Part shown: piece by piece, positions 1 to 64,000 of the stretch
Layout: each line of letters starts with the position of its first letter
How positions within the stretch are numbered: the first letter of the stretch is position 1
Source of the DNA: Microbacterium terricola
GTDB lineage: Bacteria; Actinomycetota; Actinomycetes; Actinomycetales; Microbacteriaceae
DNA length: 64,000 nt
Direction of reading: 5' to 3'
Assembly (NCBI RefSeq): GCF_027943945.1
Contig: NZ_AP027141.1
Location: forward strand, 496,001-560,000
The notes under the pieces: model-generated
The model's input: the letters and a program-made list of their open reading frames with translations, nothing else
What the model was told of the DNA's origin: nothing
Database searches by the model: none
Translations under genes and position numbers: made by a program

Positions 1-399
1 GGCCGGGGGATCCCGGTGCTGCCGGTGGTGAGCCACGACGCGGCGGCGCTCGAGCATCTGATCGAGTCGGTGGTCGCGGGGGAGCCGCTGCGCCGGTTCG
101 CGATCGTGACCGACGCGCGTCGCCGCGAGTTCGCGTACACGGTGTACGACGACCTCGACGACGACGGGCTGCCGGTGCGGGCCGTCGAGCCCGCGCTGAT
201 CCCGCGCGACGAGCTCGATGCCCGGCTGGCCGAGCTCGGAGCCGAGCGCCGTGACGTCACCCGGATCTCCGCCGCGATGGTCGCGCTCGTCGCCGCGCGG
301 GCGCTGACCGCCGGCCGCGAGCCCGGCCCCGCCGACGCCCTCTACCTGCGCTCGCCGGATGTCACCATGCCGGCCGGACCGAAGAAGGTGGGCGTGTGA
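1..399 (+). CDS. tsaB: TsaB, tRNA t6A biosynthesis accessory protein (5' partial)
   Basis: The reading frame is open from the first base, so the gene starts upstream of the window and only the C-terminal ~132 residues are visible. TsaB pairs with TsaD in the complex that transfers the threonylcarbamoyl group to A37 of ANN-decoding tRNAs. Visible family features are the VLPVVSHDA stretch near the start and the terminal [10 protein letters not shown] segment, which matches the usual TsaB ending. The GTG at 16 is internal and not a credible start. It overlaps rimI by 4 bases (GTGA) and heads the order tsaB-rimI-tsaD typical of actinobacteria. Confidence 0.85.
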
Positions 400-917
400 C
401 GGTGCGCACGGCCACGCCGGACGATCTCGACGCCATCATGGCGCTCGAGCGCGCGTCGTTCCCGACCGATGCCTGGTCGGACGCGATGATGCGCGCCGAG
501 CTCGCCTCGCCGCATGGGCGGTACGTCGTCGACGAGGAGGCGGGACGCATGCTCGGATACGGCGGAGTCCGCGCGGTCTCGGGAGCTGCCGACGCCGACA
601 TCCAGACGATCGCGATCGCCGAGCACGCGAGAGGCAGGGGTCGCGGGCGGACCCTGCTTCGCGAGCTGCTCGCGACCGCGCGCGACCGCGGAGCGCGCGA
701 CCTGTTCCTGGAGGTGCGGGCCGACAACCCGGTCGCGCAGGCGCTGTACGCCTCGGAGGGCTTCGCCGAGATCGGCCGGCGCCCCCGCTACTACCAGCCG
801 GACGACATCGACGCGGTCATCATGCAGCTCGACCTGGTCGCGTGGGCGGCCGCGCGCACGTCGATGGGCTCCGTGGCCGGGAGCGGCGCCGCGGCGGATG
901 CGGGGGCATGCACATGA
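396..917 (+). CDS. rimI: RimI, ribosomal protein S18-alanine N-acetyltransferase
   Basis: A GNAT-fold acetyltransferase of 173 residues expected to acetylate the N-terminal alanine of ribosomal protein S18 using acetyl-CoA. The acetyl-CoA binding loop is seen as [11 protein letters not shown] (about residues 75-85), followed by the typical [20 protein letters not shown] strand-helix block split over residues 107-126. The GTG start overlaps the tsaB stop by 4 bases and the stop overlaps the tsaD ATG, so translation is probably coupled. The last 25 residues are Ala/Gly-rich and outside the GNAT fold. The position between tsaB and tsaD supports RimI over a generic GNAT. Confidence 0.85.
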
Positions 918-2041
918 GCGCGCACGAACCCCTGGTGCTGGGCATCGAGACCAGCTGCGACGAGACCGGCATCGGCATCGTCCGCGGCCGCACGCTGCTC
1001 AGCAACACCATCGCGAGCAGCATGGACGAGCACTCCCGCTACGGCGGAGTCGTCCCCGAGGTGGCCGCGCGCGCCCACCTCGAGGCGCTGCAGCCCAGCA
1101 TCGAGGCGGCGCTCGCCGAGGCCGGATCCGCGCTCGACCTGGACGGCCCCCTCGCGCTGACCGACCTCGACGCGATCGCGGTCACCAGCGGCCCGGGCCT
1201 CGCCGGAGCGCTGATGGTCGGCGTCGGCGCCGCGAAGGCACTGGCCGTCTCGCTCGACAAGCCGCTCTACGCGGTCAACCACCTGGTCGGCCACATCGCC
1301 GCCGACATCCTCGACGCCGAGGCCGGTCCGCTCGAGTACCCGACGGTGGCGCTGCTGGTCAGCGGCGGGCACACCTCGCTCCTGCTCGTGCGCGACCTCA
1401 CCACCGACGTCGAGCTGCTCGGCGAGACCATGGACGACGCCGCCGGCGAGGCGTTCGACAAGGTGGCGCGCATCCTCGGGCTGCCGTATCCGGGCGGGCC
1501 CGAGATCGACCGTGCGGCGGTCGGCGCCGACCCGACCGCCATCCGGTTCCCGCGGGGGCTGTCCCGGGCATCCGACATGGAGAAGCACCGCTACGACTTC
1601 TCGTTCTCGGGGCTGAAGACCGCCGTGGCGCGGTGGATAGAGCAGCAGCCCCTTCGACAGGCTCAGGAACCGGATGTCGAGTGGACCGTGCCCGTCGGGG
1701 AGGTCGCCGCATCCTTCCGAGAAGCGGTCGTCGACGTGCTGGTCACCAAGGCGCTCGACGCCTGCGCGCGCCACGACGTGCCCCGACTGCTGCTGGGCGG
1801 GGGTGTCATCGCCAATCGCCGCCTGCGCGAGGTGGCGATCGAGCGCGCCGCGGCGGCGGGGGTGACAGTGCGGATCCCGCCGCTGTCGCTGTGCACCGAC
1901 AACGGCGCGATGATCGCCGCGCTGGCCTCGGAGCTGATCATGTCGGGCCGCCGACCCTCGACCCTCGCGTTCGGAGCGGATTCGACGCTGCCGGTCACGG
2001 AGATCCAGATCGCGGAGGCGGATGCGGGGGCCGCGGCATGA
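914..2041 (+). CDS. tsaD: TsaD, tRNA N6-adenosine threonylcarbamoyltransferase
   Basis: Catalytic subunit of t6A37 synthesis, about 375 residues against the usual 340-360. The ASKHA-fold opening [16 protein letters not shown] and the metal-binding NHLVGH motif are both present, as are SGGHTSLLL and the C-terminal [10 protein letters not shown] region. I chose the ATG at 914 because it overlaps the rimI stop (ATGA); an in-frame ATG at 908 would add only two residues. The extra length comes partly from residues ~246-253 (LRQAQEP), encoded by a dispersed palindromic-repeat copy at 1650-1671 inserted in frame between two conserved blocks. The stop overlaps the next gene. Confidence 0.9.
1650..1671 (+). 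repeat. Dispersed repeat copy inside tsaD
   Basis: Core CTTCGACAGGCTCAGGAA. The same 22 bases occur in reverse complement at 49517-49538, and a near copy sits twice as an inverted pair inside pcrA (57139-57197). It adds about seven residues in frame to TsaD. Confidence 0.75.
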
Positions 2042-2523
2042 GCGCCGGCGCGGATGACGCGGGCGCGGCCGGCGGGCGAACAGAGGATGCCGGGGCGTCC
2101 GCGCCGCAGATCGAGGCGCCGTCGAGCGACGTCGAGCCCGTGACCGACACCACGCGGCTGCCGGGGGAGCACCGCGGCGGGTTCTCGCGGCTGCCGACCG
2201 GACCGGTCGACATCGCCCTGCCGGGGTTCGAGATCCCCGCCGACCTGGACATGGACTGGTACGCGCCCGAGCCCGCGCCGCTGCGGCGCGGCATGGCCGC
2301 GTGGGCGCTGGGCTTCTCGATCGCGGGGCTGGTCGTCTCGTTCTTCGTCGGCTGGGGGTTCCCGATCGGGCTCGCGGGCGCGGTGTCGGCGATCATCGCC
2401 CTGCGTCGCCCGCTGGAGCCGCGCGGCGTCGCGATCTGGGCCCTCGTGCTGGGGATCGTCTCGATCCTCTTCAGCATCGGCTGGCTGCTCTGGGCCGCCA
2501 GCCGCACCAACCTGTTCGGCTGA
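2038..2523 (+). CDS. DUF4190-like small membrane protein
   Basis: 161 residues; ATG overlaps the tsaD stop. The first ~85 residues are acidic, Ala/Pro/Asp-rich and probably disordered in the cytoplasm. The C-terminal half has two hydrophobic helices (about residues 90-120 and 128-152) joined by the short basic loop RRPLEPRG, the pattern of DUF4190-type proteins of actinobacteria. No catalytic motif is visible and the function is unknown. Co-transcription with tsaD is likely from the overlap, but a functional link to t6A synthesis cannot be inferred. Confidence 0.7.
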
Positions 2524-2550
2524 GCCCCCCGCATCCGCATCCGCATTCCC

Positions 2551-2630
2551 CGCGAGATCACGTGATCTCGGCGAGCGCACACGTTCTGGGCGTCAACAAC
2601 GGGTGGTCTCGCCCAGATCACGTGATCTCG
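2551..2630. repeat. 80-bp intergenic repeat with paired GATCACGTGATC palindromes (copy 1)
   Basis: Two copies of the palindrome AGATCACGTGATCTCG sit at each end of an 80-base unit. A second copy of the same length and order lies at 9857-9936, with conserved spacer words such as CACACGT and GTC. Both are in intergenic space downstream of genes. Confidence 0.8.
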
Positions 2631-2649
2631 GCAGCAGAGCGGGAGCGAG

Positions 2650-3852
2650 CTACACGCGGTCGGCGAGCACTGCCAGGCGTGACGAGCCCACTCGTGTGAG
2701 GAACAGGGTCGCCGACTGCGAGCCGCGCAGATGCAGCTGCCGACGGAACGCGGCCGGGTCGATGTCGACGCCGCGCTTCTTGATCTCGAGGGTGCCGATG
2801 TCGGCGGCGCGCAAGGCCGCGCTGAGCGCCTTCGGCTTCGCGGGCAGGACCTCGCGCACCCGGAACGACTGCACGAACGGGCTCGTCAGCGCAGCATCCG
2901 AGGTGAGGTACGCGATGTGCTCGTCGAGCATGCCCGCATCCAGCGACCGTGCGACGTCGCCGATCAGGCGCGCCCGGATCACCGCGCCGTCCGGCTCGTG
3001 CAGGAACTCCCCGAGCGCCCGCACCGGCTCGTCCTCCGCATCGGCCGCCCCGGTCAGCTCCCACGTCTGCTCACCCCGGGTCACCAGCGCTGCGCGTCCC
3101 ACGCCCGGTCGCGCGAGCGCGCCCGACCAGAGGACCAGCTCGATCGTCGAGCCGTCGGCGCTCACCCACTGCGCCTCGACCCCGTCAGGGATCAGCGCGC
3201 GGTCGAGCCCCGGCCCGAGCTTCACCCCGGCCGGGACGCGGCCGATCAGCTCGAACACCCAGTCCAGCGACGGCGACCAGTCCTCCGGCCGCGTGCGCGC
3301 CGTCTCGCTGTGTCCCGAGGTGCGACGGGCCGGGTCGAGCCACAGCGCCTCGACCGGGAGAGCGGATGCTGTCGCCTCCACCCACTCCTCGGCGGTCCCT
3401 CCGCTGACGGTCACCGCATCGCCGAACGGCGCGAGGTTGTAGGCGGCCAGGGCCGCGGTCACCGGGTCGGCGTCGACCGCGTGCACCCGCAGCCCGAGCG
3501 CGGCGAACCCGAGCGCGTCGCCGCCGATGCCGCAGCCGAGGTCGGCCACAGAGCCGATCCCCGCATCGCGGAACCGTCCGGCGTGTCGTGCCGCCACCGA
3601 CAGGCGGGTGGACTGCTCCAGGCCGGCGCGGGTGAACAGCATCCGCTCGGCGAAGCCGCCGAACTTCGCCTTCGCCTTCTCGCGCAGCCGTGCCTGCCCC
3701 ACGACGGCCGACACGAGGTCGGGGGAGTGACCGGCCGCACGCAGCCGCGAGACCGTCCGCGCCACCTCGTCGGTCGAGGCGATCGGGCCGACCTCGTCGA
3801 GCAGCCGCAGCCCGTCGGGGGTGAGGAGCGCGGTGAGCTCGGACATGTCCAT
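2650..3852 (-). CDS. Class I SAM-dependent methyltransferase with THUMP-like C-terminal domain
   Basis: 400 residues. The SAM-binding glycine motif VADLGCGIGGDA lies at residues 102-113, the acidic ribose-binding end of strand 2 is VHAVDAD (~122-128), and WLDPARR (171-177) resembles the DPPR/NPPY motif of RNA and DNA methyltransferases. The C-terminal ~130 residues match the THUMP-like domain that accompanies this family in actinobacteria. An RNA target is therefore plausible but not shown. The ATG at 3852 is favoured because TAGGCT lies exactly six bases upstream, as in other leaderless genes here. It diverges from groES. Confidence 0.75.
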   Translation of the reverse strand: MDMSELTALLTPDGLRLLDEVGPIASTDEVARTVSRLRAAGHSPDLVSAVVGQARLREKAKAKFGGFAERMLFTRAGLEQSTRLSVAARHAGRFRDAGIGSVADLGCGIGGDALGFAALGLRVHAVDADPVTAALAAYNLAPFGDAVTVSGGTAEEWVEATASALPVEALWLDPARRTSGHSETARTRPEDWSPSLDWVFELIGRVPAGVKLGPGLDRALIPDGVEAQWVSADGSTIELVLWSGALARPGVGRAALVTRGEQTWELTGAADAEDEPVRALGEFLHEPDGAVIRARLIGDVARSLDAGMLDEHIAYLTSDAALTSPFVQSFRVREVLPAKPKALSAALRAADIGTLEIKKRGVDIDPAAFRRQLHLRGSQSATLFLTRVGSSRLAVLADRV

Positions 3853-3858
3853 CGGCCC

Positions 3859-3864
3859 AGCCTA
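3859..3864 (-). promoter_or_regulatory. -10 hexamer TAGGCT of a leaderless promoter
   Basis: On the minus strand TAGGCT is followed by six bases and then the ATG of the methyltransferase at 3852. Confidence 0.6.
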
Positions 3865-3910
3865 CGGTTCGGCCGGCCGCCCGACGTCGGTGACCGGCAC
3901 CGTCACACGG

Positions 3911-3937
3911 TTGGCACTCGCGTTGCATGAGTGCCAG
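3911..3937 (+). promoter_or_regulatory. CIRCE operator 1 (HrcA)
   Basis: TTGGCACTC, nine-base spacer, GAGTGCCAG: near-perfect CIRCE inverted repeat. It overlaps the -35 of the groES promoter, so HrcA binding should block RNA polymerase. Confidence 0.9.
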
Positions 3938-3951
3938 CAACTGCCTAGACT
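3923..3951 (+). promoter_or_regulatory. groES promoter
   Basis: TTGCAT at 3923-3928 and TAGACT at 3946-3951 with a 17-base spacer. The expected start of transcription (~3958) falls within CIRCE 2. Confidence 0.7.
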
Positions 3952-3955
3952 GGCG

Positions 3956-3982
3956 TTAGCACTCTCACGGTGTGAGTGCGAA
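3956..3982 (+). promoter_or_regulatory. CIRCE operator 2 (HrcA)
   Basis: TTAGCACTC, nine-base spacer, GAGTGCGAA. Together with the upstream copy it brackets the -10 and the start of transcription. Confidence 0.93.
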
Positions 3983-4014
3983 TGAGTCTTGAAGTTCTGA
4001 GAAAGAGGTAGACC

Positions 4015-4311
4015 GTGTCGGTTTCCATCAAGCCGCTCGAGGACCGCATCGTCATCAAGCAGGTCGAGGCCGAGCAGACCACGTCCAGCGGTCTGGTCAT
4101 CCCCGACACCGCCAAGGAGAAGCCCCAGGAGGGCGAGGTCGTGGCCGTGGGTCCCGGTCGCATCGACGACAACGGCAACCGCGTGCCGCTCGACGTCGCT
4201 GTGGGCGACCGCGTGATCTACAGCAAGTACGGCGGCACCGAGGTCAAGTTCGGTGCAGACGAGTTCCTCGTGCTCTCGGCTCGCGACGTCCTGGCGGTCG
4301 TCGTCCGCTGA
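4015..4311 (+). CDS. groES: Co-chaperonin GroES (Hsp10)
   Basis: 98 residues, the normal length of the heptameric lid of the GroEL folding chamber. The N-terminal [13 protein letters not shown], the mobile-loop region around residues 20-35 ([15 protein letters not shown]) and the C-terminal [20 protein letters not shown] are all textbook. GTG start with a GAAAGAGG ribosome binding site 6 bases upstream. It is monocistronic here: a strong terminator follows directly and groEL is not adjacent, as in many actinobacteria where groEL lies elsewhere. Heat-shock control by HrcA is read from the two CIRCE boxes. Confidence 0.97.
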
Positions 4312-4326
4312 CGAAAGCTCTGAAAG

Positions 4327-4356
4327 AGCCCGGATGCTGCGGCATCCGGGCTTTTT
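4327..4356 (+). terminator. Rho-independent terminator of groES
   Basis: Perfect 11-bp stem AGCCCGGATGC / GCATCCGGGCT with a TGCG loop followed by TTTTT. Confidence 0.9.
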
Positions 4357-4364
4357 CGTGCGCC

Positions 4365-4370
4365 TAGGCT
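4365..4370 (+). promoter_or_regulatory. -10 hexamer TAGGCT of a leaderless promoter
   Basis: Six bases before the GTG of the RarD-like gene at 4377. Confidence 0.6.
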
Positions 4371-4376
4371 GGGGAG

Positions 4377-5303
4377 GTGAAGCAGACCGATCCGTCCCAG
4401 CAGCATGTCCTGGGCGGGGTCTACGCCTTCATCGCCTACTTCCTGTGGGGCTTCATGCCCCTCTACTTCCTGCTGCTGGCGCCGACCGGGCCGTGGGAGG
4501 TCGTCGCCTGGCGGGTGCTGCTCTCGCTGGTCTTCTGCGCCATCCTGCTGACCGTCACGCGGACGTGGGGAGCGCTCGTCGCGATCATGCGGCAGCCGCG
4601 GCTGATGCTGCTGACGGCGGTCGCCGGCATCCTGATCTACGTCAACTGGCAGGTGTTCCTGATCGGGACGCTCACCGGCCACGTCATCGAGACGAGCCTC
4701 GGCTACTTCATCAACCCGATCGTCACGGTGCTGCTCGGCGTCATCGTGCTGCGCGAGCGCATGCGCGTGACCCAGTGGGTCGCGATCGGCATCGCCGCGC
4801 TCGCCGTCGGGGTGATCGTCGTGGGGTACGGCGCCTTCCCGTGGATCGCCCTCTCGCTCGCGGCGTCGTTCGGCCTCTACGGACTGGTGAAGAAGCAGAT
4901 CGGGCCGTCGGTCGACGCCGTCAGCGGGCTCACGCTCGAGACGCTGTGGCTCTCGCCGGTCGCGGCGGTGCAGCTCGCGCTCGTCGCCGCGACGACGGGC
5001 ATCACGATGGGCAGCGCCGGCATCGGCCACGCGGTGCTGCTCTGCCTGGCGGGCGTGGTCACCGCCACGCCGCTGCTGTTCTTCGCGGCCGGCACGCGCC
5101 GGGCGCCGCTCAGTCTCGTGGGGCTGCTGCAGTTCCTCACGCCGGTGATGCAGTTCATCATCGGCGCGTGGCTGCTCGGCGAGCCGATGCCGCTCGAGCG
5201 CTGGATCGGCTTCGCGCTGGTCTGGGTCGCCCTGATCGTGCTGACGGTCGACTCGCTCGTCGCCGCGCGCCGCTCGCGGGCGGCTGTCGCCGAGGTGGTC
5301 TGA
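4377..5303 (+). CDS. rarD: EamA-family permease, RarD-like
   Basis: 308 residues with about ten hydrophobic helices in two EamA repeats. The opening GGVYAFIAYFLWGFMPLYF and internal QVFLIGTLTGHVIETSLGYF are characteristic of the RarD branch of the drug/metabolite transporter superfamily. Substrate is unknown; RarD of E. coli is linked only loosely to chloramphenicol sensitivity. GTG start with a TAGGCT -10 six bases upstream and no separate ribosome binding site, so translation is probably leaderless. The gene is convergent with csoR, separated by short CCCCGGCTCAGC-type direct repeats at 5304-5340. Confidence 0.85.
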   Translation: MKQTDPSQQHVLGGVYAFIAYFLWGFMPLYFLLLAPTGPWEVVAWRVLLSLVFCAILLTVTRTWGALVAIMRQPRLMLLTAVAGILIYVNWQVFLIGTLTGHVIETSLGYFINPIVTVLLGVIVLRERMRVTQWVAIGIAALAVGVIVVGYGAFPWIALSLAASFGLYGLVKKQIGPSVDAVSGLTLETLWLSPVAAVQLALVAATTGITMGSAGIGHAVLLCLAGVVTATPLLFFAAGTRRAPLSLVGLLQFLTPVMQFIIGAWLLGEPMPLERWIGFALVWVALIVLTVDSLVAARRSRAAVAEVV

Positions 5304-5337
5304 CCCCGGCTCAGCACCCCGGCTCAGCGTCCGGGGC

Positions 5338-5640
5338 TCAGCGCACCAGCCGCGCGATCGCCTGGGTCGCCTCGCTGATCTTCGCCTCCGCCTCGTCGCC
5401 GCCGGCGCGAGCGGCATCCAGCACGCAGTGCCGCAGGTGGTCGTCGAGGAGACCCAGGGCGACGGCCTCGAGCGCGGAGGTCATCGCGCTGATCTGCGTG
5501 AGGATGTCGATGCAGTACTTCTCGTCCTCGACCATGCCGCGGATGCCCCTCGCCTGGCCCTCGATGCGCTTGAGCCGGTTGAGGTACTTGTCGCGATCGG
5601 TGATGTAGCCGTGGTGCGCGTGAGTGGTCGTGTCGGTCAT
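5338..5640 (-). CDS. csoR: CsoR, copper-sensing transcriptional repressor
   Basis: 100-residue all-helical repressor that binds operators without copper and releases them on Cu(I) binding. The Cu(I) ligand set is present with the right spacing: Cys43 (YCIDIL), His68 and Cys72 (HLRHC), equivalent to C36/H61/C65 of the Mycobacterium protein. The N-terminus has an added His-containing segment (HAHH). Its ATG overlaps the copA stop, giving copZ-copA-csoR as one operon. Two candidate operators in the window (8203-8219 and 47888-47904) suggest it controls both this operon and the copB ATPase. Confidence 0.9.
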
Positions 5641-7952
5641 GAGTGCTCCTCGGACAGGGGACGGAAGCGGCGCAGCCGCAGGCTGTTGCCCACGACGAAC
5701 ACCGACGAGAAGGCCATCGCCGCGCCGGCGATCATGGGATTGAGCAGGCCGAGAGCGGCGAGGGGGATCGCGGCGACGTTGTAGGCGAAGGCCCAGAACA
5801 GGTTGACCTTGATCGTGCCGAGCGTCGCGCGCGAGAGGCGGATCGCGTCGGCCGCGCCACGGAGGTCGCCGCGGACGAGAGTGATGTCGGATGCCTGGAT
5901 GGCAGCATCCGCTCCCGTGCCCATCGCGATGCCCAGGTCGGCCTGCGCGAGGGCGGCGGCGTCATTGACACCGTCGCCGACCATCGCGACGATCCGGCCG
6001 TCGTCCTGCAGCTGCCGGATGACGGCGACCTTGTCCGCCGGCAGCACGCCCGCGACGACCCGGTCGATCCCGACCTCGGCCGCGACCTGCCGGGCCACCT
6101 CTTCGCGGTCGCCGGTCAGCAGAACCGGATCGAGGCCCAGCCCGCGCAGCCGGGCGATCGCCTCGCCGCTCGTGGGCTTGACCCCGTCGGCGACGGTGAG
6201 CACGCCGCGCACCTCTCCGTCGACGGCGACGAAGACGGCGGTGCGGCCGGAACGGGCGGCGTCGGCAGCGGTCGTGAGCAGAGCAGGGGACGGATGCTGC
6301 GACCACGCCGCGAGCAGGCGCTCCGTGCCGACGAGCACCGCGTGCCCCTCGACGGTGCCCACGACGCCCTGGCCGGGCGTGCTCTGGAACGACTCGACCG
6401 CGGGCAGCGGACCGGCCTTGCCCGCGGCGCGCGCGATGGCCTGGGCGATCGGGTGCTCGGAGGCATCCTCGACCGCACCGGCCAGACGCAGCAGTGCGGC
6501 GGTGTCACCGTCCGTGGCGGTCACGCCGGCGAGCTCCATGCGGCCGGTGGTGACGGTGCCGGTCTTGTCGAGCACGACGGTGTCGACCCGGCGGGTGGAC
6601 TCGAGCACCTCCGGGCCGGTGATGAGGATGCCGAGCTGCGCGCCGCGGCCGGTGCCGACGAGGAGCGCGGTCGGGGTGGCGAGGCCCAGCGCGCACGGGC
6701 ACGCGATGATGAGCACGGCCACTGCGGCGGTGAAGGCCATGGCGGGGTCGGCGCCGGTGAGGAGCCAGGCCACCAGGGTCACGGCGGCGATGACGAGCAC
6801 GATCGGCACGAAGACGCCCGCGATGCGGTCGGCGAGTCGCTGCACGTCGGCCTTGCCCGACTGGGCCTGCTCCACCATCCGCGCGATCTGGGCCAGCTGG
6901 GTGTCGGCGCCGACCCGCGTCGCGCGCACGACGAGGCGACCGCCGGCATTCACGGTCGCGCCGATCACCGCATCGCCGGGGGTGACCTCGACCGGCATCG
7001 ACTCGCCCGTGACGAGGGATGCGTCGACCGCGGACGAGCCGTCGACGACGACGCCGTCGGTGGCGATCTTCTCGCCCGGGCGAACGATGAACTCGTCGCC
7101 GACGCGGAGCTCGGCGATCGGGATCCGCATCTCGGCCCGCGCGCTCTCGCCGGTCTTGTGAGGAGAATCGGCGAATCGAGGAGAATCTGCGTGCCGCGCG
7201 TCCTCAGAACGCCGATTCTCCTCGCGAAGCGGGCGGAGCACGGCGACATCCTTCGCACCGAGGCGCAGCAGCGCGTGCAGCGCGTGCCCGGCGCGGCGCT
7301 TCGAGCGGACCTCGAAGTAGCGCCCGGCCAGCACGAACATGGTCACGCCCGCCGCGACCTCGAAGTACACGTTGCCGAGCCCGTCGCCCGGTGACACCGT
7401 CCATTCGAAGCCGTGCGTCATCCCGGGCATGCCGGCGTGGCCGAAGAACAGGGCCACGAGCGACCACAGGTACGCGGCCGAGACGCCGATCGAGATCAGG
7501 GTGTCCATCGTCGCGGCGCCGTGGCGCAGATTGACGGCCGCGGCGCGGTGGAACGGCCAGGCGCCCCACACGACCACCGGCGTCGCCAGGGCGAGCGAGA
7601 CCCACTGCCAGTAGGTGAACTGCAGCGCGGGCACCATCGCGAGGACTATCACCGGCACACTCAGCACGATCGCCCCGATCAGGCGACGGCGCAGACCGGT
7701 GAGCTCGCGGTCCTCGACCGGCTCCTCAGCCACCGGCACCTGGGCGGTGTACCCCGTCTTCTCGATCTCGGCGATGAGCAGGCCGGGGTCGAGGCCGGCC
7801 GGGCCGGTGACGACCGCCTTCTCGGTCGCATAGTTGACGGATGCCGTGACCCCGTCGATGCGATCGAGCCGCTTCTCGATGCGCGCGGCGCAGGAGGCGC
7901 AGGTCATCCCGCCGATCTCGAGATCGATGCGGGTGGCGGTCGGTGCTGACAT
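5637..7952 (-). CDS. copA: CopA, P1B-1-type Cu(I)-exporting ATPase
   Basis: 771 residues. An N-terminal heavy-metal domain carries GMTCASC (residues 15-21). Then come eight membrane helices, the TGES phosphatase motif, the ion-site CPC (IACPCALG) in helix 6, the phosphorylated DKTGT, the SEHP nucleotide motif and [10 protein letters not shown]. These define a Cu(I) exporter. Residues ~244-265 are an unusual Arg/Asp/Ser-rich insert before the actuator domain. It is encoded by a 14-bp inverted repeat (7160-7223), apparently an in-frame palindromic insertion. Start is coupled to the copZ stop (TGATG), end to csoR (ATGA). Confidence 0.93.
7160..7223. repeat. Inverted repeat inserted in copA
   Basis: Arms GAGGAGAATCGGCG (7160-7173) and its exact complement (7210-7223), with a third near copy GAGGAGAATCTGCG at 7178-7191. 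The insert keeps the copA frame and lies in a non-conserved loop between membrane helices and the actuator domain. Confidence 0.7.
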
Positions 7953-8161
7953 CAGGCGCGGACGGCGGCGTAGCCCGCCTCGTCGACCGCCGCGATGACG
8001 GCGGCGTCATCCAGCGCGCCGGCGGCGGTGACGACGAGGCGTCCGTCCGTCGCGCTGACCTCGACGGTCTCGATGCCGGGGAGCTGTCCGACCTCGCGGC
8101 GCACCGCGGCCTCGCAGTGCCCACAGCTCATGCCGGTCACCTGGTACTCGTTCGCGGTCAT
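7952..8161 (-). CDS. copZ: CopZ-like copper chaperone
   Basis: 69-residue heavy-metal-associated domain with the Cu(I)-binding GMSCGHC motif at residues 10-16 and the usual beta-alpha-beta-beta-alpha-beta pattern. It should hand Cu(I) to the neighbouring CopA. ATG is preceded by AAGGAG at good distance. It is the first gene of the operon and lies just downstream of a CsoR box. Its stop overlaps the copA start by one base. Confidence 0.92.
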
Positions 8162-8202
8162 GTCTTCTCCTTGCGTCTCGGGGGTTCTCCGGAACCAACG
8201 AT

Positions 8203-8219
8203 ATACCCGGTGGGGGTAT
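8203..8219 (-). promoter_or_regulatory. CsoR operator upstream of copZ
   Basis: ATACCCGGTGGGGGTAT, the GC-tract pseudo-palindrome with flanking TA that CsoR proteins bind. On the minus strand it reads into GGGTATATC, so it overlaps the likely -10 of the copZ promoter. The copB promoter has the nearly identical ATACCCCATGGGGGTAT. Confidence 0.85.
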
Positions 8220-8401
8220 TCCCGGGCCGGGGCGACGTATCCCGCCTCCTGCTCGGTGCATGCGTCGTTATAGAAACGAGATGACCTTGTTTCGCATCGT
8301 TAACGAATGGCAACATCCGTGAGACCCCGTCCCTACTAGGTTGAGACCAACCCGAGGCGGCGCCCGAGCCGTTTCTGTGTCCATCCATAACAAGGAGCAA
8401 T

Positions 8402-9751
8402 ATGAGCGTTCTGACACGTTCGCGCACCGCGAAGGTCCTCGGCGGCATCGCCCTGGTCGGCGCGAGCGCACTCGTCCTGGCCGGCTGTTCCGGTACGAGC
8501 ACCCCCACCGAGACGGACGACGCCAGCGCGTTCGAGTTCCCGATCGACTGCGACGCGGCTGAGCCCGCGTCGTACACGCCGACCTACGAGTCGACGTCGG
8601 AGGGACCGGGCACCGACCTCACCTACAAGATCGGCACCGCGCTGCCCGTCACGGGCAACCTGGCCTTCCTCGGCCCGCCCGAGATCGGCGGCACCGAGTT
8701 CGCCGCCTCCGTCGTCAACGCGGCGGACAAGGGCATCACCGTCGACCTCATCCAGGGCGACTCGGGCGACACCGACAACAAGGCGTACGAGACCGAGATC
8801 CCCCGCCTCCTGGGCGAGGGTGCGACCGCCGTCATCGGCGCCGCCTCCTCGGGCACGTCGCTGCAGTTCATCGACCAGGTCATCGCGGCCGACGCGATCC
8901 AGTTCTCGCCGGCCAACACCTCGGCTGCCTTCACGGGCTACGAGGACAACGGCCTCTACTGGCGCACCGCTCCGTCGGACGTCCTGCAGGGTGAAGTCCT
9001 GGGCAACCTCATCGCCGGAGACGGCAACGAGACCCTCGGCCTGATCGTCCTCAACGACTCCTACGGCACCGGCCTCGCCTGCTTCACCAAGAAGGCGTTC
9101 GAGGCTGCCGGCGGCGAGGTCGTCGCGGCGTCGCTGTACAACACCGGTGACACGAACTTCTCGTCGCAGGTCGAGGATGTCCTCGCGGCCGACCCGGACG
9201 CGATCGCACTGGTCACGTTCGAAGAGGTCAAGACGATCATCCCCGAGCTGATCGGCGCGGAGTACCCGGCCGACAAGCTGTACTTCGTGGACGGCAACCT
9301 GGCCAACTTCGGCGACGAGTTCGACGAGGGCACGCTGGCGGGCGCCAAGGGCACCTACCCGGCTGTCGACCCGGCTGCGATCTCGGACTACCGTGACGAC
9401 CTGCAGGCGTTCTGGACGGGCGAGGGCAACGAGGAGCTGGCGGACTTCACGTACGCTCCCGAGTCGTACGACGCCGTGATCCTGCTCGCCCTCGCTGCTC
9501 TCGAGGCGGGCTCCACGGCCGGCCCCGACGTCGCAGCGCACCTCCAGCAGGTGTCGGGCGGTACCGGTGACGGCACGAAGTGCACGACGTTCGAGGAGTG
9601 CGCCGACATCATCATCGATGGTGGCGTCGCGGACTACGACGGCGTGTCGGGCCCGGTCACGTTCAACGAGGTCGGCGACCCGACCGAGGCGACGATCGGC
9701 GTCTTCCAGTACGGGGACGACAACAACTACGAGTTCCTGAACCTCGGCTGA
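8402..9751 (+). CDS. Branched-chain amino acid ABC transporter substrate-binding lipoprotein
   Basis: 449 residues. A lipoprotein signal with lipobox LAGC (cleavage before Cys at about residue 29) anchors it outside the membrane. The rest is a type I periplasmic-binding fold of the Leu/Ile/Val (LivJ/LivK) family: ALPVTGNLAFLGPPEIGG opens the domain, and DSYGTGLACFTKKAFEAAGGEV is the family hinge region (residues ~220-242). ATG preceded by AAGGAG. It is monocistronic, ends in a strong hairpin, and is convergent with livHMGF, which it presumably serves. The exact ligand could be another amino acid or amide. Confidence 0.88.
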   Translation: MSVLTRSRTAKVLGGIALVGASALVLAGCSGTSTPTETDDASAFEFPIDCDAAEPASYTPTYESTSEGPGTDLTYKIGTALPVTGNLAFLGPPEIGGTEFAASVVNAADKGITVDLIQGDSGDTDNKAYETEIPRLLGEGATAVIGAASSGTSLQFIDQVIAADAIQFSPANTSAAFTGYEDNGLYWRTAPSDVLQGEVLGNLIAGDGNETLGLIVLNDSYGTGLACFTKKAFEAAGGEVVAASLYNTGDTNFSSQVEDVLAADPDAIALVTFEEVKTIIPELIGAEYPADKLYFVDGNLANFGDEFDEGTLAGAKGTYPAVDPAAISDYRDDLQAFWTGEGNEELADFTYAPESYDAVILLALAALEAGSTAGPDVAAHLQQVSGGTGDGTKCTTFEECADIIIDGGVADYDGVSGPVTFNEVGDPTEATIGVFQYGDDNNYEFLNLG

Positions 9752-9767
9752 TCTTCAGCTGAGGTGG

Positions 9768-9797
9768 AGCGGCCCCGGTCTTCGGACCGGGGCCGCT
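9768..9797 (+). terminator. Hairpin terminator after the substrate-binding protein
   Basis: Perfect 13-bp stem AGCGGCCCCGGTC with a UUCG tetraloop; tail TCTCT is only weakly T-rich. Confidence 0.75.
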
Positions 9798-9823
9798 TCT
9801 CTGTGTCCGGGATGCCGGCGCCC

Positions 9824-9847
9824 GCTGCCGCTGCCGCTGCCGCTGCC
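9824..9847. repeat. Short tandem repeat (GCTGCC)x4
   Basis: Four perfect hexamers in the intergenic space before the second 80-bp palindrome element. No function is apparent. Confidence 0.6.
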
Positions 9848-9856
9848 ATCACCCTG

Positions 9857-9936
9857 CGCGAGATCACGTGATCTCGATGAGCCCACACGTCGTTGTCACC
9901 GACAGCGGGTGATCTCGCCGAGATCACGTGATCTCG
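9857..9936. repeat. 80-bp intergenic repeat with paired GATCACGTGATC palindromes (copy 2)
   Basis: Same length, palindrome positions and partial spacer identity as the unit at 2551-2630. It lies between two convergent genes. Confidence 0.8.
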
Positions 9937-9988
9937 CGGCGCAGGGGGCGAGGGGAGAGGGAGGAGCGGGATGCGGGTGCCCCGTGCA

Positions 9989-10026
9989 CGAGAGAGCCCC
10001 CTGCCGGACGGCAGGGGGCTCTCTCG
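9989..10026. terminator. Long hairpin at the 3' end of livF
   Basis: 17-bp perfect stem beginning CGAGAGAGCCCCCTGCC with a GGAC loop. No T-tract follows on the minus strand, so it may act as an mRNA end stabiliser or an actinobacterial I-type terminator for the liv operon. Confidence 0.65.
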
Positions 10027-10032
10027 AAGGAC

Positions 10033-10800
10033 TCAGGCGCCGAGGGTGCCCAGGTACAGGCCGATGACCTTGGGGTCGTTCAGCAGGTCGCGGCCGGAGC
10101 CGGTGTAGGCGTCGCGGCCCTGGTCGAGGACGTAGCCGCGGTCGCAGATCTGCAGGCAGCGGCGGGCGTTCTGCTCGACCATGATGGTCGTCACACCGGC
10201 CTTGTTGATCTCCGACACCCGCAGGAAGGCCTCGTCCTGACGTGAGGGCGAGAGTCCCGCCGACGGCTCATCGAGCAGCAGCACGTGCGGGTCCATCATG
10301 AGGGCCCGGCCCATCGCGACCATCTGGCGCTCGCCGCCCGAGAGCGACCCGGCCCGCTGGTTCAGTCGCTTGCCCAGGTCGGGGAAGATCGAGGTCACGA
10401 AGTCGATGCGCTCGGCGAGCCCCTTCGGGCGCTGGTACGAGCCCATCTGCAGGTTCTCGGCGATCGTGAGGCTCGGGAACACGTTGTTGGTCTGCGGTAC
10501 GAAGCCGACGCCCTTGGCGACGAGCTTGTTGGCCTTCAGGCCCGTGATGTCCTCGCCGTTGAGCACGACGGAGCCCTCGCGGATCTTCACCTGGCCGAAG
10601 ATCGCCTTCAGCATGGTCGACTTGCCCGCGCCGTTCGGCCCGATGATGCCGATGAGCTCGCCCTTCGCGGCCACCAGGCTCGCGTGGGTGAGGATGTTCA
10701 CTCCGGGGAGGTAGCCGGCGGTGATGCTGTTCACCGCGACCACGACATCCGAGGGAGCCGGGGCCGGCGCCTCGGCGGTGCTCGAAACCGTGTCGCTCAC
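10033..10800 (-). CDS. livF: LivF, branched-chain amino acid ABC transporter ATP-binding protein
   Basis: 255 residues: Walker A GPNGAGKST, signature SLSGGERQM, Walker B VLLLDEPSAGLSP. The phrase MVEQNARRCLQICDRGYVL near the C-terminus is typical of LivF. The first ~20 residues (Ala/Pro-rich) are an extension over E. coli LivF. Its ATG overlaps the livG stop. LivF and LivG form the ATPase dimer that powers amino acid import through LivH and LivM. Confidence 0.93.
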   Translation of the reverse strand: MSDTVSSTAEAPAPAPSDVVVAVNSITAGYLPGVNILTHASLVAAKGELIGIIGPNGAGKSTMLKAIFGQVKIREGSVVLNGEDITGLKANKLVAKGVGFVPQTNNVFPSLTIAENLQMGSYQRPKGLAERIDFVTSIFPDLGKRLNQRAGSLSGGERQMVAMGRALMMDPHVLLLDEPSAGLSPSRQDEAFLRVSEINKAGVTTIMVEQNARRCLQICDRGYVLDQGRDAYTGSGRDLLNDPKVIGLYLGTLGA

Positions 10801-11786
10801 TTGTCGTCCTCCGTCTGCTCGTCGGCACGCGTCGAGTCGGCCTCGATGGCCTGGTCGAGCTCGCGGGCCGTTTCCACCAGCGCCTGCGCCTCGGCGGTCA
10901 GCTCACCCTCGTAGCGGCCGGTCACGACGCCGAGGTCGACGTCCTGGTGGGCGCCGAGGTAGGCGTCGATGACCGCCTGCTCGCGCATCACGCTGTCCGG
11001 CGGGCCCTCGGCCACGACCTTGCCCTCCGCCATCACGACGACCCAGTCGGCGATGTGGCGGACCATGTGCATGTCGTGCTCGACGAACAGCACGGTCATG
11101 CCGAGATCCTTCAGATCGAGGATGTGGTCGAGCAGCGACTGGGTGAGCGCCGGGTTCACTCCGGCCATGGGCTCATCGAGCATGACGAGGGTCGGGTCGC
11201 TCATGAGCGCGCGCGCCATCTCGAGGAGCTTGCGCTGACCGCCCGAGAGCGAGGCGGCGAAGTCCTTCTCCTTGGCGTCGAGCTTGAAGCGCGTGAGCAG
11301 GTCGCGCGCCTTCACCTCGATCTCGGCCTCCTGCTTGCGCCAGATGAACGGCAGGATGCCCGCCCAGATGCGCTCGCCGGTCTGCTTGGTGGCGCCGAGC
11401 TTCATGTTCTCGAGCACGGTGAGCAGGCCGAGCGACTTGGTCAGCTGGAAGGTGCGGACCTGACCCATGCGGGCGGTCTTGAAGGCGGGGATGCCCGCGA
11501 GGTTCATCCCGTCGAACGACCAGTTGCCCTCGTTGGGCTTGTCGAAGCCCGTGAGCAGGTTGAACAGCGTGGTCTTGCCCGCGCCGTTCGGGCCGATGAG
11601 GGCGGTGATGGCGTTGCGCGGGATCTCGAGGTGCTCCACGTCGACGGCGGTGAGACCGCCGAAGACGCGGCGCACGCCGTCGATCACGATGATCGGGTCG
11701 ACCTTGGCGACACCGGGCCGGATCTCGCCCTTGTGCAGCCCCGTCGTCTTGGCGCGCGGGGTCGGGGGAACTACCTCAGCGGACAA
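10797..11786 (-). CDS. livG: LivG, branched-chain amino acid ABC transporter ATP-binding protein
   Basis: 329 residues, longer than usual (~255-290) through an N-terminal tail and an acidic C-terminal tail of ~60 residues after the LivG-type YLGAHQ ending. Walker A GPNGAGKTT, signature SLSGGQRKLLEMARAL and Walker B LVMLDEPMAGVNP are intact. The start is a TTG at 11786: it is preceded by GAAGGAG at normal spacing and no ATG or GTG is available before the conserved domain. It overlaps the end of livM by 11 bases. Confidence 0.92.
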   Translation of the reverse strand: MSAEVVPPTPRAKTTGLHKGEIRPGVAKVDPIIVIDGVRRVFGGLTAVDVEHLEIPRNAITALIGPNGAGKTTLFNLLTGFDKPNEGNWSFDGMNLAGIPAFKTARMGQVRTFQLTKSLGLLTVLENMKLGATKQTGERIWAGILPFIWRKQEAEIEVKARDLLTRFKLDAKEKDFAASLSGGQRKLLEMARALMSDPTLVMLDEPMAGVNPALTQSLLDHILDLKDLGMTVLFVEHDMHMVRHIADWVVVMAEGKVVAEGPPDSVMREQAVIDAYLGAHQDVDLGVVTGRYEGELTAEAQALVETARELDQAIEADSTRADEQTEDDK

Positions 11787-12756
11787 AGGTCAGCTCCTTC
11801 TTGTTTCCGAGGATGCCCTGCGGTCGGAAGATCACCAGGAGCATCAGGGCCACGCCGACGAGCACGAACACGAGCATCTGGCTCTGCTCGGCGGTGAGGA
11901 ACGGCAGCCACCCGATGTTGACGAGGGCCGGCAGCAGGTTCGAGAGGAACGCCCTGACCATCCAGAAGAGCACCGCGCCGAGCACGGGGCCGAAGATGGT
12001 CGCGGCGCCGCCGAGCAGCAGTGCGGTCCAGACATAGAACGTCTGCGAGGTGACGTAGACGTTGGGGTTCACGTTGGTGCCCATCGCGGTGATGATGCCG
12101 CCGGCGGCGATGATGATGCCGCCAAAGATCAGCGCCTGCATCTTGAACGCGAACACGTTCTTGCCGAGCGAGCGGACAGCATCCTCGTCCTCGCGGATGC
12201 CGCGGATGACCCGGCCCCACGGGCTGCTCATCAGCAGCCAGACGACCAGCATCACGATCGCGATCGTGATCACGCCGATGATGATGACCCACCACTGGTC
12301 GGACTGGTACGTCCACGGTCCGAAGCCCCACTTGCCGTCGGGCAGCGGGTTGCTCGCGCGGAACCCGGCCTGGAAGCCGGAGAGGCCGTCGGCCGAGCCC
12401 GTGTAGTTGCGGTACTCCGAGGTGAGGAAGAGCAGTCGGAGCACCTCGGCCGCCGCGATCGTCACGATGGCGAGGTAGTCGCCACGCAGACGCAGGGTCG
12501 GGATGCCCATGATGAGCGCGAAGATCACGGCGGCGATCAGACCGATCACCGCAGCGAGCGGCCAGGCGATCCCGAAGGTGAGGATCGAGATCGCGAAGCC
12601 GTAGGCGCCGATGGCCATGAAGCCGGCGACACCCATGTTGAGGAGTCCGGCGAAGCCGAAGTGCACGGAGAGCCCGATGGCGGCCAGCACGTAGCCCAGC
12701 GTCGCCGGAGCGAGGATCTGCGCGAAGGTGTTGGAGAGGATCTGTACGAAGTTCAC
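11776..12756 (-). CDS. livM: LivM, branched-chain amino acid ABC transporter permease
   Basis: 326 residues, about nine hydrophobic helices. The family loop GLSVHFGFAGLLNMGVAG near the N-terminus and the GRVIRGIREDEDAVRSLGKN coupling region that contacts the ATPases are clear, and it ends LFRPQGIL-like (IFRPQGILGNKKE). I place the start at GTG 12756 (VNFVQILSN), six bases after the livH stop, because the open frame further upstream only reads antisense of livH. Second membrane subunit of the importer. Confidence 0.9.
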   Translation of the reverse strand: MNFVQILSNTFAQILAPATLGYVLAAIGLSVHFGFAGLLNMGVAGFMAIGAYGFAISILTFGIAWPLAAVIGLIAAVIFALIMGIPTLRLRGDYLAIVTIAAAEVLRLLFLTSEYRNYTGSADGLSGFQAGFRASNPLPDGKWGFGPWTYQSDQWWVIIIGVITIAIVMLVVWLLMSSPWGRVIRGIREDEDAVRSLGKNVFAFKMQALIFGGIIIAAGGIITAMGTNVNPNVYVTSQTFYVWTALLLGGAATIFGPVLGAVLFWMVRAFLSNLLPALVNIGWLPFLTAEQSQMLVFVLVGVALMLLVIFRPQGILGNKKELTFVR

Positions 12757-12761
12757 GGCGC

Positions 12762-14087
12762 CTACCCGATTCGCTCTCGGCGTCCGAGGATGCCCTGCGG
12801 ACGGAACAGGAGGATGACGATCAGCACGACCAGCGCGCCGACGTACTTGAGGTCGGAGGGGATCCACAGCGTCGAGACCTCGACGAGCAGTCCGACGATG
12901 ATCGATCCGACCAGGGCGCCGAACGCCGTGCCCAGACCGCCGAGCGTCACCGCGGCGAAGATGAGCAGCAGGATGCTGGTGCCCATGTCCCACTTGATGC
13001 CCGGCCGGAAGTAGGCCCACAGGATGCCCGACAGGCCGGCGAGGGCCGCGGCGACGACCCAGACGATGCGCACCACCCCGTCGACGTCGATGCCGCTCGC
13101 CGCGGCCAGCGACGGGTTGTCGGAGACGGCGCGCGTGGCGCGGCCGATGCGGGTGCGCATGAGCCACCAGGCGAAGATGCCGATCACGACGATCGAGATG
13201 CCCATGCTGATCACGTCGGTGATCGTGAGGCGGATCGGGCCGAGCCCGGCGATCTGCGCCGTCACGGCGCCCGGGAGCTGCTCGGTGCCGCCGCCGATGA
13301 ACATCTGGTAGATGTACCGCAGCGCGAGCGAGAGGCCGATCGAGACGATCATCAGCTGCACGGTCCCGATGCCCCGGCGCCGCAGCGGCCGCCACAGGCC
13401 CGCGTCCATCGTGAGCCCGAAGCCCGCCGACACGATCACCGCCAGCGGGATGGCCAGCCAGATCGACCAGCCGAAGCCGGTGAACAGCAGCGCCATCAGG
13501 GCGCCGAAGGTCACCATCTCGCCGTGGGCGAAGTTCGACAGGCCGGTCGTGCCGAACACGAGGGAGAGGCCGATCGCCGCCAGGGCGAGCATGAGGCCGA
13601 AGTTGAGGCCGTTGACCGCGCGGGACAGGAACTGATCCCAGAAGCTCGTCGTGGAGCGTTCCGCCGCGGCCAGCGTGAAGTTCTTCGTGACCGTGCTGCC
13701 GGCGCCGAACGTGGCTTCCTGGGTGAACTCGAAGCCCTCAGGCGCCTCCACTCCGGACGGGAGGCTCGTCTCGACGAGCACCAGCGTCCAGGTGGTCTCC
13801 TTGTCGGGCACGCCGATGCGGGCGCGTCCGTCCTCGTCGGTGACGCCCTCGGTCTCGAACGAGCCGCCGGTGGCGGTGACCGTCGCACCCGCGACGGGCT
13901 CGCCGCCCGAGCGGACGTTGACGACGATCGTGTACGGCGTCTCCGCCGTGTCGCCGGAGTCGTCCGTGTCGGCCGCGGCGGGCGCCGCGAGGCCCATGAC
14001 CAGGCCGATGGCGAACAGACCCGCGATCATGCCCGCGAGCGTTCGTCTCGGGCGACGGTCAGCGCGCGATGTTCGGGTGATCGCCAC
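12762..14087 (-). CDS. livH: LivH permease fused to an N-terminal exported Ig-like domain
   Basis: 441 residues against ~290-310 for normal LivH. Residues ~25-50 form a signal-like helix ending AAPAAADTD, followed by a ~95-residue beta-rich domain (GGEPVAGATVTATGG, DEDGRARIGVP) of the carboxypeptidase-regulatory/Cna-B type. A canonical permease starts near residue 160 (GLNFGLMLALAAIGLSLVFGTTGLSNFAHGE) and ends LLFRPQGILGRRERIG. The GTG at 14087 is chosen because AGAGGAGG lies five bases before it. First gene of livHMGF, divergent from guaB. The extra domain should face outside and might dock the binding lipoprotein (inference). Confidence 0.88.
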   Translation of the reverse strand: MAITRTSRADRRPRRTLAGMIAGLFAIGLVMGLAAPAAADTDDSGDTAETPYTIVVNVRSGGEPVAGATVTATGGSFETEGVTDEDGRARIGVPDKETTWTLVLVETSLPSGVEAPEGFEFTQEATFGAGSTVTKNFTLAAAERSTTSFWDQFLSRAVNGLNFGLMLALAAIGLSLVFGTTGLSNFAHGEMVTFGALMALLFTGFGWSIWLAIPLAVIVSAGFGLTMDAGLWRPLRRRGIGTVQLMIVSIGLSLALRYIYQMFIGGGTEQLPGAVTAQIAGLGPIRLTITDVISMGISIVVIGIFAWWLMRTRIGRATRAVSDNPSLAAASGIDVDGVVRIVWVVAAALAGLSGILWAYFRPGIKWDMGTSILLLIFAAVTLGGLGTAFGALVGSIIVGLLVEVSTLWIPSDLKYVGALVVLIVILLFRPQGILGRRERIG

Positions 14088-14152
14088 TGGCACCTCCTCT
14101 ATAGATCGGTCGGCGCCAAGAATCACCCGTTGGTGGCCTCAGCGACACCTGA

Positions 14153-15769
<1,617 letters not shown>

Positions 15770-15787
15770 GCTCCGCGGTGCGCCGCG

Positions 15788-15805
15788 TGCGGCCTCAGGG
15801 CCGCA
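15788..15805. terminator. Short hairpin between guaB and the oxidase gene
   Basis: TGCGGCC TCAG GGCCGCA, perfect 7-bp stem overlapping the stop codon of the convergent oxidase gene. Could act in both directions; no T-tract. Confidence 0.4.
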
Positions 15806-16910
15806 GGCGGAAGGCGGGGGCGGCGAGAGCCGCCGGATCCAGCGCGAGGCCCGCGAGGGTCGACCCGACGCCCGGGGCGAACTTGAAGCCCTGACCGGAG
15901 AACCCCGCACCCACCACGACCCGTCCGACGCGGTCGAGCACGAACGCCTCGTCGGCGGTCGACGTGTACGTGCAGCTGATCGGGGCGGCGGTCGCCGCAT
16001 CCAGTCCGGGGAACCACTCCCGCACGTACGCGGCGAGCGTCTCGGCGTGCGCGTCGGTGCGGAACGGCCGCGCATCCGGATCGACCTCGTCGCCCACGCA
16101 GTGGAACCCGACCTTGACGCCCTCGCCCGGCGTCGGCATGCCGTAGACGTTCGCCGGCCAGGTGCCGGGCGTCACGAAGTGGTTGAACGACGGCCACGGC
16201 GTCGCGGGGTCGCGCGGAGCGAAGTGCGCGGGGCTCTCCTCCGTGACGCGCAGGCGCGGGAGCGGGATGCTGGCGAGCAGCCCCGCCGTCCACGCCCCGA
16301 CCGTGACGATCACCGTGTCGGCGCGCACGGGGCCGCCGGCGGTGTGCAGGGTGACGCCGTCTGCGTCCTCCTCGATGCGATCGACGGGCGTCTGCCAGCG
16401 CACCTCGCCGCCGCCCTCGGCGATCCGGCGCTCCACCTCGCGCAGCGCCGCCGCGGCCCGCGCGACGCCCGCATCCGGCGAGTAGAGCACGGTGTCCTCG
16501 AAGCGCATCCCCGGCCAGCGGCGGGCGGCCTCGGCGCCGTCGAGCAGCTCGGCGGGGAGGCCGCGCTCGTGCAGCCGCCGCTCGACGTCGGCCAGCCCGA
16601 CGCCCGCGGCGCTGCCGAGCGCTGCGCCCGCGCCGTGCGACACGAGCCCGTGCAGTCGCAGGAGCGGTTCGCCGTCGACCTCGCCGAGGGCATCCCACCC
16701 TTCGCGGGCGAGTGCGAGCAGATCGAGGTAGTGCTCCTCCGCGTACGCGTTGTTGAAGTTGCGGGTCTCGCCGTGCGACGCCCCGCGGGAATGGCCGCGG
16801 CCGAACCGCTCGAGCACGAGGGGGCGCTCGCCCCGCCGGGTGAGCGCCCAGGCGGCGGACAGGCCCATGACGCCGCCGCCCACGACGGCGATCCTGGTGT
16901 GCTCGACCAT
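15795..16910 (-). CDS. Monomeric sarcosine oxidase / N-methyltryptophan oxidase-like flavoenzyme
   Basis: 371 residues, the size of monomeric sarcosine oxidase (MSOX) and SolA. FAD-binding VVGGGVMGLSAAWAL at residues 7-21 and RGASHGETR support the family. Cys313 in SCTYTSTADEAF matches the cysteine that binds FAD covalently in MSOX. The C-terminal GFSGQGFKFAPGVG is the conserved FAD/substrate loop. It should oxidise an N-methyl or secondary amino acid, producing H2O2, but the substrate cannot be told from sequence. ATG 16910 has GAGAGGAC upstream. Confidence 0.85.
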   Translation of the reverse strand: MVEHTRIAVVGGGVMGLSAAWALTRRGERPLVLERFGRGHSRGASHGETRNFNNAYAEEHYLDLLALAREGWDALGEVDGEPLLRLHGLVSHGAGAALGSAAGVGLADVERRLHERGLPAELLDGAEAARRWPGMRFEDTVLYSPDAGVARAAAALREVERRIAEGGGEVRWQTPVDRIEEDADGVTLHTAGGPVRADTVIVTVGAWTAGLLASIPLPRLRVTEESPAHFAPRDPATPWPSFNHFVTPGTWPANVYGMPTPGEGVKVGFHCVGDEVDPDARPFRTDAHAETLAAYVREWFPGLDAATAAPISCTYTSTADEAFVLDRVGRVVVGAGFSGQGFKFAPGVGSTLAGLALDPAALAAPAFRLRP

Positions 16911-17003
16911 GGGTGTCCTCTCGGCGGGTGGCGACAGCATCCATTCTCCCGCGCGCATCCGCGCCGCCGCGCGCTCGCCGCAGGCCGGAAACATGCGGCG
17001 CGG

Positions 17004-17009
17004 TAGGCT
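17004..17009 (+). promoter_or_regulatory. -10 hexamer TAGGCT of a leaderless promoter
   Basis: Six bases before the GTG of guaB3 at 17016; identical hexamer and spacing to the rarD promoter. Confidence 0.6.
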
Positions 17010-17015
17010 GAGCGG

Positions 17016-18140
17016 GTGACCATGGAGATCGAGCTCGGCCGCGCCAAGCGCGCCCGCCGCGCCTACGCGTTCGATGACATCGCAGTGGTGCCGTCGCGCC
17101 GCACCCGCAATCCCGAGGACGTCTCGACGGGCTGGTCGATCGACGCGTTCCAGTTCGACATCCCGGTGCTCGGCGCCCCGATGGACTCGGTCATGAGCCC
17201 GCAGACGGCGATCATGCTGGGCCAGCTCGGCGGCCTGGGCGTGCTCGACCTCGAGGGCCTGTGGACGCGCTACGACGACCCGGCGCCGCTGCTCGCCGAG
17301 ATCGCGTCGATGCCGGATGCCGAGGCCACCCGCCGCATGCAGGAGCTCTACTCCGTGCCGATCAAGCCGGAGCTCGTGCGCGACCGCCTGGCCGAGATCC
17401 GCGAAGCCGGCGTCACGGTGGCCGGCGCGCTGACCCCTCAGCGCACCCAGGACCTGTACGAGACCGTCGTCGCCGCCGGCGTCGACCTGTTCGTCATCCG
17501 CGGCACGACCGTCTCGGCCGAGCACGTCTCGAGCGTCGACGCCCCGCTGAACCTCAAGAAGTTCATCTACGACCTCGACGTGCCCGTCATCGTCGGCGGC
17601 GCCTCCACGTACACCGCGGCCCTGCACCTCATGCGCACCGGCGCGGCGGGCGTGCTCGTCGGCTTCGGCGGGGGAGCGGCCTCGACCACCCGGGCCACGC
17701 TGGGCATCCACGCGCCGATGGCGACCGCGGTCGCCGACGTCGCCGGCGCCCGCCGCGATTACCTCGACGAGTCGGGCGGCCGCTACGTGCACGTCATCGC
17801 CGACGGCGGTGTGGGCACCTCGGGCGACATCGTCAAGGCGCTCGCGATGGGAGCGGATGCCGTCATGCTCGGCGTCGCGCTCGCCCGCGCCACCGACGCG
17901 CCCGGCCTCGGCTACCACTGGGGTCCGGAGGCGCACCACGTGAAGCTTCCCCGCGGACACCGGGTGAAGGTCGACCAGGTCACCACGCTCGAGTCGGTGC
18001 TGTACGGGCCCGCGCCGGTCGCCGACGGCACCGCGAACCTCATCGGCGCGCTGCGCAAGTCGATGGCCACGACCGGGTACTCCGACCTCAAGGAGTTCCA
18101 GCGCGTCGAGGTGGTGCTTGCGCCGTACAGCGGCGGATGA
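17016..18140 (+). CDS. guaB3: GuaB3-family IMP dehydrogenase-related protein
   Basis: 374 residues: an IMPDH/GMPR barrel without CBS domains. The start EIELGRAKRARRAYAFDDIA and VLGAPMDSVMSP are typical of GuaB3. The region where IMPDH has GSICTTR is divergent (VIRGTTVSAEHVSS), so ordinary IMPDH chemistry is doubtful. A GMP reductase role has been reported for cyanobacterial GuaB3 and would fit this purine neighbourhood; that transfer is inference. GTG 17016 is preferred to ATG 17022 because of the TAGGCT placed six bases upstream. Its stop overlaps the SURF1 start. Confidence 0.85.
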   Translation: MTMEIELGRAKRARRAYAFDDIAVVPSRRTRNPEDVSTGWSIDAFQFDIPVLGAPMDSVMSPQTAIMLGQLGGLGVLDLEGLWTRYDDPAPLLAEIASMPDAEATRRMQELYSVPIKPELVRDRLAEIREAGVTVAGALTPQRTQDLYETVVAAGVDLFVIRGTTVSAEHVSSVDAPLNLKKFIYDLDVPVIVGGASTYTAALHLMRTGAAGVLVGFGGGAASTTRATLGIHAPMATAVADVAGARRDYLDESGGRYVHVIADGGVGTSGDIVKALAMGADAVMLGVALARATDAPGLGYHWGPEAHHVKLPRGHRVKVDQVTTLESVLYGPAPVADGTANLIGALRKSMATTGYSDLKEFQRVEVVLAPYSGG

Positions 18141-18979
18141 GCGAGTCCGATCCGGTCGAGGTGTTCCCTCCCACCCTGCGCGAGGTGATGCTGCGCCCGT
18201 GGTGGATCGGGATGCTGGGGCTGTGCCTCATCGTCGCCGGCGTGTTCGCGTGGCTCGGCCAGTGGCAGCTGTCCAGCGCGATCGACGGCGACCCGCTGCC
18301 GCCTGGCACCACGGAGAGCGTCGAGCCCCTCGCCGACGTCGCCGCGCCGGGTGAGTATCTGCCCGAGCCCCTCGTGGGTCAGCGGGTCGAGGCGACAGGG
18401 ACGTGGGTGCCCGGCGACTTCCTCATCGTGCAGTCGCGGTTCAACGACGATGTCGAGGGCTTCTGGGTGACCGGTCAGCTGCGGCTCCCGTCGCCGGATG
18501 ACTCGGGAGCCAAGACATCGGTCGCCGTCGCGATCGGGTGGGCCGCCACCGAGGCGGACGCCGAAGACGCGGTCGACCGCCTGAACGATGGGGCGAACGC
18601 ATCCCACGTCGTCACCGGCCGCCTGATCTCCGACGAGGGCGCCGCCCTGCCGCCGGCCGGTGCGGACCCCTGGACGATGACCTCGATGTCGCCCGCCGCG
18701 CTGCTCGCGCAGTGGCACGACATCGACGGCCTCGACGTGTACCGGCCGTACCTCGCGTCGGAGCAGGCCGAAGCCGGCCTCATCGACATCTCGTCGCCGG
18801 CTCCCGACGAGGGTTCGGGCGTCAACTGGCTCAACATCTTCTACGCGATCGAGTGGGCGATCTTCGCCGGGCTCGCGTTCTACATCTGGTACCGCCTGGC
18901 GAAGGACGCCTGGGAGCGCGAGGTCGAGGAGCTGGAGGAGGCCGCGGAGCCCGAAGAGGGCGCCGTCCTGGGCAACTAG
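18137..18979 (+). CDS. SURF1-family cytochrome oxidase assembly protein
   Basis: 280 residues with two membrane helices (about residues 22-41 and 235-256) flanking an extracytoplasmic domain, the SURF1 topology. WIGMLGLCLIVAGVFAWLGQWQ and the GQRVEATGTW strand fit the family; the C-terminal tail is acidic (EELEEAAEPEE). SURF1 proteins help haem a insertion in cytochrome c oxidase. The ATG overlaps the guaB3 stop. The TAG stop itself forms part of the -10 hexamer of the next gene. Confidence 0.82.
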   Translation: MSESDPVEVFPPTLREVMLRPWWIGMLGLCLIVAGVFAWLGQWQLSSAIDGDPLPPGTTESVEPLADVAAPGEYLPEPLVGQRVEATGTWVPGDFLIVQSRFNDDVEGFWVTGQLRLPSPDDSGAKTSVAVAIGWAATEADAEDAVDRLNDGANASHVVTGRLISDEGAALPPAGADPWTMTSMSPAALLAQWHDIDGLDVYRPYLASEQAEAGLIDISSPAPDEGSGVNWLNIFYAIEWAIFAGLAFYIWYRLAKDAWEREVEELEEAAEPEEGAVLGN

Positions 18980-18982
18980 ACT
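18977..18982 (+). promoter_or_regulatory. -10 hexamer TAGACT of a leaderless promoter
   Basis: Six bases before ATG 18989. Its first three bases are the stop codon of the SURF1 gene. Confidence 0.6.
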
Positions 18983-18988
18983 GGACGC

Positions 18989-19489
18989 ATGCCCGCCCCC
19001 AAACTCGCCACGTTTCCGGCGATCCGCGGAGCCCTGAAGTTCTACCAGATCTGCTCGATCATCACCGGCGTCGGCCTGCTGCTGCTGTGCGCCGAGATGA
19101 TCCTGAAGTACTCGCCCCTCGCGGTCGAGGTCTTCCTGGGCGGCTCGGGCGGATTCCTCTGGCTCGCCCCGGTCGTCGAAGGCCCCGACGGGCTCGTCTC
19201 CACCGGTGACGGCATCAACCTGTCGCTGGGCATCCTGATCCTGCACGGCTGGTTCTACGTCGTGTACCTGTTCGCGTGCTTCCGTGTGTGGAGCCTGATG
19301 CGGTGGCCGTTCTGGCGCTTCCTGCTGCTGGCCACCGGCGGCGTGGTGCCGCTGGCATCCTTCTTCCTCGAGGTCCGCACCGCCCGCGACGTGCGGGCTT
19401 ACCTCGCCTCGCGTGAGGACGCAGAGCTGCACTCGCGCGCAGAGCACTCCTCCCTGACCCACGCCATCCCGACGGAGAACAAGCGGTGA
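18989..19489 (+). CDS. DUF3817-family integral membrane protein
   Basis: 166 residues, three to four hydrophobic helices (about 25-45, 75-98, 108-128) with the [15 protein letters not shown] stretch typical of DUF3817 proteins of actinobacteria. Function unknown. It sits immediately before guaA and overlaps it by 4 bases, an arrangement often seen in Microbacteriaceae, so the two are co-translated. Leaderless start at ATG 18989 is supported by TAGACT. Confidence 0.8.
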
Positions 19490-21069
19490 CAGAACAGACC
19501 GAGACCTCGCAGCGGCCCGTGCTCGTGGTCGACTTCGGCGCCCAGTACGCCCAGTTGATCGCGCGCCGCGTGCGCGAGGCCGGCGTGTACAGCGAGCTCG
19601 TGCCGCACACCGCCACGGCGGAGGAGATCGCGGCGAAGGACCCGGTGGGCATCATCCTCTCCGGCGGCCCTTCGTCGGTCTACGAGGAGGGCGCACCGCG
19701 CCTGGACCCCGGCGTCTTCGACCTCGGCGTGCCCACCCTCGGCATCTGCTACGGCTTCCAGGTGATGGCCCAGGCCCTCGGCGGCGAGGTCGCCAACACC
19801 GGGCTGCGGGAGTACGGAGCGACGGATGCTGCGCTCGTCGGCGACGGCGGAGTGCTGCTCGGCGGACAGCCGGCCGAGCAGAACGTCTGGATGAGCCACG
19901 GCGACCAGGTCTCGCGCGCGCCCGAGGGCTTCGACGTGCTCGCCTCGACGACGGCGACGCCGGTCGCCGCGTTCGGGAGCGACGAGCGTCGCCTGTACGG
20001 CGTGCAGTGGCACCCCGAGGTGAAGCACTCCGATCACGGCCAGCGGGTGCTGGAGAACTTCCTGCACAAGGCAGCGGGCCTCGCGAACGACTGGAACAGC
20101 GGCAACGTCATCGCCGAGCAGATCGGCCGCATCCGCGAGCAGGTCGGCACCGGCCGCGTCATCTCGGCGCTGTCCGGCGGCGTCGACTCCGCGGTCTCGA
20201 CCGCACTCGTGCACGAGGCCGTGGGCGACCAGCTCACCGCGGTGTTCGTCGACCACGGCCTGCTGCGCAAGGGCGAGCGCGAGCAGGTCGAGCAGGACTA
20301 CGTCGCCTCGACCGGTGTCCGCCTGATCACGGTCGACGCGCGGGAGCAGTTCCTCACCGCGCTCGCCGGTGTCAGCGACCCCGAGCAGAAGCGCAAGATC
20401 ATCGGCCGCGAGTTCATCCGCTCGTTCGAGAAGGTGCAGCGCGACCTGATCGCCGAGGCGGCCGCCGAGGGCGAGCCCATCCGCTTCCTCGTGCAGGGCA
20501 CCCTGTACCCCGACGTCGTCGAGTCCGGCGGGGGAGCCGGCACCGCGAACATCAAGTCGCACCACAACGTGGGCGGCCTGCCGGAAGACCTCGACTTCGA
20601 GCTCGTCGAGCCGCTGCGCACCCTATTCAAGGACGAGGTGCGCGCGATCGGCCGCGACCTGGGACTGCCGGAGGCGATCGTGGCCCGCCAGCCGTTTCCG
20701 GGGCCCGGCCTCGGCATCCGGATCGTGGGTGAGGTCACCGCTGACCGCCTCGAGATCCTGCGTGACGCCGACGCCATCGCCCGCGAGGAGCTGACGAAGG
20801 CGGGGCTCGACGGCGAGATCTGGCAGTGCCCTGTCGTGCTGCTGGCCGACGTGCGCTCGGTGGGCGTGCAGGGCGACGGCCGCACCTACGGCCACCCGAT
20901 CGTGCTGCGCCCGGTCTCGTCGGAAGACGCGATGACCGCGGACTGGACGCGCCTGCCGTACGACGTGCTGTCGAAGATCTCGAACCGCATCACCAACGAG
21001 GTGCGCGAGGTCAACCGGGTCGTGCTCGACGTGACGAGCAAGCCCCCGGGGACCATCGAGTGGGAATGA
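19486..21069 (+). CDS. guaA: GMP synthase (glutamine-hydrolysing)
   Basis: 527 residues. Amidates XMP to GMP using glutamine and ATP. N-terminal class I glutamine amidotransferase with the triad Cys88 (GICYGF), His176 and Glu178 (QWHPE). The ATP-pyrophosphatase P-loop SGGVDSA begins at residue 230. The C-terminal dimerisation domain ends with the conserved [12 protein letters not shown] start overlaps the DUF3817 stop (GTGA). Confidence 0.97.
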
Positions 21070-21117
21070 TCTCCCGCCTGTGCTGACGCGACCGTGCGGC
21101 GGGTGGATGATGGGCGC

Positions 21118-21561
21118 ATGAGTGAGCGCTTCGTCACGCCGACCGGGATGGATGCGGTCTTCAACCGTGCGGTCGGATTCCTGACTCGCATCGGTCTGCC
21201 GCTCGCGGGCAGTCGCGTCCTCGCGGTGCGCGGACGCTCGAGCGGCGAGTGGCGGACGACGCCCGTCAACCCCCTGCGGGTCGGTGGAGCGCGGTATCTC
21301 GTGGCGCCCCGCGGCCACGCGCAGTGGACGAAGAACCTGCGGGCCGCGGGCGCGGGCGAGCTGCGTGCGGGACGCCGCGTCGAGCGGTTCACGGCGGTGG
21401 AGGTCGCGGACGCCGTGAAGCCGCCGATCCTGCGCGCCTACCTCACGGCCTGGGCGTGGGAGGTCGGCCGCTTCTTCGAGGGCATCGACGCGCACTCGTC
21501 CGACGAGGAGCTGCTGCAGGTGGCGCCGGGCTTCCCGGTGTTCCTCATCGAGCCGGCCTGA
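21118..21561 (+). CDS. Deazaflavin (F420)-dependent nitroreductase-family oxidoreductase
   Basis: 147 residues of the split-barrel DDN family. GRSSGEWRTTPVNPLRVGGARYLVAPRG, read in parts over residues ~40-66, and the WTKNLRAAG motif (~70-78) that contacts the F420 phosphate tail are clear. Such proteins use reduced F420 to reduce quinones or nitro compounds; the physiological substrate is unknown. The start at ATG 21118 has GATGAT six bases upstream, a weaker match to the leaderless pattern. Confidence 0.8.
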   Translation: MSERFVTPTGMDAVFNRAVGFLTRIGLPLAGSRVLAVRGRSSGEWRTTPVNPLRVGGARYLVAPRGHAQWTKNLRAAGAGELRAGRRVERFTAVEVADAVKPPILRAYLTAWAWEVGRFFEGIDAHSSDEELLQVAPGFPVFLIEPA

Positions 21562-21599
21562 GCCGCAGCATCCTTCCTTCGCCCTTTCCCTTTCCTTCG

Positions 21600-21639
21600 C
21601 CTGTCGCAATGTGCGGCTTCGCGCGCAGATTGCGACAGG
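21600..21639. repeat. Intergenic inverted repeat
   Basis: CCTGTCGCAAT and its exact complement separated by an 18-base GC-rich loop. Lies between the oxidoreductase and a glycosyltransferase in the same direction; could be an mRNA hairpin or a dispersed palindromic repeat. Confidence 0.6.
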
Positions 21640-21679
21640 TGAGCGGGTGGGAGCTGGTCGCGGCTGGGAGGATGGGGGC

Positions 21680-23071
21680 ATGGCGCAGTTCCCCGATGCC
21701 GAGTACCTGATCCTCTCGAGCCGGCTCATCCCCGGGCTCGACGGCGGGTACACGATCGCGACCCTCGCCCGCGCACGGCAGCTCGCCGCGGCCGGCGTCG
21801 ACGGCGGGCGCGGACCACTGCTGCTGACGGTCGACCCCGGCACGCCGGAGGCGCACGCCGCGCACCGCAGCGCTTTCGTCGAGCGCGGGGACGCCGCATC
21901 CGCTGAGCTCTTCCGCAACCTGTTCGACGAGGCCGGCGCACCGGACGGCGGGGCCGCGGCGTGGCTGCGCGCGGCCGCCCGTCCGGGCGACCTCGATCCG
22001 GCGCTGGAGTACCGGGAGATCCCGGCTGCCGCCGGCCGCCCGGTCGTCGCGCTTCCCGTGATCGTCGGCGACCCTGATTGGCACATCTCCACCGCCCCGG
22101 TGGGCGTGCTCGACGCGCACGGCGCGGTCGTCGGGGTGCTGGCGGGATTCGGCGCGCTGTACCGGGCCTGGCTCGACCACATCGTCGCGGGGGTGCGGGC
22201 ATCCGCGCCCGACCGCCCGGTCGTCGTGATCTGCGAGTCGCGGCAGCTCGGTGAGCTGCTCGCCGGGTGGGATGCCGGCGGCGTGCGGCTCGTGCACGCG
22301 ATCCACACCATCCACCTCGAGCCGCCGTACACCCCCGACGCCCCGGTCAACGCGCTGTGGTCTCGCTGGTTCGGGCTCGCCGAGCGGTTCGACGCCGTGC
22401 TGTGGCCGACCTCGGCGCAGCGGGCCGACGTGGCGGCGCGGTTCGGTGACTCGGACGTGCACCTGGTCGTGCCGCACGGTGTGCCGGGGATCGAGGCCGT
22501 CGTGCCGGCCGAGCAGCGCGACCGCGGGCGCGTGGTCATGCTCAACCGCCTCGCACCGGGCAAGCGCATCGAGCACGCCGTGCGCGCGTTCGCGCGCGTG
22601 GCTGAGCGCGTGCCGGGAGCGACGCTGGATGTGTACGGCGACGGTCCGGCGCGCGCGGCGCTGCAGGAGCTGATCGACGCGCTCGGGCTCACCGCATCCG
22701 TCGTCCTGCGCGGAGCGACCGACCAGCCCGGCCGCGTGCTCGACGAGGCCGCCGTGCTGCTGTCGACCTCGGCGTTCGAGGGGCAGGGGCTCGCGATCGC
22801 CGAGGCGCTCGTGCACGGCACGCCGGTGGTCAGCTACGACATCCGGTACGGCCCGCGCGATGCGCTCGCCGGAGGCGGCGGGCTGCTGGTGCCCGATGGC
22901 GACGAGGACGCCCTGGTCGAGGCGCTCGTGCGCGTGCTATCGGATGACGCGCTCCGGGCGGCCCTGGCCACCGAGGCCGTCGTCTCCGCCCGCGCCCTCG
23001 ACCCGGATCACGTGATGTCGGCGCTCGCCGCCGCCGTCACCGACGTGCTGGGCCGTCCACCGCGGCGGTGA
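21680..23071 (+). CDS. Glycosyltransferase, GT-B fold, family 4-like
   Basis: 463 residues. The C-terminal half is a GT4 nucleotide-sugar domain: VMLNRLAPGKRIEHAVRAF, LDVYGDGPAR and the E-x7-E-type motif STSAFEGQGLAIAEALVHG. The N-terminal half, opening LILSSRLIPGLDGGYTIATL, resembles poly(glycerol phosphate) glucosyltransferases of the TagE type. A role in decorating wall or capsular polymers is inference. There is no signal peptide; it should act in the cytoplasm. Confidence 0.78.
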   Translation: MAQFPDAEYLILSSRLIPGLDGGYTIATLARARQLAAAGVDGGRGPLLLTVDPGTPEAHAAHRSAFVERGDAASAELFRNLFDEAGAPDGGAAAWLRAAARPGDLDPALEYREIPAAAGRPVVALPVIVGDPDWHISTAPVGVLDAHGAVVGVLAGFGALYRAWLDHIVAGVRASAPDRPVVVICESRQLGELLAGWDAGGVRLVHAIHTIHLEPPYTPDAPVNALWSRWFGLAERFDAVLWPTSAQRADVAARFGDSDVHLVVPHGVPGIEAVVPAEQRDRGRVVMLNRLAPGKRIEHAVRAFARVAERVPGATLDVYGDGPARAALQELIDALGLTASVVLRGATDQPGRVLDEAAVLLSTSAFEGQGLAIAEALVHGTPVVSYDIRYGPRDALAGGGGLLVPDGDEDALVEALVRVLSDDALRAALATEAVVSARALDPDHVMSALAAAVTDVLGRPPRR

Positions 23072-23083
23072 TCCCGCAGACGA

Positions 23084-23114
23084 CGAAAGGGCCGCCCACC
23101 GGGCGGCCCTTTCG
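23084..23114. terminator. Bidirectional hairpin terminator
   Basis: 14-bp perfect stem CGAAAGGGCCGCCC with a 3-base loop between convergent genes. The stem base supplies TTTCG in either direction. Confidence 0.75.
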
Positions 23115-23129
23115 CGTGCGAGGTGCGGG

Positions 23130-24047
23130 TCAGTTGCTGCCGCGGACGATCGCGATGATGCGGAGGATCTCGATGTACAGCCACACGACGGTGACCATGA
23201 TGCCGAAGGCGCCGAGCCATCCGAGCTGACGGGGAGCGCCGTTGCGCACGCCCTGCTGGATCGCGTCGAAGTCGAGCACGAGCGAGTACGCGCCCATGAT
23301 GACCACGAGGATGCCGATGATCAGGCCGAGCGGGATGCCCGCGATCTCCTGGCTGAGCAGGCCGAACGCGCCACCGGCCATCGGCACGTTGAAGAGCATC
23401 AGCATGACGTTGATCAGCGAGAACACCAGGTAGCCGATCATGGCGATCATGAAGACCTTGGTGGCCTTCTTCGAGGCGCGCACCTTGCCGCTGGCGAAGA
23501 GGGCCAGGGTGACGCCGACGACCGAGAGGGTCGCGAGGGTCGCCTGCACCACGATGCCGGGCCAGATGAACTCGAAGAACGCGGAGATCGCGCCGATGAA
23601 GAGGCCCTCGAAGGCGGCGTAGCCGAAGATCAGCGCGGGGCGCACCTTCTTGCGCGAGCCGAAGATGACGACCAGAGACATGACGAAGCCGCCCAGGGCG
23701 CCGATGATCCACGGCGCCATGGTGGGCTCGGGGTTCGCGGCGGTGACGGGGGCCATCGTCCACACCCAGCCGACGACGGCGGTGACGAGGAGGATCGCGA
23801 ACAGGCCGATCGTCTTGAGGACGGTGTCCTCGACGGTCATGCGGTTGGTCTCGATGGCACCGGCCGCGGGGGCGGCGAACGCGCCCTCGAGGTGTGCCTG
23901 GGAGGCCGCATCCACACCCTGGTGGGACGCGGTCGAGTAGTGCGTGGCGGACCCGAGTCCGGCCGCCTGCGCGCCGCCCGGGTAGGTCTGCACGGCACGC
24001 GGGTCCTGGAACGCCGGGTTGTTGAATGCGGGGTTTGACGAGGCCAT
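23130..24047 (-). CDS. Bax inhibitor-1/YccA-family membrane protein
   Basis: 305 residues. The first ~65 residues are Asn/Pro/Ala-rich and cytoplasmic (MASSNPAFNNPAFQDP), followed by seven membrane helices of the Bax1-I/YccA family, with PALIFGYAAFEGLFIGAISAFFE as a recognisable block and DFDAIQQGVRNGAPRQLGWLGAFG near the end. Bacterial members are proposed pH-gated calcium leak channels. I place the start at ATG 24047 rather than further upstream because the tail matches actinobacterial homologues in style. Confidence 0.82.
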   Translation of the reverse strand: MASSNPAFNNPAFQDPRAVQTYPGGAQAAGLGSATHYSTASHQGVDAASQAHLEGAFAAPAAGAIETNRMTVEDTVLKTIGLFAILLVTAVVGWVWTMAPVTAANPEPTMAPWIIGALGGFVMSLVVIFGSRKKVRPALIFGYAAFEGLFIGAISAFFEFIWPGIVVQATLATLSVVGVTLALFASGKVRASKKATKVFMIAMIGYLVFSLINVMLMLFNVPMAGGAFGLLSQEIAGIPLGLIIGILVVIMGAYSLVLDFDAIQQGVRNGAPRQLGWLGAFGIMVTVVWLYIEILRIIAIVRGSN

Positions 24048-24196
24048 GGCTTCGAACACACTCCAAGGGGGTTGAGAGGTCACAGCGCGGTGCTGTTGAT
24101 CCACGATAACGGCAACCCCCGCGCCCGCGGCAGTATCTCGTCTGTGAGAGGCCTTTGAACGGATGCTGGGCCCGCCGCCCCGCGCGAGGCCGCGGG

Positions 24197-24202
24197 TAGC
24201 CT
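24197..24202 (+). promoter_or_regulatory. -10 hexamer TAGCCT of a leaderless promoter
   Basis: Six bases before ATG 24209. Confidence 0.6.
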
Positions 24203-24208
24203 GGCCAG

Positions 24209-25225
24209 ATGCCTCGCACGCGCCCCCTGGTGATCGGCCATCGGGGCGCGCCCGGGTATCGCCCGGAGCACTCGCGGTCGTCGTACGACCTCGCGCTGCG
24301 GTACGGAGTGGATGCCGTCGAGCCCGACGTCGTGGTCTCCCGCGACGGTGTGCTGGTCGTGCGGCACGAGAACGAGATCTCCGGGACCACCGACGTCGCC
24401 GAGCGCCGCGAGTTCGCCGACCGCCGCACCACCAAGACGGTGGACGGCACTGAGCTGACCGGCTGGTTCACCGAGGACTTCACCTGGGACGAGCTGTCGA
24501 CCCTCGGCTGCCGCGAGCGGCTGCCGCGGCTCCGCCCCGGCAGCGCCACCTTCGACGACCAGCAGCCCGTGCTCAGGCTGCGCGACGTGCTCGATCTGGT
24601 GCGCGCAGCCTCGCTGGAGCAGGGCCGCGAGATCGGGGTCGTGCTCGAGCTCAAGCACGCCACCTACTTCGAGCGTCTGGGTCTCGGCCTCGCCGGTCTC
24701 GTCGAGGCCGAGCTGCGAGAGGCGGGCTGGGCCGACGGCGCGCTCCCGCTGGTCATCGAGGCGTTCGAATCGACCGTGCTCGCGCAGCTGCGGGCGCACA
24801 GCATCCGGGCGACGTACGTGTACCTGCTCGAGGCGGCCGGTCGCCCGTTCGACCTGGTGGCGGCGCACGGCGACCAGGCGCCCACCTACCGGCGCACGGC
24901 CACTCCTGCCGGGCTCGACGAGCTCGTGGGGACGGTCGACGGCATCAGCGTGAGCAAGAGCATGATCCTCGGCGGCACGCGCGGGGACGAGCCCCCGAGC
25001 CTCGTCGCCGACGCCCACACGCGGGGTCTCCGCGTGTTCACCTGGACGTGCCGTCCGGAGAATACGTTCCTGTCCCGCCGGTTCCGCAGCAGGGGCGGCC
25101 CGGCCGCGTTCGGTGACTACGAGGCCGAGTGGGAGCTCATCCGCCGGTCCGGCGTCGACGGGGTGTTCGTCGACCATCCCGACATCGGAATCGATTTATT
25201 CCACCGCGTCACAGCCACCCCATAG
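24209..25225 (+). CDS. Glycerophosphodiester phosphodiesterase
   Basis: 338 residues, cytoplasmic, no signal peptide. The GDPD TIM-barrel is opened by LVIGHRGAPGYRPEH (catalytic His11) and continues with EPDVVVSRDGVLVVRHENEI, which supplies the metal-binding E, D and the second catalytic His. GVFVDHPDIGIDLF closes the domain. It hydrolyses glycerophosphodiesters to glycerol 3-phosphate and an alcohol. The gene precedes an ABC exporter by 9 bases but the latter has its own leaderless promoter. Confidence 0.9.
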   Translation: MPRTRPLVIGHRGAPGYRPEHSRSSYDLALRYGVDAVEPDVVVSRDGVLVVRHENEISGTTDVAERREFADRRTTKTVDGTELTGWFTEDFTWDELSTLGCRERLPRLRPGSATFDDQQPVLRLRDVLDLVRAASLEQGREIGVVLELKHATYFERLGLGLAGLVEAELREAGWADGALPLVIEAFESTVLAQLRAHSIRATYVYLLEAAGRPFDLVAAHGDQAPTYRRTATPAGLDELVGTVDGISVSKSMILGGTRGDEPPSLVADAHTRGLRVFTWTCRPENTFLSRRFRSRGGPAAFGDYEAEWELIRRSGVDGVFVDHPDIGIDLFHRVTATP

Positions 25226-25228
25226 AGT
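25223..25228 (+). promoter_or_regulatory. -10 hexamer TAGAGT of a leaderless promoter
   Basis: Six bases before ATG 25235; overlaps the stop codon region of the upstream gene. Confidence 0.6.
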
Positions 25229-25234
25229 TGCCGC

Positions 25235-26170
25235 ATGACCACCCCCGGCATCGTCGTCTCCGGCGTGAGACGAGCATTCGGGCAGGTGCAGGCGGTGCGC
25301 GACGTCTCCCTCGAGGCGGCCACCGGGAAGGTGACCGGACTGGTCGGCCCCAATGGGTCGGGCAAGACGACCCTGCTGCTCATGCTCGCCTCCCTGCTGG
25401 CGCCCGACGCCGGTGAGATCCGCCTCGACGGGATCGATCCCGTCACAGAGCCGCAGCGGGCGCGAGCCCTGCTCGGATGGATGCCCGACAGCCTCGGGGC
25501 GTGGAACGCGCTGACCGCCCGCGAGACGCTGACCGTCACCGGCCGGCTCTACGATCTGCCGAAAGAGGCCGCGCGCGCCCGCGCCGAGGTGCTCCTGCGC
25601 GAGGTCGGACTGACCGCACTCGCCGACTCGCCCGCCCGCGTCCTCTCCCGGGGCCAGAAGCAGCGACTCGGTCTCGCGCGCGCCCTCGTGCACGACCCGC
25701 GCATCCTTCTGCTCGACGAGCCCGCATCCGGCCTCGACCCGCAGGCCAGGGTGGAACTGCGGGTGCTGCTGCGCCGGCTCGCCGACGACGGCCGGACGAT
25801 CCTCATCTCCAGCCACATCCTCTCCGAGCTCGAAGAGGTCGTGGACGACGCGGTCTTCCTGTTCCAGGGCGCGACCGTCAGCACCGAGCGCGTCGCCGAG
25901 GCCGCCCAGCGCGGCCGCACCTGGCGACTGCGGCTGCACTCCACGGCGGCCCTCGACGACCAGCGCGCGCAGGTCGGGGCGGCCCTCAGCATCCAGCCGC
26001 ATCAGATCGGGGCCGACCGCCGCGACCTTCTCGTCGCCTTCGCGTCCGATGACGACGCCGTCAGCGCGCTGCGCGCCCTCGTGACGGCCGGGGTCCCGGT
26101 GGCGGAGTTCAGTGCCGCGACCGGCACGCTGGAACACACATTCCTCGACCTGGGCGGAGGAGCCGCATGA
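25235..26170 (+). CDS. ABC transporter ATP-binding protein (ABC-2 exporter type)
   Basis: 311 residues: Walker A GPNGSGKTT, a variant signature LSRGQKQR in place of LSGGQ, Walker B ILLLDEPASGLDP and the H-loop ISSHILSELEE. A ~90-residue C-terminal domain follows, as in multidrug/lantibiotic-type ABC-2 exporters. It overlaps the permease gene by 4 bases, so the two proteins form one complex. The cargo is unknown. Confidence 0.88.
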   Translation: MTTPGIVVSGVRRAFGQVQAVRDVSLEAATGKVTGLVGPNGSGKTTLLLMLASLLAPDAGEIRLDGIDPVTEPQRARALLGWMPDSLGAWNALTARETLTVTGRLYDLPKEAARARAEVLLREVGLTALADSPARVLSRGQKQRLGLARALVHDPRILLLDEPASGLDPQARVELRVLLRRLADDGRTILISSHILSELEEVVDDAVFLFQGATVSTERVAEAAQRGRTWRLRLHSTAALDDQRAQVGAALSIQPHQIGADRRDLLVAFASDDDAVSALRALVTAGVPVAEFSAATGTLEHTFLDLGGGAA

Positions 26171-27219
26171 ACCTCGGCCGAATCGGCACTCTCGTCCGCC
26201 TCGACCTGGTGCAGCGCACCCGCAGCGTCGCCTGGTACGTCCTGCTGGGGGTGTTCGCGGTCATCTTGCTCCTCGTGACCCTGCTCGCCTTCCTCGTGTG
26301 GGGGGTGAACGGCATCGCAGGCGGCACCGGCGGAGGCGGCGTCTACTCGACGGTCGTCTACATGGTGCTGCTGCTCGTGGTCCTCGTCTCGCCCACCCTC
26401 AGCGGCAACGCGATCAACGGCGAGCGGGATGCGGCGACCCTCGCTCCCGTGCAGGTGACGCTCGCCACGACCGGCGAGATCATCGCGGCCAAGTTCGCCG
26501 CGGCATGGCTCACCGGGGTGTCGTTCGTCGTGGTCGCGGTCCCGTTCCTGCTGATCAGCACGCTCGACGGCGGCGTTCCTCCGCTGACCGTGCTGGTGTC
26601 GCTGCTCGTGCTGCTCGTCGAGATCGCCGTGGTCGCCGCCATCGGCGTCGGCTTCAGCGGGGTGCTGGCGCGGCCGCTGTTCTCGGTGGCCTCGACCTAC
26701 CTGGTCGTCGCGGCGCTGGTGATCGGCACGCTCATCGCCTTCGGGCTGAGCGGCGCTGCGATCACCTCCCCGTACACGAGCACGTACCGTGGCGCGAACT
26801 ACGACGCGCAGGGCGCCGTCGACGACTGCCTGGAGTGGGAGACGTCGACCTACGACGTGCCGCGCTACGACAAGGTCTGGTGGATGCTGGCGCTCAACCC
26901 GTTCGTCATCCTCGCCGACGCCGTCCCGATGACCTACGACGCGCACGGCAACCCCGACAACCTGTTCTCGCAGATCAAGTTCGGCGTGCGCTCCCTGCAG
27001 CTGGAGCCGGATCTCGAATCGACCTGGGACGACTGCAACCCCGGGGCGAACGAGGACTACGAGTCGCCCGACGCGGCGGAGGTCGTGGCATCGACTCTGC
27101 CCAGCTGGTTCGTGGGTCTCGGGCTGCAGCTGCTGCTCGCAGCGGGGCTGCTGTGGTGGGCCTGGGTCCGCACGCGCACACCCGCGCGGACGCTCCCGCC
27201 GGGCACGCGGATCGCGTGA
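26167..27219 (+). CDS. ABC-2 type permease
   Basis: 350 residues, about six hydrophobic helices: two near the N-terminus (20-45, 60-80), a cluster between residues 105 and 200 and one near 318-338. A ~110-residue acidic, Tyr/Asp-rich extracytoplasmic loop lies between helices five and six (around TYRGANYDAQGAVDD). SGNAINGERDAATLAPVQVT is the ABC-2 coupling region. Pairs with the preceding ATPase. The large external loop is unusual and could contact a substrate or partner. Confidence 0.82.
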   Translation: MNLGRIGTLVRLDLVQRTRSVAWYVLLGVFAVILLLVTLLAFLVWGVNGIAGGTGGGGVYSTVVYMVLLLVVLVSPTLSGNAINGERDAATLAPVQVTLATTGEIIAAKFAAAWLTGVSFVVVAVPFLLISTLDGGVPPLTVLVSLLVLLVEIAVVAAIGVGFSGVLARPLFSVASTYLVVAALVIGTLIAFGLSGAAITSPYTSTYRGANYDAQGAVDDCLEWETSTYDVPRYDKVWWMLALNPFVILADAVPMTYDAHGNPDNLFSQIKFGVRSLQLEPDLESTWDDCNPGANEDYESPDAAEVVASTLPSWFVGLGLQLLLAAGLLWWAWVRTRTPARTLPPGTRIA

Positions 27220-27253
27220 TTATGAAAGGGAGATGAGACGGGACGGAAGGCCA

Positions 27254-27283
27254 TTGCCGCTGACACCCGGTCCCGCATAGTCT
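27254..27283 (+). promoter_or_regulatory. Probable promoter of the subtilase gene
   Basis: TTGCCG (27254-27259) and TAGTCT (27278-27283), spacer 18. Confidence 0.45.
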
Positions 27284-27321
27284 CCGAGGGTCTCTACCAC
27301 CCCAGAGAAAGGCAGTGCCCC

Positions 27322-30300
27322 TTGCACAAGCGCATATGGGCCGCGGTCGGCGTCATCGCCCTCTCGGTCCCGGCATCAGCGGCGATCGCCGCAACACCGG
27401 ACGCATCGTCGCGTTTCGATGAAACCGGCTCCCGCGACAAGATCGACACGTCGTTCGTCCCCGGAGCGATCGGCTCCGACGGACGCGTGACCGTCATCGT
27501 CGAGATGACCGGCGACCCCGTCGCCGTCGTCCAGGCGGAGAAGGGCCGACCGCTCACCGACACCGAGCGGTCGACGGTCCGGAAGGGCCTCAAGAGCAAG
27601 CAGGACAAGATCCGCGGCTCGCTCACCGACAAGGGCGGCAAGATCCAGGCCCAGATGCAGTCCGCCTACAACGGGTTCCAGGTCTCGGTGCCCGCCTCCG
27701 AACTCGACGCCGTGGCAGAGCTGCCCGGCGTCGTCGCCATCCACCCCGTGCGCACGTACACCCTGGACAACGCTGTCTCGGTGCCGTACCTCGGCGTTCC
27801 GGCGGTCTGGCAGAGCACCGGCTACACCGGCGAGGACGTCAAGGTCGCCATCATCGACACCGGCATCGACTACACGCACGCCACCTTCGGCGGCCCCGGC
27901 ACGATCGCGGCATTCGATGAGGCGGCGGCCACGTCGGAGACCCCGGCGGACCCGGCCCTGTTCGGCCCCGGTGCACCGCGTATCAAGGGCGGCATCGACC
28001 TCGTCGGCGACGAGTACGACGCGGGCGCGGACGAGGGCGACCCTGCCCTGACACCCCACCCGGACGCGAACCCGCTCGACTGCAACGGCCACGGCTCGCA
28101 CGTCGCCGGCACCACCGGCGGCAGCGGCGTCACCAGCGCAGGCTCGACCTACACGGGTCCCTACGACAGCACCACGCCATCGAAGTCGTTCCGCGTCGGC
28201 CCCGGCGTCGCGCCGGAGGTCGACCTGTACGCCGTACGCGTGTTCGGCTGCGAGGGCTCGACCGACGTGGTCGTCCCCGCCATCGACTGGGCCGTGGCCA
28301 ACGGCATGGACGTCATCAACATGTCGCTCGGCTCGTCGTTCGGCCGCGGTGACGACCCGGATGCTGTCGCCGCGTCGAACGCGGTCGGCGCGGGCGTCGT
28401 GGTGGTGGCCTCGGCAGGCAACTCGGGCCACAACCCGTACCTGACCGGATCCCCTGGCACCGGCGACGGCGTCATCGCGGTCTCGGCCGTCGATTCCAGC
28501 GAGCGGTTCCCCGGCGCGACCATCACGGTCGGCGGCCAGGACGTCACCGCGATCAACGCGAACGGCGCCTCGCTGACCGGGCTCGGCACCCTGAACGTGG
28601 TCAGGCTGGCCAACATCGCCGGCACGACGGAGGACGAGTCGCTGGGCTGCTCGGCTGCCGCCTACACGGCGAACGGCGTCGTGGCCGGCGGGCACCAGCT
28701 CGCCGCGTCGACCCGTGGCACCTGTGCGCGGGCGGCGAAGGCGATCTTCGCGCAGCAGGCCGGTGCAGCCGCGGCGCTGATGATCAACACGAGCGCCGAT
28801 CTGCCGCCGTACGAGGGCCTGATCACGTCGAACCCCGACACCGGCGAGCCCTATGAGGTCACGATCCCGTTCCTCGGTGTGCCCTCGACGGCTGGGCCGA
28901 CCTTCACCACCGGCAAGACGGCGACCCTCGCGGCCGCAGAGATCAGCAACCCCGGGTTCAAGGGCTACGCGTCGTTCACCTCGTCGGGGCCGCGCAGCGG
29001 TGACTCGGCGATCAGCCCGGACGTCGCGGCGCCCGGTGTCTCGATCGCGTCGGCCGGCGTCGGCACGGGCAACGCGGCAGCCATCCTGTCCGGCACGTCG
29101 ATGGCCGCTCCGCATGTCGCGGGCGTCGCGGCGCTGACGGTCCAGGCGCACCCGAAGTGGAACGCTCCGCAGGTGTCGTCGGCGATCGTGTCGACCGCCG
29201 ACCCCGAGAAGGTCGCCGGTCAGAGCCTGACGCTCGGCGGCGTGGGACTGGTCGACACGGCGCAGGCCGTGGGTACCACCGTCACCGCCACGGGCGACGC
29301 GTTCCGTACCGAGAGCGGCTGGGCGCGCGAGTCGGCGCTGAGCTTCGGGTTCCAGGACTCGAACGTCGGCTTCGGCGGGTTCAAGACCATCACGGTCAGG
29401 AACAGCGGCACCAAGGCGGTGACGTACAAGGTCAGCTCGACGCCGTCCGCGGAGTCGATCAAGGCCAAGGTCAAGCTGAGCTCGAAGAAGGTGACGGTGC
29501 GGCCCGGCGGGAGCGCCAAGCTGCTCGTGACGGTCTCCGCTGCCGCCAAGGACGTGCCCACCTCGCTCGGTGACGACCAGTTCTCGTTCTACGAGATCTC
29601 CGGCGACATCGTGCTCACCGCGTCTGGCTCCACCCTGCGCGTGCCCTACCTGCTCGTGCCCCGCTCGAACAGCAAGGTCACCGCGTCTGCGACGCCGCTC
29701 AAGAGCAACGCCAAGACGCTCACGCTGAGCAACGCCCAGGGCGCGATCCCGGCGATCGCCGATGTGTACCAATGGGGTCTGAGCGACGCCAAGGACGCAC
29801 CGACCTCGCTGCCTGACACCGGCTACGACCTGCGGGCGGCGGGCGTGCAGTCATGGGAGGACGACAACGGCGACGACGTGCTGGTCTTCGCGCTCAGCAC
29901 CCACAAGCGGTGGTCGAACGCGGCGAGCAACGAGTACGACGTCGTGATCGACACCAACCGCGACGGCGAGCCTGACTGGATCGTGCTCTCGTACGACTCC
30001 GGAGCGGTGCGCGCCGGCTCGGCCAACGGCCTCGCCGAGGTGTTCGTCGTCAACTACAAGACCGGCGACCTCTTCGATGCCGGTTTCCTCGCGCAGGCGC
30101 CGACCGACAGCAGCACGATCCTGCTGCCGGTGTACGCCGAGGATCTCGGCATCACCGGAGCGTTCAACTACTCTGCGCAGGCCTTCGGGACGTCGGAGGG
30201 CACGGAGGACGCCTTCACCAGCTGGGCGGGGTACAACCTGGCCAAGCCGGCGATCAGCAACGGCGACTACGTGAACGTGCCCAAGGGCAAGAGCGTGAAG

Positions 30301-30414
30301 GTGCCGGTGACGGTGAATTCGTCGCAGGTCGCGACGCAGAAGCCGCTTGGCAGCATGGTCGTGGTGACCGACAACAAGTCGGGCGCCGGAGAGGCGCTGC
30401 TCGTCAAGAAGTGA
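27322..30414 (+). CDS. Secreted subtilisin-family (S8) serine protease
   Basis: 1030 residues. Sec signal at residues 1-27 (ending SAAIAATPD). An I9-type propeptide lies at ~45-150 (VTVIVEMTGDPVAVVQ). The S8 catalytic domain has Asp179 (IIDTGID), His257 (NGHGSH) and Ser593 (GTSMAAPHVAG). A ~140-residue protease-associated (PA) domain sits between His and Ser. After ~residue 650 come beta-rich domains of the Fn3-like kind; no LPXTG, so it is released or loosely wall-bound. Start is TTG with AGAGAAAGG ten bases upstream; no other start precedes the signal. Confidence 0.9.
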   Translation: MHKRIWAAVGVIALSVPASAAIAATPDASSRFDETGSRDKIDTSFVPGAIGSDGRVTVIVEMTGDPVAVVQAEKGRPLTDTERSTVRKGLKSKQDKIRGSLTDKGGKIQAQMQSAYNGFQVSVPASELDAVAELPGVVAIHPVRTYTLDNAVSVPYLGVPAVWQSTGYTGEDVKVAIIDTGIDYTHATFGGPGTIAAFDEAAATSETPADPALFGPGAPRIKGGIDLVGDEYDAGADEGDPALTPHPDANPLDCNGHGSHVAGTTGGSGVTSAGSTYTGPYDSTTPSKSFRVGPGVAPEVDLYAVRVFGCEGSTDVVVPAIDWAVANGMDVINMSLGSSFGRGDDPDAVAASNAVGAGVVVVASAGNSGHNPYLTGSPGTGDGVIAVSAVDSSERFPGATITVGGQDVTAINANGASLTGLGTLNVVRLANIAGTTEDESLGCSAAAYTANGVVAGGHQLAASTRGTCARAAKAIFAQQAGAAAALMINTSADLPPYEGLITSNPDTGEPYEVTIPFLGVPSTAGPTFTTGKTATLAAAEISNPGFKGYASFTSSGPRSGDSAISPDVAAPGVSIASAGVGTGNAAAILSGTSMAAPHVAGVAALTVQAHPKWNAPQVSSAIVSTADPEKVAGQSLTLGGVGLVDTAQAVGTTVTATGDAFRTESGWARESALSFGFQDSNVGFGGFKTITVRNSGTKAVTYKVSSTPSAESIKAKVKLSSKKVTVRPGGSAKLLVTVSAAAKDVPTSLGDDQFSFYEISGDIVLTASGSTLRVPYLLVPRSNSKVTASATPLKSNAKTLTLSNAQGAIPAIADVYQWGLSDAKDAPTSLPDTGYDLRAAGVQSWEDDNGDDVLVFALSTHKRWSNAASNEYDVVIDTNRDGEPDWIVLSYDSGAVRAGSANGLAEVFVVNYKTGDLFDAGFLAQAPTDSSTILLPVYAEDLGITGAFNYSAQAFGTSEGTEDAFTSWAGYNLAKPAISNGDYVNVPKGKSVKVPVTVNSSQVATQKPLGSMVVVTDNKSGAGEALLVKK

Positions 30415-30420
30415 TCGGGA

Positions 30421-30437
30421 GCTCAGCGAAGCTGAGC
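30421..30437 (+). repeat. Small hairpin after the subtilase gene
   Basis: GCTCAGC GAA GCTGAGC, perfect 7-bp stem three bases after the stop codon region. Confidence 0.5.
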
Positions 30438-30445
30438 GCTCGAGC

Positions 30446-30485
30446 CCGCGGGGGCGACGCCGGACTCCGGTGGTCGCCCCCGCGG
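30446..30485. terminator. GC-rich hairpin between convergent genes
   Basis: 13-bp perfect outer stem CCGCGGGGGCGAC with a further CCGG/CCGG inner stem. Likely terminator for the subtilase gene and the kdpDE transcript; no T-tract. Confidence 0.65.
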
Positions 30486-30497
30486 TGCGTTCGGCTC

Positions 30498-30752
30498 CTA
30501 CGGGCAGAGCCGGGGTGAGTCGGAGCGCCCGAAGCGGTAGTCGTACGTCTCTCCGCCTACCGACACCACGACGCGCATGCCGGGGACGAGCGCGTGGGTG
30601 TAGCTGCGGCCGGGACGGGGGCAGCCGAGGGATCCGTCCGGCCAGGTGACGGCTTCCACGGAGACGAGCAAGGGCTCGCCGTCGATGTCGCGCCGCCGCA
30701 GGTCGGCCACGATCGCCTCCCAGCGGACGGCGGAGAGTTCAGTGCGGTCCAC
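30498..30752 (-). CDS. Conserved 84-residue protein, last gene of the kdp operon
   Basis: GTG start at 30752 with GGAGGAG eight bases upstream, 16 bases after kdpE, so it belongs to the kdp transcript. The C-terminal half carries the block VTWPDGSLGCPRPG-x-SYTHALVPGMRVVV, which I recognise as a family of small unnamed proteins in cyanobacteria and actinobacteria with WP(D/N)xxLGxPxPG. Two cysteines (in LGCP and at the penultimate residue) could form a bond or bind metal. No signal peptide or helix. Function unknown; a link to potassium sensing is only positional. Confidence 0.75.
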   Translation of the reverse strand: MDRTELSAVRWEAIVADLRRRDIDGEPLLVSVEAVTWPDGSLGCPRPGRSYTHALVPGMRVVVSVGGETYDYRFGRSDSPRLCP

Positions 30753-30768
30753 GTCGGCGCTCCTCCGA

Positions 30769-31446
30769 TCAGTCGTCGAGCACGAGGCGGTAGCCCATGC
30801 CCTGCTCGGTGAGCAGATGGCGGGGATGCGCGGGATCCGCCTCGAGCTTCTTCCGCAGCTGCGACATGTAGAGGCGGAGATACCCGGAGTCGCTCACCTG
30901 CTCGCTGCTCCAGATCTCCTTCAGCAGCGTCTGGCGCGTCACCAGCGCGCCCGCGTTCCTGGCCAGGAACTCCAGCATCCGCCACTCCGTCGGCGTGAGA
31001 TGCACGGGCACTCCGTCGCGCAGGACGCTCGTGGTGGCGCGGTCGATCACGACGTCGCCGAACGCGATCACCGGCTCCTTCGCGGTCGCGCCGCTGCGGC
31101 GGGCCAGCGCGCGCAGCCGTGCGAGCAGCTCGTCGATCTGGAAGGGCTTGGTGACGTAGTCGTCGGCGCCTGCGTCGAGTGCGTCGACCTTGTCGGCTGA
31201 ACCGGTGCGCCCTGACACGACGATGATCGGCACGTCGGTCCAGCCTCGGAGGGCGTGGATGACCGAGACGCCGTCGAGATGAGGCATGCCGAGATCGAGC
31301 AGAACGACGTCCGGGTGGGCCTGGGCGGCGAGGGCGATCGCCGCGGCGCCGTCGGACGCCGCGACCACGTCGTAGCCGTGCGCGGCCAGCGTGATCCGCA
31401 GCGCGCGGACGAGCTGTGGATCGTCGTCGGCGACGAGGACCTTCAT
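30769..31446 (-). CDS. kdpE: KdpE, potassium-responsive response regulator
   Basis: 225 residues. Receiver domain with the acidic pocket D7-D9 and phospho-acceptor Asp51 (VVLLDLGMP); OmpR-type winged-helix DNA-binding domain from ~130 to the end (LTPTEWRMLEFLARNAG, SEQVSDSGYLRLYMSQLRKKLE in two parts). The C-terminal LLTEQGMGYRL is characteristic of KdpE. It activates kdpFABC when phosphorylated by KdpD. Start overlaps the kdpD stop. Confidence 0.94.
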   Translation of the reverse strand: MKVLVADDDPQLVRALRITLAAHGYDVVAASDGAAAIALAAQAHPDVVLLDLGMPHLDGVSVIHALRGWTDVPIIVVSGRTGSADKVDALDAGADDYVTKPFQIDELLARLRALARRSGATAKEPVIAFGDVVIDRATTSVLRDGVPVHLTPTEWRMLEFLARNAGALVTRQTLLKEIWSSEQVSDSGYLRLYMSQLRKKLEADPAHPRHLLTEQGMGYRLVLDD

Positions 31447-33947
31447 GCCGTCACCTCCGGGGCGGTCGGAAGCGCGATCACCATGGTGAGGCCGCCTCCT
31501 GGCGTGTCTTCGGCCGTGAGCGTACCGCCCATTCCCTCGGTGAACCCCTTCGACAGCGCGAGACCCAGGCCGAGCCCGACGGTGTTGTCGGTGTCGTCCA
31601 TCCGCTGGAACGGCGCGAACATGTCGTCCCGCCGGTCCGCCGGGACGCCGGCCCCGTGGTCGATGATCCGAAGCTCCGCGGTTCCGCCCAGCCGGCTCGT
31701 GGTGAGGCGCGCGCGGGTACCGACCGGAGCGTGCCGATGCGCGTTCGCGAGGACGTTGACGAGCACGCGCTGCAGCAGCACCGGATCGGCGACGACGGGG
31801 CCGAGGTCCTGATCGAGGGCCAGTTCGACATCGGCTGGGCCGAGACCGAGCTCGTCGAGCGCGGCCAGCACCACCTCGGCGGGGTCGACCGGCGAGAGGG
31901 CGACGGCGAGCACCCCGGCTTCGACGCGGCTCACGTCGAGCAGATCGGTGACGAGGGTGGACAGGGTGCCCATGCTCTCGTCGGCGGTCGCGACGAGCTC
32001 GGCGCGGTCGGCGTCGGACAGCGAGGCCCCCTCCGCGCGCAGCCCGCCCACCGCGGCGACGGCGGCGGCGAGCGGGCGCCGCAGATCGTGGCTGAGCGCC
32101 CGCAGCAGGGCGGAGCGCACCTGGTCCGTCTCGGCCAGGATTCCCGCCTCACGGGCGGAGCGGGCCAGCTCGCCGTGCTCCAGGGCCGCCCCCAGCTGGG
32201 CGGCGATGACGTCGAGGAGTCGCCGCTCGGACGCGTCGGGGTCGATGCCGTGCAGTTCGAGGGTCGCCTGCGGTGCGTGGGGCGCCCCGACCGGCAGGTG
32301 CACCGCTCGGTTGTCCGGCACCGGCTCGCCGTCGGTCGCCAGCACGGCTCCGTCGGCCGCCACGAGACGGACGCCGGTCGCGCGGAACGCCTCGCGGGTG
32401 CGGCTCACCAGGGCGGGCACGGCGCTCTCGCCGCGCAGCACGCTGCCCGCGACCGTGGCGAGTAGCTCGGATTCGGCGGCGGCGCGCTGGGCGCTGCGGC
32501 TGCGACGGGCCGCCTGGTCGACGACCCCGCTGACGAGGATCGCGATGACGACGTAGAGCACCAGCGACAGGACGTGCAGCGGGTCGGCGATCGTGACCGT
32601 GTACAGGGGCTCGATGAAGAGGAAGTCGAGAGTGAGGCCGGACAGCACGGCGGCGAACAGCGCGGGCCAGATGCCGCCGATCAGCGCGACGACGACGACG
32701 AGGAGCTGGTAGGCCAGTACGTCGGACGTGATCGCCTCGTCACCTGGGAAGGACAGCAGCAGCCACGAGAGCAGCGGCCCGCCGACGATCGCGACGGCGA
32801 AGCCGAGGATGCGGCGCCGGGCGCTGAGGGCCCCGCCGCGCAGGCGGGGGAGGGTGAGGCCGCGGCCCGCCGCGGCGTGCGTCACCATGTGCACGTCGAT
32901 GTCGCCGGACGCCCGGATCACGGTGGCTCCGATGCCGGGTCCCGAGAGTGCCGAGGCGAGGCGGCCGCGGCGACTGACGCCGAGCACGAGCTGAGTCGCG
33001 TCGACCGAGCGCGCATAGTCGACGAGCGCGCGCGGCACATCCTCACCCACCACCTGGTGGTAGGTGCCGCCGAGCGACTCGACGAGCGCCTGCTGCTGCG
33101 CGAGCGCCCCCGGCGTCGTCGTGCGCAGGCCGTCCTGGGTGGAGACGTGCACCGCCCGCAGCTCGCCGCCGGCGGCCCGCGCGGCGATCCGAGCCCCGCG
33201 GCGGATGAGCGTCTCGCCCTCCGCGCCGCCGGTGAGGGCGACCACCACCCGTTCGCGCGCCTTCCAGCTGCCGGTGATGCCGTGCTCTTCGCGGTAGGCC
33301 TTCAGGGCGCTGTCGACCTCGTCGGCGAGCCAGAGCAGCGCGAGCTCCCGCAGCGCGGTGAGGTTGCCGAGCCGGAAGTAGTTCGACAGCGCCGCGTCGA
33401 CCCGCTCAGCCGGATACACCAGCCCAGCCGACAGCCGGTCGCGCAGCGACTGTGGCGCGAGGTCGACGACCTCGACCTGATCCGCCGCGCGGACCACAGC
33501 ATCCGGCACGGTCTCGCGCTGCGACACCCCCGTGATCTGCTCGACCACGTCGTTCAGCGACGCGATGTGCTGCACGTTCACCGTGGTGATCACGTCGATG
33601 CCCGCGTCGAGCAGCTCGGCCACGTCCTGCCAGCGCTTCTCGTTGCGCGAGCCCGGCGCGTTCGTGTGGGCGAGCTCGTCGACGAGGGCGACGTCCGGGC
33701 GCCGCGCTGCGACGGCGTCGACGTCGAGTTCGGACAGCTCGACGCCACGGTGCCGCACCAGGAGCCGCGGAATCTCGGGAAGGCCCTCGGCCTGAGCCGC
33801 GGTCGCCGACCGGCCGTGGGTCTCGACCACGCCGATGACCACGTCGCGACCGTCGGCCTGCAGTCGCCGGCCCTCTTCGAGCATCTCGTAGGTCTTGCCG
33901 ACGCCGGGGGCGGCTCCGAGGAGCACGCGCAGTCGCCCGCGTCTCAT
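31443..33947 (-). CDS. kdpD: KdpD, potassium-sensing histidine kinase
   Basis: 834 residues. N-terminal KdpD domain with Walker A GAAPGVGKTYEMLEEGRRL (~10-28) and TTVNVQHIASLNDVV; Usp-like domain (~225-350); four-helix DUF4118 sensor membrane domain (~385-480); GAF-like region; HisKA with ALSHDLRRPLAAAVA carrying the phosphorylated His; HATPase (NVLANAHRHAP, GLGLGLALSKGF). ATG 33947 is chosen over GTG 33950 because AGGAGG is then four bases away rather than one. Lies downstream of kdpC, so kdpFABCDE plus the small gene read as one unit. Confidence 0.93.
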   Translation of the reverse strand: MRRGRLRVLLGAAPGVGKTYEMLEEGRRLQADGRDVVIGVVETHGRSATAAQAEGLPEIPRLLVRHRGVELSELDVDAVAARRPDVALVDELAHTNAPGSRNEKRWQDVAELLDAGIDVITTVNVQHIASLNDVVEQITGVSQRETVPDAVVRAADQVEVVDLAPQSLRDRLSAGLVYPAERVDAALSNYFRLGNLTALRELALLWLADEVDSALKAYREEHGITGSWKARERVVVALTGGAEGETLIRRGARIAARAAGGELRAVHVSTQDGLRTTTPGALAQQQALVESLGGTYHQVVGEDVPRALVDYARSVDATQLVLGVSRRGRLASALSGPGIGATVIRASGDIDVHMVTHAAAGRGLTLPRLRGGALSARRRILGFAVAIVGGPLLSWLLLSFPGDEAITSDVLAYQLLVVVVALIGGIWPALFAAVLSGLTLDFLFIEPLYTVTIADPLHVLSLVLYVVIAILVSGVVDQAARRSRSAQRAAAESELLATVAGSVLRGESAVPALVSRTREAFRATGVRLVAADGAVLATDGEPVPDNRAVHLPVGAPHAPQATLELHGIDPDASERRLLDVIAAQLGAALEHGELARSAREAGILAETDQVRSALLRALSHDLRRPLAAAVAAVGGLRAEGASLSDADRAELVATADESMGTLSTLVTDLLDVSRVEAGVLAVALSPVDPAEVVLAALDELGLGPADVELALDQDLGPVVADPVLLQRVLVNVLANAHRHAPVGTRARLTTSRLGGTAELRIIDHGAGVPADRRDDMFAPFQRMDDTDNTVGLGLGLALSKGFTEGMGGTLTAEDTPGGGLTMVIALPTAPEVTA

Positions 33948-33955
33948 CACGCCTC

Positions 33956-34561
33956 CTACTCCTGCGACTCGTCGAGCGCCAGGTTGAGCTCGAGGACGTT
34001 CACCCGCGGCTCGCCGAGGTATCCCAGGTCTCTCGATTGGATCCTAGACTCCACGAGCTCGCGCACCTCCGCCGCGTCCAGCCCGCGGGCTGCTGCCACC
34101 CGAGGCGCCTGCAGCAGGGCGTAGGCCGCGCTGATGTGCGGGTCGAGGCCGGAGGCCGATGCGGTCAGCGCGTCCGCGGGGATCGCGGCCGGATCGACGC
34201 CCTCGAAGCCGGCGACGGCAGCGCGTCGTTCGCCGATCGCGGCGATGAGGTCGTCGCTCTCCGGGCCGAGGTTCGAGCCGCTCGACCCGCCCGCGTCGTA
34301 GCCCACGGCCGAGGGTCGCGGCTGGAAGTACTCCGGAAGCGGGTGGCCGTCAGCATCCGATGCCTGCTGGCCGATCAGAGCGCTGCCGACGGTCTGCCCG
34401 TCGGAGTCGGTGAGCAGGGAGCCGTTGGCCTGCCAGGGCAGCGCGAGCTGGCCGATTGCGGTGATCAGCACGGTGTAGCCGATGCCGAGGGCTAGCGTGA
34501 ACACGAGCATCGCCCGCAGGGCGACACCCGTCGTGCGGGCGGTCGTGCGTGTCAGTGACAT
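33956..34561 (-). CDS. kdpC: KdpC, potassium-transporting ATPase subunit C
   Basis: 201 residues, one N-terminal membrane helix (about 14-37) and an external domain. Family markers: GSLLTDSDGQTVGSALIGQ, YFQPRPSAVGYDAGGSSGSN and SASGLDPHISAAYALLQAPRVA. KdpC bridges KdpA and KdpB and raises affinity. Ends nine bases before the kdpD start. Confidence 0.94.
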   Translation of the reverse strand: MSLTRTTARTTGVALRAMLVFTLALGIGYTVLITAIGQLALPWQANGSLLTDSDGQTVGSALIGQQASDADGHPLPEYFQPRPSAVGYDAGGSSGSNLGPESDDLIAAIGERRAAVAGFEGVDPAAIPADALTASASGLDPHISAAYALLQAPRVAAARGLDAAEVRELVESRIQSRDLGYLGEPRVNVLELNLALDESQE

Positions 34562-34583
34562 GGGTTCTCTCCGATGCGGGGCT

Positions 34584-36779
34584 TCAGAAGCCCGGGATGA
34601 GGCTGACGACGAGGTCGATCAGCTTGATGCCGACGAACGGGGCGACGATCCCGCCGAGACCGTAGACGAGCAGGTTGCGGCTGAGGATCTGCGACGCGCT
34701 CGCCGGCCGATAGCGGACACCGCGCAGCGCGAGCGGGATGAGGAACACGATGACGATCGCGTTGAAGACGATCGCGCTCGTGACGGCGGATGCGGGGGAG
34801 TGCAGCTGCATCACGTTCAGCGCCGCGAGTCCGGGGAAGACCCCCATGAACATCGCCGGGATGATCGCGAAGTACTTGGCGATGTCGTTGGCGAGCGAGA
34901 ACGTCGTGAGCGCGCCCCGCGTGATGAGCAGCTGCTTCCCGATCCGCACGATGTCGATCAGCTTGGTCGGGTCCGAGTCGAGGTCGACCATGTTGCCGGC
35001 CTCCTTCGCGGCCGAGGTTCCGGTGTTCATCGCGACGCCGACGTCCGCCTGCGCGAGGGCCGGCGCGTCGTTCGTGCCGTCGCCGGTCATCGCGACCAGC
35101 CGGCCGCCCTCCTGCTCGCGCCGGATCAGGGCGAGCTTGTCTTCCGGTGTGGCCTCGGCGAGGAAGTCGTCGACCCCGGCTTCCCGCGCGATCGCGGCCG
35201 CCGTGAGCGGGTTGTCGCCCGTGATCATCACGGTGCGGATGCCCATGCTGCGCAGCTCGTCGAACCGCTCGCGCAGTCCTTCCTTGACGACGTCCTTCAG
35301 ATGCACGACGCCGAGCACGGTGCCGATCGCCTCGGCGCCTCCCGGAGCCGGCCGCAGCGTCGCGACGACCAGCGGGGTGCCGCCCGACTGGGCGATCGCA
35401 TCCGTCTCGCCGGCGAGCTGCAGCTGCGTGGCCGCAGGCACCGGCGCTCCGGACGCCCCGAGCCACGCGAGCACGGCGCTGCCCGCACCCTTGCGCACCT
35501 GCGTGCCGTCGGGCAGATCGATCCCGCTCATGCGCGTCTGCGCCGTGAACGGCACCGACACCGATCCGACCGGCTCTTCCACGCGGATGCTGCGCGCGGC
35601 CGCCAGTTCAACGACGGAGACGCCTTCGGGCGTCGGGTCTGCGAGGGACGAGAGGGCCGCGGCCCTGGCGAGGTCCTGGAGATCGGCAGCCGATCCGGTC
35701 GAGGCCACCGCGACGAAATCCGACGCCCGGCGGTTGCCGTAGGTGATCGTGCCGGTCTTGTCGAGCAGCAGCGTCGTCACGTCGCCCGCAGCCTCGACCG
35801 CGCGACCCGACATCGCGAGCACGTTGCGCTGCACCAGGCGGTCCATTCCGGCGATGCCGATCGCGGAGAGCAGCGCGCCGATGGTGGTCGGGATGAGGCA
35901 GACGAGCAGAGCGACCAGGACCGGGATGCTGACCGGGCTCGCGGCATAGCCGGCGATCGGGTTGAGGGTGAGGACGACGACGACGAACACGATCGACAGA
36001 CTGGCGAGGAGGATGTTCAGCGCGATCTCGTTCGGGGTGCGCTGCCGGCTCGCTCCCTCGACGAGCGCGATCATCCGATCGACGAACGTCTCGCCCGGCT
36101 TCGAGGTGATGCGCACGACGATGCGGTCGGAGAGGACGCGGGTGCCGCCGGTCACCGCCGAGCGGTCGCCGCCCGACTCGCGCACCACGGGGGCCGACTC
36201 GCCGGTGATGGCCGACTCGTCGACCGTCGCGATGCCCGCGACGATGTCGCCGTCGCCCGGGATCAGCTCGCCCGCAGACACGACGACCAGATCGTCGAGG
36301 GTGAGGTCGGACGAGGCGACGTCGACCGTCTGGTCATCGGTCGCGGCTGCGCCGCCTGAGGTGATCCGGTGCGCGAGCGTCGATGTGCGGGTCTTGCGCA
36401 GGGTCGCGGCCTGCGCCTTGCCGCGACCCTCCGCGACCGACTCGGCGAGGTTCGCGAACAGCACGGTGAGCCAGAGCCAGACCGCGATGCCCCAGGTGAA
36501 GCCCGCAGGCACCGGTGTACCGCCGGAGGCCTCCGGACCGCCGAGGAAGGGCTCGGCGATCGCGATCGCCGTGGTGAGGGCGGCGCCGACCCAGACGAGG
36601 AACATCACGGGGCTCCGCCACAGCTGGATGGGATCGAGCTTGCGCACGGCTCCGGGGAGGGCGTGCAGGAGCTGTGCTCCGCTGAAGGACCGGGGGGACG
36701 CGGCGCGCATCGCCGCGGGGACCGCGCTCCGTTCCTCAACGAGCACGGGGGTAGTGCGTGATTCGGTGTGAGTGGACAT
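34584..36779 (-). CDS. kdpB: KdpB, potassium-transporting P-type ATPase catalytic subunit
   Basis: 731 residues, slightly longer than usual through a ~45-residue N-terminal tail. [14 protein letters not shown] (phosphorylation site), [14 protein letters not shown] (actuator), the [11 protein letters not shown] nucleotide domain and [22 protein letters not shown] hinge are intact. Energises potassium uptake through KdpA. Three bases separate it from kdpA, 22 from kdpC. Confidence 0.96.
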
Positions 36780-36782
36780 GGT

Positions 36783-38465
36783 TCAGACGAGACCTTCTGC
36801 CAGGGGACCCAGCGTGAGAACGGGGAAGTAGGTGAGGGCGGTGATGACGACGGACACGACAGCGAGCAGGCCGACGAACTGCGGTCGGTGCGTGGGGAGC
36901 GTGCCCGCGGTGGACGGTGCGGGCGTCTGCCGGGCGAGTGAGCCGGCGAGCGCCAGCACCAGCACGATCGGCAGGAACCTGCCCAGCAGCATGGCGATGC
37001 CGAGGGCGGTGTTGAGCCACACCGTGTTGGCCGTGAGGCCCGCGAACGCCGAGCCGTTGTTGTTGGCCGCGGACGTGAACGCGTAGAGCACCTCGGTGAG
37101 GCCGTGCACGCCGGGGTTCCAGATCGACGTGGACTCGACGTCCGACCGGACGCCCGGGATCGCGAAGCTCAGCGCGGTCCCGGCCAGCACGAGGGTGGGG
37201 GTGACGAGGATGTACAGGCTCGCCAGCTTGATCTCGCGGGGGCCGATCTTCTTGCCGAGGTACTCCGGCGTGCGCCCGACCAGCAGCCCGCCGACGAACA
37301 CCGCGATGACGGCGAGCACCAGCATCCCGTAGAGACCCGCGCCGACCCCACCGGGGGCGACCTCGCCGAGCATCATGTTGATGAGCGGGACCATGCCGCC
37401 GAGCGCGGTGTATGAGTCGTGCATCGAGTTGACCGCGCCGGTGGAGGTGAGCGTCGTGGCGCCGGCGAACAGCGTGGACCCGAAGATGCCGAAGCGCTGC
37501 TCCTTGCCCTCCATCGGCGCACCGGCGAGCTGCGGCGCCGTGCCGGAGCCCAGGGCCTCGAGCCAGGAGACCGCCACGATCGAGGCGACGAACAGCGAGC
37601 CCATCACGGTGAGGATCGCGTAGCCCTGACGGTCGTCGCCGACGATGCGTCCGAACGCGCGCGGCATCGCGAACGGGATGGCGAGCATGAGCACGATCTC
37701 GAAGACGCTCGTCCAGGGCGCCGGGTTCTCGAACGGGTGCGCCGAGTTCGCGTTGAAGAAGCCGCCGCCATTCGTGCCGAGCTGCTTGATCGCCTCCTGC
37801 GAAGCCACGGGGCCGCCCGGGATCGACTGCGTCGCACCCGTCAGTGTGGTGACCTCGGTGAAGCCGGCGAGGTTCTGCACGACGCCGGCGGCCAGCAGGG
37901 CGATCGCGGACACGATCGCGAGCGGCAGCAGGAGGCGCGTGACACCGCGGACGAGATCGACCCAGAAGTTGCCGATCGTGCCGGAGCCGCGGCGCGCGAA
38001 ACCGCGCACCAGCGCGATCGCCACGGCGATGCCGACAGCGGCGGAGACGAAGTTCTGCACGGCGAGCCCGGCGAGCTGCACGGTGTAGCCCATCGTGAGC
38101 TCGGGCGAGTACGACTGCCAGTTCGTGTTGGTGACGAACGACACGGCGGTGTTGAAGGCGAGCCCCTCGGGCACCGCGGGGAGGCCGAGCGAGTAGGGGA
38201 GCATCGCCTGGAACCGCTGGAGCGCGTAGACGAACAGGACGCCGGTGGCCGAGAACATGAGCACGCCGCGGCCATACGACTGCCACGTCTGCTCGGCCTT
38301 CGGGTCGACGCCGATCAGCCGGTAGGCGCCGCGTTCCACGGCCCAGTCGCGCTCGGAGGTGTACGTGCGGGCGATCCAGTCCCCGAGCGGCCGGTAGAGG
38401 AGCGCGAGGGCGAGCAGCACGGTGGCGATCTGCAGGACGCCCGCCCAGACGGTGAAGGCATCCAT
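36783..38465 (-). CDS. kdpA: KdpA, potassium-transporting ATPase channel subunit
   Basis: 560 residues, ten hydrophobic helices of the SKT superfamily with four selectivity-filter repeats: [43 protein letters not shown] and the region near [12 protein letters not shown]. This is the K+-binding subunit. ATG 38465 shares its A with the kdpF stop codon (TGATG), so translation is coupled. Confidence 0.96.
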
Positions 38466-38554
38466 CAGAACCGCTCCGGCTTCACGAGGGCGACGACGAG
38501 GTACACGAGCGCCGCCGCAGCGAGGAGGGCCGCGATGAGCGAGAAGACGATCAC
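38465..38554 (-). CDS. kdpF: KdpF, small stabilising subunit of the Kdp ATPase
   Basis: 29 residues: GTG start, single hydrophobic helix ([20 protein letters not shown]) and the typical KPERF ending. KdpF stabilises the KdpABC complex in the membrane. Strong GGGGAG site upstream. The start overlaps the stop of another short membrane ORF, and its stop overlaps kdpA. Confidence 0.9.
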
Positions 38555-38634
38555 AGTCTCCCCACCCCCTTCGCGGCGAGGCCGACGAGCGCGAACAGCG
38601 CGAGCGTGAGGACGACGTAGAGGAGATCTGGCAC
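38551..38634 (-). CDS. 27-residue membrane peptide upstream of kdpF
   Basis: GTG at 38634 to TGA at 38551-38553, overlapping the kdpF GTG by four bases (GTGA). The peptide begins [20 protein letters not shown] and ends with basic KGVGRL: one hydrophobic helix with a positively charged C-terminus. Tight coupling to kdpF and a clean hydrophobic pattern argue that it is translated, although no strong ribosome binding site precedes it. Similar short ORFs ahead of kdpF are, as far as I recall, common in actinobacteria but unnamed. It may be a second KdpF-like stabilising subunit (inference). Confidence 0.6.
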
Positions 38635-38654
38635 GTGCCGATCCAACCCGGCGC

Positions 38655-38676
38655 AGGATCGCCGGACGCCGATCCT
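38655..38676. promoter_or_regulatory. Dyad upstream of the kdp operon, candidate operator
   Basis: AGGATCG, eight-base spacer, CGATCCT, 21 bases ahead of the short ORF start. Possible KdpE or polymerase-proximal site; binding protein not determinable from sequence. Confidence 0.4.
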
Positions 38677-38830
38677 GACGGTTTCCATACGGCGGCGGCG
38701 ACGAGCCTTACGCGCCGCTCATGGTTCCGGTCGGGTGGCGCGCACGTCGTTCACCCACTGCACACGCGCGATTCATCGACATCCGTCGCCCCACGCCCGA
38801 GCATGGTGTCACGCAACGAGAGGTGCCGCG

Positions 38831-40027
38831 ATGACTCGACCGATCCGAGTGCTCTCGCTCTACGAAGGCTTCTTCGCCGGTGGCGCGCGCATCCTGCACA
38901 CCGATGTCATCGCCGGGCTCCATTCCGCCGGCGACCAGCAGCACAGCGTGCTCTCGATCGCCTCCCAGGCGCGCCGCGAGTCGACCGTCCAGCCGATGCA
39001 CGTCGATCCGCGCTACCTGCGGCTCACGAACGCGGGCGTGAGCGTGACGAGCCTCGGACGCACGGCGGACGCCGACCCGCCGGAGCGGGGGAGCTTCACG
39101 ATGGCCGAGCTGCGGATCGCGGCGGATGCTGTCGCCCGCGCCGATGTGATCCTCTCGCTGAAGGAGCAGCCGCTGGGACTCCTGCTGGCCCTGCAGGATC
39201 ACGGACTCATGCCCGACATCCCGGTGATCGCGTGCCTGCACCGCTCCGACCCCACCCACTCCGGGCCGGCGCTGGGCTGGCTCGCCGAGGCGGCGGCGAC
39301 CGGACTCGTCGCGGCGACGGTCTCGTGTGCCCAGTCGACGAGCGACGCGTACGCGCGGTTCCTCGCCCCGGCGACGCGACGCCACGTCATCCCGAACGGG
39401 ATCGACACCGACCGGTTCCGGCCGGGAACGGCCGACGAGGTCGCGGCGTCGCGTGCGCTGCTGGGCATCCCTTCCGGGGCACTTGTCGTCGCATACGCCG
39501 CGCGATTCGACGCCATGAAGAACCCCGGCCTGTTCCTGAGCGCGGTCGCGATCCACGCGAAGCGCCACCCGGAGACGCACTATCTGCTGTGCGGAGCGGG
39601 CATGACCCTCGAGAACGACGCCTTCCGTGCCCTCGTGGCGGAGTCAGGGGTCGACTCCTCCGCCCACCTGCACGCGCTCGGCGTGCGCGATGACATGCCG
39701 GCGATCTACCAGCTCGCCGACATCGTGGCGCTCACGAGCGCGTTCGGTGAGGCGTCGCCGCTGTGCCTGATCGAGGGCGCGGCGTGCGGGGCGACGCCCG
39801 TGACCACCCGCGTGGGCGATGCCGCGCAGATGGTGGACGGGTTCGGCGTGGTCACACGGCACGACGCCGCGCACATCGCGGCGACCTGGCAGCGCGTGCT
39901 GGACCGGCGCGGCGAGCTGCGTGACCGTGCCCTGGAGGCGCGCCCCCGGCTCGGGCGCGACCGGATGATCGGCGAGTACCGCGCGGCGGTCGAGAGCGTC
40001 GCGGTGTTCGCGGAAGCTGCGGCCTGA
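38831..40027 (+). CDS. Glycosyltransferase family 4
   Basis: 398 residues, no signal. N-terminal GT-B half opens IRVLSLYEGFFAGGARILHTDVI; C-terminal half has HVIPNGIDTDRFRPG, VVAYAARFDAMKNPGLFL and the donor-binding LTSAFGEASPLCLIEGAACG with the E-x7-E pattern altered to E-x7-E across GEASPLCLIE. Acceptor and sugar unknown. ATG with GAGAGG seven bases upstream. It diverges from the kdp operon and precedes two small unknown genes. Confidence 0.82.
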   Translation: MTRPIRVLSLYEGFFAGGARILHTDVIAGLHSAGDQQHSVLSIASQARRESTVQPMHVDPRYLRLTNAGVSVTSLGRTADADPPERGSFTMAELRIAADAVARADVILSLKEQPLGLLLALQDHGLMPDIPVIACLHRSDPTHSGPALGWLAEAAATGLVAATVSCAQSTSDAYARFLAPATRRHVIPNGIDTDRFRPGTADEVAASRALLGIPSGALVVAYAARFDAMKNPGLFLSAVAIHAKRHPETHYLLCGAGMTLENDAFRALVAESGVDSSAHLHALGVRDDMPAIYQLADIVALTSAFGEASPLCLIEGAACGATPVTTRVGDAAQMVDGFGVVTRHDAAHIAATWQRVLDRRGELRDRALEARPRLGRDRMIGEYRAAVESVAVFAEAAA

Positions 40028-40073
40028 CGGGATCGGGTGCGCGTCGTGACGGCCGCGGCATAATGGGCCTCCT

Positions 40074-40364
40074 ATGACACTCGAACTGTGCGTTCTGCTC
40101 TGGGCAGCGGAGAACCTCGACGACGCCCTCACGGAATACGAGGACACCGTGCTCGCCCTGGTGCCGAAACACGGTGGCAGGGTCGTCAGCCGGGTCCGCC
40201 GCATCAGCGACGGCGACGGACCGCGCGAAGTGCAGGTCATCCACCTCCCGGATGACGCCGCACTGCAGGCGTACATGTCGGACCCGGAGCGTGTCGCCCT
40301 GGCGGACGTGCATCGCCGCGTGGTGGCACGCACCGAGATCCTGACCGTCGACACGATCGTGTGA
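40074..40364 (+). CDS. Small ferredoxin-like-fold protein (DUF1330/YCII-like)
   Basis: 96 residues. The pattern beta-alpha-beta with YEDTVLALVPKHGGRVVSR, VQVIHLPDDAALQAYMSDP and a terminal strand resembles dimeric alpha/beta-barrel proteins such as DUF1330 or antibiotic-monooxygenase-like families. No catalytic residue can be assigned. A CATAAT hexamer lies nine bases before the ATG. Overlaps the next gene by four bases (GTGA). Confidence 0.6.
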   Translation: MTLELCVLLWAAENLDDALTEYEDTVLALVPKHGGRVVSRVRRISDGDGPREVQVIHLPDDAALQAYMSDPERVALADVHRRVVARTEILTVDTIV

Positions 40365-40963
40365 CGCCCATGACCGAGATCTTCGACGGACCGTTCGATG
40401 TGGATTACGGGCACGTGCACCTGGTCACGGGTGAGCTCTTCGTCGACGACTTCGGCGGCGCATTCGCCGGTCAGTCCAACGGTCTGTGCGGCGCGCAGCA
40501 GAACGGGGTGCTTGCCCTGATCACGGGGTTGCACACGGGGCGCACCCCCATTCGCATCAGCCTGCTGGAGCATGCGCCCGAGCTCGGCGACTGGGAGGAG
40601 ATCGTCGAGGCGAGCCTCGCGCCCGCGACGCCCGACGCGGTTCTGCGTGGGGTCACGGGCATCCAGGAGTGTGCATTCGCCCTGCCCGAGGCGAGCTACC
40701 GCGTCCGCTGGAGTGTCTCGGGGATGGACGAGGAGCAATCGCAGAGGGACGCCGGGCCCGCGACCGCCCGTCAGTGGCTGGCACTGTGGCCGGCGCCGCC
40801 CGCGGCGGATGCGATCCTGCGCCAGACCTCCACCACGGCGGCGTCCTGGCACGGGCAAGTGTCGACAGCCGCATCTCCCGGAGAGGGTGCGCTCAACGAT
40901 CCCGAACCGCTGTCGGCTGCGGCGCGAGCGAACCTCGAGATGCAGGCCAGGGGCGCATGCTGA
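40361..40963 (+). CDS. Hypothetical protein
   Basis: 200 residues from GTG 40361 (overlapping the previous stop) or 197 from ATG 40370. Soluble, acidic, no signal or helix spans. Visible blocks are FDVDYGHVHLVTGELFVDDFGG and GLCGAQQNGVLALITGLHTGR (in parts), suggesting a beta-rich fold. I do not recognise the family. Translational coupling to the 96-residue protein suggests the pair works together. Confidence 0.6.
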   Translation: MTPMTEIFDGPFDVDYGHVHLVTGELFVDDFGGAFAGQSNGLCGAQQNGVLALITGLHTGRTPIRISLLEHAPELGDWEEIVEASLAPATPDAVLRGVTGIQECAFALPEASYRVRWSVSGMDEEQSQRDAGPATARQWLALWPAPPAADAILRQTSTTAASWHGQVSTAASPGEGALNDPEPLSAAARANLEMQARGAC

Positions 40964-40996
40964 GTCTGCGCAGAACCGACGCTCGGAGCAGCGCCC

Positions 40997-41884
40997 TCAG
41001 CTGAGGTAGGGGTCGACCAGCAGCGGCCCGCGGATGTCTCTGAGCGTGTCGATGAGACGCTCGAGCCCCTTGCGGCTCCAGGCCGACATCTCCAGGTCAT
41101 GCGGGCCGAGCGGGGTGAGGTTGCCGGTGCGGATCCGGATGACCTCCCACTTCGCCGCACGCAGCGCCCGGTCCTTGCGCCGGTCCGCATCGGCACGCCG
41201 GCCGACGTGCTCGAGACCGTGCCGCCCTGTGGTGTCGTACTCGATCGCGACACGCAGCTCCGGCAGCAGGATGTCGGGCCACACCTCCACGTGCTCGAAG
41301 AACGGTCGCGCGACCCGCACGGCGTTGAGGCCCTGCGTCACGGACAGACGCGCGAACAGATCGGCGCGCAGCTGCGCCTCGATGCGCGACGCCGGCTTCG
41401 GCGCGCAGATCGAGTGGAACGGCTCGCCGACGGGAAGATCCGGCGTCTTCGGACACACCTGCAGTCGGGGCTTCGGCTTCCGCGGTCTCAGCACCGCGGG
41501 TCGGGCCGGGCTCGCCGGAGGGGTGGATGCTGGTCGCCCAGCGACCGTCACCACATCGCGCATCGGCAGCGCAGCGGCAGGACGGGCGAGCGCGGCGCAT
41601 TCGGGACACCAGGCCGAGCGGCGGCGTTCCCGCCCGGGCCGATTGCGCTGCTCGTCGGGGGTGGCCGCGAACAGGTGGCCGCTCTCGCACTGCCAGCGCA
41701 GCAGCACATCGGCCGCCGGGGGGATCTGAGTCAGGACGATGCCGGCGTTGAGCTCGGGGTGGTACTGGCGGATCAGTGCGGGGAACGATGCCCAGGCCCC
41801 GCGGTACGTGCCGACCGGATAGGGGATGTCTGTGCTCTTCGAGAACTGGCGGCGGGCCCACCACAGTTCGACACGCTCCGGCAT
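40997..41884 (-). CDS. Zinc-ribbon plus Vsr/DUF559-like nuclease-fold protein
   Basis: 295 residues. The N-terminal third has a treble-clef zinc motif: WQCESGHLF then WCPECAA some 30 residues later, preceded by SFPALIRQYHPELN as in DUF4379-type domains. The C-terminal ~120 residues carry the PD-(D/E)XK-like core WPDILLPELRVAIEYDTTGRH followed by DRRKDRALRAAKWEVIRIRTG, as in DUF559 and Vsr endonucleases. An RNA/DNA-cleaving role is inference. ATG 41884 has TATTCT six bases upstream. Lies 72 bases downstream of dinB in the same direction. Confidence 0.65.
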   Translation of the reverse strand: MPERVELWWARRQFSKSTDIPYPVGTYRGAWASFPALIRQYHPELNAGIVLTQIPPAADVLLRWQCESGHLFAATPDEQRNRPGRERRRSAWCPECAALARPAAALPMRDVVTVAGRPASTPPASPARPAVLRPRKPKPRLQVCPKTPDLPVGEPFHSICAPKPASRIEAQLRADLFARLSVTQGLNAVRVARPFFEHVEVWPDILLPELRVAIEYDTTGRHGLEHVGRRADADRRKDRALRAAKWEVIRIRTGNLTPLGPHDLEMSAWSRKGLERLIDTLRDIRGPLLVDPYLS

Positions 41885-41890
41885 GTGAGC

Positions 41891-41896
41891 AGAATA
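41891..41896 (-). promoter_or_regulatory. -10 hexamer TATTCT of a leaderless promoter
   Basis: On the minus strand TATTCT is six bases before the ATG at 41884. Confidence 0.6.
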
Positions 41897-41956
41897 TGCG
41901 CGGCCGCCGACATCACTCCTGTGCGCTCCAGGTCGGTGCGTCGGCGGCAGGCTCGG

Positions 41957-43153
41957 TCATTCGTGCTCCGGCAGGAGCGGCGCCGAAAGGCCGGGGTCGC
42001 GACCGAGCTGCGCGGCCCGCGACACCGACGTCGCGCCGAATCGGTCGCGCACGGCATCGAGCACCGTGTCGAGACGGGTGCCGTCGCCCCAGTCGATCGG
42101 CAGCTCGGGCTGGATGCTGTCGGCGCGTCCCAGCTGCGACAGCGAGATGCCGATGAGGGTGATGCCGCGCTCCGCGATCTCGGGCTGCGCGGCGGCGAGC
42201 AGCCCGCGAGCCACCTGCACCAGCAGGGCTGTGCGGTCGGACGGGGAGCCGAGGGTGCGCGACCTGGTGACCTTCGCGTAGTCGCCGAAACGGAGGCGCA
42301 GCACGACCGTCCGGCACACGCGCCCGCCATCCCGGAGACGACGGGCGAGCCGATCCACGATCTGGGTGAGGATCAGGTCGAGTTCCTCGGCTGAACGTGG
42401 GCGGTTGCCGAGCGCGCGCTGGGAGCCGATGGACCCGCGACGTCGGGTGGTGTCGACCGGGCGCGGGTCCCGCAGGCGGGCCAGCGCGTGCAGATGGGCT
42501 CCGGTCGCCCGGCCCAGCAGCCTCTCGGCGGTCGCCTCTTCGAGCTCCGCCAGCTGCCCGACGGTGTTGATGCCGAGGCGGTGCAGCTTCTCAGCCGTGA
42601 CCTGACCGACGCCCCACAGCCGTTCGACCGGCAGCGGCAGCAGGAATGCCTGCTCCCGGTCGGGTTCGACCACGAGCAGCCCATCCGGCTTGCTGACGGC
42701 GCTGGCGACCTTGGCGAGGAACTTCGTCCGCGCGACTCCGACCGAGATCGCGAGTCCGACCTCCGCGCGCACCCGCTCGCGCAGTCGCACCGCGACCTGC
42801 TCCGGTGTCCCCGCGATGCGGCGGAGTCCGCCGACCTCCAGGAACGCCTCATCGATCGACAGTCCCTCGACCAGCGGTGTCGTGTCGCGGAAGATCGCGA
42901 ACACGTCTCGGCTCGCCGCCGAGTAGGCATCCATCCGTGGAGGGACGACCACCGCATCCGGACACAGCTCGCGCGCCTGCCGTCCGCCCATCGCGGTGCG
43001 CACCCCTCGCGCCTTCGCCTCATAGCTCGCCGCCAGGACCACGCCGCCGCCGACGATCACCGGCCTGCCCCGCAGGGTGGGCTTGTCGCGCTGCTCGACC
43101 GAGGCGTAGAAGGCGTCCAGGTCGGCGTGCAGCACGGTCGCCTCGCCCCGCAT
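41957..43153 (-). CDS. dinB: DNA polymerase IV (Y family)
   Basis: 398 residues. Error-prone translesion polymerase. Catalytic acidic residues Asp11 (LHADLDAFYASVEQ) and Asp101-Glu102 (LSIDEAFLEV) are in place, with the steric-gate region at AFYAS. The little-finger domain (SIGSQRALGNRPRSAEEL) follows. ATG 43153 has AAGGGAGG upstream. No LexA/SOS box was seen in the short gap before it. Confidence 0.92.
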   Translation of the reverse strand: MRGEATVLHADLDAFYASVEQRDKPTLRGRPVIVGGGVVLAASYEAKARGVRTAMGGRQARELCPDAVVVPPRMDAYSAASRDVFAIFRDTTPLVEGLSIDEAFLEVGGLRRIAGTPEQVAVRLRERVRAEVGLAISVGVARTKFLAKVASAVSKPDGLLVVEPDREQAFLLPLPVERLWGVGQVTAEKLHRLGINTVGQLAELEEATAERLLGRATGAHLHALARLRDPRPVDTTRRRGSIGSQRALGNRPRSAEELDLILTQIVDRLARRLRDGGRVCRTVVLRLRFGDYAKVTRSRTLGSPSDRTALLVQVARGLLAAAQPEIAERGITLIGISLSQLGRADSIQPELPIDWGDGTRLDTVLDAVRDRFGATSVSRAAQLGRDPGLSAPLLPEHE

Positions 43154-43239
43154 CCGGCCTCCCTTCGATCATCCGTCCTCGCGGATCATCGCATCAGCCG
43201 GCGACACGGCCGCTCCGGGCGACAGCGGCCGTCAGGTCG

Positions 43240-43821
43240 TCAGCCGGCGGCCGCCGGGATCGTCTTGCGCATCACGGTCTTGCTCTTGCCGATGTGCCGC
43301 TCGAACGTGAAGCCCGCCTTCTCGAACATCGCCCGCGTGCCGTTGTGGAGGAACGAGGACGAGGTCCGCTTGCCCTCCGCGAGCTCATTCGGGAACGAGA
43401 CTACCTCGCCGCCGCCGGCCCGGGCGATCAGGTCGAGCGCGCCGTCCAGTGCCTCTCGCGCCACGCCCGAACGGCGGTGATCGCGGTCGACGAAGAAGCA
43501 GGTGATGCGCCACGGGGCGGGATGGGTCTCGCCCGCGTCGTACTGCTTGCGGTGGTAGATGTTCGGCAGTTCGAGGGGACTGCCGTACTCGCACCACGCG
43601 ATCGCGTCGTCGCCGTCGAAGACGAGCGCGGCATGCGCGACGCCCTCCACGACGAGTCGCTGCTTGAAGGTCGGTCCGTCGTACTCGCGCTTGACGGTCT
43701 GCTCTGTGTCGCTGTGGAAGTAGGAGCAGTAGCACCCGCCCCAGACTCCGTTGTGCTTCTGCGCGAGCGCCAGCCACGCCGGGAATGTCTCCGGAGTGAG
43801 CGGCTTGATCACATGCGCCAT
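43240..43821 (-). CDS. GNAT-family acetyltransferase
   Basis: 193 residues. FFVDRDHRRSGVAREALDGALD matches the acetyl-CoA binding motif A of GNATs (residues ~109-130). The N-terminal GGCYCSYFHS with two cysteines and AIAWCEYGSP are typical of a subfamily often annotated only as GNAT. Substrate unknown. CAGGGT lies six bases before the ATG, a weaker leaderless match. Confidence 0.75.
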   Translation of the reverse strand: MAHVIKPLTPETFPAWLALAQKHNGVWGGCYCSYFHSDTEQTVKREYDGPTFKQRLVVEGVAHAALVFDGDDAIAWCEYGSPLELPNIYHRKQYDAGETHPAPWRITCFFVDRDHRRSGVAREALDGALDLIARAGGGEVVSFPNELAEGKRTSSSFLHNGTRAMFEKAGFTFERHIGKSKTVMRKTIPAAAG

Positions 43822-43891
43822 GCGGCCACCCTGGCACGCGGTGGAGCCGACCGGAAGGCGTTCAGCCCAGCGCGCCTCGGGTGCGGTGAGG

Positions 43892-43922
43892 AAGTGGACG
43901 CGACAGCGGGACTCGAACTCGC
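43892..43922 (-). repeat. Partial copy of tRNA 3' end (candidate attachment site)
   Basis: 31 bases matching 49334-49364 with three differences, including the identical 13-base core GTCGCGTCCACTT (minus strand). No complete tRNA can be folded here: no matching 5' acceptor strand lies at the expected distance. It fits an att remnant left by integration into the tRNA 3' end. Confidence 0.55.
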
Positions 43923-44019
43923 TCGGGCTCCGGAGGAATCCGGCCTAGAGGCGCGAGAACCGCGGAATTACGCGAGACGGCCCAATCTTCCTCCGGGCTC
44001 TGTAATGCGGTTGGGCGGC

Positions 44020-45072
44020 TCAGTGGGTGTGGCGGTGATTGGTGTCGGGGTAGTGCTCGTGGGTGTGGGTGAGGCGTTCGTGTGAGTGCTCGTGCTTGTG
44101 GCGCGTGCCGGCGGGGACGGGTTCCGCGTGCTCGTGAGTGTGGTGTTCGTCGTCGTGGGTGTGCCAGTGGTCGTGGACGACGGCTTCGTGGGTGTGTTCG
44201 TGTCGGTGGTGTTCGGTCAGGTGCAGCCACACGCCTAGCGCCATCAGCAAGCCCGCAGCAATGAGCTGCCAGGTGACGGGGTCGCCGAGCAGGATCGCGA
44301 GGACCGCGCCGAAGAATGGGGCGACAGAGAAGTACGCACCAGCACGTGCCGTGCCGACGTGTCGCATGCCGATGATGAACAGGGCGAGGCTGACGCCGTA
44401 GGCGAAGAAACCGACGACGAGTGCGGCGGCGAAGCTGGCTGCCGCGGGGAGGGTGGCGCCGAGGGCGAACGCGAGGGTCAGGTTGACGGGTCCCGCGACG
44501 AGTCCCTTGACGGAGGCGAGCCAGGTGGCGTCATTGAGCGCGATCTTGCGGGTGAGGTTGTTGTCCAGTCCCCAGAAGCAGCATGCTCCCAGGATCGCCA
44601 GGGCGGGCCAGGGGCTGCCCAGCTCTGCGCCGTTGGGGATGGACAGCAGCACGGCGCCGGCGACGATCGCGACCATGCCGAGCGCGACGCGACGGTCGAA
44701 GTTCTCCCGGAACACGAACCATGCCAACAGTGCGGTGCAGACACCTTCCGCGTTCAGCAGCAGGGATGCGCCGGAGGCGGGCATGTTCGAGAGGCCGACC
44801 ATCAGCAGCACGGGGGCGATGATGCCGCCGCTGAGAATCGCGCCGGCGAGCGGCAGGAGTTCCCCTCGCGCGAGCCGGACCCGTGGTGCGCGGGTGGTCA
44901 GGCGGAGGATGCCCAACCCGATCCCTGAGCCACAGTAGAGCAACCCGGCCAGCAGCCACGGGCTGACCTCTCCGCCGAGCAGCAGCTTCGCTAGCGGGGT
45001 GCCCGCCCCGAACAGCAGCGCAGCCAGCAACGCCGCCTGCACGCCACGGTTGGAAAAGGCGTTGCGGAGCAT
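44020..45072 (-). CDS. EamA/DMT-family permease with His-rich C-terminal tail
   Basis: 350 residues. Ten hydrophobic helices in two EamA repeats (residues ~10-285; LLNAEGVCTALLAWFVFRENF marks the end of repeat one, VAPFFGAVLAILLGD the end of repeat two). The final ~65 residues are unusual, with clusters such as HHRHEHTHE, HDHWHTHDDEHHTHEH and HEHSHERLTHTHEH, clearly able to bind divalent metal. A role in nickel, cobalt, zinc or copper handling is inferred from the tail and the neighbouring copper ATPase. ATG 45072 has GACACT six bases upstream. Confidence 0.78.
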   Translation of the reverse strand: MLRNAFSNRGVQAALLAALLFGAGTPLAKLLLGGEVSPWLLAGLLYCGSGIGLGILRLTTRAPRVRLARGELLPLAGAILSGGIIAPVLLMVGLSNMPASGASLLLNAEGVCTALLAWFVFRENFDRRVALGMVAIVAGAVLLSIPNGAELGSPWPALAILGACCFWGLDNNLTRKIALNDATWLASVKGLVAGPVNLTLAFALGATLPAAASFAAALVVGFFAYGVSLALFIIGMRHVGTARAGAYFSVAPFFGAVLAILLGDPVTWQLIAAGLLMALGVWLHLTEHHRHEHTHEAVVHDHWHTHDDEHHTHEHAEPVPAGTRHKHEHSHERLTHTHEHYPDTNHRHTH

Positions 45073-45229
45073 GCTTCGAGTGTCCCACCCAGGAACTCGT
45101 GCTGTCCCGGGTCGGATCCCAGGGAACGATCGCGAGACGGGGCCGAACCCCCTTCTATGGTTTGTCAAGGGATCTTGGCGAGTTGCGGTCGATCGTCCAG
45201 ACTGAGCCACTGATTGCGAAAGGAGTGCG

Positions 45230-45667
45230 ATGCCTGAGTGGCTGATTGTCGTGCTCGGCGTGGTCGGTGGGCTGGTGCTGTTGTGGTCGGTGTTGATCGG
45301 GTCGCTGTGGGTGTAGCAGCGGCGAACGGGATCATCCGTCGATTGGCGAGCAATGATGCGGGTCGTCCCCGACGTCATTCGGCTGGTGAAGCGCCTTGCG
45401 TTCGATCGTTCGGTGCCTCGCGCGACTCGGTGGTGGTTGCTGGGGCTGCTGTCGTATTTGCTGTTGCCTTTTGATCTCGTGCCGGACTTCATTCCGGTGC
45501 TCGGGTTCGCCGATGATGCTGTCGTAGTTGCGATCGTCTTGCGATTCGCGATTCGTCATGCTGGCATGGGCGCGGTCGAGCGTCACTGGCCGGGAAGTCC
45601 CGAGGGCCTCGCGGGCGTGCTCAAACTCGCAGGACTGCCGTCGAGCCCTCCCACAGCGAGAGCGTAG
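45230..45667 (+). pseudogene. YkvA (DUF1232) membrane protein interrupted by an in-frame TAG
   Basis: ATG 45230 with a perfect AAAGGAG site encodes a 28-residue hydrophobic segment (MPEWLIVVLGVVGG to SLWV) and then stops at TAG 45314-45316. The same frame continues without further stops through a DUF1232 domain (LPFDLVPDFIPVLGFADDAVVVAIVLR) to TAG 45667. Family members normally have the membrane helix and the DUF1232 domain in one chain, so the amber codon most likely breaks a full-length gene. An ATG at 45353 could restart translation but lacks a clear ribosome binding site. Confidence 0.7.
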
Positions 45668-45735
45668 CGGGCGTGCTCTGCGGCCATATCTGTAGCGGGT
45701 TGTGCTTCCGCTGAAGCGGCGCCTCGGTCGAGCGG

Positions 45736-47829
45736 TCAGGCTTGCCGATCCAGAATCGCCTGGACGCTCGCCTCCGGTCCCAGGTCGAGGCGCCGAAGAA
45801 CCTGTGCGTTGAGTGCCACGACGACGGTGGACAAGGACATCAGGATGGCGCCGACCGACATGGGCAGCACGAAACCGAACGGCGCGAGAACCCCCGCGGC
45901 GAGGGGAACGGCGATCAGGTTGTAGCCGGCTGCCCACCACAGGTTCTGCTTCATCTTTCGGTAGCTGGCCCTCGAGAGCTCGATGACCGACAGCACTGAA
46001 CGAGGGTCGTCGCTGGCGAGGATCACGCCGGCGGAGGCTATCGCGACGTCGGTGCCGGCGCCGATCGCGATGCCGACGTCGGCTTGCGCGAGGGCGGGTG
46101 CGTCATTGACGCCGTCTCCGACCATCGCGATCCGACGGCCCTCGCGCTGGAGTTCGGCGACCTTCGCGGACTTGTCCTCGGGGCGTACGCCGGCGAAGAC
46201 GCGGTCCACGCCGAGATCCCGCCCGACCGACCGGGCGACGGCGTCCGCGTCGCCCGTGATCATGACCACCTGGATGCCCAGCCTGTGCAGCGCGTCGACC
46301 GCCTGGCTCGATTCTGGGCGGATCTCGTCGGCGAGCTTCAACCCGCCGATCACCACTCCGTCACGCACGACGTGGAGGACGATCGCACCGTCGCGGCTCC
46401 ACTGGGCCGCGGCCGAGACCTCGCCGGCGCCGACGCCCTCGAGCAGACGCGGTCCTCCGACGTGGATCTGCCGGCCCTCGACGGTCGCTACGACGCCGAC
46501 CGCCGGCGATGACGAGAATCCGGTCGCTGCGGCGATCCCGAGGCCGCGGTCGGTCGCGGCTCGCACGATGGCCTTCGCGAGCGGGTGCTCGCTGTCGGCT
46601 TCGGCTGCGGCTGCGAGTGCGAGGACCGTGTCGGCGTCGATGTCACCCTGGGGTGCGACGGCGGTCACGGTCGGCTCGCCCTTCGTAAGTGTGCCGGTCT
46701 TGTCGAAGAGCACTGTGTCGATCGTGCGCATGCTCTCCAGTGCGAGCCGATCTTTGATGAGCACCCCGCCGCGCGCGGCACGTTCGGTGGCGATCGCGAC
46801 GACCAGCGGGATCGCGAGTCCGAGCGCGTGAGGGCAGGCGATCACGAGAACGGTGATCGTACGGACAACCGCCGCATCGGGGTTTCCCAGCAGCGTCCAG
46901 ACGATCGCGGTCAGCGCGGCGGCGCTCAGAGCGAACCAGAACAGCCAACCCGCGGCACGGTCCGCGATGCGCTGGGCACGCGACGTGGAGGTCTGCGCCT
47001 CGGCGACGAGCCGCTGTATACCGGCGAGAGTCGTGTCCTCTCCCGTCGCGGTGACCTCAACGCGCAGGCCAGAGTCGGTGGCGACCGTGCCCGCGGTGAC
47101 CGGTTCGCCGATGCCACGTGCAACGGTGCGGGACTCGCCGGTGACCATCGACTCGTCCATGTCTGCGCGGCCGTCGACGATCCTTCCGTCGGCGGGGATG
47201 CTGCCGCCTGGGCGGACCACGACCACATCACCCACCCGCAGGGCAGACGGTGCCACCGTCACGACGCGGTCGCCTTCGACCCGTTCGGCCTCATCCGGAA
47301 GCAGTGCCGCGAGCGAATCCAATGCCGACGTGGTCTGTGCCAGCGACCGCATCTCGATCCAGTGGCCGAGGAGCATGATGACGATCAGCAGCGCGAGTTC
47401 CCACCAGAACTCGAGCTCGTGATCCAGCAGACCGAGGCTGGCGCCCCACGAGGCGACGAAGGCGACGGTGATCGCCAGGCCGATCAGCAGCATCATGCCG
47501 GGCTTGCGGGCGCGGAGTTCACTGACCGCCCCGGTCAGGAACGGCCACCCGCCCCAGACGTACATGACCGTCCCGAGGATCGGCGATATCAGTTGAACAC
47601 CGGGAAGCTCCGGCAGCGAGTAGCCGATCAGCACTGCGAACATGCTTGAGAACCCGACCACCGGGATCGCGAGGAGCAGGTTGATCCAGAACAGGCGCCG
47701 GAACTGCGCGACATGGTCGGCGCCGTGACCGCCATGTGCGCTGTGCTCGCTGTGCCCGGTGTCGTGAGCCATTTGAGCTGTGTGATCGTGGTTGACGGCT
47801 ATGTCGCGCGCCGCATGTGGATCCGTCAT
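45736..47829 (-). CDS. copB: CopB-type (P1B-3) copper-exporting ATPase
   Basis: 697 residues. The N-terminus is His-rich (HDHTAQMAHDTGHSEHSAHGG) instead of a GMxCxxC domain, and helix 6 carries CPH (IACPHALGLAIP) rather than CPC; both mark the CopB group. TGES, DKTGTLTKGEP, SEHP and GDGVNDAPAL are intact. The start ATG 47829 has GAGGAGGAC at good distance; an open frame further upstream is disregarded. A CsoR box lies ~60 bases upstream. It complements the chromosomal CopA and probably raises copper tolerance. Confidence 0.9.
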   Translation of the reverse strand: MTDPHAARDIAVNHDHTAQMAHDTGHSEHSAHGGHGADHVAQFRRLFWINLLLAIPVVGFSSMFAVLIGYSLPELPGVQLISPILGTVMYVWGGWPFLTGAVSELRARKPGMMLLIGLAITVAFVASWGASLGLLDHELEFWWELALLIVIMLLGHWIEMRSLAQTTSALDSLAALLPDEAERVEGDRVVTVAPSALRVGDVVVVRPGGSIPADGRIVDGRADMDESMVTGESRTVARGIGEPVTAGTVATDSGLRVEVTATGEDTTLAGIQRLVAEAQTSTSRAQRIADRAAGWLFWFALSAAALTAIVWTLLGNPDAAVVRTITVLVIACPHALGLAIPLVVAIATERAARGGVLIKDRLALESMRTIDTVLFDKTGTLTKGEPTVTAVAPQGDIDADTVLALAAAAEADSEHPLAKAIVRAATDRGLGIAAATGFSSSPAVGVVATVEGRQIHVGGPRLLEGVGAGEVSAAAQWSRDGAIVLHVVRDGVVIGGLKLADEIRPESSQAVDALHRLGIQVVMITGDADAVARSVGRDLGVDRVFAGVRPEDKSAKVAELQREGRRIAMVGDGVNDAPALAQADVGIAIGAGTDVAIASAGVILASDDPRSVLSVIELSRASYRKMKQNLWWAAGYNLIAVPLAAGVLAPFGFVLPMSVGAILMSLSTVVVALNAQVLRRLDLGPEASVQAILDRQA

Positions 47830-47887
47830 GGCGAAGTCCTCCTCGGTGCATCCGTCCCTGCAAGGATGTGCAGAAGGGTATAACGGG

Positions 47888-47904
47888 ATACCCCATGGGG
47901 GTAT
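47888..47904 (-). promoter_or_regulatory. CsoR operator upstream of copB
   Basis: ATACCCCATGGGGGTAT, differing from the copZ operator only in the central bases. Its right end is the exact point where the integrase reading frame begins to look conserved, so it also marks a recombination junction. Confidence 0.82.
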
Positions 47905-48305
47905 TCCAGCCGAAGACGCACGAGGTGCGATCGGTGCCCTACCCGGAGTTCCTCGAGCTGCCGATCGCGAGGCTGTGCGAGGGCAAGCCGCGCGACGGTC
48001 TGCTCTTCGGTGATGGTGTCGGCTACCTCGGCCGTCCGCGCTCGTCGGGAGCGTCGCGATCATGGTTCATGACGGCACTGGATGCTGCAGGCCTCGAGCG
48101 GATGACCGTGCACGACCTGCGCCACACCGCCGCGTCGCTCGCGATCAGCTCGGGCGCGAACGTGAAGGCGGTGCAGCGGATGCTGGGCCACGCATCGGCG
48201 GCGATGACTCTGGATGTCTACGCGGATCTGTTCGACGACGACCTGGATACCGTGTCGGCGTCGCTGAACGAGGCGCGGAGCCGGGCGATCGCCTCTGGTC
48301 AGTAG
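47904..48305 (+). pseudogene. Tyrosine recombinase (phage-type integrase), C-terminal fragment
   Basis: 134 codons of the catalytic domain. The fragment begins at QPKTHEVRSVPYP, which includes the active-site Lys hairpin. It retains HDLRHTAASLAISSG (His and second Arg), LGHASAAMTLDVYADL (His and nucleophilic Tyr) and the C-terminal helix. The N-terminal core-binding domain and the first catalytic Arg are absent; the upstream sequence is the copB promoter. The fragment is therefore inactive. An ATG at 47895 could start it, but nothing suggests expression. Confidence 0.85.
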
Positions 48306-48337
48306 CTCCACGGCGATAGCCCGCGAAGTGAATGAGC

Positions 48338-48673
48338 TCAGGCGGATACGTGGTGTCGGTCGGGTGCTTCGGACGTCGTCAGCACGACCCGCAAGCCCAA
48401 GGCGCGTGAGAGGCGATCAATCGTCGAGAGGGTGGGGTTTGCAACCCCGCGCTCGATCCGGCTGATCTCGCTCTGCTGAACACCTGACAGCTCGGCGAGA
48501 CGCGGCTGGGACAGGTTCAGCTCGTTGCGCCGGGCCGCGAGGTCCGCGCCCAAGGCGAGGTGGCTCTCACGCTCGTCGGTGAAGACCTGTTCGGCGACCT
48601 CGTACGCCGCCCGCTGGCCGGCGCTCCAACGAGACTTGCGCCTGCTGGCGTAGTCCTCGAACGAGGTGGTCAT
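48338..48673 (-). CDS. XRE-family HTH antitoxin (HigA-like)
   Basis: 111 residues. A helix-turn-helix lies at ~45-100 (LGADLAARRNELNLSQPRLAELSGVQQSEISRIERG, read in parts, then NPTLSTIDRLSRALGL). The first 40 residues are basic and helical, probably the toxin-contacting part. ATG with GGAGA upstream. It lies 63 bases downstream of a HigB-like toxin gene, the toxin-first order of HigBA modules; it should repress the operon and neutralise the toxin. Confidence 0.8.
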   Translation of the reverse strand: MTTSFEDYASRRKSRWSAGQRAAYEVAEQVFTDERESHLALGADLAARRNELNLSQPRLAELSGVQQSEISRIERGVANPTLSTIDRLSRALGLRVVLTTSEAPDRHHVSA

Positions 48674-48736
48674 GATGTCTCCAGATGTGCCTCAGCGTAA
48701 GCCGTCACCCGATTATGGGTCATGGCACATAGAACC

Positions 48737-49168
48737 TCAAGACCGCTTCTGTTGTTCCTTCCACCTCTTCAGCAAGGATCGCGCCTTCGTGATCTCACGT
48801 TGCTGCCGCCTCGGGGACGGATCCCTCCTCTTGTCGTAACCGCTCAGGATCAGAACGATCCTGGAGCCGTGAAAGGTGCAGAAGACGCGAAGGAGAACCT
48901 CTCGATGCGGGGTCTTGATGTCGTCTGGAAGATCGGTCTCGTCGAGTCCGGCAGCACTGTAGATGGCTGAAAGAGATCGGCGCACACGGAACTCGAACAG
49001 TCCCTCGCCGAGCGCCTTGCCCCACTCGCCATTGCAGATGTCCTGGCCCAGAGGCTTCAAGAAATGATCGATGGCCGCGAACAGAACAACTTCCTCGTAC
49101 CGCCCGAGCTTCTTGACGAAGCGATCGAACTGCTTCGCATCGAAGAGTTCGACGGTCCAGTTGCTCAC
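48737..49168 (-). CDS. HigB/Gp49-like toxin (RelE/ParE superfamily)
   Basis: 143 residues. FEFRVRRSLSAIYSAAG, then EVLLRVFCTFHGSRIVLILSGYDKR and DPSPRRQQREITKARSLLKRW, is the phage Gp49-like/HigB signature; members cleave mRNA on the ribosome. GTG 49168 is chosen because TACGAT lies exactly six bases upstream; the open frame extends further but reads into non-conserved sequence. An insert around DETDLPDDIKTPHRE separates two core strands. Partner antitoxin follows. Confidence 0.78.
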   Translation of the reverse strand: MSNWTVELFDAKQFDRFVKKLGRYEEVVLFAAIDHFLKPLGQDICNGEWGKALGEGLFEFRVRRSLSAIYSAAGLDETDLPDDIKTPHREVLLRVFCTFHGSRIVLILSGYDKRRDPSPRRQQREITKARSLLKRWKEQQKRS

Positions 49169-49174
49169 TTGTTG

Positions 49175-49180
49175 ATCGTA
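49175..49180 (-). promoter_or_regulatory. -10 hexamer TACGAT of a leaderless promoter
   Basis: On the minus strand, six bases before GTG 49168 of the toxin gene. Confidence 0.55.
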
Positions 49181-49244
49181 GGCGGGAGGACTGACACGGA
49201 CGTCCTGACGCACCGGGGTGTCGATCTTCCTTTGGCGGCCTCGA

Positions 49245-49266
49245 AAAGTGTGGGCAAAGTGTGGGC
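49245..49266. repeat. 11-bp tandem direct repeat
   Basis: AAAGTGTGGGC twice in succession near the tRNA end of the island. May be an arm-type integrase site or part of a decayed integrase 3' end; not resolvable. Confidence 0.4.
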
Positions 49267-49290
49267 AAAACCACTTCTGACGAAACCACG

Positions 49291-49331
49291 AAGGGCCGCG
49301 ATCCCTTGTAAACACTGGGATCGCGGCCCTT
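49291..49331 (-). terminator. Hairpin downstream of tRNA-Met
   Basis: 15-bp perfect stem AAGGGCCGCGATCCC with an 11-base loop, seven bases past the tRNA 3' end; little T-rich tail on the minus strand. Confidence 0.7.
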
Positions 49332-49337
49332 CAAAAG

Positions 49338-49413
49338 TGGACGCGACGGCGGGAGTCGAACCCGCAACGCTTCCGGGTATGAACCGGAGCCCGGGACCAC
49401 CCGGATCGCCGCG
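49338..49413 (-). tRNA. tRNA-Met (CAT), atypical D arm
   Basis: 76 bases ending in encoded CCA. Acceptor CGCGGCG pairs with CGTCGCG (one G-T). Anticodon stem TCCGG/CCGGA encloses loop TTCATAC, giving anticodon CAT. T arm is GCGGG-TTCGACT-CCCGC. The D arm is odd: CCGGG-TGGT-CCCGG leaves a very small loop, and position 8 is A instead of T. It lacks the GGG/CCC anticodon-stem pairs of initiator tRNA. It may be an elongator-like or specialised tRNA that serves as integration site. Confidence 0.72.
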
Positions 49414-49516
49414 ATGACCCCACGCTAATCGGCGGCCACGACATCCGGCCCGAGCGTGACGGGCGGTTGCTCTGTGCGACGCCGTGTGACGACCGGGGGC
49501 CCTTCGTCTCGCTCGC

Positions 49517-49538
49517 GGTTCCTGAGCCTGTCGAAGGG
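49517..49538 (-). repeat. Dispersed repeat copy (same family as in tsaD and pcrA)
   Basis: Exact 22-base reverse complement of 1650-1671. Flanking CCCTTCG (49499-) and CGAAGGG form an inverted pair around it. Lies just past the stop of the WYL regulator. Confidence 0.75.
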
Positions 49539-49541
49539 CGC

Positions 49542-50537
49542 TCAGCGACCCGCGACGCGCGGCGGGGGCGGGGGAGCGGCGAGGGCCCGCAGCATCCGCT
49601 CCAGCATCTCGCGCACCTCGCCGCGCGAGGGCTCGGCGAGATCGGTGGTGTACTCGACGCCGGCGGGGATCCACGACAGCCCGTACATCGTCTCGCGCCA
49701 GTCGGCGCCTCCCACCGGCCATCGCGTGTGCGCAGCATCCTCTGCTTCGGCGCCCTGCCCCCACTGCCCGAACCATGCGCGCATCTCGTCGAGCGGAAGC
49801 TCCATGACGGCATCGGCCTCGACCGGCTGCCGCACCCACGACCGGGCGACCGTGATGAACTCCTCCACCTGATCGGGGGTCAGCTCGCGCCGGGGGAACA
49901 GCACGCGCGTGTGCTGCACGTCGGCGAGCCGGTCCACCCGGAACGTGCGCCAGTCGTCGCGGTCGAGATCCCAGCACAGCAGATACCAGTGCCGGTCGGC
50001 CGGTGCCAGCGAGTGCGGCTCGACGCGCCGCACGGTCACCTCGCCGGAGGCGGCGGTGTAGCGGAAGCGCACGCGCTCGCCGTCGCGGCAGGCGAGGGCG
50101 AGATCGCCGAGCACCTCACTCGAGACGGCCGCGCCGGCGTTGAGTCCGGTCGGCTGCACGGCCTCGGCGAGGGCCGACACGCGCCGGCGCAGGGGCGCCG
50201 GCAGCACCTGCTCGAGCTTCGCGAGCGCGGTCAGCGTCGTCTCCGGCCCGCTCACCAGGCGCTGGGATGCGGCCACCCGCAGCCCGATCGCCATCGCCAC
50301 GGCCTCTTCATCGGTGAGGAGCAGCGGGGGCACCGCGCTGCCCGCCTCGAGCCGGTAACCGCCGGCCGCGCCGGGGCTGGACTCGATCCGGTACCCGAGA
50401 TCGCGCAGCCGCTCGACATCGCGACGGACGGTGCGCTCGGTCACCCCCATCCGGCTCGCGAGCTCTGCGCCCGGCCAGTGGCGGTGCGTCTGCAGCAGAT
50501 TGAGGAGCGAGAGGGCCCGCGACGTCGTATCGGACAT
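49542..50537 (-). CDS. WYL-domain HTH transcriptional regulator
   Basis: 331 residues. N-terminal DeoR-like winged helix (LLNLLQTHRHWPGAELASRMGVTERTVRRDVERLRDLGY, given in parts), central WYL domain (LAPADRHWYLLCWDLDRDDWRTFRVDRL in parts, containing the W-Y-L line) and C-terminal WCX extension with WFGQWG. ATG 50537 (MSDTTSRAL). Diverges from an ABC exporter with a perfect dyad between them, so it most likely regulates that exporter and itself. Effector unknown. Confidence 0.85.
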   Translation of the reverse strand: MSDTTSRALSLLNLLQTHRHWPGAELASRMGVTERTVRRDVERLRDLGYRIESSPGAAGGYRLEAGSAVPPLLLTDEEAVAMAIGLRVAASQRLVSGPETTLTALAKLEQVLPAPLRRRVSALAEAVQPTGLNAGAAVSSEVLGDLALACRDGERVRFRYTAASGEVTVRRVEPHSLAPADRHWYLLCWDLDRDDWRTFRVDRLADVQHTRVLFPRRELTPDQVEEFITVARSWVRQPVEADAVMELPLDEMRAWFGQWGQGAEAEDAAHTRWPVGGADWRETMYGLSWIPAGVEYTTDLAEPSRGEVREMLERMLRALAAPPPPPRVAGR

Positions 50538-50556
50538 GACCGAATAATCCCATCTA

Positions 50557-50579
50557 TTGCGGACCGAATCTGTCCGCAA
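50557..50579. promoter_or_regulatory. Candidate operator between the WYL regulator and the ABC exporter
   Basis: TTGCGGAC, seven-base spacer, GTCCGCAA: perfect 8-bp inverted repeat. It covers about -42 to -20 relative to the exporter's leaderless start and ~20 bases upstream of the regulator ATG. Confidence 0.7.
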
Positions 50580-50586
50580 ACCGTCC

Positions 50587-50592
50587 TACCGT
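50587..50592 (+). promoter_or_regulatory. -10 hexamer TACCGT of a leaderless promoter
   Basis: Six bases before ATG 50599. Confidence 0.6.
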
Positions 50593-50598
50593 GTCGTC

Positions 50599-51633
50599 AT
50601 GACCGAACCGATCATCGAAGCGCGCGGGCTCACCAAGCGCTTCACCGTGAAGAAGAAGACCGTCGAGGCCGTCACCGACCTCACCTTCCAGGTGGCCCGC
50701 GGCGAGCTCGTGGCCTTCCTGGGCCCTAACGGCGCAGGAAAGTCGACGAGTCTGCGCATGCTGACCACACTGATCCCGCCGACCTCGGGCACCGCGTCCG
50801 TCGTCGGCTTCGACATCCTCAGACAGCCGGCCGAGGTCCGCGCGCGCATCGGCTACGTCGGCCAGCTCACGAGCGGCAGCTTCGCCCAGCGGGTGCGCGA
50901 CGAGCTGATCAGCCAGGGCGCGTTCTACGGCATGGCCAAGCCGGCCGCCCGTGCCCGAGCGGACGAGCTGATCGAGTCGCTCGATCTCGCCTCGTTCGCC
51001 ACGCGCACGGTGCAGCAGCTCTCCGGCGGGCAGAAGCGCCGGCTCGATGTCGCCCTCGGACTCATGCACGCCCCGCCGCTGCTGTTCCTCGACGAGCCGT
51101 CCACGGGGCTCGACCCGCAGAGCCGCGCCAACCTGTGGCAGCACATCATCGATCTGCGGGCACAGCACGGCACCACCGTGTTCCTCACCACCCACTACCT
51201 GGAAGAGGCTGACCGCTACGCCGAGCGCGTGATGGTGATGGACAAGGGCCGCGTGATCGCCGACGACACCGCGAGCACGCTGAAGGCCGAGCTCGCCGGC
51301 GACGTCGTCACTTTCGGGTTCGACTCTCCCGCCGACGCCGATCGGGCGCTCGACGTCGTGCGGACGCTCACGGATCGCGATGTGCGACGGGATGCTGCGG
51401 CATCCGTCACCGTCACGGCCCCCGACGGCGACGCCCTGCTGCCCGCCGCCGTGCGCGCGCTCGACGCAGCAGGGCTGACCGTGCGCTCAGCGACGGGCGT
51501 GCCCCCGACGCTCGACGACGTGTTCCTCGCGCTCACCGGCCGCACCCTGCGCGAGACAGGCTCAGCGACCGATCCTGTGGAGCCGGATCCGGATGCAGGC
51601 GCACAGACCGAGAAGGCAGGAGCAGACCGATGA
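50599..51633 (+). CDS. ABC exporter ATP-binding protein, DrrA-like
   Basis: 344 residues: Walker A GPNGAGKST, signature LSGGQKRRLDVAL, Walker B LLFLDEPSTGLDP, H-loop LTTHYLEEADRYAERV. The C-terminal ~100 residues match the DUF4162-type tail of daunorubicin-resistance ATPases, including TLDDVFLALTGRTLRE. The last ~30 residues include RETGSATDPVEPD, encoded around a partial copy (51555-51565) of the dispersed repeat. Overlaps the permease by four bases. Drug or lipid export is the family role; cargo unknown. Confidence 0.88.
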   Translation: MTEPIIEARGLTKRFTVKKKTVEAVTDLTFQVARGELVAFLGPNGAGKSTSLRMLTTLIPPTSGTASVVGFDILRQPAEVRARIGYVGQLTSGSFAQRVRDELISQGAFYGMAKPAARARADELIESLDLASFATRTVQQLSGGQKRRLDVALGLMHAPPLLFLDEPSTGLDPQSRANLWQHIIDLRAQHGTTVFLTTHYLEEADRYAERVMVMDKGRVIADDTASTLKAELAGDVVTFGFDSPADADRALDVVRTLTDRDVRRDAAASVTVTAPDGDALLPAAVRALDAAGLTVRSATGVPPTLDDVFLALTGRTLRETGSATDPVEPDPDAGAQTEKAGADR

Positions 51634-52412
51634 CCGCCCCCATCGACACCGCCGTGCGGGCCAATCCGGCCCGCGACACCTGGCATGTCCTCACACGTGA
51701 GCTCAAGCCGGTCGTGCGCGACCCATTCACGCTGATCTTCAGCCTGGTGCAGCCGCTGATCTTCCTCGGCCTGTTCGGGCCCCTGCTGGTCGGCCAGTCC
51801 GGCGCCCCCGTCGGCGAGACGCTGCAGTGGTTCGTGCCGGGAGTCCTGGTCATGATCGTGCTGTTCGGCACGGGTGCCACCGGCTCCAACCTGCAGTACG
51901 AGATGATGACCGGCTCGCACGAGCGCACCCTGGTGGCGCCGCTGGCGCGCTCCTCGCTGCTCGTCGGCCGCGCCCTGAAGGAGATCGCGCCGATCGTGGT
52001 GCAGTCGCTGATCATCGTGCTCATCGCCTGGCCGTTCGGGTTCACCGTGAACCCCGCGGGCATGGTGATCGGGCTCGCACTCCTCGCGGTGTTCGGCGTG
52101 GGGCTCGGCTCGCTCTCGTACACCCTCGCTCTGAAGACCAAGGACCGCGAGTGGCTGTTCTGGGGTGTGCAGCAGACGCTGATCTTCCCGCTGATGATCC
52201 TCTCCGGGATGCTGCTGCCCCTTGATGAGGGGCCCGGCTGGATGCAGGCGGTCGCGGCCGTCAACCCGGTCAACTGGGTCGTGCAGGCAGAGCGCGCGCT
52301 GTTCGTCGGCGACCTCGGGGCATCCGCGGTGATGTGGGGCTGGATCTCGGCGCTCGCCCTCGCCGCGGTCGGGTTGTGGGCCGGGGTCCGCGCGATCCAC
52401 AAGAGCAGCTGA
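51630..52412 (+). CDS. ABC-2 type permease, DrrB-like
   Basis: 260 residues, six hydrophobic helices. Family landmarks: TRELKPVVRDPFTLIFSLVQPLIFLGLFGPLL, divided at residue ~30, EMMTGSHERTLVAPLARSSLLVGRALKEI (in parts, the coupling loop) and LSGMLLPLDEGPGWMQAVAAVNPVNWVV. Pairs with the DrrA-like ATPase; both are probably repressed or activated by the divergent WYL protein. Confidence 0.88.
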   Translation: MTAPIDTAVRANPARDTWHVLTRELKPVVRDPFTLIFSLVQPLIFLGLFGPLLVGQSGAPVGETLQWFVPGVLVMIVLFGTGATGSNLQYEMMTGSHERTLVAPLARSSLLVGRALKEIAPIVVQSLIIVLIAWPFGFTVNPAGMVIGLALLAVFGVGLGSLSYTLALKTKDREWLFWGVQQTLIFPLMILSGMLLPLDEGPGWMQAVAAVNPVNWVVQAERALFVGDLGASAVMWGWISALALAAVGLWAGVRAIHKSS

Positions 52413-52454
52413 GTGCGGCAGAGTCGCGTGCACGGCTGCCGGGGCGCGACCAGG

Positions 52455-52460
52455 TAGCGT
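52455..52460 (+). promoter_or_regulatory. -10 hexamer TAGCGT of a leaderless promoter
   Basis: Six bases before ATG 52467. Confidence 0.6.
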
Positions 52461-52466
52461 GATCCC

Positions 52467-55400
52467 ATGACGACGGCGCGACGGCGAGGCATCCTCGCTG
52501 TCGCGACCGCCATGGTCCTGGTGGCCGTGAGCGTCGGGGTCGGCGTCGTCGTCGGCGACGCGCTCGGCATCCGCACGGAGCCCTCGGCGCAGATGACACC
52601 GGCCGACCCGGTCGTCCCCGCGGTCGCCGAGGCCGTCGCGCCGCCGGAGTTCACCTCGATCACCGTCCCCGACGGCGCACGTTACGAGGTCGCCGTGGCC
52701 GAGCTGCGCGACGCGGTCGCCGACGCCCCCGCACGCGTCGGCCAGGCGACCCTCGCCGTCACTCCGCCACCCGCTGACGGCGACGCCGCCGCCGATGACT
52801 ACCGGGTCACCGGGGACGCCGCATCCCTCGTCATCGACGCGGGGCAGGAAGCCGGCGCGGTACGGGCGATCTACGACCTCGCCGCCGCGATCCGGGCCGG
52901 CCGGGCGGTCACCGACCTGGTCGGGGAGGCGACGGCATCCGCTCTGTCGTTCCGCATGGCCGACCTCGGCGCCGTCGGGGTCGACCCGGATCCGGCCCAG
53001 TGGGTCGACGGCACCGACTACTCGCACGTGTCACGCGCCTTCGAGGACGTGTATCTCGAGGACGACCCGTACATCGACCAGGCCGCGCTCGCCGAGGCGT
53101 ACGACGACTGGGACGAGTTCCTGGGGGCGATCCTCTCCGACGGCTACAACGCCGTCGCCTGGCCGGGTTTCGTCGAATTCACCACCTTCGCCGGTGTCGA
53201 CGGCGTCTACCCCGACGGCGACCCGCACGTCGCGCGGGCGCTCGCTCTGCGTGAGGCGTTCGGGCCGTTCTGGGATCGCGCCCAGGACCTCGGGGTCAAG
53301 GTGTTCCTGCGCACGGACATGCCCACCCTGACGCCCGAGCTCGAGGACTACCTCGTCGACCGCTTCGGCTCGCTCGACACCGAGAACCCCGAGCTGTGGT
53401 CCGTCTACACGGCGGGGCTCCACGAGCTGTACGAGGCCGAGCCCGCGCTGTCCGGCATCCTCATCCGCATCGGCGAGGGCGGCGAGGTCTACCAGGAGCC
53501 CGGCTGGGACTACTACTCGGCGATCGCGGTGCGCACGACCGCCGCGGTGCGCACGATGCTGGACGCGTACACGGCGCAGGCCGAGCAGACCGGGCGCGAG
53601 GTGGTCTTCCGCACCTGGAGCGTCGGCATCGGCGACGTCGGCGACATGCACACGGACGCGGCGTCGTATCACGCCGTGCTCGAGGGGCTCGATTCGCCCG
53701 CGCTGATCGTGTCGACGAAGTTCACGCTCGGTGACTTCTACAGCTGGCTGCCCCTGAACGACACGCTCGCGACCGGCGACCAGCGCAGGATCGTGGAGTT
53801 CCAGAGCCGGCGCGAGTTCGAAGCGTTCGGGTCGTTCGCGAACGACCTCGGTCCCGAGTACCAATGGGCGCTCCAGACGCTGCTCGCCGACAACCCGCAG
53901 ATCGAGGGCATCTGGACCTGGACGCAGGACGGCGGCCCGTGGCGGGCGGGTCCGATGTCGCTGTACCTCAAGGCCGGCTTCTGGCAGCTGTACTCGCTCA
54001 ACACCCAGGTGTCGGCGGCGCTCGCCCGCGACCCCGGGACCGACGTGGGGCAGGTCACGGTCGACTGGGCGCGGGAGTGGTTCTCGAGTGATCCGCGGAC
54101 CGTGACGGCGATCGCCGAGGCGATGGCGCTGTCGCGGCAGGCGATCACACAGGGGCTGTACCTGGAGCCGTTCGCCGAGCAGCGCACCTTCGCGATCGGG
54201 CTCGAGCCGCCGCCTCAGATGTGGCTGTTCGAGTGGGACATCCTCACCGGAGACTCGGCGACGCTCGACGTGCTGTACGCCATCATCGGGGGCGACCGTG
54301 TCGACGAGACGATCGCGCTCGGGAAGGATGCCGTCGCCACCGCGGAGGACATGCTCGCGCTCGTCGAGGGCACCGACCCCGACACCTGGCACGACCCCGC
54401 TCTGCGGGAGGCGTTCACGAGCGCCCTCGCCTACGAGGCCGACACCCTGAGACTGCTCGCGTCCTACCGGGAGATGTTCCTCCGTCAGGCGCAGTGGCAC
54501 GACACCGGCTCGGCCGACGTGCACGCCCAGTGGGAGACGGCGCGCGACGCCTACATGGCGCTCGCCGACGAGCACCTCGCGGCCTACCAGGGCGACGTGG
54601 ACCACCCCGCGTGGAACCTCACCGCGGCCGAACTCGGCGTCCAGCGCGCCGACCGCGACCTGGCGATGGCATGGACCGCACGCGTGCTGCTCGTGCTCGC
54701 GCTGGCGTGGCTGTTCATCGGTATGCTGGCGACCCGCACCAGCCTCGTCGGCAAGCCGGGGGCGGCGGCCGCGCGGGCATCGTGGGTGGCCTCGACCCGG
54801 CCGTGGCGTGCTCGCGAATCGACACTCGGGATGCTGACGCTCGACCAGGTGCTGATCCTCGGCGTGCCGGCAGCCCTGCTCATCGCCACCCGGGCGGTGC
54901 AGACGTCGTTCCTGTCGTGGACGCAGCTCGCGGTTGTCCTCGGCGCGTGGGCGGTGTTCGCGCTCATCGCGCGCCTGCTGCTCGGATCGGGAAGATCGCC
55001 GTGGCCGCTGATCGCGTCCGTCGGCGGCGTCGTGGTGCTCCGCTGCATCGTCACGCTGTTCGCGCTGTCGTTCACAGGGCCCGGCGGCTACTGGTTCGCC
55101 TTCTGGACCGACCCCGTGCTTCGCGTGGTCTACATCGCCGTCGCGTTCTCACTGTTCGTGTGGGTGTTCATCGCGGCGGGCTGGGCGATGTCCGTGCAGA
55201 TAGGCCGGCGGCGCGCGACCGGCGTCGTCCTCGGTGCGGTCGGTGCAGGGCTCGCCGTCCCGTCCCTCGTCGTGGCGGTCGTGGGACTCGAGCAGGCGCT
55301 CACCGTCTGGAACGACCAGATGGGGCTGCTTCCGTGGGGGCTGTCCCGCATCCTCGGCATCACGACCTATCTGGAGATCCCCGGCGACGCCGCGTGGGTC

Positions 55401-55478
55401 GCCTTCGGCGTCGGCCTCGCGCTCGCGGTCACGGGCGTGCTGCTGTCACTGCGGTGGGGTCGTCGAGACCGGGTCTAA
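52467..55478 (+). CDS. Membrane-anchored glycoside-hydrolase-like protein with C-terminal polytopic domain
   Basis: 1003 residues. A signal anchor (~9-33) exports the chain. Residues ~55-150 form an alpha/beta domain ending AVRAIYDLAAAIRAG, like the N-domain of GH67 and GH20. Residues ~165-600 look like a TIM-barrel related to alpha-glucuronidases (GH67): DGYNAVAWPGFVEF, LGVKVFLRTDMP, ILIRIGEGGEVYQEP, GIWTWTQDGGPW. A helical region follows, then six or seven membrane helices from ~735 to 995. The fusion to a polytopic membrane domain is unusual. Enzymatic activity and substrate are inference. Confidence 0.6.
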   Translation: MTTARRRGILAVATAMVLVAVSVGVGVVVGDALGIRTEPSAQMTPADPVVPAVAEAVAPPEFTSITVPDGARYEVAVAELRDAVADAPARVGQATLAVTPPPADGDAAADDYRVTGDAASLVIDAGQEAGAVRAIYDLAAAIRAGRAVTDLVGEATASALSFRMADLGAVGVDPDPAQWVDGTDYSHVSRAFEDVYLEDDPYIDQAALAEAYDDWDEFLGAILSDGYNAVAWPGFVEFTTFAGVDGVYPDGDPHVARALALREAFGPFWDRAQDLGVKVFLRTDMPTLTPELEDYLVDRFGSLDTENPELWSVYTAGLHELYEAEPALSGILIRIGEGGEVYQEPGWDYYSAIAVRTTAAVRTMLDAYTAQAEQTGREVVFRTWSVGIGDVGDMHTDAASYHAVLEGLDSPALIVSTKFTLGDFYSWLPLNDTLATGDQRRIVEFQSRREFEAFGSFANDLGPEYQWALQTLLADNPQIEGIWTWTQDGGPWRAGPMSLYLKAGFWQLYSLNTQVSAALARDPGTDVGQVTVDWAREWFSSDPRTVTAIAEAMALSRQAITQGLYLEPFAEQRTFAIGLEPPPQMWLFEWDILTGDSATLDVLYAIIGGDRVDETIALGKDAVATAEDMLALVEGTDPDTWHDPALREAFTSALAYEADTLRLLASYREMFLRQAQWHDTGSADVHAQWETARDAYMALADEHLAAYQGDVDHPAWNLTAAELGVQRADRDLAMAWTARVLLVLALAWLFIGMLATRTSLVGKPGAAAARASWVASTRPWRARESTLGMLTLDQVLILGVPAALLIATRAVQTSFLSWTQLAVVLGAWAVFALIARLLLGSGRSPWPLIASVGGVVVLRCIVTLFALSFTGPGGYWFAFWTDPVLRVVYIAVAFSLFVWVFIAAGWAMSVQIGRRRATGVVLGAVGAGLAVPSLVVAVVGLEQALTVWNDQMGLLPWGLSRILGITTYLEIPGDAAWVAFGVGLALAVTGVLLSLRWGRRDRV

Positions 55479-55525
55479 GCTGACGGGCACGCCCGCCCGT
55501 GTCGCGGGTTGACGGGGAGGGCGGC

Positions 55526-56293
55526 ATGAAGAAGAAGCAGTACGAGAAGGAGCTCAAGAAGCTTCATGTCGAGTTGGTCGAGCTGCAGGAGTGGGTCAAG
55601 CACGCCGGACTCAAGGTCGTCGTGGTGTTCGAGGGCCGTGACGGGGCAGGCAAGGGTGGGGTCATCAAGGCGCTCACCGAGCGGGTCAGCCCCCGGGTGT
55701 TCCGCGTGGTCGCGCTGTCCGCGCCCAATGAGCGCGAGCAGACCCAGATGTACATGCAGCGCTACCTGCAGTACTTCCCGGCCGCTGGCGAGGTCGTCAT
55801 CTTCGACCGCAGCTGGTACAACCGCGCGGGTGTCGAGCGCGTGATGGGATTCACCGACGAGGCGACCTCGCTCGCGTTCCTGCGCCAGACGCCGGCGTTC
55901 GAGCAGGCGGTGGTCGATGCGGGCATCATCCTCCTCAAGTACTGGCTCGACGTGAGCCCGGAGGAGCAGACGCGCCGGCTCGAGGACCGCATCAACGACG
56001 GCAGGAAGACCTGGAAGCTCTCGCCCATGGACCTCAAGTCGTACAACCGCTGGTACGACTACTCCCGCGCCCGCGACGACATGTTCCGAGTCACCGACAC
56101 CGAGCATGCGCCGTGGCACGTCGCGATCTCGGACGACAAGGAGAGGGCGCGGCTGAACGTCATCGCCCACCTGCTCTCCCAGATCCCGCACGAGCCCCTC
56201 CCGCAGGAGGAGATCGTGCTTCCGGCCCGTCAGGAGAAGGGCGACTACGTCGACCCCGACTACCCGTACCGGTTCGTGCCGGAGGCCTATTGA
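55526..56293 (+). CDS. ppk2: Polyphosphate kinase 2
   Basis: 255 residues, one-domain PPK2. Walker A GRDGAGKG (37-44), DRSWYNRAGVERVMGF (Walker B and lid), and KYWLDVSPEEQTRRLEDRINDGRKTWKLSPMD in segments are diagnostic. It transfers phosphate between polyphosphate and nucleotides; class I/II/III cannot be fixed by eye. ATG 55526 is chosen because GGGGAGG lies five bases upstream; a GTG at 55499 lacks such a site. TAAGCT at 55476-55481, overlapping the previous stop, may be its -10. Confidence 0.93.
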   Translation: MKKKQYEKELKKLHVELVELQEWVKHAGLKVVVVFEGRDGAGKGGVIKALTERVSPRVFRVVALSAPNEREQTQMYMQRYLQYFPAAGEVVIFDRSWYNRAGVERVMGFTDEATSLAFLRQTPAFEQAVVDAGIILLKYWLDVSPEEQTRRLEDRINDGRKTWKLSPMDLKSYNRWYDYSRARDDMFRVTDTEHAPWHVAISDDKERARLNVIAHLLSQIPHEPLPQEEIVLPARQEKGDYVDPDYPYRFVPEAY

Positions 56294-56319
56294 CGGGAAC
56301 GGCTGTCGGCGGGCGCGCC

Positions 56320-56325
56320 TAGACT
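56320..56325 (+). promoter_or_regulatory. Probable -10 (TAGACT) of pcrA
   Basis: Nine bases before the ATG at 56335, slightly further than in the strict leaderless set. Confidence 0.45.
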
Positions 56326-56334
56326 CGTAGGGAC

Positions 56335-58833
56335 ATGAGTGACGGTTCCACGCCCATCATCGTCGGCGGGGATGCGGGCCCGCGCGGCGGACGCCCCGAC
56401 GAAGACCTTCTCGAGGGGCTCAACCCCCAGCAGCGCGAAGCAGTGACCTACCGCGGTCCGGCGCTGCTGATCGTCGCGGGCGCCGGATCGGGCAAGACCA
56501 GCGTGCTGACGCGGCGCATCGCATCCCTCCTCCGCGGCCGTGAGGCGTGGCCGAGCCAGATCCTCGCCATCACCTTCACCAACAAGGCCGCAGGCGAGAT
56601 GCGCGAGCGCGTCGCCCACCTCGTCGGCGACGCGTCGCAGGGCATGTGGATCTCGACGTTCCACTCCGCGTGCGTGCGGATCCTCCGCCGCGAGGCCGAG
56701 CAGTTCGGCTTCACCAAGGCGTTCACGATCTACGACTCCGGCGATTCACGCGCCCTCATCAAGCGGCTCGTGAAGCAGCATGAGGCCGACGCGTACGGCC
56801 TCACCCCAGCGTCCGTGCAGGGCAAGATCTCCAAGCTCAAGAACGAGCTCGCCGATGCCGAGTCGTACGCGCGGTCGGCGAATCTCTCCGACCCTGCCGA
56901 GCGGCTGTTCGTCGAGATCTTCGGCGACTACCAGCGCGAGCTGCAGCGGGCGAACGCGTTCGACTTCGACGACCTCATCGGGCAGGTCGTGTTCCTCTTC
57001 CGCGCCTTCCCTCACGTGGCTGACGTCTACCGCCGCCGGTTCCGGCACATCCTGGTCGACGAGTATCAGGACACGAACCACGCGCAGTACGCGCTCATCC
57101 ATGAGCTGACCCGGCCGCTTTCCGGCGCATCCGGAGCCGAGCCCGTCGAGGCGTCGAATGGGATGATGATCTGGGGGCCGGACACTTCGACGGGCTCAGT
57201 GAGCGGGGGCGGCTCGGCAAGCGGTGGCGGGTCCGAGTCCGACGGTGCATCGCTCACCGTCGTCGGTGACTCCGACCAGTCGATCTACGCGTTCCGCGGC
57301 GCCGACATCCGCAACATCAGCGAGTTCGAGCGCGACTTCCCCGGCGCGCGCGTGGTGCTGCTCGAGCAGAACTACCGCTCCACGCAGAACATCCTGACCG
57401 CCGCGAACGCCGTGATCGGCAACAACTTCGACCGCAAGGACAAGAAGCTCTGGACCGACGTCGGCGCGGGCGAGAAGATCATCGGCTTCACCGGCTACTC
57501 GCAGCACGACGAGGCGCAGTTCATCGCCGACGAAGTCGACGCGCTGCGACGCGCCGGCATCGACTACTCCGAGATGGCCGTCTTCTACCGCACCAACTCG
57601 CAGTCCCGTGCGATCGAAGAGATCTTCATCCGGGCCGCCGTGCCCTACAAGATCATGGGCGGCACGAAGTTCTACGAGCGCGCCGAGATCAAGGATGCGC
57701 TCGCGTACCTCATCGCGGTCGCCAACCCGGCAGATGAGATGGCGCTGCGCCGCATCATCAACCGGCCGCGGCGGGGAATCGGCGACGTGACCATCGAGAC
57801 GATCGCGCGCTACGCCGTCGACGAGCGCATCACATTCCGCGACGCGCTCGCCAATTCGACCTCCCTCGGGGTCGGTCCGAAGATCCAGGCATCGATCGCG
57901 CACCTCGACGCCGTGCTCGCGGAGGCCTCCGCGCTGATGCTGCCCACGTCGGGCGAGCTCGCGCCGCCGACCGCCGTCGCCGACGGGCTTTCGCTCCTGC
58001 TCAACAAGTCGGGCTACCGCGACGCTCTGCGTGCGAGCAAGGACGCGCAGGACGAGGCGCGGCTGGAGAACCTCGACGAGCTGGTCGCCGTCGCCCGCGA
58101 GTTCGCGCGCAACAACCCGGAGGGCACCGTCCTCGACTTCCTCACCGAGGTCGCACTGGTCTCCGATGCGGACGACCTGGAGGATTCGTCCGGCTCGGTC
58201 TCGCTCATGACGCTGCACACCGCGAAGGGCCTCGAGTACGACGCGGTGTTCCTCACCGGGGTGGAGGAAGACCTCATTCCGCACCGCATCTCGGCGGGCG
58301 AGCCCGGTGGGCCGCAGGAGGAGCGGCGACTGTTCTACGTGGGCATCACCCGCGCCCGGAAGCGCCTGTACCTGTCGCTGGCGATGACCCGGGCGCAGTT
58401 CGGCGAGGTATCGGTGGCGATGCCGAGCCGGTTCCTGCAGGAGATCCCGGTCGAGCTCATGCACTGGCGTCAGTCGCCGGGCGACGTGAACTCGCGCGGC
58501 GGCACGCAGTCGCGCGCGCTCAACGCGCGCCGCGGCGGGTTCGGCGGCTCAGGTGGCTCGGGCGGGTCCCGGTACGGCGACGATCTCGTTCCGCTGCCCA
58601 GGCGCGAGCGCTCGGGCTCCATCGAGCAGTTCGCGAACCGCATCCCGGCCAAGGTGCGCGACAACGGCGACATGGAGCTCGCCGCGGGCGACCGCATCCG
58701 CCATGACGATTTCGGCGAAGGACGCGTGGATGCTGTCACCGGCGAGGGCGCGAAGCGCGTCGCGCATGTGCGGTTCGACAAGGTCGGCGCGAAGAAGCTG
58801 CTGATCAAGATCGCGCCGATCGAGAAGGTCTGA
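56335..58833 (+). CDS. pcrA: ATP-dependent DNA helicase PcrA/UvrD
   Basis: 832 residues. SF1A helicase: Q-motif LNPQQREAV, Walker A GAGSGKTSVLTRRI, motif II DEYQDTNHAQY, motif III LTVVGDSDQSIYAFRGAD, motif V/VI (TLHTAKGLEYDAVFLTG, EERRLFYVGITRARKRLYL). The C-terminal Tudor-like RNA-polymerase-interaction domain (DDFGEGRVDAVTGEG) is typical of PcrA. Residues ~263-306 are a foreign Gly/Ser-rich insert between motifs II and III, encoded by an inverted pair of the dispersed repeat. Functions in repair and replication restart. Confidence 0.94.
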   Translation: MSDGSTPIIVGGDAGPRGGRPDEDLLEGLNPQQREAVTYRGPALLIVAGAGSGKTSVLTRRIASLLRGREAWPSQILAITFTNKAAGEMRERVAHLVGDASQGMWISTFHSACVRILRREAEQFGFTKAFTIYDSGDSRALIKRLVKQHEADAYGLTPASVQGKISKLKNELADAESYARSANLSDPAERLFVEIFGDYQRELQRANAFDFDDLIGQVVFLFRAFPHVADVYRRRFRHILVDEYQDTNHAQYALIHELTRPLSGASGAEPVEASNGMMIWGPDTSTGSVSGGGSASGGGSESDGASLTVVGDSDQSIYAFRGADIRNISEFERDFPGARVVLLEQNYRSTQNILTAANAVIGNNFDRKDKKLWTDVGAGEKIIGFTGYSQHDEAQFIADEVDALRRAGIDYSEMAVFYRTNSQSRAIEEIFIRAAVPYKIMGGTKFYERAEIKDALAYLIAVANPADEMALRRIINRPRRGIGDVTIETIARYAVDERITFRDALANSTSLGVGPKIQASIAHLDAVLAEASALMLPTSGELAPPTAVADGLSLLLNKSGYRDALRASKDAQDEARLENLDELVAVAREFARNNPEGTVLDFLTEVALVSDADDLEDSSGSVSLMTLHTAKGLEYDAVFLTGVEEDLIPHRISAGEPGGPQEERRLFYVGITRARKRLYLSLAMTRAQFGEVSVAMPSRFLQEIPVELMHWRQSPGDVNSRGGTQSRALNARRGGFGGSGGSGGSRYGDDLVPLPRRERSGSIEQFANRIPAKVRDNGDMELAAGDRIRHDDFGEGRVDAVTGEGAKRVAHVRFDKVGAKKLLIKIAPIEKV
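57121..57252. repeat. 132-bp repeat-derived insert within pcrA
   Basis: Inverted arms GAGCCCGTCGA (57139-57149) and TCGACGGGCTC (57187-57197), followed by a (GGC/AGC)-rich tail encoding SGGGSASGGGS. The arms match the tsaD-type repeat with one difference. The length is divisible by three and keeps the helicase frame. Confidence 0.75.
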
Positions 58834-58844
58834 TTCGTCCCGAT

Positions 58845-58864
58845 CCGGGGCGTTTGACGCCCGG
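58845..58864 (+). terminator. Possible hairpin after pcrA
   Basis: CCGGGGCG TTTGA CGCCCGG, a stem with one bulged base; no T-tract. The word TGACGCCCGGA recurs at ~58973, just ahead of the next gene. Confidence 0.4.
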
Positions 58865-58997
58865 AAAGGTCGGCTGAGCAAGATCCCTCTGTCGCGGGAC
58901 CCGATTCCTGTGATATTCATATGCCCACGAGTGCATTTTTGGGGACTGACACTCGTCATGGGGATCGGGCATTGACGCCCGGAGCTGGGGGGCGACG

Positions 58998-61900
58998 ATG
59001 CTTGCTGCGCGCGGACACGCTGCGAGGACATGGGTGGCGCGGCTGGGAGCCGTGGCGCTCGCTGCGGGCTTGCTGACGGCCGTTTCGCCGCCGGCCTTCG
59101 CTGACGATGCGCCGGCCGACCCGGCTCGCGCCGGAGCGCAGGATGCCGGCGCGTCCGCCGAGCCGACCGGCGAACCCTCCACCCCCGCAGACCCGGTGCC
59201 GGCGGCGTCCCCCACGTCGTCGGCACCGCCTACCGAGACCGACCGAGGGACTCGCCGGGCTCCCGTCGCCCCTGATGAACAGGGCGACGGGCCGTGGACG
59301 ATCAGCGGCACGGTGACCGGCGGTGGTGGGCCGATCGAGGGGGCTTATGTCACCCTGCAGATCTGGAATGACCAGTTCGACTTCTGGAACTACTACGGCA
59401 GCGCGCCGACGGATGAGAACGGGCTCTACGCGATCTCCGGGGTCGAGACCGGAACCTACGGCGTGAAGTTCGAGGGGCCGTGGGAAGGTCCCTTCGCCAC
59501 CGAGTACTGGGAGAACAAGCCCACCGAGGCGACCGCGCAATCCTTCCCGGTGTCGGGGAACCTCACGCGCAGCGCAGAGCTGGCCGTGGGCGCAACGATT
59601 GCGGGGTCCGTCACCGGGCCCGGGGGTCCGCGGGCGAACAGCACGGTGAGCCTCTACTACGGCAGCGAGACGAATCCCGCCGCCTACGCGTATGCCGGAG
59701 ATGACGGTGCCTATGTCTCCCCGGCTCTGCCGGCCGGGACGTGGAAGGCGAAGTTCGACGACGGCGACTTCACCCTGATGACCGAATGGTGGGACAACAA
59801 ACCGGATGCTGCCGCCGCGACGCCGATCCCGCTCACCGCCGGGCAGCACCGCACAGGCATAAACGCGCTGCTCTCGGCCGGCGCGACCATCAGCGGTACG
59901 GTCACGGTTGCGGGTGGCGCGGTCGGCGTCGCCGGCGCGAACGTGACCCTCTATGAGATCACCGGCGGCGACGCGCTGTGGACGGACTCGGCGTCGACCG
60001 CCGGCAACGGCGCGTTCAGCTTCACCGGGCTGGCCCCCGGCACGTACACGCTCGAGACGCAGGCGCCCTCCGGCAGCGCGATGCTGAGCGAGTACTGGGA
60101 CAGCAAGTACGTCAGCGACCCGCTTGACGCCGACGCGTTCGCCCTGGCGTCCGACGCCACACTGACCCGGAACGTGGCGCTGCTCGCGACGGCGACCGTC
60201 TCGGGGACCGTGACCGACACGGCCGGCGACCCGGTGTCCGGCGCGACCGTGACTCTGACTCCGACCGAAGGAACGACAGGCAACCCGAGATCGGTGACGA
60301 CCTCGGCGACCGGCGACTACTCGCTCACTCAGGTGCGACCGGGCGACTACCTCCTGCGGGTCAAGCACACCGGCGATCCGACGCAGGTACCGATCTCGGT
60401 GGCGAGCGGTGTCGACCAGGATCGCGACTTCGTCCTGCCCGCCGGCGCCACCGTGACCGGCACGGTGACCCGACCGGGCGGTGCGCCCGTAGCCGGAGCG
60501 ACGGTGGAGGTGTGGTCGCCGTCAGGACAGGTCGCGACAGGCGTCACCGCCTCGAACGGCACCTACCGGATCAAGGGACTGGCTGCGGGCTCGTACACCC
60601 TGCGGTTCGCGCCCGCCGACTTGGACACCGTGTTCGCCGGCGGCGCGACGAGGCTCGCCGCCGCCACCTTCTTCACGCTGGCCGCCGACGCCACCAAGAC
60701 GGTGAACCAGGCGTACACCGGCGTCACCGTGAACGGCACCGTCACCGCGGGAGGCACTGCGCTGACCGGACAGACGGTGACGCTCATCGACAAGAACGAC
60801 GGCGCCGTGCGGTCCCTCACCACCCCCGCCGGCGGTGCGTACTCCTTCACCGGGGTCGCCCCCGGCACGTACACCCTGCACGTCGCGGCGGGCTCCTCCG
60901 TCGACTACCTCGAGTGGTGGCTCGGCGGCGGGACGGAGTCGGCGACGGCGAAGACACTCGCGGTGTCGGCGGCGAACGTGACGCAGCCGATCGCACTCGT
61001 GACCGGCGGGAAGATCACCGGATCCGTGAAGCTGCCCAACGGCACGGCCACCGATGACGTCTACGTCACGGCGTACACCTGGGCGGCGAACGGCTCGGTG
61101 GGCTTCACCCAATCGCGCATGCCTGCCGCAGACGGAACGTTCGCGTTCTCGGGCCTCATCGCGGGGGAGTACACCCTCCAGTTCGACCCCACCGACTCGA
61201 CGTACCCGGACTTCTGGCTGGGTGGTGCGACGACCGCGGCGAGCGCGACCCACGTGAGCGCGGCGAACGGCGCCACGACGGCCACCGGGATGACCACGTT
61301 CCTGCCTCGCCCAACCGGCGGCATCAGCGGCACGATCGCGGCGGCAGGGGTGTCGAACTGGTCGGGGGTGTTCGTGACCGCGCAGAACACATCGACGTTC
61401 CGCACGCGCTCCGGCGTCGTGACCTCGGGCAGCTACGCCATCCAGAATCTTCCCGCCGGCACCTACAAGGTGCAGGTCACCGGAGTGCCCGGATTCGCCG
61501 ACGGCTGGTTCGACGACGACGAGACGCTCGGGGCCGCGGCGACGATCACCGTGGCAGCGGCGACGGTCACCGGGAAGAACATCACGCTGCTCCCCAACAA
61601 CGCGACGCTCACGGGCACGGTGACCGGCGGCGGCGGCCCTGTCGCCGACGCGACCGTGATGCTCTCCCGCATCTACGGGGACGGCTCGAGCCGCTACGTC
61701 ACCAGCGTGGACACCGGCGCGGGTGGGACGTACGCCTTCACCAACCGTCTCCGCGCCGGCGGCAACTACCGCGTCGACGTCGACACGTTCGATGAGTCAT
61801 TCGTGCCGCAGTCCGTGACGCTGACCGCCGTCGCAGGTACGCAGACCAAGAACATCTCCCTCGTGCAGGCCGGCGCCCTGCACGGCAAGCTCACCGAGCG

Positions 61901-63047
61901 CGGCACGTCGACGCCGATCCCCGACATGGACGTGTTCGTCTACAAGACGACGTCGAGCTTCCCCACCGAGGTCGGGGTGACCCTCGAGGACGGCACCTAC
62001 TCGGTGGGCGGTCTCGCGCCGGGCACGTACAGCATCCGCTTCGGAGCGCACGGATTCGACGGGCCGGCCGGAGGTGACTCGTACTACGCCCCCGAGTGGC
62101 TCGGCGGACAGGTCGTGCGAGCCGAGGCGACCACCTTCACGGTGACCGCCGGTGGGGACGTGGCCGTCGCTGCCGGTCAGCTGGGGCGCGCCGGCGTCAT
62201 CTCGGGCAACATCAGCGGGGTGCCGGAGGCCGGGACGACGGTATGGCTGGACGATGCGCTGCTCCGGCTGTACACCACCGCGGGAGTCGAGGTGGCGAGC
62301 GGCTTCGCCACCGACGGCGAGCTCGGCCGGTACTCCGTGCCCGTCAAGCCGGGCACCTACAAGATCTGCGTGGGGAACGACTCATACAAGGGGACACCGC
62401 TTGCGGGCGGCTGCCGGATCACGAGCACCACGCTGGCGGGCACGCCCGCAGGCGGTTCGGCACTGACCGTCGCGGCCGGCGCGGACCTGAAAGACACGGA
62501 TCTCCGGCTCGGCGTTGCCCCGCCCCCGGCGCTGACGTCGAAGACGCCGACGATCTCGGGGACCCCGGTCGTCGGAGCGACACTGACGGCGAAGCCGGGA
62601 GCCTGGACCCCCGGCACCGCCTTCACCTACCAGTGGTACGCGAACGGCACCGCGATCACTGCCGCGAAGGCGTCGACGCTCAAGCTCGCAGCCGCGCAGA
62701 AGGGCAAGCAGATCACCGTCAAGGTGACCGGCAAGAAGTCGGGCTTCACCTCGGTGGCGAAGACGAGCGCGAAGACGCTGAAGGTGGCGGTGGTCGCGAC
62801 GCCGACGATCTCGGGCACCGCGAAGGTCGGGAAGACGCTGACGGCGAAGCCGGGGACGTGGACGGCGAAGACGACCTTCACGTACCAGTGGTACGCGTCA
62901 GGCAAGGCGATCAGCAAGGCCACGAAGTCGACCTTCAAGCTCACGAGCGCGCAGAAGGGCAAGACGATCACGGTGAAGGTGACCGGGAAGCTGTCGGGCT
63001 ATCCGACGGTGTCGAAGACCTCGAAGGCCACCGCCAAGGTCGGCTGA
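58998..63047 (+). CDS. Large secreted protein of 11 Ig-like (carboxypeptidase-regulatory-like) repeats
   Basis: 1349 residues. Sec signal at 1-35 (SPPAFADDA), a Pro/Ala/Thr linker to ~97, then eleven ~85-110-residue beta-sandwich units. Most open ATISGTVTGxGG, contain GxYSFTGLAPGTYTL and close EYWDNKP- or EWWLGG-like before the next unit. Two C-terminal ~85-residue repeats (PTISGT-x-VGxTLTAKPG, FTYQWYA) are rich in Lys. There is no LPXTG or membrane helix, so retention may be by the basic repeats binding anionic wall polymer (inference). Likely adhesive or scaffold. Preceded by GGGGGG before ATG. Confidence 0.82.
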   Translation: MLAARGHAARTWVARLGAVALAAGLLTAVSPPAFADDAPADPARAGAQDAGASAEPTGEPSTPADPVPAASPTSSAPPTETDRGTRRAPVAPDEQGDGPWTISGTVTGGGGPIEGAYVTLQIWNDQFDFWNYYGSAPTDENGLYAISGVETGTYGVKFEGPWEGPFATEYWENKPTEATAQSFPVSGNLTRSAELAVGATIAGSVTGPGGPRANSTVSLYYGSETNPAAYAYAGDDGAYVSPALPAGTWKAKFDDGDFTLMTEWWDNKPDAAAATPIPLTAGQHRTGINALLSAGATISGTVTVAGGAVGVAGANVTLYEITGGDALWTDSASTAGNGAFSFTGLAPGTYTLETQAPSGSAMLSEYWDSKYVSDPLDADAFALASDATLTRNVALLATATVSGTVTDTAGDPVSGATVTLTPTEGTTGNPRSVTTSATGDYSLTQVRPGDYLLRVKHTGDPTQVPISVASGVDQDRDFVLPAGATVTGTVTRPGGAPVAGATVEVWSPSGQVATGVTASNGTYRIKGLAAGSYTLRFAPADLDTVFAGGATRLAAATFFTLAADATKTVNQAYTGVTVNGTVTAGGTALTGQTVTLIDKNDGAVRSLTTPAGGAYSFTGVAPGTYTLHVAAGSSVDYLEWWLGGGTESATAKTLAVSAANVTQPIALVTGGKITGSVKLPNGTATDDVYVTAYTWAANGSVGFTQSRMPAADGTFAFSGLIAGEYTLQFDPTDSTYPDFWLGGATTAASATHVSAANGATTATGMTTFLPRPTGGISGTIAAAGVSNWSGVFVTAQNTSTFRTRSGVVTSGSYAIQNLPAGTYKVQVTGVPGFADGWFDDDETLGAAATITVAAATVTGKNITLLPNNATLTGTVTGGGGPVADATVMLSRIYGDGSSRYVTSVDTGAGGTYAFTNRLRAGGNYRVDVDTFDESFVPQSVTLTAVAGTQTKNISLVQAGALHGKLTERGTSTPIPDMDVFVYKTTSSFPTEVGVTLEDGTYSVGGLAPGTYSIRFGAHGFDGPAGGDSYYAPEWLGGQVVRAEATTFTVTAGGDVAVAAGQLGRAGVISGNISGVPEAGTTVWLDDALLRLYTTAGVEVASGFATDGELGRYSVPVKPGTYKICVGNDSYKGTPLAGGCRITSTTLAGTPAGGSALTVAAGADLKDTDLRLGVAPPPALTSKTPTISGTPVVGATLTAKPGAWTPGTAFTYQWYANGTAITAAKASTLKLAAAQKGKQITVKVTGKKSGFTSVAKTSAKTLKVAVVATPTISGTAKVGKTLTAKPGTWTAKTTFTYQWYASGKAISKATKSTFKLTSAQKGKTITVKVTGKLSGYPTVSKTSKATAKVG

Positions 63048-63190
63048 CCGGCATCCCCTCTCCGCGCCGCGCGTCGCGTGTCGGCGCGAAGAGTGGACCG
63101 TTCGCGTGATGTCTCCGTGCTAGGAAGGAGCCAGCGCCACGACCTCGTGACGCCGGCTCGCAGCCACGGCTCGGGCCCTGGGAGTTCGTC

Positions 63191-63206
63191 ACCCGCTGGG
63201 GCGGGT
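63191..63206 (+). promoter_or_regulatory. Leader hairpin just before the second repeat-protein gene
   Basis: ACCCGC TGGG GCGGGT, ending four bases before the GGGGAG ribosome binding site. Could modulate translation start. Confidence 0.35.
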
Positions 63207-63220
63207 ACTTGGGGAGTTTC

Positions 63221-64000
63221 ATGCGTGTCGTTTCGCGCGCTCGGACGGCGGCGCTCGCCGTCGCCGCAGCGCTTGTCCTGTCGTTGTTCACCTTCGTCCT
63301 GCCGCAGGCCGCGCACGCCGCCGGAACCGCGAGCATCACCGGGACGGTGAGCGCCGAGTCCGGGGGCGCCGCTATCGCGAACTCGAGCGTGACGCTCTAC
63401 AAGCGATCGGGCTCCGGCACATCTGCCTATTGGTCGTACCAGAAGTCGGTGCGGACGGACAGCGCAGGGGCGTACGCCTTCACCGCGCTGGATGCCGGCT
63501 CCTACACCCTCGAGATCACGGCACCGAGCGGGCAGAACTACGTCGACGAGTGGTGGAACGACAAGGCGACGCGCGACAGTGCGACGGCGATCTCGGCGAC
63601 CTCGACGGCCATCGGCGCGAATGTCGCGCTCGCAACGGGCGCGACGGTCACCGGAAAGGTGACGACGGGCGGCGCGAACCTCCAGGGCGCGTACGTGCAG
63701 ATCTTCGAGCCCGACCAGCCCACGGGCTACTACCGGTGGAAGGGCGTGTCCGGAGCGGTCGCGCAGACTGACGCATCAGGGAACTTCTCGGTCAACGGGC
63801 TGCGCGCCGGCACCTACACCGCCGCCTTCTTCGGCAGCGAGGAATCCGGTCTCAGCCACTCGTTCTACGGCGGCACCGACAACATCACGCTCGCCGGCTC
63901 CTTCACCGTGGGCAAGGGTACGACCCGCTCGGGCATCAACGGATCGCTCGTCGCGGGCGCGAGCGTCTCGGGCAAGGTCACCGACTCCGCGGGCGAGCCG
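63221..64000 (+). CDS. Second secreted Ig-like repeat protein (3' partial)
   Basis: Open to the window end, 260 codons seen. ATG 63221 with GGGGAG four bases upstream; Sec signal with cleavage near PQAAHAAG (~residue 33). Two full Ig-like units are visible: SITGTVSAESGG to the DEWWNDKATRDSATAIS block, then ATVTGKVTTGG to SFYGGTDNITL. A third begins ASVSGKVTDSAGEP at the edge. Same architecture as the preceding 1349-residue protein, so the two are tandem paralogues. C-terminal anchoring cannot be judged. Confidence 0.82.
   Translation, partial: MRVVSRARTAALAVAAALVLSLFTFVLPQAAHAAGTASITGTVSAESGGAAIANSSVTLYKRSGSGTSAYWSYQKSVRTDSAGAYAFTALDAGSYTLEITAPSGQNYVDEWWNDKATRDSATAISATSTAIGANVALATGATVTGKVTTGGANLQGAYVQIFEPDQPTGYYRWKGVSGAVAQTDASGNFSVNGLRAGTYTAAFFGSEESGLSHSFYGGTDNITLAGSFTVGKGTTRSGINGSLVAGASVSGKVTDSAGEP

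Follow-up and report, generated by a model that had tools for sequence, protein, structure and literature searches.

A predicted GH67-like ectodomain on a seven-helix membrane module in Microbacterium terricola, and its recurrent in-frame loss within the genus

By predicted fold, the closest described systems to the protein analyzed here are the GH67 alpha-glucuronidases. Their natural substrates are fragments of 4-O-methylglucuronoxylan, and they remove 4-O-methylglucuronic acid from xylo-oligosaccharides. Their mechanism is inverting, with the acidic residues of the catalytic center acting as general acid and base, while basic residues at the ends of barrel strands 4 to 6 hold the uronate. 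The GH20 and GH84 enzymes use a substrate-assisted mechanism, which is not expected for the protein described below. In GH115, Asp303 has been suggested as the general acid (PMC9063842).

The protein is encoded by a single open reading frame in the window, i.e., the whole 64,000-nucleotide stretch of M. terricola DNA that was analyzed (contig NZ_AP027141.1, positions 496,001 to 560,000 of the forward strand). The frame is the sole match at E<=0.001 in its own genome of 3,251,508 bases. A scan of genome contigs gave 37 distinct relatives sharing 48-73% identity, mostly as full-length matches; according to their titles all are actinobacterial, chiefly from Microbacterium, and the other genera are Agromyces, Leifsonia, Salinibacterium, Protaetiibacter, Homoserinibacter, Terrabacter, Cellulomonas, Dactylosporangium, and Paractinoplanes. 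The L026 copy is truncated at a contig end, and the frame of L031 is broken. In a phylum sample, 3 of 296 genomes matched the alignment profile, and in an order sample 22 of 297, three of the latter weakly and partially (G638, G623, and G770); the G638 match is a GH67 gene according to Pfam. These genome searches score the best first-look candidates (four per genome in the genus sample), so "no match" refers to those candidates. No relatives were found in viral contigs, one of these searches being made with a GH67, and a plasmid search returned a single distant match, in Persicobacter.

Architecture and predicted fold

The gene and its parts are as follows.

52467 to 55478, plus strand: whole gene, 1003 aa, anchor, GH67-like ectodomain and seven-helix module (ORF from ATG; AlphaFold)
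52473 to 52565, plus strand: N-terminal signal anchor, N-terminus inside, residues 3-33 (hydropathy, AlphaFold)
52647 to 52931, plus strand: N-terminal beta-alpha domain of the ectodomain, residues 61-155 (AlphaFold secondary structure)
52950 to 54029, plus strand: (beta/alpha)8 barrel, GH67-like, residues 162-521 (AlphaFold, Foldseek, hhalign)
54045 to 54620, plus strand: helical C-terminal part of the ectodomain, residues 527-718 (AlphaFold, PDB profile search)
54621 to 55448, plus strand: seven-helix membrane module, residues 719-994 (AlphaFold, Foldseek)
54738 to 54836, plus strand: inside loop 758-790, PGAAAARA.W....RPWRA.E, conserved within the genus with or without the ectodomain
55068 to 55115, plus strand: outside loop 868-883, GPGGYWFAFWTDP, highly conserved only with the ectodomain
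55281 to 55385, plus strand: outside loop 939-973, WNDQMGLLPWGLSRILGI, highly conserved only with the ectodomain

By hydropathy there is a single N-terminal segment (11-29), seven more lie between 737 and 993 at the C-terminal end, and the AlphaFold helices coincide with them; the "six to seven" C-terminal helices of the initial annotation are thus seven. Residues 719-757 form the module's first helix without a break, and this helix begins in the ectodomain. The inside parts (N-terminus, loops 758-790, 840-846, and 909-918, and C-terminus) contain 16 K/R and 2 D/E, against 1 K/R and 5 D/E in the outside loops (813-817, 868-883, and 939-974). This distribution of charges places the ectodomain outside the cell, following the positive-inside rule. 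The AlphaFold2 model of the whole protein, built from 39 sequences, has a mean pLDDT of 85.6 and a pTM of 0.84, and that of the module, from 65 sequences, a pLDDT of 90.6 and a pTM of 0.88. The outside loop 941-970 has low pLDDT, as do two parts of the ectodomain that are strongly conserved (491-510 and 571-600); loops that move or pack against each other would agree with this, but it is no proof of either.

The ectodomain model contains a (beta/alpha)8 barrel with strands at 162-166, 229-233, 278-284, 330-334, 378-382, 413-418, 440-448, and 479-486. Foldseek against the PDB ranked GH67 alpha-glucuronidases in positions 1-11 (E 2.4e-13 to 1.7e-11), with a moderate TM-score by target length (0.56-0.60), a large rmsd (7.9-9.0 A), and 12-14% identity. 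GH138 chains followed in positions 12-16 (E 1.8e-11 to 2.1e-10), and then GH84 and GH20 (E 4.3e-9 and weaker). An outside GH67-like barrel held between an N-terminal anchor and a polytopic domain, as initially annotated, is therefore borne out by the model, the fold search, and the charges.

Sequence comparisons agree weakly with the fold. The alignment profile has GH67 as its best match in the PDB (E 0.0098), with profile positions 507-555 matching GH67, and it retrieves GH67 genes in genomes G638 (E 3.5e-5) and G454 (E 8.1e-4), both confirmed by Pfam (PF07488 and PF07477). Comparison by hhalign with eight GH67 proteins gave E 0.003 over 405 columns, with a probability of only 10.3% and thin alignments. 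Residues 58-165 weakly match a GH20 enzyme (profile E 0.3). For the whole protein, Pfam and NCBIfam returned no family at E<=1, and a single-sequence PDB search returned nothing at E<=1; since all three are empty, the protein is GH67-like by predicted fold and not GH67 by sequence. The Pfam result is not read as absence of a family; CAZy's own models lie outside the libraries searched. Literature searches listed no paper on the protein, and "GH67-like" and three similar terms were absent from the papers searched.

The helix module, which the initial annotation had proposed for a Foldseek search, matched no PDB chain at E<=0.001 (best E 0.29), and no viral model (BFVD) at E<=0.001; this is not proof of a new fold.

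Catalytic residues and genomic neighborhood

The following barrel residues are identical in all 75 distinct full-length sequences, including that of the window and leaving out L031, L026, and L067.

53466 to 53468, plus strand: R334, at the end of strand 4, aligning with the Lys of GH67 VKADSE (MAFFT)
53475 to 53477, plus strand: E337, probably the general acid (E285 in the GH67 of G. stearothermophilus and E292 in that of C. japonicus) (hhalign, MAFFT)
53610 to 53612, plus strand: R382, end of strand 5 (hhalign, MAFFT)
53718 to 53720, plus strand: K418, at the end of strand 6, aligning with a Lys conserved in GH67 (MAFFT)
53733 to 53735, plus strand: D423, aligning with the GH67 Asp that by spacing is D364 in G. 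stearothermophilus (hhalign, MAFFT)
53796 to 53798, plus strand: E444, aligned with GH67 E386 (MAFFT)
53814 to 53816, plus strand: E450, aligned with the Glu of GH67 TQEY (E392 by spacing) (MAFFT)

D284 and H395 are also identical in the 75 sequences. Three MAFFT modes place R334, K418, D423, E444, and E450 at K263, K341, D346, E368, and E374 of one GH67 protein (L042). The PDB mutants E285N and E386Q fall at E267 and E368 of this protein, fixing the GH67 numbering and putting D423, E444, and E450 at D364, E386, and E392 of the G. stearothermophilus enzyme. In the three MAFFT alignments, E337 lies one residue off the GH67 acid in ungapped register. The counterpart of R382 is unsure because its partner is the Arg of WRAF in the hhalign alignment with GH67 but a different Arg, 11 residues further on, in MAFFT. 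The acids expected in the initial annotation are thus kept in all 75 of these sequences, and by analogy with the roles of the acids and uronate ligands in GH67, the predicted substrate carries a uronic acid.

The gene is surrounded by a WYL regulator, an ABC-2 exporter, a PPK2 gene, and UvrD. Two of these neighbors enter the analysis:

50599 to 52412, plus strand: ABC-2 type exporter pair (ABC_tran, ABC2_membrane), upstream, a candidate partner at most (Pfam)
56335 to 58833, plus strand: UvrD/PcrA helicase, downstream, used as a locus marker and outside the function (Pfam; uvrD tree)

The exporter and the regulator adjoin the gene as annotated, but the functional link drawn from this did not hold. 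The ABC pair is upstream in part of the Microbacterium loci, next to both forms of the gene described below (e.g., L002 and L071), and coupling to the exporter is unsupported. Clustering of the neighbors, few of which were scanned with Pfam, revealed no partner common to the Agromyces, Leifsonia, Terrabacter, Cellulomonas, and Dactylosporangium loci. With no neighbor cluster recurring across genera, we rejected the neighborhood as a guide to function. Beside single members only, we observed an adenylate cyclase, an MscS-like channel, a CHAT protein, and a sodium/proton exchanger. A sugar-nucleotide dehydrogenase was also tried and rejected as a co-occurrence marker: it matches in 198 of 198 genomes of the genus, 185 of them over the cut-off, and so neither discriminates nor gives a link to the substrate.

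Recurrent loss of the ectodomain and constraint on the module

Matches were found in 80 of the 198 Microbacterium genomes of the genus sample: 37 genomes with a full-length gene and 44 with a module-only gene, G489 having both. The other 118 showed no match at E<=0.001 among the four candidates scored per genome, and on the same scope no separate ectodomain was found in the module-only genomes except G489. We have read 43 of the 44 module-only loci (G498 and the full-length copy of G489 were left out). The hydrophobic anchor is retained in 41 of them, and uvrD lies downstream on the same strand in 40, compared with uvrD at 22 of the 35 full-length Microbacterium loci fetched; at E<=1e-10, the ectodomain is matched in none of the 43. 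The clearest case is L070: after the anchor and its GIRTEPATQM stretch come a few residues and then the module, which starts much as it does in the full-length form, about 670 residues being gone. Among the module-only copies, L108, L109, L113, and L114 are broken or short, and two module-only proteins searched against Pfam gave nothing.

Outside the genus, every module match sits in an open frame no shorter than 1010 codons (in 15 genomes and two more), and the simplest reading of this is that the fused form is ancestral. A tree of the module with 112 rows, 39 of them module-only, needs four changes of form, at least two of them forced. It leaves out L026 and L067, which have no module hit (L067 ends together with its contig), the broken frame of L031, the four short or broken copies, L065 and L066, whose module hit starts late, and identical sequences. 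The uvrD tree, an independent marker free of the module's own relaxed columns and restricted to near-complete, distinct UvrD proteins, has 59 rows (35 module-only) and needs 10 changes, at least five forced; not every change in these trees has to be a loss, and exchange of genes among species could raise the uvrD number. An 18-row clade of the uvrD tree retains the module-only form throughout. In Microbacterium, the ectodomain has been lost recurrently and in frame, with retention of the membrane module.

Loss of the ectodomain is accompanied by a loss of constraint that depends on the side of the membrane. From full-length to module-only genus rows, mean conservation falls from 0.91 to 0.51 in outside columns and from 0.80 to 0.64 in helix columns, and is 0.85 and 0.82 in inside columns. 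The drop per column differs between outside and inside (Mann-Whitney P 2.4e-14, a value that overstates certainty, since columns of one protein are not independent). Pairwise identity in helices, outside, and inside regions is 0.53/0.38/0.77 among the 39 module-only rows and 0.50/0.74/0.44 among 27 full-length rows outside a hand-listed genus set of 46 rows. Eight of these 27 (L013, L016, L019, L035, L036, L038, L049, and L134) fall within the Microbacterium portion of the tree or are nested there; with six of them left out, the remaining 21 give 0.49/0.74/0.42, and the result stands. The helix identities are nearly equal and the loops follow opposite orders, so overall divergence is not the explanation. 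The dN of each region over the dS of the whole domain changes from 0.165 to 0.81 outside and from 0.39 to 0.20 inside; dS is partly saturated, and thus these values are relative and only their contrast is usable. Several residues that are kept with few or no exceptions in full-length proteins are missing from most module-only ones, among them R727, R730, G873, Y875, T881, E942, D950, G958, I962, and L963, whereas T813 and N949 are kept in about half of the latter. The plain reading of these alignments is that the outside loops would serve the ectodomain, and that the inside loop would serve something else still under selection.

Proposed function and comparison with known systems

We favor, with a probability of about 0.55, a membrane-docked, outward-facing, uronidase-like enzyme whose module has a second job facing the inside. 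The ectodomain, with its GH67/GH138-like barrel, would be a glycoside hydrolase, and most likely one acting as an inverting exo-alpha-uronidase, which strips terminal uronic acid from a glycan or glycolipid, possibly of the cell's own envelope, at the outer face of the membrane. Both of its ends would be tied to the membrane, one by the anchor and the other by the helix that runs on into the module as its first helix, and outside loops 868-883 and 939-973 would hold it or shape the substrate path. Through loop 758-790, the module would exert its second function independently of the enzyme; needing no enzyme, this function would let the module survive deletion of the ectodomain. The enzymatic half of the initial annotation is well supported by the predicted fold.

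It is conceivable that the protein is instead a receptor, whose barrel binds or cleaves a glycan outside and whose module relays its state to a cytoplasmic partner through loop 758-790. The unbroken helix linking ectodomain and module would suit such a relay, as would outside loops constrained only in the presence of the ectodomain together with an inside loop constrained regardless. Nevertheless, the protein lacks a signaling domain in Pfam, no adjoining regulator recurs beyond part of Microbacterium, and the full set of catalytic acids in all 75 sequences is more than a receptor that only binds would need. We consider the receptor unlikely; under this reading, module-only forms would be receptors rewired to another input or to none. 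A substrate hand-off, with the module binding or flipping a lipid-linked glycan and feeding it to the barrel, would agree with the aromatic-rich outside loops and their conservation tied to the ectodomain, but the module matches no solved transporter or lipid-handling fold and outlives the enzyme. This makes the hand-off very unlikely, and the coupling of cleavage to transport suggested in the initial annotation is unsupported in view of the same two facts; of its overall reading, the outside GH67-like barrel, the anchor, and the seven helices stand, and the link with the exporter and the regulator does not.

The module-only forms might also be decaying relics of a module that is merely an anchor. 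The 118 genomes without a match, the four broken or short copies, and the nearly unconstrained outside loops point in that direction. Decay is nonetheless quite unlikely given that, in module-only copies, the inside loops are more alike than the helices (0.77 against 0.53), that the relative dN is 0.20 inside against 0.81 outside, and that the 18-row clade has kept the module throughout. The fold match would admit a pseudo-enzyme or a plain GH67 debranching plant xylan, the latter being what GH67 action on glucuronoxylan fragments would suggest. Both are most improbable: the catalytic acids are invariant, which counts against a pseudo-enzyme; PF07488 has no match in the M. terricola genome, the same search matching 4 of 14 control genomes; G094 and G454 each carry this gene and a true GH67; and no xylan gene appears among the few neighbors scanned with Pfam.

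The protein combines a GH67/GH138-like enzyme that is as yet unassigned with a membrane module that found no match among solved structures. More tentatively, it might define a new class of membrane enzymes, in which a seven-helix module of unmatched fold with its own inside function hosts, via two outside loops, a removable uronidase ectodomain, lost repeatedly as about 670 residues in frame within one genus. The recurrent loss, invisible from the window alone, is more informative than the fusion, and same-locus orthologues with and without the enzyme constitute a natural control experiment. This contrast separates residues serving the enzyme, in the two outside loops, from those serving something else, in the inside loop, and thus both functions are directly testable. 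If the substrate is an envelope uronide, the enzyme would represent an unrecognized surface trimming step in Microbacterium and its relatives.

Compared with known systems, the best PDB match by fold and by profile is GH67 (1h41/1gqi of C. japonicus, there called Pseudomonas cellulosa, and 1k9d/1mqp of G. stearothermophilus). The predicted model shares with GH67 the domain order, i.e., N-terminal domain, (beta/alpha)8 barrel, and helical C-terminal part, and the aligned acids of the catalytic center. Unlike GH67, it is not recognized by PF07488, and it has seven C-terminal helices, whereas the eight GH67 proteins compared have no C-terminal helix module (at KD>=1.8, seven have no segment and L039 has one borderline segment). 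GH138 (BP0997, titled as targeting rhamnogalacturonan II) is the second-best fold match, with five chains; this likeness is of fold only, GH138 being absent from the results of the PDB-sequence profile search. GH20 and GH84 have a related barrel and N-terminal domain but match the fold less well than GH67. The Persicobacter protein (L167:2551-4287) is glycoside-hydrolase-like and shares 22% identity over 279 columns. It has 578 aa, a lipoprotein-like N-terminus judged by eye, and no helix module, and its gene adjoins a porphyranase. It has no Pfam or NCBIfam family and retains counterparts of E337, R382, K418, D423, and E444 but not of E450; with most of the motif present in such a relative, the ectodomain seems to belong to a wider group outside the assigned families.

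Ectodomain composition and conserved blocks

The GH67-like ectodomain (residues 34-718, window 52566-54620) is strongly acidic, with 112 D/E against 40 K/R residues. Two of its segments, residues 491-506 and 577-597, are strongly conserved (PW.AGP; GLEPPP.MW.FEWD), and both are placed with low confidence in the predicted model (block pLDDT 46-65).

Both forms of the gene in one genome, and broken copies

In the Microbacterium genus sample, both forms of the gene were found in one genome (G489), the module-only copy at locus L083 and the full-length one at G489:C12:287284-290304. The frame is broken in L031, which is of the full-length type, and the copies at L108, L113 and L114, all module-only, are short or broken.

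Surroundings of the gene

Neighbouring features (window positions)
47895-48305 (+), 48341-49315 (-): phage-type integrase fragment (PF00589), HTH_3 gene and small ORF, adjoining (Pfam for PF00589 and HTH_3)
58998-63047 (+): downstream of uvrD, a 1349-aa protein containing several CarboxypepD_reg-like repeats

The small ORF beside the HTH_3 gene is presumably RelE/HigB-like, and the two look like a toxin-antitoxin pair. Together with the integrase fragment, they have the appearance of an island scar in the interval from the P-type ATPase gene to the WYL regulator, which flank this region.

A distant relative in Persicobacter

An unassigned glycoside-hydrolase-like protein encoded on a Persicobacter plasmid (CP012860.1; L167:2551-4287) adjoins a porphyranase. 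It shares most motifs of the studied ectodomain and is a candidate member of a new GH family.
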